A stretch of 37,374 nucleotides of DNA from a virus. The notes beneath the pieces are model-generated. The model ran no database searches and had not been told where the DNA came from. It saw only the letters and a list, made by a program, of their open reading frames with translations. Both the position numbers and the translations under genes were made by a program. The stretch lies in the IMG/VR virus record IMGVR_UViG_3300023296_000998, positions 1 to 37,374 of that record, one strand, 5' to 3'. Of the stretch, positions 1 to 37,374 are shown piece by piece (position 1 is the first letter of the stretch; each line of letters opens with the position of its first letter).

Positions 1-203
1 TTTTTATAAGTCTTCTGCTATTTTTTCGTATTCCGTACCCAAAACAAATAAACCAAGGTTTGATTTTTCTAAGGTGTGAGGGTCTATTTCATCATCATCT
101 TTTAAAAGTATTGCCTCTCCGTATTCTATGCTTAACTCAAAACCTGCTTTTTTAAATTCTTCCTCTATCTCTGTCATTCTTTGAATATCTGTCATAATCT
201 TTT
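1..203. repeat. Direct repeat copy A (about 203 bp)
   Basis: Bases 1-203 match 912-1114 with one clear difference (A at about 129 against G in the other copy). The match covers the whole small gene plus its stop and start context, then decays immediately upstream of the start codon. Copy A is cut by the window edge, so it may extend further. Either this is a recent tandem gene duplication, or the contig was broken at this repeat during assembly. Confidence 0.9.
4..195 (-). CDS. Small acidic protein, copy A of a duplicated gene
   Basis: A 63-residue protein of unknown function, the last gene of the leftward operon before the window edge. It is strongly acidic, with about three times more Asp/Glu than Lys/Arg and a DDDE run near residue 33. 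It is identical to the 915-1106 gene except at residue 23 (Ile here, Thr there). The start is supported by an AAAGGAAAGG-type ribosome site shared with its neighbours. Such small acidic early phage proteins are often host-takeover or anti-defence factors, but nothing in the sequence proves that here. Confidence 0.75.
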   Translation of the reverse strand: MTDIQRMTEIEEEFKKAGFELSIEYGEAILLKDDDEIDPHTLEKSNLGLFVLGTEYEKIAEDL

Positions 204-222
204 TTTCCTTTCCTTTTTATTT

Positions 223-432
223 TTAAAAGTATTCTGGTTTACCTATTACCTCTCGCACCTCAATACTAGCGAAGCCTTGCGCTGTTAGTTTTAATTCTTT
301 GTTTAACTTATTCCATCCGGCTTTGGGTGTTCTGGCTTTGACGGTTCCTAATACTTGGCAATTTTCTACTTCATCACCTTTGCCATTTTCAGTATATCCG
401 CCATCTATATTAAATATTATATATTCTTTCAT
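223..432 (-). CDS. Hypothetical small protein (leftward operon)
   Basis: A 69-residue unknown. The middle part (residues about 26-60) has the pattern 'VLGTVKARTPKAGWNKLNKELKL', here only partly quoted as VLGTVKARTPKAGW, which suggests a compact alpha/beta fold. It sits between the two copies of the duplicated acidic gene together with the 530-886 gene. Translation starts at a conserved cassette (AAAGGAAAGGGAG, then about 8 nt, then ATG) that it shares with other leftward genes. No function can be assigned. Confidence 0.7.
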   Translation of the reverse strand: MKEYIIFNIDGGYTENGKGDEVENCQVLGTVKARTPKAGWNKLNKELKLTAQGFASIEVREVIGKPEYF

Positions 433-529
433 AATCTTTTCTCCCTTTCCTTTAATTTTATTCTTTCCTTTTTTAATTTAGCGCTTACCGGTGGCAAGGA
501 AAGTAAACCACCAGCGCGCCTTTGTTACA

Positions 530-886
530 TTATTGAACTATTTGTTTTATTTGCGTTTTCCAAGCCTTTTTATACCCACGTTTAAAATGTTCCGAGTATG
601 AGTTTATTTCTTTTGGTTTATCCATTACTGCGCAAGCATGACCACAATTAAACCCCGCTTCATATTCTTTGTCTTCTTTCGATTCAAATCTAACTTCCCA
701 AGCGTCGCAAATATATGCCAAAGTAAATTCTTTATAGTGCTTAGTCCTACAGTCATCCAAACACCAAAACCTTGACCTCAAAGAATTAGCGGACATTGGT
801 TCATCTTCCGTATCATCCATAAAGTTACAATTTTGTAAATCTATAACTTGATATTTTTTTAGGTCTTTCCTTTCACATTGTCTCAT
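530..886 (-). CDS. Hypothetical cysteine-containing protein (leftward operon)
   Basis: A 118-residue unknown. It contains several cysteines (around residues 4, 20, 42, 46, 60, 80, 84) and a segment reading YEAGFNCGHACAVMDKP in which Cys and His are close together. Metal binding is therefore possible but not shown. An AGGAAAGAGG ribosome site lies upstream, further from ATG than in the neighbouring genes. It is flanked by the two copies of the acidic duplicated gene. Confidence 0.7.
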   Translation of the reverse strand: MRQCERKDLKKYQVIDLQNCNFMDDTEDEPMSANSLRSRFWCLDDCRTKHYKEFTLAYICDAWEVRFESKEDKEYEAGFNCGHACAVMDKPKEINSYSEHFKRGYKKAWKTQIKQIVQ

Positions 887-911
887 AATATTTATACCTC
901 TTTCCTTTAAT

Positions 912-1114
912 TTTTTATAAGTCTTCTGCTATTTTTTCGTATTCCGTACCCAAAACAAATAAACCAAGGTTTGATTTTTCTAAGGTGTGAGGGTCTATTT
1001 CATCATCATCTTTTAAAAGTATTGCCTCTCCGTATTCTGTGCTTAACTCAAAACCTGCTTTTTTAAATTCTTCCTCTATCTCTGTCATTCTTTGAATATC
1101 TGTCATAATCTTTT
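912..1114. repeat. Direct repeat copy B (about 203 bp)
   Basis: Second copy of the repeat at 1-203, offset by 911 bp. The intervening block carries two unrelated small genes. The copies could recombine and delete or amplify that block. Confidence 0.9.
915..1106 (-). CDS. Small acidic protein, copy B of a duplicated gene
   Basis: A 63-residue acidic protein, nearly identical to the product of 4-195 (Thr instead of Ile at residue 23). The near-perfect nucleotide match, including synonymous sites, shows that the duplication is recent or is being homogenised. Function unknown. It belongs to the same leftward transcription unit, with the start preceded by AAAGAGAGAAAAGATT. Confidence 0.75.
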   Translation of the reverse strand: MTDIQRMTEIEEEFKKAGFELSTEYGEAILLKDDDEIDPHTLEKSNLGLFVLGTEYEKIAEDL

Positions 1115-1126
1115 CTCTCTTTATTT

Positions 1127-1372
1127 TTAATATTTTCTAATCCCTAGAAATCCATTTCTTTTTCTTCTAAGTAATTCAAGATAATCCCATTTTTCATGAC
1201 TAAAAACTAAAACGCTAATTGTTCCTTGTTGTGTTCTTTTCCACCCTTTATATATATATTTTTCTTTATATGTATATCGTCTTAGTGTTTTATAATAATT
1301 AATATTTTGTTTTTCTTGCTCGCCTAGAAAAATATTTCCGTTATCCCTGTAAATTAATATTCTATTTTTCAT
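1127..1372 (-). CDS. Hypothetical basic protein (leftward operon)
   Basis: An 81-residue, Lys/Arg/Tyr-rich unknown. The opening MKNRILIYRDNGNIFLGE looks like the start of a small beta-rich domain, and the C-terminus RRKRNGFLGIRKY is highly basic. Nucleic-acid binding is possible but unproven. The ribosome site AAAGGAAAGGGAG with AAAAAGATT before ATG is the same initiation cassette as in neighbouring genes. Confidence 0.65.
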   Translation of the reverse strand: MKNRILIYRDNGNIFLGEQEKQNINYYKTLRRYTYKEKYIYKGWKRTQQGTISVLVFSHEKWDYLELLRRKRNGFLGIRKY

Positions 1373-1474
1373 AATCTTTTTCTCCCTTTCCTTTTAAGTT
1401 CGGTTTTTAGTTTAATTTGGTAGCGAATTTATATATTTCCAACTCTCCGCCCTCTCTTCTCTGTTAATCCTCGG

Positions 1475-1717
1475 TTAAACTAAATAAACTAAAACACTGT
1501 TGTATATCTCTTTACTTAATATTCCGCTTTTTACTTTTTTATATTTCTTCATTGCTTCAATTTCTGTTATATTTCCGTTCATTACATCTAATACGATTAA
1601 AACTAATTTGCTAAGTTCTTCGGTTTCGTCTCCGTCAAGGGCTACCTCTGTTAGGTTTCCTTGCTCTAATATGGTCATGTTTCCTATTAATTCTACGAAT
1701 GTGTCTTTAGTTTCCAT
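1475..1717 (-). CDS. Hypothetical protein, first gene of leftward operon
   Basis: An 80-residue acidic, mostly helical unknown, for example the segment TEELSKLVLIVLDVMNG around residue 32. It is the promoter-proximal leftward gene, about 120 nt downstream of the predicted transcript start near 1838, and is reached after the structured leader at 1754-1840. The ribosome site is GGAAAGGAGAG, 8-9 nt before ATG. No family recognised. Confidence 0.7.
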   Translation of the reverse strand: METKDTFVELIGNMTILEQGNLTEVALDGDETEELSKLVLIVLDVMNGNITEIEAMKKYKKVKSGILSKEIYNSVLVYLV

Positions 1718-1753
1718 TTTATTTACTCTCCTTTCCTTTCCCTTTAAAATTTA

Positions 1754-1840
1754 GAAGCCCCCTAAACGCTCCTTGATGAGAGAGGCGGTTATTAGGGGGC
1801 TTCATGCTTCCAAATAAAAAAACCGCCTTTCTCTCATCAA
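1754..1840 (-). promoter_or_regulatory. Leftward leader with interleaved hairpins (attenuator-like)
   Basis: Reading leftward, the transcript starts near 1838 and holds four arms in the order b, a, b', a'. Arm b (1840-1821) pairs with b' (1790-1773) over 18 bp with a 2-nt bulge. Arm a (1803-1792, GAAGCCCCCTAA) pairs with a' (1765-1754) over 12 perfect bp. The pairs interleave, and only 7 nt link b' to a', so both full stems are unlikely to coexist. This suggests a two-state RNA switch. The a:a' stem is followed by TAAATTTTAAA, a poor U-tract, so a weak terminator or a translation-affecting fold is as likely as strict attenuation. Confidence 0.6.
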
Positions 1841-1844
1841 CAAT

Positions 1845-1873
1845 AGTATACCATACAATTTGCATTTTGTCAA
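1845..1873 (-). promoter_or_regulatory. Leftward sigma70 promoter P_L
   Basis: On the minus strand, TTGACA (1873-1868) is followed after exactly 17 bp by TATACT (1850-1845). Six bases further is G1838, the likely start site. The transcript would begin with the first arm of the structured leader. It drives the leftward small-gene operon. Confidence 0.85.
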
Positions 1874-1904
1874 GGGGTTTCACTATTAATAATTCTAATA
1901 GTCG

Positions 1905-1979
1905 CATTATAAGATTTACTTATACTCTCATTATAAGATTATCTAATACCTATATTATTATAACCCTTGACATGTCAAG
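1905..1979. repeat. Twin 12-bp repeats and 14-bp palindrome upstream of P_L
   Basis: CATTATAAGATT occurs at 1905-1916 and again at 1929-1940, 24 bp apart. A perfect palindrome CTTGACATGTCAAG lies at 1966-1979. Both are typical of protein-binding operator sites. The palindrome also contains TTGACA on each strand, but no good -10 lies at the right distance, so a promoter there is doubtful. Confidence 0.5.
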
Positions 1980-1995
1980 CCCTAAGTTATTCTAA

Positions 1996-2469
1996 AATTC
2001 TTTGTCTTTTATTCCCGGGGGATGTGGTAGTTCCGGCGGGGACTGCCGGTTCAAGACAACTCCTTTAGCGCGTAGTAGCGCGGTATATTATTACTTATCT
2101 ATGCCAATTGAACGTTAACAACCGGAAAATGTCTGTCATCCCGAAGGTGATAAGACAGTGATTTGAGGATTGTTTAGAGACTAAAGAAATAAAATAATTC
2201 TGGGACATAATAGAGTGAAAATAATATATTAAAGCGAAATTCCGAAGGAATCACTATGTTGTGAAGTATTACACAACGTTGTGGCGCCTGCCGCCGAAGG
2301 CAAAGGTAATAGGTTATTGATTTACCTCGTTGTTTATAAAAGTGTTGTTTATAAAACATTACTTCCCTTCTGTTAAAGTATCACAAAGGGGAGTGGTTAG
2401 CGTTGTTCGACTGTTATAAAATTGCGTATGATGACCTCTGTGTATAACGTTGTTACGTTGTGTTGTTTA
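1996..2469. other. Non-coding island with hairpins and CGTTGT repeats
   Basis: No credible gene is seen between the divergent promoters. The stretch has short hairpins: CCGGC/GCCGG at 2033-2049, CTGTCATC with a GAT..GACAG partner at 2133-2158, and ATTCC-GAA-GGAAT at 2239-2251. CCGAAGG occurs three times (2141, 2242, 2294). GTTGTG/CACAAC/GTTGTG arms span 2258-2283. CGTTGT occurs at 2277, 2328, 2401, 2448 and 2456, with TGTTGT at 2343 and 2461. GTTGTTTATAAAA is repeated at 2329 and 2344. Plausible roles are a replication origin with iterons, an operator region or a structured RNA. The sequence alone does not choose among them. Confidence 0.5.
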
Positions 2470-2487
2470 GTGGTTTGACAAAACCAC
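2470..2487. promoter_or_regulatory. Perfect dyad over the P_R -35 box (operator candidate)
   Basis: GTGGTTT-GACA-AAACCAC is a perfect 7-bp inverted repeat with a 4-bp spacer, and it contains the TTGACA -35 element of the rightward promoter. A repressor bound here would block RNA polymerase. No matching dyad was found at the leftward promoter, and no repressor gene was recognised in the window. Confidence 0.55.
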
Positions 2488-2503
2488 AAAAATACAGTAT
2501 AGT
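2475..2503 (+). promoter_or_regulatory. Rightward sigma70 promoter P_R
   Basis: TTGACA (2475-2480), a 17-bp spacer, then TATAGT (2498-2503). The predicted start is A2510, the first base of the AAGCTTAGAG arm of the following leader. It is the only strong rightward promoter seen upstream of the small terminase gene. Confidence 0.8.
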
Positions 2504-2509
2504 ATTTTC

Positions 2510-2578
2510 AAGCTTAGAGACAATATAATTTTTGTAGCCCCGTCAGTTTCCTCTAAGCTTCTGACGGGGTTTTCTTTT
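2510..2578 (+). ncRNA. Rightward leader or about 69-nt small RNA with 5'-end/terminator-loop pairing
   Basis: The first ten transcribed bases, AAGCTTAGAG (2510-2519), are perfectly complementary to CTCTAAGCTT (2551-2560), which is the 3' part of the terminator-hairpin loop. The terminator stem pairs 2538-2546 with 2561-2569. The two helices interleave, with no nucleotides between the loop arm and the 3' terminator arm, so the full helices should exclude each other. This may be an attenuated early leader in which the 5' end acts as antiterminator, or a short stable RNA ended by the terminator. The layout mirrors the leftward leader. Confidence 0.6.
2536..2578 (+). terminator. Intrinsic terminator just after P_R
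   Basis: CCCCGTCAG (2538-2546) and CTGACGGGG (2561-2569) form a perfect 9-bp GC-rich stem, extendable by a G-U and an A-U pair, followed by TTTTCTTTT. It is placed about 60 nt after the predicted transcript start. Confidence 0.85.
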
Positions 2579-2838
2579 CAACTACTGGAACGAGGGAAGA
2601 ATTAAAAAGTTTTGATATCCTTTCTTTAAAAAAACGGATTCTTTTTATAGAGTACAAAATCCTATATTCTTTTGGCCACTTTTAGATTATAGGTGAGAGG
2701 CAACCTTAAAATAAGTAATAGCGCGTCCGGCGCTTTTTCCACATATATAAACTATTCCACCTTGTATATAATAACTATAAGATAAACTAAATAGCCACTT
2801 TTAAACTAAGAGAGGCAGTTATTATTATTAACAAGGGC
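2579..2838 (+). other. Region between early terminator and terminase small subunit gene
   Basis: No gene is seen. An imperfect direct repeat begins with GCCACTTTTA at 2675 and 2794 and continues into GAGAGGCA in both copies. A 5-bp hairpin with a short T run lies at 2720-2738. Several AT-rich -10-like stretches occur (near 2764-2790), but none has a convincing -35 partner. Confidence 0.4.
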
Positions 2839-3384
2839 TTGCTATTAGTAAAGAAATCAGCTAAATTATATATAGTGAAAAAAAAGAAAATAAAAAAACC
2901 AATAGTTACTAAAAAAAGCCAATCTCGGAAATTAAATGGAAAGCAAACGCTTTTTGCTCAATTCTACGACGGAGACGCTAAGAAGGCAGCAATAAAAGCT
3001 GGTTATAAAAAAACCGATGCTGCTGCTAGAGGTTGTCGTCTTCTGAAGAAACCAGCAGTAATTAAATTAATAAGATCCCGGCAAACCGCGGTTAAAGAAA
3101 TAACAAATAGATTATTAAAAGCTAGAGCAACGTCTGAAGTTAAAAAAATAATGACACGTAACGGTAGGATGCAGTTCTTATCAGATATGGCGCAAGATAT
3201 TAGTTTAGAACCACGGGACCGGATAAAATCAGTAGAAGTCCTTGGGCGTATGTGTGGAGACTTCCTCGGTAAAGACGATACACTCTTGACACGAACAACA
3301 GTTTATAATATACTGGTTGAAGCAAGACAACAACGTGGCCTACCAATAAAAGGACAGAAAGTTATAGACGTAGAGGGAGAGTAA
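2839..3384 (+). CDS. terS: Terminase small subunit (DNA-binding packaging protein)
   Basis: A 181-residue protein. After a basic leader (about residues 1-35) comes the typical terminase_2-like helix-turn-helix: a KQTLFAQFY helix, then KKAAIKAGYKKTDAAARGCRLLKKPAV, quoted here as KAAIKAGYKKTDAAARG (residues about 49-65), then a helical oligomerisation core. TerS recognises the packaging site and regulates the large subunit encoded at 8929. The start is uncertain. The open frame begins at TTG 2839 with AAGGG too close, GTG 2875 lacks a clear ribosome site, and ATT codons near 2821 follow an AGAGAGG. The conserved domain lies downstream of all these choices. Confidence 0.8.
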   Translation: MLLVKKSAKLYIVKKKKIKKPIVTKKSQSRKLNGKQTLFAQFYDGDAKKAAIKAGYKKTDAAARGCRLLKKPAVIKLIRSRQTAVKEITNRLLKARATSEVKKIMTRNGRMQFLSDMAQDISLEPRDRIKSVEVLGRMCGDFLGKDDTLLTRTTVYNILVEARQQRGLPIKGQKVIDVEGE

Positions 3385-3386
3385 AC

Positions 3387-3704
3387 ATGGGAGATTCATT
3401 CTTAATATTATTAGCAATAGCAATAGCTTATGCACTTACAGAGTTTCTTATTGAGTATCAAATCTTTTATCCAAAAAACAAACGACGTTATTATTTTATC
3501 TGCTATATCTGGCAAGATAACAAAAACAAGTCAATCAATTCTAATTTTTTAACAATAAATACAGATAAGTTTAATACTAAAAAGTTTATCTCCGGGATTA
3601 AAGAAGATATCAATAAAAAAAATAAAGGTGTGTGTGAGACTGTTGTTATTACTTCGATTATGCGTTTAACTAAATCAGAATGGGAAGAGACAACCAATGA
3701 ATGA
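3387..3704 (+). CDS. Hypothetical membrane-anchored small protein
   Basis: A 105-residue protein. It has an N-terminal hydrophobic segment (about residues 4-24) followed by a soluble domain whose C-terminal half (about 33-100) resembles the C-terminal half of the next gene product. Both share an aromatic Y..W start, then INxxKFxxKxF, then IxxDINKxNKGxC and a beta-strand VVI/III. Ribosome site AGGGAGAG before ATG. The domain family is not recognised. Confidence 0.65.
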   Translation: MGDSFLILLAIAIAYALTEFLIEYQIFYPKNKRRYYFICYIWQDNKNKSINSNFLTINTDKFNTKKFISGIKEDINKKNKGVCETVVITSIMRLTKSEWEETTNE

Positions 3705-4326
3705 AATAAAGAAGATAATTCAATTTCAAAATAATAAAACATATATAGATATATCATGTGAATTAAATAAGCTTCTTCAAAAGGAACCTTCTAAGACTTT
3801 CAAATGGGACTTATTAATTGATCTTATAAATATATTTGATAATCTTAATGAGTTTACCTTAAGAATGAAAGAGTATGATAATGTCACAGATTTAATTAAT
3901 AAACTAACGGTTACTGGACATATCGATTACCGTGAGTGTGTTCATCTTTCAAATAATGAATTGGATTTATTTAAAATACGAGTAAGAACCCTTAATCTTA
4001 AATATGATATTAAAGATTTAAAAATAAAGTGCGAGGAAATCATGAATAAGAGACAAAGAAAGAAATATCTTATTACTTATAGCTGGTATAATAATGTTCA
4101 TTTTAAATATCGGCACCGCTATTGCATTATTAATTATAATAAGTTCGACAAAAAAGTTTTCCAAGATATAATAAAAAACGATATAAATAAACAAAATAAA
4201 GGATATTGTAAAAAAATCATTATTCATTTGTGTAATAAATTAACAAATAATGAATATAGTAAATGGCGAAATATCCCAGAGTTTAAAAATGATAGATTAA
4301 ATTATAATGGTTTCGGTAATGAATAA
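3697..4326 (+). CDS. Hypothetical protein with repeated DINKxNKG domain and internal start
   Basis: A 209-residue unknown overlapping the previous stop by 8 nt. Residues 1-115 are helical and unrecognised. Residues about 116-205 are a paralogue of the domain in the 3387-3704 protein. An in-frame ATG at 4042 is preceded by GAGG at a good distance and begins MNKRQRKKYL, so a 94-residue C-terminal product could be made separately. The same MNKRQRKK start opens the next gene. Function unknown. Confidence 0.6.
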   Translation: MNEIKKIIQFQNNKTYIDISCELNKLLQKEPSKTFKWDLLIDLINIFDNLNEFTLRMKEYDNVTDLINKLTVTGHIDYRECVHLSNNELDLFKIRVRTLNLKYDIKDLKIKCEEIMNKRQRKKYLITYSWYNNVHFKYRHRYCIINYNKFDKKVFQDIIKNDINKQNKGYCKKIIIHLCNKLTNNEYSKWRNIPEFKNDRLNYNGFGNE

Positions 4327-4738
4327 ACGACAACGAAAAAAAGCACTTAAAAAAGCCTTAAGTAAATTACCATTAAGAGCTTGGATCATTAATTCCAGAT
4401 ATTCTTTCGGTTATCAGTCTCAAGAGAAAACTTCTATTATATATACCGTGGGGGATAAAATGAATAATAAAGAGAAATGGATTCAAGCTAAAATAGAAAT
4501 TTCAAGAGGAAAGAAAGAAATTGCCAAGCTTAAGAAAGAACTTAAAATAAAAGATAACGTTATTGATCTTGCTTGTGCCGGTAGAGCACAGGTTCAGATT
4601 AATGGGTTATGTTCAACATGCCCATTTTATAATAAATGTTCCGAAGAAGGTATAAATTGTAGTCTCAAATTTAAAGAGTGGTATTTAAGTATAGCTACCG
4701 AATATTTTAAAGAACTAAAAGAGGTTCGTAAGAAATGA
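4319..4738 (+). CDS. Hypothetical protein with Cys cluster; strong internal start
   Basis: A 139-residue protein, with the start chosen at ATG 4319 (MNKRQRKK) that overlaps the upstream stop. An open frame exists from 4307 but lacks a ribosome site. A second in-frame ATG at 4460 follows GTGGGGGAT, a much stronger ribosome site, and would give a 92-residue product. That product contains a coiled-coil stretch and a CSTCPFYNKCSEEGINC cluster (C-x2-C-x5-C-x6-C), suggesting zinc or iron-sulfur binding. Function unknown. Confidence 0.6.
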   Translation: MNKRQRKKALKKALSKLPLRAWIINSRYSFGYQSQEKTSIIYTVGDKMNNKEKWIQAKIEISRGKKEIAKLKKELKIKDNVIDLACAGRAQVQINGLCSTCPFYNKCSEEGINCSLKFKEWYLSIATEYFKELKEVRKK

Positions 4739-5043
4739 TTAAAGGTGGAAAGCTCCGCGGTTATTCTCAAAAGGAATTAACAACTCAAGAAGAGAACTTC
4801 CATCTATTAAGAAAGCGATCAGTTGAATGTATAAACTGTAATAAGTCAACAAGTGATTACCGTAGAAAAGAAGGTTGGATAACAATCTCTTCCGATTCAA
4901 ATACAGGCGCCCGGTTAATAAAGATAAATAAAGTATGTCTTCATGTTCAGAAGATTCAAAAGAATGAGCTTTATGTTCCATCAGAACGAATAGACTTTTG
5001 TGGTATAATGTGTTTGATACGTTATCTAAAGAAGAGGGCTTAA
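4735..5043 (+). CDS. Hypothetical zinc-ribbon-like protein
   Basis: A 102-residue protein starting in an ATGA overlap with the upstream gene. It has two cysteine pairs, ECINC near residue 32 and FCGIMC near residue 88. This is compatible with a small zinc-binding domain. No family recognised. Part of the translationally coupled small-gene train. Confidence 0.6.
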   Translation: MIKGGKLRGYSQKELTTQEENFHLLRKRSVECINCNKSTSDYRRKEGWITISSDSNTGARLIKINKVCLHVQKIQKNELYVPSERIDFCGIMCLIRYLKKRA

Positions 5044-5372
5044 TGAAAGACGAGCAAATTGAAGAGTTAATTAAGAAAACTGTAGCCAAAGGATTAAGCA
5101 TCAAAGGACTCCGGGAACGTGTTTATGAGTTATCAGATATTATTTCCGATTTAGTCGATGAGAAAAATATTTATGATAAAGAAATCGAAACAAGGTTAAA
5201 TAAGATTCCACCCGCAATAAGTATAAAGAATCCCGGGTGTTATTGTATGTCTATTAAATTCGATGTTAGGACCGGGAAAACAATGGCAGTTTATTGCGGC
5301 CATAAAGGTAGAAATATAAATCTAAAAGAATGTGAAGATTGTGATCAAAGGCGGGATAATGCCAATACCTAA
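5043..5372 (+). CDS. Hypothetical helical protein with C-terminal cysteines
   Basis: A 109-residue protein, with the start set at ATG 5043 overlapping TAA, after GAAGAGGG. The frame opens earlier at 4998, but without a ribosome site. The N-terminal half is charged coiled coil. The C-terminal half has GCYC, YCGH and ECEDC, which could bind a metal. Function unknown. Confidence 0.6.
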   Translation: MKDEQIEELIKKTVAKGLSIKGLRERVYELSDIISDLVDEKNIYDKEIETRLNKIPPAISIKNPGCYCMSIKFDVRTGKTMAVYCGHKGRNINLKECEDCDQRRDNANT

Positions 5373-5802
5373 ATTCACCGGGAAGTACTGTAAAAATAAT
5401 TGTTTCTATCTAACAAGTCTAAATACCTGTGCACTATATCCGACTGGTATAAACGGAACATTAAAGCGCGTTAAAAAAGGCAAACGTTTAAGGGAACATG
5501 CGTGTGTAATAAAATATGGATTAATTGGACGTAGAATAAAACCTAAGACTTTTAAATCTATTATAATTAAAGAGACAACAACCAGTGAAATAACAAAGCG
5601 TTGGATAGTAAAATATAAGTGGAGACAAGCCGGTATCGGAAGTATCTATTATTGTCGTTCTAATCAACGGTATTGTTTCATCCCGATAACGATAGGGAAT
5701 AATCTAATTAACTCAAATATATTAAGAGAGTTAGCGGATTTCCTTGACGCAGCAGATAAAGGATTAAAAATAAAAAAGGGTGATAAAGATGGCTACAATT
5801 AA
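5359..5802 (+). CDS. Hypothetical cysteine-rich basic protein
   Basis: A 147-residue protein starting at ATG 5359 after AAAGGCGGG (the frame opens at 5332). The N-terminus has Cys at YCKNNCFYL plus two more within 30 residues, which may be a zinc or FeS site. The C-terminal part has RWIVKYKW, faintly like the Y..W start of the domain found in the 3387 and 3697 products. Overlaps the upstream gene by 14 nt. Confidence 0.6.
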   Translation: MPIPKFTGKYCKNNCFYLTSLNTCALYPTGINGTLKRVKKGKRLREHACVIKYGLIGRRIKPKTFKSIIIKETTTSEITKRWIVKYKWRQAGIGSIYYCRSNQRYCFIPITIGNNLINSNILRELADFLDAADKGLKIKKGDKDGYN

Positions 5803-5875
5803 ATCAAGTGGACTCGGGCAATTAATATGGAAGTCTCTAAAAGGTGTTCTTAAGACTGAATGGCGTAAGAAATAA
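5789..5875 (+). CDS. 28-residue basic microprotein
   Basis: ATG 5789 follows AAGGGTG at good spacing and opens a 28-codon frame (MATIKSSGLGQLIWKSLK..., ending WRKK). It is amphipathic and basic and overlaps the upstream stop by 14 nt. It could be a membrane-active or regulatory peptide, or a non-functional frame. Confidence 0.45.
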   Translation: MATIKSSGLGQLIWKSLKGVLKTEWRKK

Positions 5876-5897
5876 GTTATAATAAGTAAGAGGGAAT

Positions 5898-6068
5898 ATG
5901 AAAGATAAATTTAGCAAAGATATAATCAAAAAAACAAAACAAATTGTTAAAAGATTTAAAAAGAAACGTGATCAGCAATTAATAGATGCTGCGCACGAAG
6001 ACGGATTTATAATTCAAGATAATAAACTAATATTAATAAAAAACGTGGGGGATCTAAATGAATGTTAA
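5898..6068 (+). CDS. Small basic hypothetical protein (56 aa)
   Basis: AGAGGGAAT precedes ATG 5898. The 56-residue product is very Lys-rich in its first half (KKTKQIVKRFKKKRDQQ) and ends in DLNEC. It overlaps the next gene's start by 11 nt. Nucleic-acid binding is possible but unproven. Confidence 0.55.
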   Translation: MKDKFSKDIIKKTKQIVKRFKKKRDQQLIDAAHEDGFIIQDNKLILIKNVGDLNEC

Positions 6069-6222
6069 AATATTCTGCGGTACAAATGTGCCAGATTTAG
6101 AAGAGGAAATAAACGAGTGGTTTTATGCTCGACCTGATAATCTCAAAACTGATATTAAATTTATATGTCAAAGTGAAAGTACACAATCCCTTTCAATATC
6201 AATATTTTACACGGAGGCATAA
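6058..6222 (+). CDS. Small protein resembling the sporulation protein Cse60 family
   Basis: A 54-residue protein after a strong GTGGGGGAT ribosome site. Its layout (MNVKIF, acidic LEEEINEWF helix, DIKFI strand, polar linker, SISIFY strand) resembles the short alpha/beta Cse60 family known from Bacillus sporulation gene clusters and found in phages. The match is by pattern only and no catalytic residues are known for the family. It overlaps both neighbours, suggesting coupled translation. Confidence 0.45.
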   Translation: MNVKIFCGTNVPDLEEEINEWFYARPDNLKTDIKFICQSESTQSLSISIFYTEA

Positions 6223-6482
6223 TGAATTCGGGAACTAAGATAGGGATGTTTAGCAAAATAAAGAATATCTTTCGTAACAAGAAACAGCTGGTTAATATTG
6301 TAATAGTTAAAGAAAAAGAGGTTCCAACAAAGATAGATTTCACTAAAACTGGCATGAGTCTATCTAAACAAAATTCAATGCTTTATAAATCAGATTACGA
6401 TAAAAGGTTAGCTAAGAATCAAAATAATCAAAAGAAAAGAATTAGAGCGCAATGGAATAAAGATAGGTTACAATGTCTTTAA
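6222..6482 (+). CDS. Small basic hypothetical protein (86 aa)
   Basis: An 86-residue Lys/Arg/Asn-rich protein with ACGGAGG at ideal distance from ATG 6222, which overlaps the upstream TAA. The C-terminus (about 60-86) is a basic helix. No recognised domain. Confidence 0.6.
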   Translation: MNSGTKIGMFSKIKNIFRNKKQLVNIVIVKEKEVPTKIDFTKTGMSLSKQNSMLYKSDYDKRLAKNQNNQKKRIRAQWNKDRLQCL

Positions 6483-6793
6483 AATTTTTTATATTTAGAT
6501 TAGATCTAATGAAATCTAAGGATCTAGATCAGCATATTAGTATTGAAAATGGGAACGGAGAACTATCGGTTTCTGGAAATATATATAGATGCAGTTTTAA
6601 TTTTTCAATCCTATGTGAAATCAAGCAATTATTTTTATTTGCGGTCTATATTAATATAGAGAAAGTATGGGTAAATATGATAGAGCATAATAAAAGACTC
6701 GTAATATATAGGAAAGACTTAAAAGAGCGCGAAAAAAAATATATGATGCAAAGAGGTATTAATGAAACCAAAGAAAATAGAGAAGCTTGTTAA
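6473..6793 (+). CDS. Hypothetical protein (106 aa)
   Basis: A 106-residue unknown overlapping the upstream stop by 10 nt and the next gene by 32 nt. It is beta-rich in its first 60 residues (KFFIFRLDL, SVSGNIY, FLFAVYINI), with a charged helical tail. The ribosome site is weak (AGG), so translation probably depends on coupling. Confidence 0.55.
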   Translation: MSLKFFIFRLDLMKSKDLDQHISIENGNGELSVSGNIYRCSFNFSILCEIKQLFLFAVYINIEKVWVNMIEHNKRLVIYRKDLKEREKKYMMQRGINETKENREAC

Positions 6794-7124
6794 AGCGCGG
6801 ATACTTGTATTTGATTTATGCCGCGAGATAGAAGAGCAAAATTTTGATTCTAAAAAGAAGCACCTTGAAAATTCACAAGAAGTTGAGAGAACTTACGGGC
6901 TCTATAATTCAGCCATGGATAACAACCGGGAATTAGAATCAGCTAACACTCTTCTTAAAGAAGAGAATAAGAAGTATATTCTAAAAGTATTAGAGATAAA
7001 CGATCTTAATAATAAAATCAAAAAAGTAAAGAAGGAATTAAGCACCGTGAAATATTTATATAATAAAGCTCTTAAAACAATTGTGCGTATGGTTAAGAAA
7101 AATACTAAAGGAGTAAAGGAATGA
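6762..7124 (+). CDS. Coiled-coil hypothetical protein (120 aa)
   Basis: A 120-residue protein, almost entirely charged helix with a long coiled coil (about 50-105). It starts after AAAGAGG. It could be a structural or scaffolding accessory. No family recognised. Confidence 0.6.
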   Translation: MKPKKIEKLVKARILVFDLCREIEEQNFDSKKKHLENSQEVERTYGLYNSAMDNNRELESANTLLKEENKKYILKVLEINDLNNKIKKVKKELSTVKYLYNKALKTIVRMVKKNTKGVKE

Positions 7125-7156
7125 AAAAGAAAAGTAAGCAAAACTGTCAAGGCTAA
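7121..7156 (+). CDS. Possible 11-codon ORF
   Basis: ATG 7121 sits in an ATGA overlap behind a good AAAGGAGTAAAGGA site and encodes only MKKKSKQNCQG. It may be a decayed gene start, a coupling ORF or noise. Confidence 0.25.
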   Translation: MKKKSKQNCQG

Positions 7157-7187
7157 TACTAAAAGAAATTATTAATATAAAACATTC

Positions 7188-7217
7188 CTTGCAATTTAAA
7201 AAGAAGAGTCATATAAT
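7188..7217 (+). promoter_or_regulatory. Internal promoter for a probably leaderless gene
   Basis: TTGCAA (7188-7193), an 18-bp spacer, then perfect TATAAT (7212-7217). Counting six bases on puts the transcript start at A7224, the first base of the next gene's ATG. That gene has no ribosome site, consistent with a leaderless mRNA. Confidence 0.65.
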
Positions 7218-7223
7218 ATAATT

Positions 7224-7457
7224 ATGGATATCAAGGATCTTAAACTCGGAACTAATGTAATAATCATTCCCGGAAATAAAGTAAACATAAATATTTCAAA
7301 GATAGGGTCTGATTATATTAATGGATATCTCGAAGGACATCCTATTTCCGCTGGGATTCGAATTTCAAAAGATACAGTAAAAGAATGGATGAAACCAAAG
7401 GAGACTATAAATGAGGGAAATAACAAACGTAAATCAAATAGTACCAGCAAATCATAA
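7224..7457 (+). CDS. Hypothetical protein, likely leaderless, upstream of groES-like gene
   Basis: A 77-residue beta-rich unknown (residues 1-60: VNINISKIG, YINGYLEG), with a Lys/Ser-rich tail that overlaps the groES-like gene by 47 nt. No Shine-Dalgarno precedes ATG. The promoter at 7188-7217 predicts transcription starting at the A of ATG. Confidence 0.6.
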   Translation: MDIKDLKLGTNVIIIPGNKVNINISKIGSDYINGYLEGHPISAGIRISKDTVKEWMKPKETINEGNNKRKSNSTSKS

Positions 7458-7722
7458 AATCTTAATTAAAGTTGATGCGGATATTGAAAAGAAAGGATCT
7501 GTATATATCCCAAAGACCGAAGATCAAAAAAAGGAAATCTGGGCCGGTGAAGTTATATGTATAAGTCCCGGATGTGATTTGGCTGACGCTTGCTGTGAGA
7601 AGCTTAAGCCCGGCGTTATAATTATCACAGACTGTAATTATTTTTTATGCGCTCAATTTATAATAGGTAAAGATACTTATGCTCTTATCGATGAGGGAGA
7701 GATTGTTTGTATTCTTAAATAA
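7411..7722 (+). CDS. groES: GroES-like co-chaperonin
   Basis: A 103-residue protein matching the Cpn10 layout: HKILIKVDADIEKKGSVYIP (residues 15-34) as the first strand and mobile loop, WAGEVICISPG as the glycine-rich strand, KPGVIIITDC, then DTYALIDEGEIVCILK, the typical C-terminal end. The mobile loop has VYI where bacterial GroES has IVL. Cpn10 caps the GroEL chamber, and phage versions such as T4 gp31 enlarge it for capsid folding. Its likely partner is the phage GroEL at 11520, 3.8 kb away. AAAGGAG ribosome site. Cysteines are unusually many (six). Confidence 0.8.
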   Translation: MREITNVNQIVPANHKILIKVDADIEKKGSVYIPKTEDQKKEIWAGEVICISPGCDLADACCEKLKPGVIIITDCNYFLCAQFIIGKDTYALIDEGEIVCILK

Positions 7723-8117
7723 TGATATTACCTAAAGAACTAATTATCGCAGGTCGCGAATATAAAATAAAAAAAAATCCTAAGTCAGCAGGTGGAAATG
7801 GTAATATTCGTGATTGCATAATAACTATCGGGACTAGGTTGCCGAAAGAGATTCCAATATTATTTATACATGAAGTTCTTGAGGTTATTATGGTTGAGCG
7901 GGGGGTAAGGTTTGATCGTACAAATGATTTACCTTATGAATTATTATTCAGTTTCAATCATAAAGAGTATGAAAATATTGCATGTGATTTAGCTTTCGCT
8001 TTAAAAAATGTAAATTTCCAAAACGGAAATCAAATAAAGGATAAAAAAAATGGCCAAAAGAAAGACAAGAAAGAAATCAGTAAGCAAAAAGAAAGCAGCT
8101 CCCAAGAAAGTAAATAG
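7722..8117 (+). CDS. Hypothetical protein with HExxE motif
   Basis: A 131-residue protein starting at the base where groES ends. Residues about 47-52 read HEVLEV, followed by FNHKEYENIA near residue 78. This arrangement resembles small phage proteins with a zincin-like helix pair, but the second histidine of HExxH is missing, so protease activity is doubtful. The C-terminus is a long KKDKK-type basic tail overlapping the next gene by 68 nt. Confidence 0.55.
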   Translation: MILPKELIIAGREYKIKKNPKSAGGNGNIRDCIITIGTRLPKEIPILFIHEVLEVIMVERGVRFDRTNDLPYELLFSFNHKEYENIACDLAFALKNVNFQNGNQIKDKKNGQKKDKKEISKQKESSSQESK

Positions 8118-8415
8118 AGTTAAACGCGCAAAACCCATAATTGATGAAGCATCTTCGTTTAATGAAGCTAAAACAAAAGATGAAGTTGTTAAGCCCGCCG
8201 CTAAGGCGCCTGAAATTAAAAAAGGGTGGAGCGTTAGTGAAGCTGGTATACTTCTAAGAGATGGAGAGCTTGTTAAATGTCCCTTCGAAGGATTCAAACA
8301 CTGTAATAATAAATGCCCTCACTATGAAGATATTAAATTATCACCTCCAAAAACAAGAGTTGTAGGTGCTACGTTAACATGCGGTACAGGAAAAAGAATA
8401 AGTTTCGATAGTTAA
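8050..8415 (+). CDS. Basic-tailed protein with Cys motif
   Basis: A 121-residue protein. Residues 1-60 are Lys/Ala-rich with a histone-H1-like composition (KKSVSKKKAAPKK). Residues about 77-115 form a compact domain with C-x8-C-x3-C...C, probably metal-binding. DNA or RNA condensation, or nucleic-acid recruitment, is a reasonable guess only. AAAGGAT lies upstream of ATG. Confidence 0.6.
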   Translation: MAKRKTRKKSVSKKKAAPKKVNRVKRAKPIIDEASSFNEAKTKDEVVKPAAKAPEIKKGWSVSEAGILLRDGELVKCPFEGFKHCNNKCPHYEDIKLSPPKTRVVGATLTCGTGKRISFDS

Positions 8416-8431
8416 GTAAAAAAATTGCATT

Positions 8432-8478
8432 CATAGGCTCGGGTGAGATTCCGACTGTTTGGTTACATAGGCTCACCC
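8432..8478 (+). promoter_or_regulatory. Leader hairpin with direct repeat upstream of 8496 gene
   Basis: CATAGGCTC occurs at 8432-8440 and 8466-8474. GGGTGAG (8441-8447) pairs with CTCACCC (8472-8478). There is no T-tract, so this is not a terminator. It lies just before the GGAGG ribosome site of the next gene and may affect mRNA stability or translation. Confidence 0.4.
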
Positions 8479-8495
8479 AGCCATCCGGAGGTAAA

Positions 8496-8690
8496 ATGGC
8501 AAAGACAAAGATCATAGTAAATTATTTATGTAATCATGATGGAAACACATTAGATCCTATCAGAGAAGTCTTTTACGATGTTATGGACGTTAAAGAAAAA
8601 GAATGTACTTGTTTAAGAAATAAAGATGGTATAGTTATTCATACTCTTATGAATAAAGCAATTAAGTATGAGGAAATAAAACCCGAATGA
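8496..8690 (+). CDS. Hypothetical protein upstream of spoVG (64 aa)
   Basis: A 64-residue alpha/beta unknown with a strong CCGGAGG site. ECTCLRNKDG contains a Cys pair. Its stop overlaps the SpoVG-family start (ATGA), so the two are probably translated together. Confidence 0.6.
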   Translation: MAKTKIIVNYLCNHDGNTLDPIREVFYDVMDVKEKECTCLRNKDGIVIHTLMNKAIKYEEIKPE

Positions 8691-8953
8691 AAATAACAGC
8701 TATTTATTTTCATGGGTCTCAAAGGGGAAACTTCTGCGGATACTGTGATGTTGTTTTCGATAGAACTCTAAAAATAAATAAAATTCGAATTGTACGAAAC
8801 CCAGATAATAAAATTATAATATGTATGCCTAATAGGAAAAATATACATGGAGAATGGGAAGATGTAGTCCATCCTATAAACTCACAACTCCGCAATAAAA
8901 TCACTGAGCTTATCATCGAGGTCTACTCGTGGAAAATAAAGACTCAGAAGTAG
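8687..8953 (+). CDS. spoVG: SpoVG-family protein
   Basis: An 88-residue protein with the complete SpoVG pattern: strand VVFDRTLKINKIRIV (residues 22-36), then IICMPNRKNIHGEWEDVVHP (residues 44-63), then INSQLRNKITELIIEVY. In bacteria SpoVG is a small DNA/RNA-binding post-transcriptional regulator linked to septation, sporulation and virulence. It lies immediately before, and overlaps by 25 nt, the large terminase gene, so it may tune phage or host mRNA. Recognition is by conserved motif, and the role in the phage is inferred. Confidence 0.85.
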   Translation: MKITAIYFHGSQRGNFCGYCDVVFDRTLKINKIRIVRNPDNKIIICMPNRKNIHGEWEDVVHPINSQLRNKITELIIEVYSWKIKTQK

Positions 8954-10530
8954 ACGAATATCTTAAAAAATTAGAAGATCCAAAATTCTTTATTGAATCA
9001 TGTCTTTCAATTATAGATAAAGATTCCTGCGATGTTCCTTTTATTTTCAATTCAAACCAAAATCGATTTTACGAAGAGCGCTCTAAAGGCACTATAATCG
9101 GTAAATCTCTCTTATTTCTCGATGCTATTCTTAAAGCCCGTAAAGAAGGCTTCTCTTCAGTTATTGCCGCTATATGGCTACATGCTTGTCTTTTCAAAAA
9201 GAATACAAAGGCTGTTATAATGAGCGAAGAGGATGGGGCCACAAAAAGACTATTAGAGCGTGTGGACTATTATATTAAAAGCTGTACAATCGATATAACA
9301 CTTGGCACTGATTCTAAACAAGGTTATAGTTTCCCGGAAACTAATTCTAACCTATGGATTGGAACTGCTGGACAAAAAGCTTTTGGTCGTGGTGATGATA
9401 TAACTCATTTACATTGTTCTGAGTATCTCTTCTATCCTAAATTTGGAATCTTAACCGGTGTTCAAGAAGCTATGAGAAATGGCGGATGGTGTATTCTTGA
9501 ATCTACCGCTAATGGGTCCGGTAATGATGGACATAAGTTTTGGAAAGCAAAGAATAATTTCAAAAAGCATTTTTATGGTTGGCAAGACGACCCTCAATAT
9601 TGTAGTCCTGATAATACTCCTTTCGAATTAGAACCACACGAGACAGCTATAAAAAAATCTTTAAATCTTTCATATGGACAATTACGGTGGGCTCGTCAGA
9701 AAAAAGGAAGTATGATAAATCAGTATGATTTTCCTCAAGAATATCCCGCTAACGAAGCAGAAGCTTTTCTTACGAGCGGAGCAAAAGTATTTCAATGGCC
9801 TGATATTAAAAGACAAGAAGATAACATGCGCCCGCATAAATGGATATGCAATTTAAAAAATACTGGTAATAAAATAACAATAGATGCAAGTCCTACTGGT
9901 AATCTTACAATCTGGCGTACTCCAAACGATATTAAAGGCCGGGATCAAGCATATCTTGTTACAGGTGATTTTGCAGAAGGAATAGTTGGCGCTGATTTAA
10001 CAAGTATGTCAGTATGGGATGTTTTTTCATGGGAGCAAGTCGCGCATTGGCATGGGTGTATAGATCCAACAGAAGGTGGGCAAGCAATGTACGATCTCGG
10101 TTGTTATTATAACTGGGCAACATTAGCGCCGGAAACAAATACTCCAGGAAACGTCGCTTACGCTAAATTACAAGCCTTAGAATATCCTAAACTATGGCAT
10201 ATCGAACAAAAACCATGGAGGACTACTGCAAAGACTCGCCCGGTAATTATTAGCGCAGCTCGTACCGCTTTACAAGAAAGCACTGTTGTAATAAATTCTC
10301 CTATTACGATAGATGAAATTAAAACATTCGTAAAAGCAAAGAATGGTAAACTTGAAGCAGATAGCGGATGTCATGATGATACTGTTATAGATCTTTCTAT
10401 TGCTTGTTACATTTTAAATATGACTGCATTTACAGATGACATGCTTGCAAAAGTTACCCGGAAACCATTACGTGAGATTCTTAAACGAGTAAATGCTAAA
10501 ATAAAGAAACGTAATAATCAAGTAGTTTAA
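8929..10530 (+). CDS. terL: Terminase large subunit (packaging ATPase/nuclease)
   Basis: A 533-residue protein starting at GTG 8929 after CGAGGT. It has a degenerate Walker A loop ARKEGFSS (70-77), a Walker B-like LHCSEY (161-166), coupling motif ILESTANG (189-196) and the end of the ATPase domain at EYPANEAEAFLTSG (271-284). The RNase H-like nuclease has VTGDFAEG (D347), E402 and HDD (D483/D484). TerL powers DNA into the prohead through the portal and cuts the genome. It is separated from terS by 5.5 kb of small genes, a less common order. Confidence 0.93.
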   Translation: MENKDSEVDEYLKKLEDPKFFIESCLSIIDKDSCDVPFIFNSNQNRFYEERSKGTIIGKSLLFLDAILKARKEGFSSVIAAIWLHACLFKKNTKAVIMSEEDGATKRLLERVDYYIKSCTIDITLGTDSKQGYSFPETNSNLWIGTAGQKAFGRGDDITHLHCSEYLFYPKFGILTGVQEAMRNGGWCILESTANGSGNDGHKFWKAKNNFKKHFYGWQDDPQYCSPDNTPFELEPHETAIKKSLNLSYGQLRWARQKKGSMINQYDFPQEYPANEAEAFLTSGAKVFQWPDIKRQEDNMRPHKWICNLKNTGNKITIDASPTGNLTIWRTPNDIKGRDQAYLVTGDFAEGIVGADLTSMSVWDVFSWEQVAHWHGCIDPTEGGQAMYDLGCYYNWATLAPETNTPGNVAYAKLQALEYPKLWHIEQKPWRTTAKTRPVIISAARTALQESTVVINSPITIDEIKTFVKAKNGKLEADSGCHDDTVIDLSIACYILNMTAFTDDMLAKVTRKPLREILKRVNAKIKKRNNQVV

Positions 10531-10539
10531 TGCTATAAT
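10531..10539 (+). promoter_or_regulatory. Extended -10 promoter candidate
   Basis: TGCTATAAT at 10531-10539 fits an extended -10 element (TGn-TATAAT) between terL and the next gene. No good -35 is seen 17 bp upstream, so this is weak evidence. Confidence 0.35.
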
Positions 10540-10554
10540 AAAAAACGAGGGAAT

Positions 10555-10890
10555 ATGGAAAAGATAAACGATTTAATTTTCGCCTTAGATCATGTAAAAA
10601 GATTTAACTATGAAGAGTATACTCCCCTTCAATTAAAAGTTGTAGATGATTTTCTTAAATACTCAAAAGAAATCCGCGACAAAAAAAAATCCGTAGTAAA
10701 ATTAAACTCTGGAAATAAATCTAAAACTAAAAAATTAAAAGATAATATATTCTATTACAGTGAAACCATAAAAACAATGAATGGGTATACTACAATACTC
10801 CGGCATCGTTCTACTGATAGTGAAAATCATTTTAACGGCAAAACAAAAAAGCAAGCAGAAAGTAAAGCTTTAAAATATATGAGTGAATAG
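10555..10890 (+). CDS. Hypothetical protein (111 aa)
   Basis: A 111-residue Lys-rich unknown with a GAGGGAAT site. The end (GKTKKQAESKALKYM) resembles the last helix of double-stranded RNA-binding domains (G..KK.AE..AL..), with a possible preceding strand pair, but the first part of such a domain is not clear. The similarity may be chance. Confidence 0.55.
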   Translation: MEKINDLIFALDHVKRFNYEEYTPLQLKVVDDFLKYSKEIRDKKKSVVKLNSGNKSKTKKLKDNIFYYSETIKTMNGYTTILRHRSTDSENHFNGKTKKQAESKALKYMSE

Positions 10891-10899
10891 AGGGATAAT

Positions 10900-11508
10900 A
10901 TGATAGCTTCCGATAGTGATAATATAAATATAGAAAAAATTAAAGAGTTGCTTCCTAACGAAATGGAAGTACAAAAAGAGAGGGATTATATTGGCGGACA
11001 AACTGCTGTAGATACTGTCGCAATAAAATATATGTGCGAGAAGCTTATTAAAGAAGGAGAAAAAACTAAGCACGAATTTCGAAGTCGTGAGTGTGTAGAA
11101 ATTTTACAATTAACATCTTGCTGTCTTGATTTACTTAAGATTATACAAGATTCTGAAAAGCGAAATGAGTTCAACTGTTTAACAGCTAATGAAAGAATAT
11201 CTAATCTTACTGCTGAACTTCTAAAAGAAAAAACTAAACATAAATTTATTTCAGAGACAGAAGCCGAAAAGATTTTTTTAGATAACGAGCGGCAAGAATT
11301 AATTGAAGGTATAGAAAAACTTCAAAAAGAATTAGCCGATAAATCACAAGTCTATCACGATGAAATAGCGAAGAGGGATAAACTTTTAGCTGAATATAAT
11401 AAAGAGTTATTTGATGTTAAAATTACAAAGGTAGCAATACTTAGTGCTCTAAAAATTCAAGTAAATAATTTAAATGATTTAATTAAAAAAAATGATACAA
11501 TAAATTAA
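10900..11508 (+). CDS. Coiled-coil hypothetical protein (202 aa)
   Basis: A 202-residue helical protein with a long charged coiled coil in residues about 100-175 and a Cys-containing segment (SCCLDLL) near residue 73. Ribosome site GAGGGATAAT. It lies immediately upstream of groEL, 11 nt apart, and probably shares its transcript. Function unknown. Confidence 0.6.
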   Translation: MIASDSDNINIEKIKELLPNEMEVQKERDYIGGQTAVDTVAIKYMCEKLIKEGEKTKHEFRSRECVEILQLTSCCLDLLKIIQDSEKRNEFNCLTANERISNLTAELLKEKTKHKFISETEAEKIFLDNERQELIEGIEKLQKELADKSQVYHDEIAKRDKLLAEYNKELFDVKITKVAILSALKIQVNNLNDLIKKNDTIN

Positions 11509-11519
11509 ATGGAGGGAGC

Positions 11520-13136
11520 ATGATAAAGCAAATAGCGTATTCAGAAGAAGGAAGACAGCATCTTAAAGCCGGAGTCGATAAATTGGCAAATGCTGTTAAA
11601 GTAACATTAGGACCTAAAGGCAAAACAGTTATTCTCAGTAGACAGTACGGTTCTCCTACAATTATCGATGACGGCGTAACAATAGCCAGGGAAATCGAAC
11701 TTAAAGATCCATATGAAAATATGGGAGCTCAACTTGTACGGGAAGCTGCCTCTAAAACAAATGACATAGCTGGTGACGGTACTACTACGGCCACTATTCT
11801 CACACAGGCTATCTACGCAGAAGGACTCAAAAATATCACAGCAGGCGCGAATCCCACGCACTTAAAAAAAGGAATAGATTATGCTGTTAAAGAAATAGTC
11901 AAAGAATTAAAGTGTATGGCTAAGCCAGTAGATAACAGCGAATTAAAAGCCCAAATAGCTACAATATCTTCTAATGATCCCCATATTGGTAAATTAATCG
12001 CTGATGCTATGGAAAAAATCGGACCGGAAGGCGTTATAACTGTTGAGGAAGGTAAAACTGCTGAAACTGAATTAGAAATTGTTGAAGGTATGCAATTCGC
12101 AAGAGGTTATTTATCTCCTTATTTCGCAACAAACCCCGAAAAAATGGAGTGTGTATTAAAAGATTGCTATGTTTTAATATCTGATAAAGTTATTTCTTCA
12201 ATAGAGGATATTCTTCCTATCCTTCAAAAAATTTCAGCTGAGCAAAAAAGTTTACTCGTAATTGCTGAGGATATTACAGGACAGGCACTTGCTACTCTTG
12301 TTATAAATAAACTTCGCCAGCAAATACAATGTTGCGCTATTAAAGCTCCTGGGTATGGTGATAGAAGAAAAGAAACTCTCGAAGATATTGCAGCTCTTAC
12401 CGGGGCCGAAGTTATAACAAAAGATAAAGGTATGGATGTCAAAGACGTTCAGATCGACCAACTTGGTTTAGCTGATAGCGTTACTATATCTAAAGATAAT
12501 TCAACTATAGTTTCTTCTACAGGGGATAAAGAATTAATTAAAAAAAGAATTAGTCAAATTAAAACACAAATTAGCGATTCTACTTCCGATTATGATATTG
12601 AAAAATTCCAAGAAAGACTTGCTAAACTCTCGGGCGGAGTCGCTGTAATAAAAGTAGGCGCGGCAACAGAAACCGAAATGAAAGCAAAAAAATCAAAAGT
12701 TGAGGATGCAAGAAATGCTACTATTGCTGCTGAGAAAGAAGGTATAGTTCAAGGTGGCGGTGTTGCTTTAATCCGTGCTGCATATGTTCTTGATGATTTA
12801 AAAGCGTGTATTACTCCTGATGAACAAACTGGCGTCAACATTGTAAGAAATGCTGTGTTTGCTCCACTTCGTATAATCGCTGAAAATGCCGGTCAAGATG
12901 GCTCTATCGTAATTAATGAAGTAAGGAATTCTGTAATTAATACTGGGTTTAACGCCGATAATAATACGTATGTAGATGTTTTTGAAGCAGGTATCATAGA
13001 TCCTGTAAAAGTAACAAGGATAGCTCTTGAAAACGCCGCATCCATCGCAGGAACTCTTCTTACAACTGAAGCTCTTGTCGTAGATATACCAGTAAAACAA
13101 GAGTCTATCCCTGAAGGGTCTGGAGGTAACTATTAA
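11520..13136 (+). CDS. groEL: GroEL-like chaperonin (phage-encoded, full length)
   Basis: 538 residues, against 548 in E. coli GroEL, with all three domains. The ATP site is VTLGPKGKTVIL (28-39), DDGVTIA with D51, GDGTTTA (85-91), and the catalytic Asp of VEDA (D396). Apical substrate-binding aromatics are kept (GYLSPYF, 196-202), as is GGGVALIRA (412-420). The C-terminal GGM repeat is absent; it ends GSGGNY. Ribosome site GGAGGGAGC. Probably works with the GroES-like protein at 7411 on capsid or tail substrates. The only gene between it and the 13171 terminator is itself, so it closes its operon. Confidence 0.95.
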   Translation: MIKQIAYSEEGRQHLKAGVDKLANAVKVTLGPKGKTVILSRQYGSPTIIDDGVTIAREIELKDPYENMGAQLVREAASKTNDIAGDGTTTATILTQAIYAEGLKNITAGANPTHLKKGIDYAVKEIVKELKCMAKPVDNSELKAQIATISSNDPHIGKLIADAMEKIGPEGVITVEEGKTAETELEIVEGMQFARGYLSPYFATNPEKMECVLKDCYVLISDKVISSIEDILPILQKISAEQKSLLVIAEDITGQALATLVINKLRQQIQCCAIKAPGYGDRRKETLEDIAALTGAEVITKDKGMDVKDVQIDQLGLADSVTISKDNSTIVSSTGDKELIKKRISQIKTQISDSTSDYDIEKFQERLAKLSGGVAVIKVGAATETEMKAKKSKVEDARNATIAAEKEGIVQGGGVALIRAAYVLDDLKACITPDEQTGVNIVRNAVFAPLRIIAENAGQDGSIVINEVRNSVINTGFNADNNTYVDVFEAGIIDPVKVTRIALENAASIAGTLLTTEALVVDIPVKQESIPEGSGGNY

Positions 13137-13170
13137 AAAAAACTAAAACTTATAAATTCGTGTATATATA

Positions 13171-13208
13171 AAGTCCCCCGCTTATTTAACCGAGCGGGGG
13201 ATTTCTTT
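13171..13208 (+). terminator. Intrinsic terminator after groEL
   Basis: CCCCCGCT (13175-13182) pairs with AGCGGGGG (13193-13200), extended by AAGT/ATTT with one G-U pair, followed by TTTCTTT. It ends the packaging/chaperonin transcript 40 nt before the next promoter. Confidence 0.85.
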
Positions 13209-13212
13209 ACTA

Positions 13213-13241
13213 TTGACAAGTAATAAAAAAAAGGCTTTAAT
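13213..13241 (+). promoter_or_regulatory. Promoter for head genes, probably leaderless
   Basis: TTGACA (13213-13218), exactly 17 bp, then TTTAAT (13236-13241). Six bases later is the ATG at 13248, which has no ribosome site at normal spacing. The predicted start is therefore the A of ATG, as at 7224. Confidence 0.75.
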
Positions 13242-13247
13242 ATATAC

Positions 13248-13538
13248 ATGAATGAAACCAAAGAAAAACCAGAAGTTAAAAAAATCGAAGTTATGGAAAT
13301 TCCAGTTAATACAAAAGCTCCTACTATTTCAATGTCAAAAAAAAAAGATATTGTTATTATCACAATTCCTAATTCCTTACATCCTACGTTCGCCCGTGGG
13401 TTTTGTGCTGAAATTACAATATTCATAATGGACTGGTTTCAAGCAGGTTTACGGAAAAAAATAAAACAAAAAGAAGACGCTGAAAAGTTCACTCTTGCGA
13501 ACGGAATAAAAAATATAAAAAACTGGGGTAAATTATGA
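13248..13538 (+). CDS. Hypothetical protein, first gene of head operon
   Basis: A 96-residue unknown, predicted to be translated from a leaderless mRNA. The charged N-terminus (1-30) is followed by strand DIVIITIP and an amphipathic helix GFCAEITIFIMDWFQ (about residues 52-66), then a basic tail. The stop overlaps the next start (ATGA). Confidence 0.6.
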   Translation: MNETKEKPEVKKIEVMEIPVNTKAPTISMSKKKDIVIITIPNSLHPTFARGFCAEITIFIMDWFQAGLRKKIKQKEDAEKFTLANGIKNIKNWGKL

Positions 13539-13741
13539 AAGCAAATTTCGGAAAAAGAAATTCCGGCGGGAAAGCCGGTTCAGAATTAAAGTATACCAGT
13601 AATGAAAAAGGTCTTGGCGGACCTGTTGAAGAAAATCCTCAAGCTGGTATTCAACCCGGAAAAGGTATTGATGGTTCAAAAGGTATTAAATCATCAGATT
13701 CACCAATCAAAAAATCTTTCAAAACTCCTAAAGTAAAATGA
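13535..13741 (+). CDS. Small Gly/Lys-rich hypothetical protein (68 aa)
   Basis: A 68-residue low-complexity protein rich in Gly, Lys, Ser and Pro, probably disordered. It resembles in composition the small head-associated linker proteins found near portal genes. It starts in an ATGA overlap and stops 1 nt into the next gene. Confidence 0.55.
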   Translation: MKANFGKRNSGGKAGSELKYTSNEKGLGGPVEENPQAGIQPGKGIDGSKGIKSSDSPIKKSFKTPKVK

Positions 13742-13974
13742 ACATCGACAAAAACGGAAAGTTTATAGATCTCGGCGAGGATTGGGGTGAAGTAAGTGTT
13801 CCTAAAAAAAAGGAAGTACATTACCCCTCTCTTCGAGTTAAAACAAATACTGTAGTAAAACTCGGTTCAACTGGGACAGCTATAATTAAGTTTATTGTTC
13901 GAGGGTATGAAAAAATAGACGAAAATAAACCCGAAATCCGACTTGAAGTAAAAAGTATAAAATTTGGAAAATAA
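13738..13974 (+). CDS. Hypothetical beta-rich protein (78 aa)
   Basis: A 78-residue protein. The C-terminal 45 residues form alternating beta-strand segments (TVVKLGSTGTAIIKFIVRGY, then EIRLEVKSIKF). ATGA overlap with the upstream gene, 2 nt before the portal gene. No family recognised. Confidence 0.6.
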   Translation: MNIDKNGKFIDLGEDWGEVSVPKKKEVHYPSLRVKTNTVVKLGSTGTAIIKFIVRGYEKIDENKPEIRLEVKSIKFGK

Positions 13975-13976
13975 AA

Positions 13977-15911
13977 ATGCCTTTATTTTTTCTCGATCCA
14001 CCAAATAATAATAAAATAAAAAAAATTCAACAAGATGTTGAAGAAATTGAAGAAGCACATAAATCTTCTAAACATTTTCTACCACAAAAAAAACTAAAAA
14101 AACTTCAAAGAATTGTTGCACAGTATTTTGACGCATGGGAAGAAGGGACTGGCTCACTTCGTAGTAATCTTAAAGATTTAAATAAATTAATGGAAGGAAA
14201 TCTTGATAAAACAGATTTTCCTTTTGGCGAAGATGCTTCTTCACAAATTGATTTAAGAATACCTGCTGAAAAACATAGGTCTTTAAGCTCAAATTTTCGT
14301 AGAACTATCTTTTCCGGGAAACAACTTATTGTTGCTAAATTAAGCCCTGGAAGTGAAATAGAAAACCAAACTCGAAATAAAATAGAAGCTGCTGAAAACT
14401 GGACTATTTCAGAATTATCTAATCTAGAAGATATTTTAAAAGATACTGATCTACCTTGTTTTAGGGATGGTACTGCACTTATTTATGGCGAATATTCAAG
14501 AGAAGTTCAAACAGGCGTTGATTGTGAGGTATATACAAATTTAAATGTTTTTCAAGCTGATTATCCCGATTACGAAACTGCTAAAATAAGCGAAGAAAAA
14601 TACGATGAAATAATCTCTTTATTAAATGAACCTAATCAAGAAGGAAGTGAACCGCCAGAGGTAAGAGTTGAATATGAAATAGATTTTGTTTCAAAAAACG
14701 GACCTAAATATACTCTTATCCCTCTTCACAATTTTATATTCTATCCTTTTTTCCCAGATAAAATTAAAGATCTCAGCGCATATGGATATATGTACAAAGA
14801 AACCCGCCTAAAGTTTCTTGAAAGAGAAAAACTCGGGTATTATATTAAAGAAGCTATCGAAGATATTGTTTCTAAATCTAGTGATACAACTTACGAGGAT
14901 GAGTGGGATCAATCTTGGGACGAAATTGAAGGAATTTCCGGGGACTATAAAGAAGCTTATAAATTTGCGCGAATTATAGTTAAAGCTGATCTTAATAATG
15001 ATATGCGACCCGAATATTATAAAGTAGTCTATTGGCCTGAGAAAAGAAAAATTATTCGTGTTGAAAAATATAATGTGCGACGCAATATTCCATGTATTGT
15101 CCCTTTTAAGTTTCTTGGTCGCGATGGACGATTGCTTGGAATTTCTTTATTAAATGATGGGAAAGATCTTTTTGGCGAGCTTAATGCTTTACATCGTGAT
15201 AGGTCAAATAAACGTAGACTTACATCACAAATTACTTTAATCGCTCCAGATAGCATGAAAGACAAGCTTGGTGATCTATATGAATTTGAACCCGGATCTA
15301 CTTTGTATGTTCCAGATGGCTTATTTGAGGCTGGACAGGTTCCTAGACAATTTATTATTCAAAATCTTGATAATACTGATTATAAAGATGAAGAGTATAC
15401 GATAAGATTTATAGAAGGGCTTATTGGTCCTTCTGCTGGTATGTCGGGACAGGAAAGTATGAGTGATCCTACTGCTCCCGGCAATAAAACCGCTATGCTA
15501 TTACAACGTTCTGATTACAGGGTAATTGATATCGTTAATGTTTGGAAACGCAGTGTTAATGATATTACATTATTAAATAATGCTTTATTGCGCCAAAATT
15601 ATAAATCAAAAATACAATTTATAAATCAAGATGGCGAAGATGATGAAATTGATACTTCCCTACTTGTAAGTGAAATGGTACAATTTAGGCTTAAAGCTGT
15701 TACAGTCCCCTTATCACCAGAAGTTGAAATGTCTCGAATTGCTAATGTCGCAAAAAGTGCTGTGTTATTTGCCGGATTACCTTTCAAAGCTGATCCTGAT
15801 ATATTAAGAATTTTATGGAATGATTATATTAATGCTGCACGTCTTCCAAATGGAGATTCATATTTAGTAAAAAAACCCATAGTTCAAAAAACATCGCAAC
15901 AAACTAATTAG
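13977..15911 (+). CDS. Portal protein
   Basis: A 644-residue protein with podovirus-type portal features: an acidic N-terminal helix region; RIPAEKHRSLSSNFRRTIF (about residues 93-111); central wing segments; GRDGRLLGISLLNDG (near 384), typical of the stem/clip junction; and MLLQRSDYRVIDIVNVWK (near 511), the long crown-side helix. The portal is the dodecameric DNA gate at one capsid vertex, docked by TerL during packaging. Position before scaffold and capsid agrees. The weak ribosome site suggests coupling to the upstream gene. Confidence 0.85.
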   Translation: MPLFFLDPPNNNKIKKIQQDVEEIEEAHKSSKHFLPQKKLKKLQRIVAQYFDAWEEGTGSLRSNLKDLNKLMEGNLDKTDFPFGEDASSQIDLRIPAEKHRSLSSNFRRTIFSGKQLIVAKLSPGSEIENQTRNKIEAAENWTISELSNLEDILKDTDLPCFRDGTALIYGEYSREVQTGVDCEVYTNLNVFQADYPDYETAKISEEKYDEIISLLNEPNQEGSEPPEVRVEYEIDFVSKNGPKYTLIPLHNFIFYPFFPDKIKDLSAYGYMYKETRLKFLEREKLGYYIKEAIEDIVSKSSDTTYEDEWDQSWDEIEGISGDYKEAYKFARIIVKADLNNDMRPEYYKVVYWPEKRKIIRVEKYNVRRNIPCIVPFKFLGRDGRLLGISLLNDGKDLFGELNALHRDRSNKRRLTSQITLIAPDSMKDKLGDLYEFEPGSTLYVPDGLFEAGQVPRQFIIQNLDNTDYKDEEYTIRFIEGLIGPSAGMSGQESMSDPTAPGNKTAMLLQRSDYRVIDIVNVWKRSVNDITLLNNALLRQNYKSKIQFINQDGEDDEIDTSLLVSEMVQFRLKAVTVPLSPEVEMSRIANVAKSAVLFAGLPFKADPDILRILWNDYINAARLPNGDSYLVKKPIVQKTSQQTN

Positions 15912-15919
15912 GAGGGATA

Positions 15920-16303
15920 ATGGAAATTAAGCAAAACTTAACAAAGGTTGTAAAAATCAAAGCTGATATTAAGTATAAACATAAGAGAATTAAAGAGTTA
16001 CAAGAACTTAGCAAGTTAAAAACTAATAAAGTCCTTATTGGTGAGTTTGATAGTGTAATTGAAGCGTTAAATAAAATTAATACTGCAATTTTACAAACTA
16101 AAGAAATTCCTGATGCGCAAAAAGAGCAGGTTATGTTAAGGTCCAATGCAAGAACTGCCCTTACACTTAGAGGAATAAAAAATAATATTATTGCTTCTCA
16201 AAAAAGAATTAATGAACTTAATGAGGAGATTGCTTATAATAATAATGAAATAAAAAAACTAATTAATAAACCCAAGGAGGGAAAACATGCACAAGTTATT
16301 TAG
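15920..16303 (+). CDS. Coiled-coil structural accessory protein
   Basis: A 127-residue, almost wholly helical protein with coiled coils at about 1-55 and 85-118. Strong GGAGGGATA ribosome site. It sits between the portal and scaffold-like genes and overlaps the latter by 17 nt. It may be a head-assembly accessory. No family recognised. Confidence 0.6.
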   Translation: MEIKQNLTKVVKIKADIKYKHKRIKELQELSKLKTNKVLIGEFDSVIEALNKINTAILQTKEIPDAQKEQVMLRSNARTALTLRGIKNNIIASQKRINELNEEIAYNNNEIKKLINKPKEGKHAQVI

Positions 16304-17060
16304 AATACTTAGGGATGGAGAACCGGATCCTGCAAATGCTGCTGATCCTACCGATAGTGAAGTGATAGACGATGAAACTCCAGGTGACGATGAAACTTCT
16401 GAAGAACCTACTGAGGCTGAACTTGAAAATATCAAGTTAAAAGATAAAATAGCTGAACTTGAAAAACCAAAAACTTCTACATCCGCTCCGATGACTGCTG
16501 CATCAATGGATAACTTTACTGAGGAACAATGGATAAATCTTGAGCTTCAAACAAAAAAAGATCGAGCAACTATTAAATCCGAGTATAGATCTTGGGAAAT
16601 AAATAAAAGACAAGATGATACAGAAGCTCGACAAAATGTCCGGGATGCTATTCAAGATGAAGTCGAAAAAGACCCCCGGCTTGGAAAACTTAAAACAGGA
16701 ATGAAAGAATATCTTGCTACACTTCCAAGTAATCAAAAAATTGGCGATTTAAAAGAACATATGCAAAATGCTATTTATTATGCCAAGGGAAAATACGGGT
16801 TCACTAAAACTCCTAAACCTAAAGATAAAAAAGCTCCTAATTTAGATTCTGACGATATTTCTTACGATGATGATCTTAAAAATACCGGTGCTAAAAAAGG
16901 CGAGATAGAAGATGGCGATTATGTTTCTAAGAATGGTGAAAAAATCCATGTCGGTGGAGTAATCGATAAAAAAGAATGGAATAAAGTTCAGTCTAATGAC
17001 CGGGGCCCCAATAATGTAAAAATTCCAAATGATTATGATGAGGCTCCATCATTCGATTAA
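16287..17060 (+). CDS. Scaffold-like head assembly protein
   Basis: A 257-residue protein. It has a very acidic N-terminus (residues 12-60, many Asp/Glu), a helical middle (about 75-175) and an Asp/Lys-rich flexible tail. This composition, the CAAGGAGGG ribosome site and the location between portal and capsid genes fit a phage scaffolding protein, which guides capsid shell assembly and then leaves. Assignment is by context, not by a sequence motif. Confidence 0.6.
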   Translation: MHKLFRILRDGEPDPANAADPTDSEVIDDETPGDDETSEEPTEAELENIKLKDKIAELEKPKTSTSAPMTAASMDNFTEEQWINLELQTKKDRATIKSEYRSWEINKRQDDTEARQNVRDAIQDEVEKDPRLGKLKTGMKEYLATLPSNQKIGDLKEHMQNAIYYAKGKYGFTKTPKPKDKKAPNLDSDDISYDDDLKNTGAKKGEIEDGDYVSKNGEKIHVGGVIDKKEWNKVQSNDRGPNNVKIPNDYDEAPSFD

Positions 17061-17061
17061 A

Positions 17062-17373
17062 ATGAAATTTAACCCCAAACAACTTAATGAAAAACAAATG
17101 TATCCTTCTCCTACGGCTGGTAGTGGAAACGCGCGGCCAAATAGCCGAAAAACAGGAGAAGGACATGGTGGTAAAAGCTCTAAATTAATTTATAAGTGCG
17201 CGCAGTGCGGATATCCTGTTGATATAAATAGAACTGATCATTCCGGTGGAACATTAACCGGAAATGGTGGATTAGGAAATATTACAGTTACCGACGGTGT
17301 AGGTGAAAGTTCTGTAAAGAAAGGCGCTGGGTGTCCTTTATGTGGAAGTAAGAATTTTGTAAAAAAGACTTGA
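17062..17373 (+). CDS. Zinc-ribbon-like protein
   Basis: A 104-residue protein. The start is chosen at ATG 17062 just after the scaffold stop, although an open frame extends to 17029. CAQCGYPVD (C-x2-C) and CPLCGSKNF (C-x2-C), about 50 residues apart, make a classic zinc ribbon, separated by a Gly/Thr-rich loop. Role in the head module unknown. Confidence 0.65.
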   Translation: MKFNPKQLNEKQMYPSPTAGSGNARPNSRKTGEGHGGKSSKLIYKCAQCGYPVDINRTDHSGGTLTGNGGLGNITVTDGVGESSVKKGAGCPLCGSKNFVKKT

Positions 17374-17398
17374 CATGTTGCAAAAAGTAGTATACAGT
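17370..17398 (+). promoter_or_regulatory. Promoter upstream of capsid-region genes
   Basis: TTGACA (17370-17375), 17 bp, then TACAGT (17393-17398). It overlaps the end of the zinc-ribbon gene and would give extra transcription of the abundant head proteins that follow. Confidence 0.6.
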
Positions 17399-17411
17399 AT
17401 ATGTAGAAGTA

Positions 17412-17494
17412 TCCACCTTGATTAATCCAACCTGAAAAAATTAAATTTTATCCAACCTGAATACTCACCTTGATCTGAATTACTTATGAGGTGT
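17412..17494 (+). promoter_or_regulatory. Repetitive leader of the 17497 gene
   Basis: ATCCAACCTGAA occurs at 17425-17436 and 17450-17461. CACCTTGAT occurs at 17414-17422 and 17466-17474, flanking that pair. The ribosome site GAGGTG (17488-17493) can pair with CACCT at 17466-17470, and weaker pairings with the other ACCT copies are possible. This suggests translational control or a protein-binding RNA, but the stems are short (5-6 bp). Confidence 0.5.
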
Positions 17495-17496
17495 GT

Positions 17497-18243
17497 ATGA
17501 AAATTATAAGCTCTCCTTTAGGATTAATAAAATTACCCATCGACGGTTTAGGTGTCGATATAAATGCAGGAGCTATGCTCGTTCCCGGCACAGTTGAAAG
17601 TGGAAGCGGCGCTGATACTTATGGTAGTGCTGTTCTTGCCGACGAATCTGGCGCTGATGCGTACGGACTTCTTGTTGCTAAACATAATTTCTCAGAAGAT
17701 GGTGATTCTGATGTCTATACTGGCGCAGATCATGTTATGAAAGAAGTTGAACCTTTTTGTCCTGGTTGTGTTGTTGCATGTGAATATTCATTATCCGACA
17801 CAATGGCTATTACTACTGTAACAGGCACGACTCAAATAACCATTACTGCAATCGAAGATCATCTTTCTGGTGGCTGGGTATACGCTTATAGCGGTACCGG
17901 TGTAGGTCAACTCGCTTTCATTAAATATGATGATGCTACTGATTTGTGGCTTAAATCGGCGCTTACTACGTTATTCGTTGCTGCGGATACCACTTTAGTT
18001 AAAATTCCACCCATAGGTCATGGTTTACATCACTTGACTGCAACAATGGATAAATTTGGTACTGATGCCACTGCTGGAACGTGGACGGCTAGAATCATAA
18101 GAAACCAAATGAGATATGACGGTACTGAAAGCTGGATTGATCTTGATCCCGGTAAACATCATAATTTACAGTTGGATGGTTTACACCCGGTATTCAGAAG
18201 TCTTGTAATGCCGGTCAACACTTTTATAGCACCTATCGATTAA
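17497..18243 (+). CDS. Probable head decoration protein
   Basis: A 248-residue protein. GTG 17491 opens the frame, but ATG 17497 has the correctly spaced GAGGTG. The protein is beta-rich, with Gly/Ala/Asp/Thr repeats (for example GADTYGSAVLADESGADAYG) and a TTVTGTTQITITAI strand region. Together with its place directly before the capsid gene, it resembles capsid decoration or head-fibre proteins, but no motif proves this. A dedicated promoter and leader suggest high expression. Confidence 0.5.
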   Translation: MKIISSPLGLIKLPIDGLGVDINAGAMLVPGTVESGSGADTYGSAVLADESGADAYGLLVAKHNFSEDGDSDVYTGADHVMKEVEPFCPGCVVACEYSLSDTMAITTVTGTTQITITAIEDHLSGGWVYAYSGTGVGQLAFIKYDDATDLWLKSALTTLFVAADTTLVKIPPIGHGLHHLTATMDKFGTDATAGTWTARIIRNQMRYDGTESWIDLDPGKHHNLQLDGLHPVFRSLVMPVNTFIAPID

Positions 18244-18260
18244 TAGTTATTAATCGGTAG
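18233..18260 (+). repeat. Perfect hairpin at the 17497/capsid gene boundary
   Basis: CGATTAATA (18237-18245), loop GT, TATTAATCG (18248-18256), extended outward by CTA/TAG and one T-G pair. The stem is about 13 bp and includes the stop codon. No T-run follows. It could be an mRNA processing or stability hairpin ahead of the capsid cistron. Confidence 0.55.
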
Positions 18261-18299
18261 TATGTAGGAATTTGCACCAATAGATAATAGGAGGCTTAT

Positions 18300-19193
18300 A
18301 TGCCCGCTTTAACACAAGCTAATCACCCAGATGTTGTACAAAAAAATCTCTCTCAGATTTTTGCAGTAAGATATGGACAGTTTAGTTCCATGATACCAGC
18401 TCTTTTTGATGTGGAAACTCCGGATCAAGCTATTGTTACTGAGTTAATGCTTGGTGATCTTGGCGGTGTTCAAGTATACGACGGTCAAATCTATTATGAT
18501 GAAAGTAAACAATCATATAAGAAGACTGTTGAGGAAATTGAATATTCTCTCGGTATTAAAATAACAAAAAAATTCCGAAGAAACGATTTATATGGCGTTG
18601 CTAAAAGATCTGCTGCCGCTTTAGCTGATAGATTCCGCGCAAAAAAAGAATCTATTGGAGCAGGTTTCCTTAATAATGCGTTTAGCACTACACTCACAGC
18701 TGATGCTGTTTCTTTATGTAATGCTACACATACTTCCGACGTTGGTGGATCAAGTCAGAGTAATGCAGGTTCTTCCTCATTTTCTCCTGCCTCAGTTGCT
18801 GCTACTCGTAGGTTAATGATAAAGTATAAAACAAACCGCGATAATATTGCTCTTGATTTTCCAGATACTCTTATTGTTGCTACTGGAAATGAAGATGCCG
18901 GTCTTGAATTAATCTCTTCTGTTAAACAGGTTAATACTGCGAACAATAACCCTAACGTCCATAAAGGCCGTTATGAGCTTATTGTATGGCATAACTGGCT
19001 TACTGATGATGATAATTGGTTCATGGGCACCAAAAACTTAATGAAGGATTATTTCAAGTACTATCAATGGAGTCCTGTTGAGTTCTTTTATGCTGGTGAT
19101 ATTGATACGCTTACTTCAAAACATGCAGGTTATATGTCTTGTAATGTAAGTTCTCCTGATTGGAGACCTATTTTTGGACACAATGTACTTTAA
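18300..19193 (+). CDS. Major capsid protein (probable, HK97-like fold)
   Basis: A 297-residue protein, a length suited to a capsid subunit. It has a strong AGGAGG ribosome site and lies after scaffold and decoration genes. The central part resembles Mu-type and other major head proteins: an FSSMIPALFDVETPD helix start, KKFRRNDLYG, then SFSPASVAATRRLMIKYKTN, DTLIVATGNEDAGLELI and the C-terminal RYELIVWHNWLTDDDNWFMG, a known pattern of T/E-loop and P-domain order. HK97 fold is inferred from this pattern and size. Confidence 0.75.
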   Translation: MPALTQANHPDVVQKNLSQIFAVRYGQFSSMIPALFDVETPDQAIVTELMLGDLGGVQVYDGQIYYDESKQSYKKTVEEIEYSLGIKITKKFRRNDLYGVAKRSAAALADRFRAKKESIGAGFLNNAFSTTLTADAVSLCNATHTSDVGGSSQSNAGSSSFSPASVAATRRLMIKYKTNRDNIALDFPDTLIVATGNEDAGLELISSVKQVNTANNNPNVHKGRYELIVWHNWLTDDDNWFMGTKNLMKDYFKYYQWSPVEFFYAGDIDTLTSKHAGYMSCNVSSPDWRPIFGHNVL

Positions 19194-19220
19194 GTAAAAA
19201 AACACAGACGGAGGGATAAT

Positions 19221-19739
19221 ATGGCTGTAAGGAAAAGTGGTAAAGTTTCACGTAGAAAAATTGTACCTATATCACCTGCTGCGGTTGAAGAAAGGCAGCA
19301 GGAAATTAATCGAGACCAAGTGTATTTAAATGGTTTAAAAAAAGGTTCAACTGATTCAAAGGGAATTACAAGTTTCGAAGCAGGCGGAATTGATATCGCT
19401 CAACTCGAACAACAGCTTGCAACTAAAAAAAGGGCTTTAGCAGCGTTTGCTCCACGAGAAGGAAGTGAAAAGGAAAAAAATACAGCCCTCAAAGAGTTTA
19501 ATCAAGCTAAGGCATATATTGCGAAGCATGCTCTTACAATAGCAGAAAAAGGGAAATGGCCTAAGCTTGATCCCACAAAAAACCAAGAGTATCGAGCAGC
19601 AGTTGATAAATGTTATAAAGAGGAATTATCAAATCCAATGTTTAATAAAATGTGCGAACAGTTAAAACGCGCCGCCGGAGTTCTCGATCCGACAAATAGG
19701 GAAATACGAAACATTGATAATTATCGGAGGAAAAAGTAA
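19221..19739 (+). CDS. Hypothetical head-associated protein (172 aa)
   Basis: A 172-residue, mostly helical, basic protein with a GGAGGGATAAT ribosome site. Its position directly after the capsid gene suggests a head completion or minor virion role. No recognised domain. Confidence 0.6.
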   Translation: MAVRKSGKVSRRKIVPISPAAVEERQQEINRDQVYLNGLKKGSTDSKGITSFEAGGIDIAQLEQQLATKKRALAAFAPREGSEKEKNTALKEFNQAKAYIAKHALTIAEKGKWPKLDPTKNQEYRAAVDKCYKEELSNPMFNKMCEQLKRAAGVLDPTNREIRNIDNYRRKK

Positions 19740-20242
19740 TGCAAAAAATATTTAAATTTTTAGGTCTCTTTCTTTTTATTATACTTGCAGTTGGATTTTA
19801 TAATGGACTTATACTCGCTCGGATTACAGGTGATATGCCTACAAATCCAGATGCGCTATGTGTTGGCGCTAGTGGGGTTGAAATTTGTGTAAACTCCGAT
19901 GGTGATATAATTCCAACGACTGATAATGCTGCTGATTTAGGATCACCGTCTTTAGAGTTTAAAAATGGATATTTTGATGGCACTTTAAATGCTGATTCTT
20001 TAGCTGCTGATGCTGCTGTCATAGGAGCATTAACAGGAACGACTATTACCATGGGTAGTTCTGTGTTTACTCCTGTGTTATTGTCTTCTACTGCTCTTGC
20101 TGCTTATGTTCCAGCTATTGGTGAGCAAGTGTATAATACAACTCGTGGGTGTATCTGCGTTGGTACTGCTGCTGTTGCTGGCGCATTAGTTTATCAATCT
20201 ACTAATCCTATAACAAATGTCGGAGTTACTTGTAAAGAGTAA
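19739..20242 (+). CDS. Small fibre-like protein with signal/anchor segment
   Basis: A 167-residue protein. Residues 1-28 form a basic-hydrophobic signal or anchor (KIFKFLGLFLFIILAVGF). Cleavage is possible after ILA but unclear. Then comes the fibre-type motif GDIIPTTDNAADLG...EFKNGYFDGTLN and a C-terminal cap with two Cys (GCICVG), similar in layout to the end of the 32082 fibre (CTDC...VCVSTGTGAGALV). It starts by overlapping the previous gene's stop. It could be a head fibre, a mini tail spike or an exported relative of one. Confidence 0.55.
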   Translation: MQKIFKFLGLFLFIILAVGFYNGLILARITGDMPTNPDALCVGASGVEICVNSDGDIIPTTDNAADLGSPSLEFKNGYFDGTLNADSLAADAAVIGALTGTTITMGSSVFTPVLLSSTALAAYVPAIGEQVYNTTRGCICVGTAAVAGALVYQSTNPITNVGVTCKE

Positions 20243-20250
20243 GGCTAAAA

Positions 20251-20679
20251 ATGATAAAAAATTTATTTCTAATATTTTTTCTAATGATATTCTGCGGAAT
20301 ATGCAATGCTGCTCCTAAAAATAATATTTATGTAAAAAGAGTAAGTCAAAACCATGGCAATGAGCGTATCCCTTTCGCTATATCGGTCGATTCAAATTCT
20401 TGGACTCAAATTCTTGATGAGGATGAAAATAGGCGGTATTCTATTATCGAGGCTACCTCTACCACTTTAAATACTATTGTGTGTTTGTCAACCACATCAA
20501 CTGTTTCTACAGTATGCAGTATATCATCTAACGGCCAAAAATTAGGCACACAAAGATATTATTACGAAGATTATAGTCAAGCTGCTTTATACGGAAGAGT
20601 AGAAGACGCTTCTTCTGCCGACTTCACTTTGTTCGGAGAAAAGAGGCGCGATAGTAAGGATATTGCTACTGACGACTAG
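20251..20679 (+). CDS. Exported hypothetical protein (142 aa)
   Basis: A 142-residue protein. The N-terminal Sec signal peptide MIKNLFLIFFLMIFCGICNA is followed by cleavage near NA|AP. The mature domain is beta-rich with three paired Cys/Thr segments (IVCLSTTSTVSTVC). A GTAAGG site precedes ATG. No family recognised. It sits between the fibre-like gene and the adaptor gene. Confidence 0.6.
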   Translation: MIKNLFLIFFLMIFCGICNAAPKNNIYVKRVSQNHGNERIPFAISVDSNSWTQILDEDENRRYSIIEATSTTLNTIVCLSTTSTVSTVCSISSNGQKLGTQRYYYEDYSQAALYGRVEDASSADFTLFGEKRRDSKDIATDD

Positions 20680-20686
20680 AGGGTAT

Positions 20687-21385
20687 ATGAGACTTTTCCT
20701 ATTTTTTATTTTAATTGCGACCTCTGTTCCATGCTCCTCAAAGACTGCATCAACCTTAGTGACTGACACCCGGCTTTTAGCGAGAGATCCCTCCTCGCTT
20801 GGTCGGGTGCGGTTTTCTGATGCCCAGATTTTAAATTTTCTTAATGAAGCACAAGGTGATGCAATTTCAACAACGTTTTGTATCGAGAAAGAATATTCAT
20901 TCGATACAGTTTCAGGGACTACTTATTATGCGTTAACTGATTCTTTTATAAGTGTTAAACGTCTTTTATCTGATAGCATGAAACTTGACGAAAAAAGCCC
21001 AGAGAAACTTGACAAACTTTCTTCTGAGTGGGAGACTGTAACCGGGACTCCAATGAATTTTTATATAAATTTTTCAAGTCGTACAAAAATAGCTTTTTAT
21101 CCCGTTCCCGATTCAGTAAGTTCTATAACTACGATTAAGATTGAGTATTTTTCCCGGGCTGATACAATGACTTTAACATCAACCCCTTTTAATGGAATAA
21201 CCGAATTTACTTCATTTCATTGTATGCTTTCATATTACGCTGCTGCGCAAATGCTTTATATTGATGGTTCTGTGACTGTCGGTGATCGGTATATGCAAAG
21301 ATATATGTATCTTAAAGAAGTTTTTGGAAGGTCATGTAAAGCGCGCCCTTCCTATATGCCGAATATTAATATGTCACCAAAATAA
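20687..21385 (+). CDS. Head-tail adaptor protein with a signal peptide
   Basis: A 232-residue protein, with the start set at ATG 20687 after AGAGGGTAT (frame open from 20663). Residues 1-20 are a clear Sec signal (MRLFLFFILIATSVPC). The mature part has the adaptor family pattern: DTRLLARDPSSLGRVRFSDA, then ILNFLNEAQGDA, YYALTDSFISVKRLL, then TGTPMNFYINF and KIAFYPVP. Adaptors join portal to tail in the cytoplasm, so an export signal is unexpected. It may be a misread start region, a membrane-assembly tether or a real dual fate. Confidence 0.7.
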   Translation: MRLFLFFILIATSVPCSSKTASTLVTDTRLLARDPSSLGRVRFSDAQILNFLNEAQGDAISTTFCIEKEYSFDTVSGTTYYALTDSFISVKRLLSDSMKLDEKSPEKLDKLSSEWETVTGTPMNFYINFSSRTKIAFYPVPDSVSSITTIKIEYFSRADTMTLTSTPFNGITEFTSFHCMLSYYAAAQMLYIDGSVTVGDRYMQRYMYLKEVFGRSCKARPSYMPNINMSPK

Positions 21386-21390
21386 GGATT

Positions 21391-24351
21391 ATGAGACTAA
21401 TAATTTTATGCCTACTTTTAACCCCTTCATTTCTTAAAGCCCAAACTCCGGCTATTGAGGCGTACCCTATTCCAAATTTTAGTCAAGGTGTTGTTACCCG
21501 ATATAGTCCTGCTTTAATTCCGGAAAATTCTGTTCAATGGGCTGAAAATGTATACTTCGATGTTGAGGGTGGCATAACTCGGCGCAAAGGGTATTCTCAA
21601 TTTAATTCGAGTGTATTCCCGGATTCACAATCTGTTCGCGGGCTTTGGCCGTTTACTTCCGATGACGGTACAAGATATCTTCTGGCACTTTCAAGCGAAA
21701 CGATTTATCAAGCAACTACTGATGGCGAATTCGAAGCTATACCCGGACTTAATGGGTTTTCAAGTGTGTCTGATATGGATGCGACTACTCTATCTGGCAA
21801 AATATGGTTCACAAATGGCACTGACTCTGTTGCTAATTGGGATGGGTCCAGTACAAGCACTGTAACCGAAGCTCCTCTTGGCGGGTTGATAGAGTCTTAT
21901 AGGAATCGAATTATAATCGCTGGGAAATCCGGCGAACTGTCAAATATATATATGTCTGAAAATTTAGATGGCACTGAATGGACTATCGGGCCTACTTTAA
22001 ATACTTCCCCTATTAATTTGCCTATCGGTGGAATAAATGGAAAACCTATTACTTGTCTATACGCAGGATATAAAGATATTCTCTGGGCTTGGACCGAAGA
22101 TGAAACGTGGGGTATTTATGGTTTTGGTTATAAGGATTTTGCTACCCGGCAAATTTCCCGGGAAGTCGGCTGTATAGAAGATAAATCAGTTCAAGAAAAA
22201 GACGGAAAATTATATTGGATGTCGCGCCGTGGTGTTGAAGAAGCTACCGGGCAAACTTTTAATCGTATTTCTGATGGGAATAAAGATATTTTCGATACGA
22301 TCATAAATAATACAGCATTGCTGAGGCTTAAATTATATTCTTCTCAAGCTGAGTGGGAAGAGGGGACCTTAGGAAATGAAATATCCGCTACAATTAGTCC
22401 AGCAAGTATCGTTCCGGCAACTTTCACAGTAACCGAAACTCAAGATTATGAATTTGATGAGGGAACTTTAGTTGATGTTTCTACTACTAATTCTAATTAT
22501 GAAAATTCGTTAGTGCTATCTACATTTACAAGTGTAGAGGATGGTTTTGAAAATGGTAATTATACTACAAATCCAACATGGACATTCACAGAAGGAGAAG
22601 ATTCTTTTGCTTTTGTTTCAAATTGGTTAAGGCATGTATATCTGTCAACAGGTGGGTTTACTTCTGGTGTCCTAACTACTACAAACTCATTATCAATCGT
22701 CCCAAGTAAAATAACTTTGGATTTACAAAATAATATATCTGTAAATTCTGGCGCATCCCCTCTCGTTCAGGGGGTTATTGAAATATATTTTATAGCATCT
22801 ACAGATTCACTATCAGGAATAACAGCTTATTCTATAAATCTAGATAATAAAATGGTAGGATTCACCCAAACAAGAAGTATTAAATTAAATCAATATACTA
22901 ATGGAAGTGTTGTTATATTGGGAACAGACTCTAATGTCGGTGAAAGTATATTAAGTGGGTATCAAAGCAATCTTCAATGTGATAACATAGAAATAACATT
23001 TAGTACAAATACCATAACCATTGAAGATGATTCTTGCTCATTATATATTTCTACTATTATGCCGAATTATTCCATTTTAACATCAAGCAATATCGCGATC
23101 TATATGAGTTCTTATCGTGGGGTATTAGATGGAATAGGTGTATATGTAAAACAAATAAATTCTGAAGCAAGATATGAAACTGGAACCTATACCTCTCAAA
23201 TATTTGATACTGGAATATCAACAACGATAGGTGGTCTGTTCGACGCTAACTTTACAACATCAACCGCTGAGGGCACAAGCTTAGATTTCGGGATTAGGGA
23301 AAGTACTTCTCCTAATAATGATTTATGGTCTGCGTTGTCGGCAATAACAGTTTCAACAGATACTCAAGCTCTTTCATTAACTGAGAGATATTGGCAGTTT
23401 AAATCTACATTTACAACCACATATAGTACCCATACTCCTATTTTAGCGGATTATACTCTCCAAGCTACTACAACCGGGCAATATATTGGGGAATGTGTAA
23501 CAGCTACCGGAATTTCTTCATGGGGAAATTTTCAAGCTAATCAAATAATATCCGGAAATAGCTCAATAGAATATTATGTAAGTACCGGCGCGACTTGTGA
23601 TTCAGTCGAGCAGTCAACCGCTACATGGAATTTACAGAAAAATAATGCTCCTATAACTGTTTCAACTGTTCCATATTTAGGTATTAAAGCTGTTTTAATT
23701 CCAACTGCTTCAAGCGAAACAACTAAGGTATTGGATTTTACAGCAAATTGGCAATCAGGGACATCCCGCCCGCCACTTGCTTCCGCTATTTATAATAACC
23801 GGTTATATATCGCCTATACGACAAATACTTCTTTAGGTTATAATGATTGGCTTACTGTTTACGATAAGAATAACGCGCCAACTTTTCTAAGTAATATAAA
23901 TTGTTATTCTCTTGGGTTGTTTAATCGAAATATGTATTGCGGTGATTCTGCGTCCACCGGTAAGATTTATCAACTCGAAATTGGTGAGGATGACGACGGT
24001 GAAGAGTTTACTTCTAAGATAAAAACAAAAGCATATGCTTTCGGTGATCCTAACGCTGAAAAGGAATTTGTAAAAGCTTATACTATTTTTAGCCCGGAAG
24101 AAAATGCGGCGCTTGATATTGATTTAACTCCTAAATATTATTTAGACCTTTCAACTACTGCTATAATATTAGATAATATAAATACAGGAGAAGATTCTAC
24201 TGCTGGAATACTTGTAAGTAAGATCCCTTTTTCTTTAACTAACAACGTTTCAGGAAGATTTTTATCAATGGAATTTATTAATACCGGAAAAAATCAACCG
24301 TTTACATTATTCGGACTTACATTTTATTATAAAAAGTATGACGTTAAATAG
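21391..24351 (+). CDS. Tail hub/stabilisation protein with a signal peptide
   Basis: A 986-residue protein. Signal peptide MRLIILCLLLTPSFLKA with cleavage KA|QT. Residues about 27-66 carry the podovirus tail-hub pattern (NFSQGVVTRYSPALIP, NVYFDVEGGITRRKGY), followed by a beta-propeller-like body (to about residue 310) that checks sequence around SYRNRIIIAGKSG and WTEDETWGIYGFG. The middle (about 350-700) is a Ser/Thr-rich beta region like carbohydrate-binding insertions. The C-terminal part returns to tail-type sequence (ASAIYNNRLYIAYTT). TAAGGA before ATG. Confidence 0.7.
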   Translation: MRLIILCLLLTPSFLKAQTPAIEAYPIPNFSQGVVTRYSPALIPENSVQWAENVYFDVEGGITRRKGYSQFNSSVFPDSQSVRGLWPFTSDDGTRYLLALSSETIYQATTDGEFEAIPGLNGFSSVSDMDATTLSGKIWFTNGTDSVANWDGSSTSTVTEAPLGGLIESYRNRIIIAGKSGELSNIYMSENLDGTEWTIGPTLNTSPINLPIGGINGKPITCLYAGYKDILWAWTEDETWGIYGFGYKDFATRQISREVGCIEDKSVQEKDGKLYWMSRRGVEEATGQTFNRISDGNKDIFDTIINNTALLRLKLYSSQAEWEEGTLGNEISATISPASIVPATFTVTETQDYEFDEGTLVDVSTTNSNYENSLVLSTFTSVEDGFENGNYTTNPTWTFTEGEDSFAFVSNWLRHVYLSTGGFTSGVLTTTNSLSIVPSKITLDLQNNISVNSGASPLVQGVIEIYFIASTDSLSGITAYSINLDNKMVGFTQTRSIKLNQYTNGSVVILGTDSNVGESILSGYQSNLQCDNIEITFSTNTITIEDDSCSLYISTIMPNYSILTSSNIAIYMSSYRGVLDGIGVYVKQINSEARYETGTYTSQIFDTGISTTIGGLFDANFTTSTAEGTSLDFGIRESTSPNNDLWSALSAITVSTDTQALSLTERYWQFKSTFTTTYSTHTPILADYTLQATTTGQYIGECVTATGISSWGNFQANQIISGNSSIEYYVSTGATCDSVEQSTATWNLQKNNAPITVSTVPYLGIKAVLIPTASSETTKVLDFTANWQSGTSRPPLASAIYNNRLYIAYTTNTSLGYNDWLTVYDKNNAPTFLSNINCYSLGLFNRNMYCGDSASTGKIYQLEIGEDDDGEEFTSKIKTKAYAFGDPNAEKEFVKAYTIFSPEENAALDIDLTPKYYLDLSTTAIILDNINTGEDSTAGILVSKIPFSLTNNVSGRFLSMEFINTGKNQPFTLFGLTFYYKKYDVK

Positions 24352-24359
24352 GAGAAATC

Positions 24360-24977
24360 ATGGATAACATGCAAGAATTTTTAAAAACATTACAACCGAC
24401 ACAAAATCAAGATTTAGGTTCTATGGATGCTAGTTATGAAAATATCCAGAAATTACTTTCCGGTGGAGACAAAACATATTCCGGGATGACGATGCCGGCT
24501 GTTCTTCCTCTTTTAACTACTGAATCAGATCCTTATCTTCAAGAGTATATAAAATCTCTTAGGGTATCTGGCGAGGATAGTAAAAACCGCGCTGTTGCGG
24601 ATGTTACAACTGAGAGTTTAAAGCGTGGTATTACCGGGTCCAATATTGAAATGGGAACAATCGGAGATACCGTTCAAGGAATGGAACAAACTCAAGAGCA
24701 AGGAATTAATCAAATGTTAGCTCAAGAATCCGCTGGTAAACAATCTCAATTAGTTAATTTCTTAAAAGAAGCTTACGGAATTGATTATTCCGCTCAAGCC
24801 ACCCAAAGAGAAAACGTTGCTGGCGCTATGGGTGAAAAAATGAACTTAGACGCTCAAATGAAGATGTTTCAAGATGCATTAGACGCGCAAAAGACTACTT
24901 GGTGGCAGGATTACGGTCCTAGCCTTATTGAAGCAGGTGGAAATATCGCCGCCGCGGCAGTGAGTAATAAAGGTTAA
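24360..24977 (+). CDS. Internal virion/ejection protein (small)
   Basis: A 205-residue, Gln/Glu/Ala-rich helical protein ending in a hydrophobic GGNIAAAAVSN segment. With its two larger neighbours it forms a three-gene cluster like the ejection proteins of T7 (gp14-16) and P22 (gp7, gp20, gp16), which enter the host and form a channel for DNA. No signal peptide. GGAGAAATC before ATG. Assignment rests on order and composition. Confidence 0.55.
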   Translation: MDNMQEFLKTLQPTQNQDLGSMDASYENIQKLLSGGDKTYSGMTMPAVLPLLTTESDPYLQEYIKSLRVSGEDSKNRAVADVTTESLKRGITGSNIEMGTIGDTVQGMEQTQEQGINQMLAQESAGKQSQLVNFLKEAYGIDYSAQATQRENVAGAMGEKMNLDAQMKMFQDALDAQKTTWWQDYGPSLIEAGGNIAAAAVSNKG

Positions 24978-24986
24978 GGAGATATT

Positions 24987-25886
24987 ATGGCAAGATTTAT
25001 TCAACCCCCTAGCGGGCAATTAATGGAGTCTATGTTAAGAGCCCAACAACAAAAAAGTCAACGTAGACAGGCTATTGGACAGTCTATCGAAGGCGTGGTT
25101 AAGAAATTCCAAGACGATAAAATAAAAAAACAAAACGCTCTTAATGACGCTATGTTTCAAAAAGCAAAAATAACTCTTGATTTTAGATCTAAGTTTGATA
25201 TTAATAAACCCGGCGGAACTGCTGTAACTGATGCAGTGGCCAATGTGGTTGGTGTTGCTCCCGGTACGCTCATTTCCCGAAAAGAAGATAAAGTAAAACC
25301 GGAAAGGATGCATACTTTAACTCCTTCTGATCAAAAACTCATAAACACAAAAGAAAAAACTATGTCCGTTGATATCTTTAAAACAAAATTCAACGCTGCT
25401 AATAAGCAAAAGGCTGATAGAATTGCAAACTCAACAATGAGTATAAAAGATAAAGTAACTCTTTACCGAAATCTCGCTAATGATAATTTTGATTCTATGT
25501 GGAATTATGATAAAGATACCGATGCACATAAAATGAGAAAAGGACAGGCTGAAATTTATTTAAAAATGGCTGATGATTTAGTTCCTTCAAAATATTGGCT
25601 CGAGAAAAAAAAGTACGAAGAAACAAATCCAAATACTTGGTATGGTGGGAAAGTAAAACCTTCCAAAAAAACAAAAGTTGAAATTAAAGAAAAAGGTGCT
25701 AAGAAAAAAACAGAAGTTAAAAAAGTACAACCTATAGGCGAAGTGGAAAAACCTAAAATTCCTGTAAAAACTAAATCCAAAGAAAAAGAAGAAGGGTATA
25801 CGGTTATGATTAAAGATGGCGCAGAGTTTAAGGTTCCAGATGCAAATGTGGAAAAAGCTAAACTACAAGGATATACAGTGAAATAA
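24987..25886 (+). CDS. Internal virion/ejection protein (middle)
   Basis: A 299-residue protein. Helical Gln/Lys-rich N-terminus (1-60); central region with PGGTAVTDAVANVVGVAPG (about residues 74-92); highly charged Lys/Pro-rich linker (about 225-270); C-terminal EGYTVMIKDGAEFKVPDANV that may be a small beta fold. Follows AAGGAGATATT. Belongs with the neighbouring ejection-type genes. Confidence 0.55.
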   Translation: MARFIQPPSGQLMESMLRAQQQKSQRRQAIGQSIEGVVKKFQDDKIKKQNALNDAMFQKAKITLDFRSKFDINKPGGTAVTDAVANVVGVAPGTLISRKEDKVKPERMHTLTPSDQKLINTKEKTMSVDIFKTKFNAANKQKADRIANSTMSIKDKVTLYRNLANDNFDSMWNYDKDTDAHKMRKGQAEIYLKMADDLVPSKYWLEKKKYEETNPNTWYGGKVKPSKKTKVEIKEKGAKKKTEVKKVQPIGEVEKPKIPVKTKSKEKEEGYTVMIKDGAEFKVPDANVEKAKLQGYTVK

Positions 25887-25887
25887 A

Positions 25888-28800
25888 ATGAAAATTGAGG
25901 ATCTTGGAATAATCCCTATAAATGCTTCACAAGAGGACCTAGGTATCATTCCTATTAAGGAAGATCTAGGTGTTTTACCTATCAAAGAAGATTTAGGAAT
26001 CATCCCAGTTAATGAGGATCTTGGAATAATCCCGATTACTGTAAAACCTGTAAAAAGACCTACCGATATATTAATGGGTAAATCTGATCCTATACAACTT
26101 AAAAGAGCACAGGTATTCGGAAAATTCCGGGAAGAAGCAGGTGCCGGTGTTGGTGCCCAGGCAAAAGACTTTATCACAACCGGGGCAAAGAAAGTTAGCA
26201 CTTTTCTCGGTAAGAAACTTAAATCTGATGTAAAAGCTACTTATAAATTAGGGAAGTTTGGACTCAATTTTGCTAAAGCCATTGGAGCTACAGCCGGGCA
26301 TGCCTTAACTGGAGAACCTTTCAATGCTGAAACTCTTAAAGCCTGGCAGGAAGTTAAACAATCCGGTGATGAGGCTCCATTAGATGAATTATCTGATGCT
26401 GCTACCGTAGCGGCAATAGTGTATGGCGGCTATCATGGAGTCAAGTCTGTCCCGGAAATATTTAATCAATTAAAGGGAAGTAATCTATTAAGAAAACTTG
26501 CTATCAGAGAGCGCGGGCTTGTAAATCTATCTGATAATCAATTAATGGAAATGTTTCAAGGGCTCCCTAAGAATCTTCAAAAGCAGGCCGCAGTTAATAA
26601 CCCGCGAATAAGAAAAATCCTTCAATTATTACCCGAGGAAAAAGCTGCTCTTCCTTCCGGAATTGTAAAAAATACCGGTAAAACTCTGGCTGAGTCTATT
26701 GAGACCGCTAGGAATCCAATTAATCCCTCTAGGCTTGAACCTCAAAATAAGCTTGCTCAATTTGCTAAGTCTAGGTTTGAAGCCGGTAAGATTTCAAATT
26801 TCGAGTATAATGAATTAATGGTCAGTGCTCAAAAGTCTACTGGGCAAATTCCAGTTATTGAAAAAGATTTAAGTATAGAGGCTAGGAAGTTTACTAGTGC
26901 TGAGGAGTTCTCCAAGGAAGTTATATCAAGTGAAACAAGGTACAAAACAAGAAAAAACATACTAATTAATAAAATATCCAAATCTAAAGCAATAAATGAA
27001 TTAAAAGAAAATCCCAATAATCCCAAAATAGATAATTCAGCTATAAAGAGTTGGACTGATATAATAAGTGAAGCCAAAGAATCTAATTATCCAGTTATTA
27101 TAATAGACAACAATAATATGATAATAGACGGACACCATAAATATCTAGCTTATAAAAAACTAGGAATTAAGAATATCCCTACTGTAACAGAATCCCAATT
27201 AACCGACATTTGGAATAAAGCTCAAAAAGATGGAGTTTCTTTAACTTCTGCTGAAAAGGCAGATCTTGAAGGAACTGGGAAGATAGATTACCGGCAGCCT
27301 TCCGCTGGTGAGATTAGAAAAGCATTGACTCCTAAAGTTAAACAGGTTATTGATAAACCAAGAAAGGAAATTTCTGTATATAAACCAGCTCTTGATAAAA
27401 TTAAGGATTTAAAAGATGGGTTGGTATTTGTATTTGGTACAAAAGAAGAACGAATGGGCGTAATTGCCAAAGATCCTATTAAAGGTAAAAAGCTATATGA
27501 TATGCAGCGCCGTATGGAAACAAATTTAAGTTCTATCAGTAAAATGATTGAGGCCCGGAATAAAGCAATTTTTAAAGATGTTAAAGGTGTAAATATTCCT
27601 AAAATACATGATATTATGCGCGGGCTTACTACTGTCGGCGGAGAAGTTATCGGCGGAGTTAATCAACCCGCAGGTATCCTAAAAAACAAAATAATGAGAA
27701 TCGGTGAGGAGCTTGGAGACGGACGTTTTGTAGGTAAAGAGCTTCCGGATGGTAGTTTTCAGTTGTATCGGCATTTAAATACTTTTAGAGAGTACGATAC
27801 AATGATTACCGAAAATCCTAAAACAAAAAAAGTCTTTGATGCTTTTCTTGCCATGGATGAGGCCATCGAAAAAACAAAGCTTGATATTGAGATACCAGCA
27901 TTTGCCCGTAAGGTTCTTAAGGCTCAGTACGGTATTGAATCTTCTCATATTGAAGGCTACGAGTGGGTTCCTTCTATTAAAGCTCCGGAGCGCTTTCTTG
28001 CTAAAGTAGGGAATCTATTTAAAAGCAAAACTCCTAAAGGGGAATTATATAAAACAGGTGCTTTAGCTGAAATGGAACTTGAAAATAAAAATCTTCTCCA
28101 GACTTTAACTCAAAGACAAATTGAATTTTCTTCCGCGAATCTTTATAATAATTTGATAGGTGATGTTTTATCATTGGTCGTTGAGCCTATTGGTTCCGAA
28201 GGTGTTAAGCGCGGGTATCTTAAAATCGATTTAAACAAACCTGTATTAAAAAAAGTTATTGATTTAAAAAAAGATGTATTATTAGCCAACGGTATCAATG
28301 TTGAAAAAATTTCTGAATATCAATACCCCGCAGGTATCGAAAAAGAGTTTAATATCCGAAAAAAAACAGAGCTTGGAGAAAAAGCAGCCTTTTTAAGAGA
28401 AATGGCTGATAAAACAATCGGATATATAGCTGCAAATTATTTAATTAAACCGTCTACTGCTATTCGGAATCTATCAGGTGGATTTGTTCAAAGTAGTCTA
28501 CAAACATTAACTCATTTAAATCTTGCTCTTTTAGGGGAAGGATTCACTGCTTTTAATAATGATATTAAAGCTTATAAACGAGCTTTAAATCCTGATGTAA
28601 TTAAAGAATTACCTAAAGAAATGCTTGGGTTAAACTATTATTCGGAGGTTCTTGGTGATGTTCAAGTATTTAACAAAGCGCTTATTCCGTTCGGCGCTAT
28701 AGAGACTTACTGGAAACGATGGTCTTTTGATTCTAATTTATCTACATTCGCGGAAAAAGCGTATGTGGCTGGTGTAAAAGCTGGGGAAGTAAAACCTCAA

Positions 28801-29823
28801 GATAAAATGAAATTTATTAAAGATTTCCGCGAGAATTATTTCTCTGATGTATTCGATGAGCTTGCTGATAAGGCTCATAGTGTTACTTTTGACTACGGAA
28901 ATAAACCATGGATATTAGAAAAGATGGATAATTTTCTCGGAAAAGGAATTATGCTTTATCCAAATTACATTTATCATAAATATAGAATGTATGCTGAGTA
29001 TAGTCCTCTAGGATTAATCACAGCAAATAAGTCAAATTTTAAAGTAAAATTAGCGAAGGCTATGGCTGGCATGGAAATTGGTGGGTTGATGCTCGCTTAC
29101 ACTAATAAACTTGCTGATGATCGTAAAGAGCGGCTTAAATCTTTGGAGGCTAAAAGGCTTCCGTATGAATTCGATACTACAGGGCGGATTAAATTTTACG
29201 CTGATGAGGAAATGGAGCGATGGGTCCGGGTTTATGATCTCCCTTATATTGGGGATATGCTTTATATGCGGGAAATAATGGGCAAACGGGCAACTGTTCA
29301 AGATTGGCTCGGTGATAGTATTGCTATGGGGCCTATATTCCACGCTGTAAGCGCCGCTATTGGTTTACGGAGCAAATACACCAGAGGAAGGTCTACGAGC
29401 GCTGTACTAGGCGGTCAGGCCGCAGGATTCATCCCATTTGGTGCTTATTTAAGGTATATGAGGATTTTAGCTGATCCAGTTAAGAGAAAAACATTCTCAA
29501 ACGACTTTGGAGCGTTCGAAAACTTTATAAATCCCATTGTCGATGTAATTCCGGGTATTTCTCAGGAATTAGATCCTAAGCTTCGAAGACTTGGGCACCG
29601 GCAAACAGAATTAAAGAAATTTGACATGCCCGCAGAATCAATGAAGATATTATTTTTAAATGTCCGTTCTATCGATAAAAAGGAATTTCAAACTTACATA
29701 AATGAGCAATTTCAAGAAGGAAAACCACAAGCTCGGAGAAAAAAGGCGATGAGGGGCTGGCGGCCTAAACGGATAAACCAGAGACAAAGGGCTAAAAATA
29801 AAGCACGGAGAGGGTATGATTAA
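25888..29823 (+). CDS. Large internal virion protein with N-terminal repeats and DGHH domain
   Basis: A 1311-residue protein. Residues 4-50 hold five EDLGIIPI-type repeats. Residues about 357-435 look like a ParB-nuclease-like domain with IIDGHHKYLAYKKLGI (near 411-426), set between FTSAEEF and QLTDIWNKA, phrases common in phage polyvalent proteins. The long helical remainder has hydrophobic stretches, for example GGLMLAY near 1067 and GGQAAGFIPFG near 1176, fitting a channel-forming ejection protein. The C-terminus is very basic. The ribosome site is weak. Confidence 0.6.
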   Translation: MKIEDLGIIPINASQEDLGIIPIKEDLGVLPIKEDLGIIPVNEDLGIIPITVKPVKRPTDILMGKSDPIQLKRAQVFGKFREEAGAGVGAQAKDFITTGAKKVSTFLGKKLKSDVKATYKLGKFGLNFAKAIGATAGHALTGEPFNAETLKAWQEVKQSGDEAPLDELSDAATVAAIVYGGYHGVKSVPEIFNQLKGSNLLRKLAIRERGLVNLSDNQLMEMFQGLPKNLQKQAAVNNPRIRKILQLLPEEKAALPSGIVKNTGKTLAESIETARNPINPSRLEPQNKLAQFAKSRFEAGKISNFEYNELMVSAQKSTGQIPVIEKDLSIEARKFTSAEEFSKEVISSETRYKTRKNILINKISKSKAINELKENPNNPKIDNSAIKSWTDIISEAKESNYPVIIIDNNNMIIDGHHKYLAYKKLGIKNIPTVTESQLTDIWNKAQKDGVSLTSAEKADLEGTGKIDYRQPSAGEIRKALTPKVKQVIDKPRKEISVYKPALDKIKDLKDGLVFVFGTKEERMGVIAKDPIKGKKLYDMQRRMETNLSSISKMIEARNKAIFKDVKGVNIPKIHDIMRGLTTVGGEVIGGVNQPAGILKNKIMRIGEELGDGRFVGKELPDGSFQLYRHLNTFREYDTMITENPKTKKVFDAFLAMDEAIEKTKLDIEIPAFARKVLKAQYGIESSHIEGYEWVPSIKAPERFLAKVGNLFKSKTPKGELYKTGALAEMELENKNLLQTLTQRQIEFSSANLYNNLIGDVLSLVVEPIGSEGVKRGYLKIDLNKPVLKKVIDLKKDVLLANGINVEKISEYQYPAGIEKEFNIRKKTELGEKAAFLREMADKTIGYIAANYLIKPSTAIRNLSGGFVQSSLQTLTHLNLALLGEGFTAFNNDIKAYKRALNPDVIKELPKEMLGLNYYSEVLGDVQVFNKALIPFGAIETYWKRWSFDSNLSTFAEKAYVAGVKAGEVKPQDKMKFIKDFRENYFSDVFDELADKAHSVTFDYGNKPWILEKMDNFLGKGIMLYPNYIYHKYRMYAEYSPLGLITANKSNFKVKLAKAMAGMEIGGLMLAYTNKLADDRKERLKSLEAKRLPYEFDTTGRIKFYADEEMERWVRVYDLPYIGDMLYMREIMGKRATVQDWLGDSIAMGPIFHAVSAAIGLRSKYTRGRSTSAVLGGQAAGFIPFGAYLRYMRILADPVKRKTFSNDFGAFENFINPIVDVIPGISQELDPKLRRLGHRQTELKKFDMPAESMKILFLNVRSIDKKEFQTYINEQFQEGKPQARRKKAMRGWRPKRINQRQRAKNKARRGYD
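25897..26037 (+). repeat. Five EDLGIIPI tandem repeats
   Basis: The motif EDLG[IV][IL]P[IV] recurs five times in residues 4-50; copies 2-5 are spaced exactly 27 bp. Codons differ between copies while the residues are kept, so the repeats are old and selected at the protein level. Confidence 0.85.
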
Positions 29824-32110
29824 ATATTTGCTAATTTTCTTATTATGCGCTCCAGCTTACGGGTACGAACCTCAGTTTACAATATTCGGCATTGAGCAAG
29901 CTGATGAAATAAATCAGAATTTTTTTAATATTGCTTCTGAACTTCAAAACTTAAATAGCGAAAGCGCTGTTTTTCAAAGTTCAATTACTACATATGGAGG
30001 TCTTTATCTTTTAAATAGCAATGTAACTTTTTCAACAACATCTGGAGACTATGGAATTATATTTCAAGATGGTACAAGTATGACATCCTCCGGAGTCGGT
30101 GAGCTTGCTATAAGTATAAATTCTGATCAATTTTCCGGTGATGGTACTCTTGGAGATCCTTTAAATTTAATTACAACTACTGTTACTTTACAAGGAAATA
30201 CTTTTAATGGTAATGAGCAGTTAGTAAAGACTGATGCTTCCGGTAATATCGTTTCTGGTATTAATTTACTGGGTAATGCCGCAACAGTTTCGAATGGAGT
30301 CTATATAACTGGTTCATATTCCGACCCGTCTTGGATTACAGGACTAGGCGCCGATAAACTTTCAGGCACAATCCCGGCAGCAGTTTTACAGACAGAATGG
30401 GATACAGCATATGGATGGGGTAATCATGCTTCTGGTGGATATGCTGACCAAAGTGATGTTGCGACTGATACAACGACAATATCTTCCTTAGCGACAAACA
30501 ATGAAAGTCAATTAACACAAGTGTGGGTAGATACAAATACGCTTAAAAGTGAAATTGATTTAAAAGTGGACTTAACTGAATCAAGCACCGTGACTATCAA
30601 TAATAACCTAGGTGTGTACACATCATCCGGTTCTTTTTTATTTGAGTATAACGATATAGTTTTAGCCACAGATACTTATACTCAAAAAGATTTAGGTTCT
30701 ATAATATTTAGAAATGAAAATAATATTAATCAGGATGTTGATTATGTTACGATAGCGGGTTCTGCTTTTGATTTAGCAGATGGAAACGAAGATGGAGAGC
30801 TTAATTTTATCACACAAGTAGCTGGAAGCACCGGTACAAGAATTTACATAGATAAAGATGGAGAGGTTGGTATTAATACCCTTACCCCTTCTTATGGGTT
30901 GGATGTAAATAATGATTTTCATGTTGGGGATTATCAAACTGTATTTGCCGGCACTACAACATTTACCAATAAACAAAACTTCTATAATGTTTCAACATTT
31001 TATGGTAATACTATTATGGATGGACTAACTGCTGATACTATTGGCGCGAATACAGTTAATGCTACCTTATATGGGGATGGAACAAACATATCAGGGGTAA
31101 TGACCTCTGCTGGAAATAATTATCTTACTGGTGTGAACGAGTTTTCTGCGCAAACAACTATTTCTGCGCCATTATTTGTAGATGAAATTCAACTAACAAG
31201 TGGGACCGCTAGAATATATACCGGGAATCAAGATGGGATACTTTTAAATTCTCGATTAGAAGTAACTGGGTATAGCTACACTTACAGTCCTTGGGATAGA
31301 GTTTATCTTTCTACGGCCGGGGTTGATTTTTGGTATATTTCAGATGACGCTTTAAGCCAAAATAGGTTATTATTTGATGAATACGGTTTAGTATTAAGCA
31401 GCGGAATAGTAGCCGGTAAAACAGACCAATTTACAGATGGTGTTCAAATAATTAACTCTGACGGACAAATACCCGCAATTTCATCAACTTACTTCGATGA
31501 TTTAAGCGGAGCGAATTTAACCGGTATTCCTGCGGATGATAGTAAGATTGATGATACTGGGGATAGTGTAACCGGTGAGTATACAATTACAAATAACACA
31601 GGTGTCTATGGCATTACAATGATAGGGACTGCTTCGCAAAATATTAGACTTCAAGATACAAATGCAAGCGCTTCAACCCATAAAATAGTGGAGATAGATT
31701 TTATGCAGGGTGGAACAGCTAAACATACTATTCAAGGGTACGGTGATACCCATGCTACTTATCCTAAAGAAATGATAATTGGTGGAAATTCTACTGGTGG
31801 TGGTGAAAATATTAGACTTACAACTGGGAGGGGCATGACTTATCCAGCAGATTTATATATCTCATCTTCCACAGGTTTTGTAGGTATCTCATCCACCACC
31901 CCGACACATGCTTTAAGTGTTCAAGGGGATATAAACTATTCAGGTACACTCTATACTAATGGAGTAGAGTTTGCAGGTGGCGGAGGAACTACTTACACAG
32001 CCGGTGTATTTAGATTAGATGGATATGGAAATTTAATAAATGATGATATAATAACAGAAGATACTTTTTTCGAGGTGATAAATGAAAATATACAACCTAA
32101 GTCTTATTAG
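29816..32110 (+). CDS. Tail fibre-like protein with signal peptide
   Basis: A 764-residue protein. Signal peptide MIKYLLIFLLCAPAYG with cleavage after AYG. The mature protein is a Ser/Thr/Gly/Asn-rich beta-repeat fibre: DSKIDDTGDSVTG and GVYGITMIGTASQNIRLQDT segments, then VGISSTTPTHALSVQGDINY near the C-terminus, a phrase typical of trimeric phage fibres and adhesins. Shares a KVDLTESSTVT.NNNLGV segment with the next fibre. GGAGAGGGT precedes ATG. Probably host recognition, or an exported adhesin of fibre descent. Confidence 0.7.
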   Translation: MIKYLLIFLLCAPAYGYEPQFTIFGIEQADEINQNFFNIASELQNLNSESAVFQSSITTYGGLYLLNSNVTFSTTSGDYGIIFQDGTSMTSSGVGELAISINSDQFSGDGTLGDPLNLITTTVTLQGNTFNGNEQLVKTDASGNIVSGINLLGNAATVSNGVYITGSYSDPSWITGLGADKLSGTIPAAVLQTEWDTAYGWGNHASGGYADQSDVATDTTTISSLATNNESQLTQVWVDTNTLKSEIDLKVDLTESSTVTINNNLGVYTSSGSFLFEYNDIVLATDTYTQKDLGSIIFRNENNINQDVDYVTIAGSAFDLADGNEDGELNFITQVAGSTGTRIYIDKDGEVGINTLTPSYGLDVNNDFHVGDYQTVFAGTTTFTNKQNFYNVSTFYGNTIMDGLTADTIGANTVNATLYGDGTNISGVMTSAGNNYLTGVNEFSAQTTISAPLFVDEIQLTSGTARIYTGNQDGILLNSRLEVTGYSYTYSPWDRVYLSTAGVDFWYISDDALSQNRLLFDEYGLVLSSGIVAGKTDQFTDGVQIINSDGQIPAISSTYFDDLSGANLTGIPADDSKIDDTGDSVTGEYTITNNTGVYGITMIGTASQNIRLQDTNASASTHKIVEIDFMQGGTAKHTIQGYGDTHATYPKEMIIGGNSTGGGENIRLTTGRGMTYPADLYISSSTGFVGISSTTPTHALSVQGDINYSGTLYTNGVEFAGGGGTTYTAGVFRLDGYGNLINDDIITEDTFFEVINENIQPKSY

Positions 32111-33878
32111 TTTACTTATACTCTTTTTGAGTGTAAATTGTTTTGCGCAAACAAGGAATATAGTCCCAAGGGGAACCTCAGAGGGCTATATAGGGTTATC
32201 CACAAGAACATGGGCCGGAATGTATGCTGATGGCTTTGTAGGGCCATTGATAGGTAATGTCACAGGCGATTTAACAGGCAATGCTGACACAGCGACAAGC
32301 GTACCTGCTTCTGGTGTAGACTTATCTACAGTTACAACTGCTCTCTCTACAAAGGTGGATTTAACAGAAACCTCGTCGGTAACTTTGCAAAGTAATTTAG
32401 GCGTAGGTGGTACTTTAGATGTTACAGGAAACATAAATACTGCTGAATATTATCAGATAGATGGTAGCACTATGGTAGCAATATTGCCTGGAACAAATAG
32501 TATAGCCTATGGCGTAGGTGCTGGAAGTAGTAATATAACGGGTGGAGATTATAATACTTTTATTGGCAATTATGCGGGACAAGCTAACTCCACGGGGGAT
32601 AATAACTCTTTCCTGGGCTATTATGCGGGCTACTCCAACACCACGGGGGGTAATAACTCTTTCGTGGGGTTTCAGGCGGGCTACAAGAACACCACGGGGG
32701 CGAATAACTCTTTCCTGGGCTATTATGCGGGCTACTCCAACACCGCGGGGGCGAATAACTCTTTCCTGGGCTCTTATGCGGGCCTAGCCAACACCACGGG
32801 GGCGAATAACTCTTTCGTGGGCTATAAGGCGGGCTACTATAACACCACGGGGGCGGGTAACTCTTTCGTGGGTGGTAATGCGGGCCAAGCCAACACCACG
32901 GGGGCGAATAACTCTTTCGTGGGGTTTCAGGCGGGCTACAAGAACACCACGGGGGGTAATAACTCTTTCGTGGGGTTTCAGGCGGGCTACAAGAACACCA
33001 CGGGGGCTCAGAACTCTTTCCTGGGCTATGCTGCGGGCTATTACAACATCACGGGGGCTCAGAACTCTTTCCTTGGTTACAGGGCTGGTGCTTCAAACGG
33101 GACGGGTGATAATAATCTTCTTCTAGGCTGGCAAGCCGGTGATTCAATTACTTCGGGTTCCGATAATATAATAATCGGCTATGACGAAGATACTCCCTCT
33201 GCTACTACTTCAAACTATTTGAATATTGGTGGCTTGATAGTGGGAGATATGGCGACTTCAAGTGCTACTGTTTTGGGTGAATTACACGCTACTGAATATT
33301 ACGGAGATGGCTCAAACTTAACAAATGTAGATGTAGATGTAGATGTAGATGAAAGTGCAAAATACAACTGGACGGATACGCACACATTTAACAGCACTAC
33401 CACATTTAAAGATGTGATAGAAACAACTGGGAAAGTTGGAATATCAACAGGAACGACACCCTCATTTTTAAGTGTATATTCTGACGGAAACTATGGGATA
33501 AGGGTAACAAATGCTTATGATGGGGCTTATGTTGAAAGGACAGGAAGAATAACAAGGGCATACGGTGGCGGTCTTTTATTTGATAACGGAACAATAGGTG
33601 ATTTAATTTATTTTCGTGTTAGCAATGCTGGTTTAGTTGATACTGTTGCTATGACAATAGAGAGTGATGGGGATATAATTATCGGGGAGGACTTAGCGGT
33701 AAGCGGTAGCTTTAAACCATATCAAAGAACCGACGCACAACTTGATGCTTTAGAACCGTCAGAGGCAGGTTTATTATTTATGTGTACAGATTGTGCTATT
33801 CCTTATTCTGTTTGTGTTTCAACTGGCACAGGGGCAGGGGCATTAGTTTTAATGAATACTGTGAATAACTGCGAATAA
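32082..33878 (+). CDS. Tail fibre-like protein with 51-bp repeat array and signal peptide
   Basis: A 598-residue protein starting inside the end of the upstream gene after GAGGTGATAA. Signal peptide with cleavage at CFA|QT (residue 22). Then the fibre-type segment GYIGLSTRTWAGMYADGFVG, then about 12 repeats of 17 residues (NNSFxGxxAGxxNTTG, residues 156-359), of the YadA-head/left-handed beta-roll kind seen in trimeric adhesins. The C-terminus has a fibre cap with CTDC and VCVSTGTGAG. Likely receptor-binding. Confidence 0.75.
   Translation: MKIYNLSLISLLILFLSVNCFAQTRNIVPRGTSEGYIGLSTRTWAGMYADGFVGPLIGNVTGDLTGNADTATSVPASGVDLSTVTTALSTKVDLTETSSVTLQSNLGVGGTLDVTGNINTAEYYQIDGSTMVAILPGTNSIAYGVGAGSSNITGGDYNTFIGNYAGQANSTGDNNSFLGYYAGYSNTTGGNNSFVGFQAGYKNTTGANNSFLGYYAGYSNTAGANNSFLGSYAGLANTTGANNSFVGYKAGYYNTTGAGNSFVGGNAGQANTTGANNSFVGFQAGYKNTTGGNNSFVGFQAGYKNTTGAQNSFLGYAAGYYNITGAQNSFLGYRAGASNGTGDNNLLLGWQAGDSITSGSDNIIIGYDEDTPSATTSNYLNIGGLIVGDMATSSATVLGELHATEYYGDGSNLTNVDVDVDVDESAKYNWTDTHTFNSTTTFKDVIETTGKVGISTGTTPSFLSVYSDGNYGIRVTNAYDGAYVERTGRITRAYGGGLLFDNGTIGDLIYFRVSNAGLVDTVAMTIESDGDIIIGEDLAVSGSFKPYQRTDAQLDALEPSEAGLLFMCTDCAIPYSVCVSTGTGAGALVLMNTVNNCE
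32547..33158 (+). repeat. Array of about 12 tandem 51-bp units in fibre gene
   Basis: Units of 17 codons begin at 32547 and recur every 51 bp to 33158; a degenerate 13th follows. Central units are nearly identical in DNA, including third positions (AACACCACGGGGGCGAATAAC). A counted unit has 27 G+C of 51, much richer than the surrounding AT-rich genome. This points to recent expansion, possibly after acquisition from another source. Confidence 0.9.
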
Positions 33879-33943
33879 TAAAATGATAAAACAGACGCTA
33901 ATATTACTATTTTTTAGTAAAACTAAACAACAAGGGGTTGGCA

Positions 33944-34003
33944 ATGGAAATGGAAGAATACTTTAACGAGAAGTTTAAAGACCTAAAATGGCTTGGAGAA
34001 TAA
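33944..34003 (+). CDS. 19-residue microprotein before lysis genes
   Basis: AAGGGG precedes ATG 33944. The product MEMEEYFNEKFKDLKWLGE is acidic and amphipathic. The stop lies 1 nt before the next ATG, so the GGAG inside its end serves the next gene. It may be a leader peptide. Confidence 0.35.
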   Translation: MEMEEYFNEKFKDLKWLGE

Positions 34004-34004
34004 A

Positions 34005-34340
34005 ATGAACAGTGTTGATAAATCAAAAAAACCAATAAAACAAAGATTTATTGAAGGCATCGGAGGCAGGACAAATGGGTCTGTTGATAGTTTTCTTTTT
34101 GACTGGGCCGGCGTTAAAAGGATTGTCTGGGTTGTTGGTGTCTCTTTTTCTTTGGTTGTTTTATTATCCGCTAAAATAAATTTTTATAGAAATTTGCCGG
34201 CGCGGATGAATAATGTTGAGAAAACTCAAAAAACATTAATAAAAAGAGCTGATAAACAGGATTCGAATATCAAGCATATAAAAGAAAGCATCGATATTAT
34301 GAGAGACGATCTTAGAACGCTTGTAATGAGGGATAAGTGA
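34005..34340 (+). CDS. Membrane protein with coiled-coil tail (lysis module)
   Basis: A 111-residue protein starting at ATG 34005 after TTGGAG (frame open from 33993). A basic N-terminus is followed by one transmembrane segment (IVWVVGVSFSLVVLL, about residues 42-56), then a charged coiled coil to the end. Topology and location just before the endolysin fit an inner-membrane spanin- or haemolysin-XhlA-like lysis helper. No firm family. Confidence 0.6.
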   Translation: MNSVDKSKKPIKQRFIEGIGGRTNGSVDSFLFDWAGVKRIVWVVGVSFSLVVLLSAKINFYRNLPARMNNVEKTQKTLIKRADKQDSNIKHIKESIDIMRDDLRTLVMRDK

Positions 34341-34831
34341 GCGTTAAAATAGTCGAAACTAATTTAAAGTTTAAAAGTGAATTAAAACTTCGCCGGGTGT
34401 TTAGTTATTTTATGGTTCATCACGTAGGACCTTTAGGAAACATGGATGTTAATAAAATAAACGCTGCTATGGTCCATAAATGGCATCTTAAACGTGGTTG
34501 GTATGGTTGTGGGTATCATTATGTAATTTTAACCGATGGAACTATTGAGCGCGGCCGCCATCATAAATACATAGGATCTCACTGCGAAGGGTCAAACTTC
34601 GAGACTATTGGTATATTAATTGTTCAGGATTGCGAAAATGGACTTCCTACCCCAGAACAGATTGATTCTCTACAAAGGCTCTTAGCTGAATTAGCCCGGA
34701 TATATAGAAAGCTAAATCTCATAGGACATAAAGATCGAAACGATAAGTCAGCATGCCCCGGGTTCTTACTTTATAATGCCTTACCCGGAATTGCCGGAGA
34801 AGTAAGGAAATTATTAATCGCAGGAGCGTAG
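34337..34831 (+). CDS. N-acetylmuramoyl-L-alanine amidase endolysin (T7 lysozyme type)
   Basis: A 164-residue Amidase_2/PGRP-type enzyme starting at GTG 34337 inside the upstream stop after GAGGGA. Zinc ligands as in T7 lysozyme: H28 (FMVHHVG), H131 (LIGHKD) and C140 (KSACPG), with Tyr60 (GYHYVI) and Lys137 in the catalytic positions. It cuts the amide bond between N-acetylmuramic acid and L-Ala in peptidoglycan, releasing progeny. It has no signal peptide, so it needs a holin, which follows downstream. Confidence 0.92.
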   Translation: MSVKIVETNLKFKSELKLRRVFSYFMVHHVGPLGNMDVNKINAAMVHKWHLKRGWYGCGYHYVILTDGTIERGRHHKYIGSHCEGSNFETIGILIVQDCENGLPTPEQIDSLQRLLAELARIYRKLNLIGHKDRNDKSACPGFLLYNALPGIAGEVRKLLIAGA

Positions 34832-34832
34832 T

Positions 34833-35000
34833 ATGGGTTCTTGGTTTTACTGGATAAAAAAGTGTGGACATAACACTACTAAAAATATTAATATATCAGA
34901 AGGGGAAGTTTGTAATAGTAAAAAAATACCCGAAACCTTTTTATCAAAAATTAGTAAAGGGCTTAAAAAAATTAAAGGGAAAATTGTGAGGAAGATATGA
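34833..35000 (+). CDS. Small Trp/Lys protein (55 aa)
   Basis: A 55-residue protein after CAGGAGC, one base past the endolysin stop. N-terminal aromatic (MGSWFYWIKKCG) and basic C-terminus (KGLKKIKGKIVRKI). It could bind membranes or nucleic acid. No family recognised. Confidence 0.5.
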   Translation: MGSWFYWIKKCGHNTTKNINISEGEVCNSKKIPETFLSKISKGLKKIKGKIVRKI

Positions 35001-35131
35001 AAGCAAGAATTAAAAGAAGTGGTGGCCGCGGAAAAGGATATGGTTTGAAAGATGGAAGCGGCAAAGGTAAAGGAAAAGCAGGCGGACTTCGAAAGAATAA
35101 AACATCAAAATGTAGACATCCAAAAAAGTGA
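34997..35131 (+). CDS. Small Gly/Lys/Arg-rich protein (44 aa)
   Basis: A 44-residue protein starting in an overlap after GAGGAAG. It is rich in GRGKG and GSGKGKGKAGG patterns and ends CRHPKK. Low complexity and probably disordered or nucleic-acid-binding. Similar tiny Gly/Arg proteins occur in many metagenomic phage contigs without a known role. Confidence 0.5.
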   Translation: MKARIKRSGGRGKGYGLKDGSGKGKGKAGGLRKNKTSKCRHPKK

Positions 35132-35138
35132 GGAAGCT

Positions 35139-35720
35139 ATGAAAATAATTTTAACTATAATAATTTGTTTAAGTTTTTTAGCGCCGGTAAAAGCACAGGA
35201 AACATCCTTACCAAATAAAGTAGACACGATCATCGGGGAAGGTGGTATGTCTACTTTAGAAAATACAACTCTTGAGATAAATACTATTAGCGACAAACAA
35301 ATATCCGATTATCTGGAATTTAGGAGAAATCCCGATGGAGTTGCTCCGGAAACAAGTTCTCTTTTTGGTATGCTTGATCTTTCTTCGTTTTTTAATAATA
35401 TCCGTAGTGCTGCTTATGTGAACATGAAAAAAGAGGTTTTCTTAGGTGGGCATGTTCCGGTAATAAGTATTATTGGCCGGAAAACAAAACTCGAGTATGT
35501 TAATTTTAATCTTGGCGGCGCTTATTCAAAAGTCGATAAAAAAACTGATATTATGGTTTCTATCGGGTTTCGTCTTGATAATTACTTAGCAAAACTTGAT
35601 AATTATCCTAATATTAGAACAGCAAAAATGCCTAGTGTAGAGATTGGGCCATTTTTTTCATATGCCTTTGGTTCTACTATGGCCGGTGGTATGGTTGCTG
35701 TTGGGTTTGGTGGAAAATAA
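35139..35720 (+). CDS. Exported small outer-membrane-protein-like product
   Basis: A 193-residue protein starting at ATG 35139 after GAGGAAG (frame open from 35052). Signal peptide MKIILTIIICLSFLAPVKA, cleavage KA|QE. The mature C-terminal half (about residues 90-193) alternates polar and non-polar residues in several predicted strands (LEYVNFNLGGAYSKV, IMVSIGFRLDNYL, VEIGPFFSYAFG) and ends GGMVAVGFGGK, as expected for a small beta-barrel. It could alter the host surface, block superinfection or assist lysis of an outer membrane. Confidence 0.55.
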   Translation: MKIILTIIICLSFLAPVKAQETSLPNKVDTIIGEGGMSTLENTTLEINTISDKQISDYLEFRRNPDGVAPETSSLFGMLDLSSFFNNIRSAAYVNMKKEVFLGGHVPVISIIGRKTKLEYVNFNLGGAYSKVDKKTDIMVSIGFRLDNYLAKLDNYPNIRTAKMPSVEIGPFFSYAFGSTMAGGMVAVGFGGK

Positions 35721-36169
35721 TGTTTGATAGTATCCTCGATGGAGCTACAAAGTTTCTTTCCGGCGGCGCCTTGGGCGTTGTAGGGGCTTTGGGTGCCGGG
35801 GTTATTAATTTATTTAAAGCAAAACAGAAGGGTAAAAAAGAAGTCGACATATTAAAAGCGAAACTTGCCATTGCGGAAAAATGCGGCCCTAAAGCTGCAA
35901 AGATAATCCAGAGTGTAGACGCCTCATATAACCATGATAAGGCTTCTTATGGCGGCGGATGGGCTGATGATGTCCGGGCTATGGTTAGACCCTCTGTAAT
36001 ATGGTATTTAGTTTTAATGACTTCTATAATTGCTATCTGGTCTTTTTGGAAAGTAGGAATCGATACCGAAACTACGAAACTTATCGCAAAAAAATCTATA
36101 TTTGAATGTTTAGTATTAACCGGTATTGCTGTTGGTTGGTATTTTGGTGGACGGGATTTAAGAAAGTAA
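35720..36169 (+). CDS. Holin, GTA/3-TM superfamily type
   Basis: A 149-residue protein starting on the last base of the previous gene. N-terminal Gly/Ala-rich hydrophobic stretch (GGALGVVGALGAGVINLF), a charged linker ending DDVRAMVRPSV, the arginine-proline motif typical of 3-TM GTA holins, then two membrane segments (IWYLVLMTSIIAIWSFW and FECLVLTGIAVGWYFGG). It would make inner-membrane holes that release the amidase. Confidence 0.75.
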   Translation: MFDSILDGATKFLSGGALGVVGALGAGVINLFKAKQKGKKEVDILKAKLAIAEKCGPKAAKIIQSVDASYNHDKASYGGGWADDVRAMVRPSVIWYLVLMTSIIAIWSFWKVGIDTETTKLIAKKSIFECLVLTGIAVGWYFGGRDLRK

Positions 36170-36179
36170 AGGAGATTTT

Positions 36180-36422
36180 ATGAAAAAAAAGAAACCTAGT
36201 TGGTTATCTACTGCGTTTTTACTTCATGCGTTTAGTATTGTATGTTCTATTTTCGCCGGGGTTAAAGAAACTATAGACCCTAATATTAGTATTATAGTGA
36301 CTTCCTTTTTAACTTTCAGTTTCTCCGCTTGCAACGCTTATGTGAAGCGAACACCTTCACCTAAAGATGATGAGATTCTAAAAAAAACGGAAGAAATTGC
36401 AAAAAAGTCGGAAGTTATTTAG
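36180..36422 (+). CDS. Small two-TM membrane protein, holin-like
   Basis: An 80-residue protein with an AAAGGAG ribosome site. Two membrane segments (about residues 9-27 and 34-53) and a charged Lys/Glu tail. Size and location suggest a second holin or antiholin. It is the last rightward gene. Confidence 0.6.
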   Translation: MKKKKPSWLSTAFLLHAFSIVCSIFAGVKETIDPNISIIVTSFLTFSFSACNAYVKRTPSPKDDEILKKTEEIAKKSEVI

Positions 36423-36679
36423 TAAAAATAAATTCGTTCGCCTCTTCGCAATGCGCATTTTTACGGGTTATAGAACAACGGGATTACAAAAAGGTCTTAG
36501 TAGGTGGATATATACGCCTGATTAACAAAAATCCTGAACCTAAGATAATATATCACATTACCTGTTCGCTTTGGCGGTAGAGTAGAAACAGTAAATTGGA
36601 TATATTTATATTACCGCCAAAATTAAAACTAGCTATTTTGATATGTTAATCTATTACATATTGATACATATTGATACAT
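36423..36679. other. Non-coding stretch after the lysis genes
   Basis: No gene seen. TTTGGCGGTA (36570-36579) and TACCGCCAAA (36612-36621) form a 10-bp inverted repeat with a 32-nt loop. TTGATACATA occurs twice in tandem (36661, 36671). The inverted repeat lacks a following T-run, so a protein-binding site, recombination site or RNA hairpin are the options. Confidence 0.4.
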
Positions 36680-36720
36680 AAAAAACCCCCATAGCAATTA
36701 AGCCATGAGGGTATTTGTTT
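36680..36720. terminator. Bidirectional terminator between convergent operons
   Basis: ACCCCCATAGC (36685-36695) pairs with GCCATGAGGGT (36702-36712), with two mismatches. Rightward it is followed by ATTTGTTTTT, leftward by TTTTTT. It can stop both the rightward late transcript and the leftward one from the right end. Confidence 0.75.
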
Positions 36721-36731
36721 TTAGGGATTAT

Positions 36732-36935
36732 TTATTTCTTTTTATATTTAATCATAGAAACAAATTTTGTATTAAATTGAAGTATAGTTCCATCGTTACA
36801 AATTTGTTCAATCCAAGAATAGGTTTGATAGTCAGACGGAGATGCCATAAGCCTAAATTTTCCGTCGCATGAACCATGCATATCCATATCTCCCTCAATT
36901 TGAACTTCTATGCTTTCAATTTCCATTTCCCTCAT
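36732..36935 (-). CDS. Hypothetical small acidic protein (67 aa)
   Basis: A 67-residue unknown. The acidic first half (EMEIESIEVQIEGDMDMH) is followed by beta-like segments. It overlaps the end of the upstream leftward nuclease gene and has no independent ribosome site for ATG 36935, so translation is probably coupled. Last leftward gene before the terminator. Confidence 0.6.
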   Translation of the reverse strand: MREMEIESIEVQIEGDMDMHGSCDGKFRLMASPSDYQTYSWIEQICNDGTILQFNTKFVSMIKYKKK

Positions 36936-37329
36936 ATTTTCTACCGTACGTAATAATGTCTCCGGATTCTTCTTTATTTAAAGCCGTAAAAGCCTTAATC
37001 ATGTCCCGGAGATCATATAAAGTATACTGCGCCGGTGTATTCGAAAGTAAAACCAATTCATCATAAAGCTTTTGTCCGTGTTCTTTAATAAACCATGCTA
37101 AAAATGGTTTCTTATCATCTTCAAAGTCCGTATTGCACTTATTACAGGAACCTACTAAAAAAGCTAAATTCCAGCGAGTCCCGCGCTTGGCTCTTCCGGC
37201 AAAGTGAAAACAGTCTGTAATATCAGCGCCGCAGAAAGCACAACCGCCGTATTTATCAAAGGTTAATTTCTTAACATACATTGAAACTTGCGCGTCTAAG
37301 CGCTTTTCGAGATTTCCGCGTACGCTCAT
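36916..37329 (-). CDS. NinG-like HNH/zinc nuclease
   Basis: A 137-residue protein with AGAGGG upstream of ATG. The layout C30-x2-C33, DCFHF (H42), TRWN (52-54) and C62-x2-C65-N66 matches the zinc-stabilised His-Asn nuclease core of lambda NinG (Rap-type recombination proteins) and of HNH enzymes. Such proteins resolve or cut branched DNA, or nick DNA during recombination and packaging. It is leftward, and no promoter lies within the window for it, fitting continuation from the left-end operon if the ends join. Confidence 0.7.
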   Translation of the reverse strand: MSVRGNLEKRLDAQVSMYVKKLTFDKYGGCAFCGADITDCFHFAGRAKRGTRWNLAFLVGSCNKCNTDFEDDKKPFLAWFIKEHGQKLYDELVLLSNTPAQYTLYDLRDMIKAFTALNKEESGDIITYGRKYEGNGN

Positions 37330-37330
37330 A

Positions 37331-37374
37331 AGCCCTCTTGTTTAGGCGGCCCGGCGGTTTGGGGGGAACCCGGG
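37331..37374. other. GC-rich right end
   Basis: The last 44 bases are strikingly G/C-rich (GGCGGCCCGGCGG, a run of six G, then CCCGGG), unlike the AT-rich genome, and lie just upstream of the leftward nuclease gene. It may be a genome end, a packaging site or a contig-edge artefact. Confidence 0.35.

What the first reader, a model, noticed from the sequence alone, without database searches (positions are those of the whole stretch)
2470..2578. Rightward leader: 5' end of the transcript pairs with the terminator loop
A clean promoter is followed by an intrinsic terminator only about 60 nt from the predicted start. The first ten transcribed bases are perfectly complementary to the last ten bases of the terminator loop. 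With no bases between the loop arm and the closing stem arm, the two full helices should exclude each other, so the nascent 5' end could act as an antiterminator. The alternative is a 69-nt small RNA. Positional analogy exists to HK022 put RNAs next to early promoters, but the fold differs.
Basis: partly seen in the sequence, partly recalled or inferred. Interest (0 to 1): 0.75.

Follow-up and report, generated by a model that had tools for sequence, protein, structure and literature searches.

The report
Self-pairing leader gating phage late genes
Just after the promoter for its packaging and structural genes, this phage has a stop signal whose loop can be captured by the very start of the same RNA, so the RNA may decide for itself whether transcription stops; a second leader with the same layout sits at the phage's opposite, early promoter.

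Summary
A strong sigma-70-type promoter (2475-2503) is followed by an intrinsic-terminator-like hairpin (2536-2571, U-rich to 2578). The first ten predicted RNA bases (2510-2519) pair perfectly with the last ten loop bases (2551-2560). Composition-matched random sequence gives this at about 8e-5, and 61 terminator-like sites in 376 kb of other phage DNA gave none with 9 or more paired bases. Three distinct homologous leaders keep every pair of both helices; both substitutions are wobble-preserving, while the 16-nt linker drifts. There is no two-sided covariation in this leader. The divergent leftward (early) promoter carries the same a-b-a'-b' layout with different sequence and one compensatory change, though its U-tract is weak. 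The rightward transcript begins the late operon (terS first), so the positional analogue is lambda pR'-tR', not HK022's early put sites. Nascent-chain energies put the 5'-arm/loop helix first (-11.9 kcal/mol with RNAP near 2574, when no terminator pairing is yet free) and the terminator later but more stable (-20.4). Best reading: a promoter-proximal attenuator in which the RNA's 5' end is a kinetic, topological antiterminator. Nothing here shows the start site, termination or read-through experimentally. New variant of a known kind.

The parts
2475..2503 (+). Rightward promoter: TTGACA, 17-nt spacer, TATAGT
   Evidence: 11 of 12 consensus matches; both hexamers unchanged in L003/L004, -10 region unchanged in L012
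2471..2488 (+). Palindrome GTGGTTTGACAAAACCAC over the -35 element (possible operator); replaced by TTTGACAAAGTCAAA in L003/L004
   Evidence: Direct reading
2510..2519 (+). 5' arm (a), predicted +1 to +10 of the transcript: AAGCUUAGAG
   Evidence: AGGCUUAGAG in L003/L004 keeps pairing through G.U
2520..2535 (+). 16-nt linker, length fixed but sequence variable (5 of 16 columns); contains TATAAT (2524-2529), a possible sigma-dependent pause element
   Evidence: Fisher p = 0.014 against 2 variable of 42 helix columns
2536..2546 (+). Terminator stem, 5' half (b)
   Evidence: fold; all pairs kept in relatives
2551..2560 (+). Loop arm (a'), CUCUAAGCUU, complementary to the 5' arm and directly abutting b'
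   Evidence: identical in all relatives
2561..2571 (+). Terminator stem, 3' half (b')
2572..2578 (+). U-rich tail UUCUUUU; predicted 3' end of a 69-nt terminated RNA
   Evidence: conserved
2839..3384 (+). Terminase small subunit, first gene downstream (late operon)
   Evidence: phrog_51 E 3.9e-16, Pfam PF03592 E 6e-10
1845..1873 (-). Leftward promoter TTGACA-17-TATACT of the early operon
   Evidence: early genes O-like, RusA and NinG in L042 and window 36916-37329
1821..1840 (-). Leftward leader 5' arm (a) UUGAUGAGAGAAAGGCGGUU
1791..1802 (-). Leftward stem 5' half (b) GAAGCCCCCUAA
   Evidence: one compensatory U-A to C-G and one G-C to G.U change against L003/L004
1773..1790 (-). Leftward loop arm (a') AACCGCCUCUCUCAUCAA, identical in relatives
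1753..1764 (-). Leftward stem 3' half (b') UUAGGGGGCUUC, followed by a weak U-tract (UAAAUUUU)

Best explanation
A promoter-proximal attenuator gates the phage's late operon. RNAP starts at about 2510 and makes the 5' arm first. When the loop arm a' emerges (RNAP about 2569-2574) the 5' arm captures it before any of b' is free, closing b inside a 31-nt loop. Because a' abuts b' with no linker, the full a:a' helix topologically blocks the terminator hairpin, so RNAP tends to read through into terS and the late genes. If the 5' arm or a' is unavailable (trimmed, bound by a protein or RNA, or if RNAP pauses long enough for refolding), the more stable terminator forms and a 69-nt RNA is released. 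Shown here: the promoter match, arms, stem and their retention in relatives. Calculated: order of folding and energies. Inferred: start site, termination, read-through, and any regulator.
For: Perfect 10-bp complementarity starting at the predicted +1, well above chance. All 21 pairs of both helices are kept in three distinct leaders while the linker between them varies. a:a' is complete at -11.9 kcal/mol when the free RNA ends at 2560 (RNAP about 2574), whereas the terminator overtakes it only at free end 2567; final terminator -20.4. The same a-b-a'-b' order recurs with unrelated sequence at the divergent leftward promoter, where a:a' is -30 before b' emerges, and its b:b' stem shows a compensatory change. 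The position before terS matches where phages such as lambda gate late transcription (PMC6606751).
Against: No start site, 3' end or read-through measurement. No two-sided covariation in the rightward leader; only three distinct sequences. The antiterminator does not compete for the stem bases themselves, so it acts only sterically, and a partial pseudoknot could let both form. At equilibrium the terminator wins by about 8.5 kcal/mol. The leftward counterpart has a poor U-tract, so it may not be a terminator. The exit-channel offset (14 nt) and the folding parameters (37 C) are assumptions; the host is unknown.
Confidence: 0.45

Rival explanations
1. Lambda-type late gate: an ordinary promoter-proximal terminator that a phage Q-like protein overrides; the 5'-arm/loop pairing only forms a pseudoknot that shapes or protects the short terminated RNA.
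For: Position before the late operon. A perfect -10-like TATAAT lies at +15 to +20, as needed for sigma-dependent pausing where Q loads (PMC6606751), with TACAAT in L012. A NinG/Rap gene, a lambda nin-region type, ends the early operon.
Against: No Q-like protein recognised by PHROGs or Pfam among the early proteins scanned. L003/L004 have TATAAA, a weaker element, and such motifs are common in AT-rich DNA. Does not explain the precise 10-nt pairing or its repetition at the leftward promoter.
Confidence: 0.25
2. Trans-acting leader RNA, P4-CI-like: the 69-nt terminated RNA accumulates and its loop pairs with the 5' arm of new transcripts, taking away their antiterminator and enforcing termination (autogenous feedback or superinfection immunity).
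For: P4 CI RNA causes termination of its own operon by pairing with seqA upstream and seqC downstream (PMC4825925). Intermolecular a + a' duplex is -12.7 kcal/mol. Free 14-nt loop displays a' in the terminated RNA.
Against: P4 t1 has a 3-nt loop and seqB lies outside it. No second target of 10 or more bases occurs downstream in the leader. The same RNA also carries a, so its net effect is ambiguous.
Confidence: 0.12
3. The arms are a DNA-level inverted repeat (operator or protein-binding half-sites about 41 bp apart), not an RNA helix.
For: AAGCTT is itself palindromic; the region lies just downstream of a promoter with another palindrome over the -35.
Against: The single change in the arms (A to G in L003/L004) breaks DNA symmetry but keeps RNA pairing. 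The second arm sits exactly in the terminator loop, and the leftward leader has the same RNA order with different sequence.
Confidence: 0.1
4. An HK022-put-like RNA that modifies RNAP for processive antitermination.
For: Similar length (about 70 nt) and place after divergent promoters; putL is also just downstream of PL and has a -10-like sequence at +23 to +28 (PMC9378689).
Against: put RNA is two stem-loops; here there is one stem with a competing arm, no Rfam match, and the element itself ends in a terminator.
Confidence: 0.05
5. Chance complementarity in an ordinary terminator.
For: AT-rich sequence and one low-complexity 8-nt match elsewhere.
Against: Chance about 8e-5, conservation, recurrence at the second promoter.
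Confidence: 0.03

Closest known systems
Lambda pR'-tR' late leader with Q antitermination
   Same: Promoter-proximal intrinsic terminator between the late promoter and the late genes; a -10-like element in the early transcribed region
   Different: Lambda's tR' loop is not complementary to the 5' end of the RNA; no Q-like protein identified here; terminator at +69 rather than near +190
Satellite phage P4 CI RNA / seqA / t1 immunity system
   Same: Untranslated leader with complementary segments that control early termination; possible short self-targeting RNA
   Different: P4 seqB is not in the t1 loop (t1 loop is 3 nt); P4 has a third partner seqC; here the partner is the extreme 5' end and the operon is late, not replicative
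HK022 putL / putR
   Same: About 70-nt leader RNA beside divergent promoters, possible RNA-only antitermination
   Different: Two-stem structure that binds RNAP and acts over kilobases; different fold and no terminator inside
Classical transcription attenuators (for example trp, pyr and T-box leaders)
   Same: Mutually exclusive antiterminator and terminator in a leader
   Different: There the antiterminator sequesters half of the terminator stem; here it takes the loop and leaves the stem bases free, excluding it by topology

Membership tests
Transcription attenuator (terminator/antiterminator leader) | Intrinsic terminator between promoter and first gene | tested here: met
   terS starts about 300 nt downstream
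Transcription attenuator (terminator/antiterminator leader) | Alternative earlier helix incompatible with the terminator | tested here: met
   for full helices; a partial pseudoknot is not excluded
Transcription attenuator (terminator/antiterminator leader) | Antiterminator pairs with bases of the terminator stem (usual design, not universal definition) | tested here: not met
   a' lies wholly in the loop; hence filed as a variant
Transcription attenuator (terminator/antiterminator leader) | Measured change in read-through in response to a signal | not testable with these tools
   Needs in vitro transcription or RNA-seq
HK022 put RNA | Two adjacent stem-loops, about 70 nt | tested here: not met
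   fold compared with PMC9378689
HK022 put RNA | Processive antitermination through RNAP beta' zinc-binding domain | not testable with these tools
   No host or assay
P4 CI / seqA | CI-type RNA complementary to target segments both upstream and downstream | tested here: not met
   Only the upstream partner found
P4 CI / seqA | Trans-acting antisense RNA promoting termination | not testable with these tools
   Needs expression of the 69-nt RNA in trans
Lambda-type Q-dependent late leader | Late promoter followed by a terminator before late genes | tested here: met
Lambda-type Q-dependent late leader | -10-like sigma pause element in the initial transcribed region | tested here: inconclusive
   TATAAT at +15 to +20 in the window, TACAAT in L012, TATAAA in L003/L004
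Lambda-type Q-dependent late leader | Q-family protein encoded by the phage | tested here: inconclusive
   None recognised by PHROGs or Pfam among the early proteins scanned; many early proteins have no family match

The most novel reading that the evidence does not exclude
The phage uses one RNA-only device twice: at both divergent promoters the nascent 5' end captures the loop of a promoter-proximal terminator and blocks it topologically, with different set points (strong read-through default on the early side, balanced on the late side), so the timing of early and late operons is set by RNA folding without an antiterminator protein.
Probability: 0.17. Interest if true: 0.75.

Novelty: new variant of a known kind. 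Interest (0 to 1): 0.5.

Why it matters
If true, it would be an antiterminator that leaves the terminator stem untouched and works by threading, a mode that standard secondary-structure searches miss: the scan tool missed it because of the loop size, and Rfam has no match. It would give a protein-free way to gate phage late genes, and it is testable in a purified transcription reaction. The layout (5' arm equals the reverse complement of the terminator loop) is also simple to look for across phages.

Tried and rejected
Rfam, gathering and permissive thresholds: nothing credible. Blastn against annotated phages: no match. TerL and portal alignments against 84,980 bacterial and archaeal genomes: no relative, so no host or prophage. 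Distant terS relatives L016-L020 have no recognisable leader. L007 4949 on the - strand is an AT-rich match at the groEL terminator with no promoter, read as chance. A leader peptide in the leftward leader was considered and rejected because the frame is not kept between the window and L003/L004. An early-transcribed antisense partner for the rightward leader was sought and found no better than shuffles. A literature search for antitermination through the terminator loop returned nothing matching; the library holds open-access papers only.

Full report
Observation. The window is a 37,374-base virus record. At 2475-2503 lies TTGACA-17-TATAGT. Seven bases past the -10 element begins AAGCTTAGAG (2510-2519), repeated as its exact reverse complement CTCTAAGCTT at 2551-2560. 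That second arm is the 3' end of the 14-nt loop of an 11-pair stem, 2536-2546 with 2561-2571, followed by UUCUUUU. The 69-nt RNA folds to -20.4 kcal/mol with z -3.5. The coordinates and the claim of no intervening bases are correct.

Chance. Ten contiguous complementary bases between a 15-nt 5' end and a 14-nt loop occur in 7.7e-5 of random pairs with the local dinucleotide make-up. A scan for terminator-like sites whose loop pairs with upstream RNA found none in six Markov-shuffled windows. In 376 kb of unrelated phage DNA (including T4, lambda, HK022, 11b, sk1 and TP901-1) it found one 8-nt AT-only match without a promoter among 61 terminator-like sites. The window holds two hits that directly follow a promoter.

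Context. The first rightward gene is the terminase small subunit (phrog_51, PF03592), followed by groES- and groEL-like genes (named from their sequence), a large terminase subunit (TerL), and portal- and tail-type proteins (named from position and sequence). The leftward genes, completed by a near-identical contig (L042), include replication O-like, RusA and NinG/Rap proteins. So the rightward unit is late and the leftward unit early. The analogue by position is lambda pR'-tR', whose terminator Q overrides (PMC6606751), rather than HK022 put, which lies after early promoters (PMC9378689).

Relatives. Homologous DNA was found in four other records: L002/L014 (identical leader), L003 and L004 (about 85% DNA identity, leader identical to each other) and L012. 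On the alignment all 21 pairs of the two helices are kept in the three distinct sequences. One A-U becomes G.U in a:a' and one C-G becomes U.G in b:b'. The 16-nt linker keeps its length but varies in 5 columns against 2 of 42 helix columns (Fisher p = 0.014). This is consistent with selection on both pairings but is not covariation: no pair changes on both sides, and the shuffle control is uninformative with three rows. The downstream 25 bases are also strongly conserved, so some of the conservation may have other causes.

The twin. The divergent leftward promoter (1873-1845, - strand) is followed by UUGAUGAGAGAAAGGCGGUU (1840-1821), whose complement AACCGCCUCUCUCAUCAA (1790-1773) lies inside the loop of GAAGCCCCCUAA (1802-1791) and UUAGGGGGCUUC (1764-1753). 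The order a-b-a'-b' is the same with unrelated sequence. Against L003/L004 the b:b' stem shows one compensatory U-A to C-G change and one wobble change, and a:a' is unchanged apart from a one-base insertion in its bulge. The U-tract is weak, so b:b' may not be a working terminator.

Folding order. With 14 nt of RNA held by the polymerase, a:a' in the rightward leader reaches -11.9 kcal/mol when RNAP is near 2574, while no b' base is free. The terminator overtakes it only when the free end reaches 2567 (RNAP about 2581) and ends 8.5 kcal/mol more stable. Hence a:a' is first and b:b' is final. In the leftward leader a:a' is at -30 before b' emerges and remains in the global minimum (-36.3, against -33.0 with b:b' forced). 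These are nested-structure energies at 37 C; the true outcome depends on pseudoknot sterics. By general H-type pseudoknot geometry, a full 10-bp a:a' with no third loop cannot coexist with the full stem, but about 5 bp could. That is an inference, not a calculation.

Mechanism. I take the leader to be an attenuator whose antiterminator is the 5' end of the RNA itself and which acts by occupying the loop. The default in a bare system would be substantial read-through; loss or occupation of the 5' arm would give termination and a 69-nt RNA. The main rival is a lambda-like Q gate in which the pairing merely shapes the short RNA. The TATAAT at +15 to +20 would suit Q loading, but no Q-like protein was recognised among the early proteins scanned. 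A P4-like trans action of the 69-nt RNA is possible: CI RNA works by pairing with seqA and seqC (PMC4825925). But P4's t1 has a 3-nt loop (its identity as t1 rests on my knowledge of the P4 leader) and no second target exists here.

Verdict. The structure is real and conserved, the mechanism plausible and unproven. I found no known family whose antiterminator captures only the terminator loop, within the open-access literature and tools at hand. I file it as a new variant of transcription attenuation.

Noticed in passing
1735-1840, - strand: Leftward early leader with the same a-b-a'-b' layout as the finding, different sequence, one compensatory change in relatives.
   Followed up: yes
2675-2701 and 2794-2816: Repeated hairpin GCCACTTTTA...GAGAGGC, conserved in L003, L004 and L012 just upstream of terS; possibly terminase (cos/pac) sites or an RNA motif.
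   Followed up: partly
2018-2085: GC-rich block GGATGTGGTAGTTCCGGCGGGGACTGCCGGTTCAAGAC... nearly identical in L003/L004 and in no unrelated viral contig; function unknown.
   Followed up: partly
2720-2745: Second small GC hairpin with a U-run downstream of the leader; different sequence but hairpin retained in L003, and a different inserted segment in L012 (about 230-400), which contains AAGCTTAG.
   Followed up: no
2471-2488 and 1967-1980: Palindromes over the rightward -35 and near a possible upstream leftward promoter; the first differs between the window and L003/L004, as if operator specificity had changed.
   Followed up: no
1-224 and 912-1135: Direct duplication (96% identical) carrying a copy of the same 63-aa gene.
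   Followed up: no
7411-7722 and 11520-13136: Phage-borne GroES-like and full-length GroEL-like genes inside the late operon.
   Followed up: no
32449-33213: Tandem 51-nt (17-aa) repeats in a tail-fibre-like protein.
   Followed up: no
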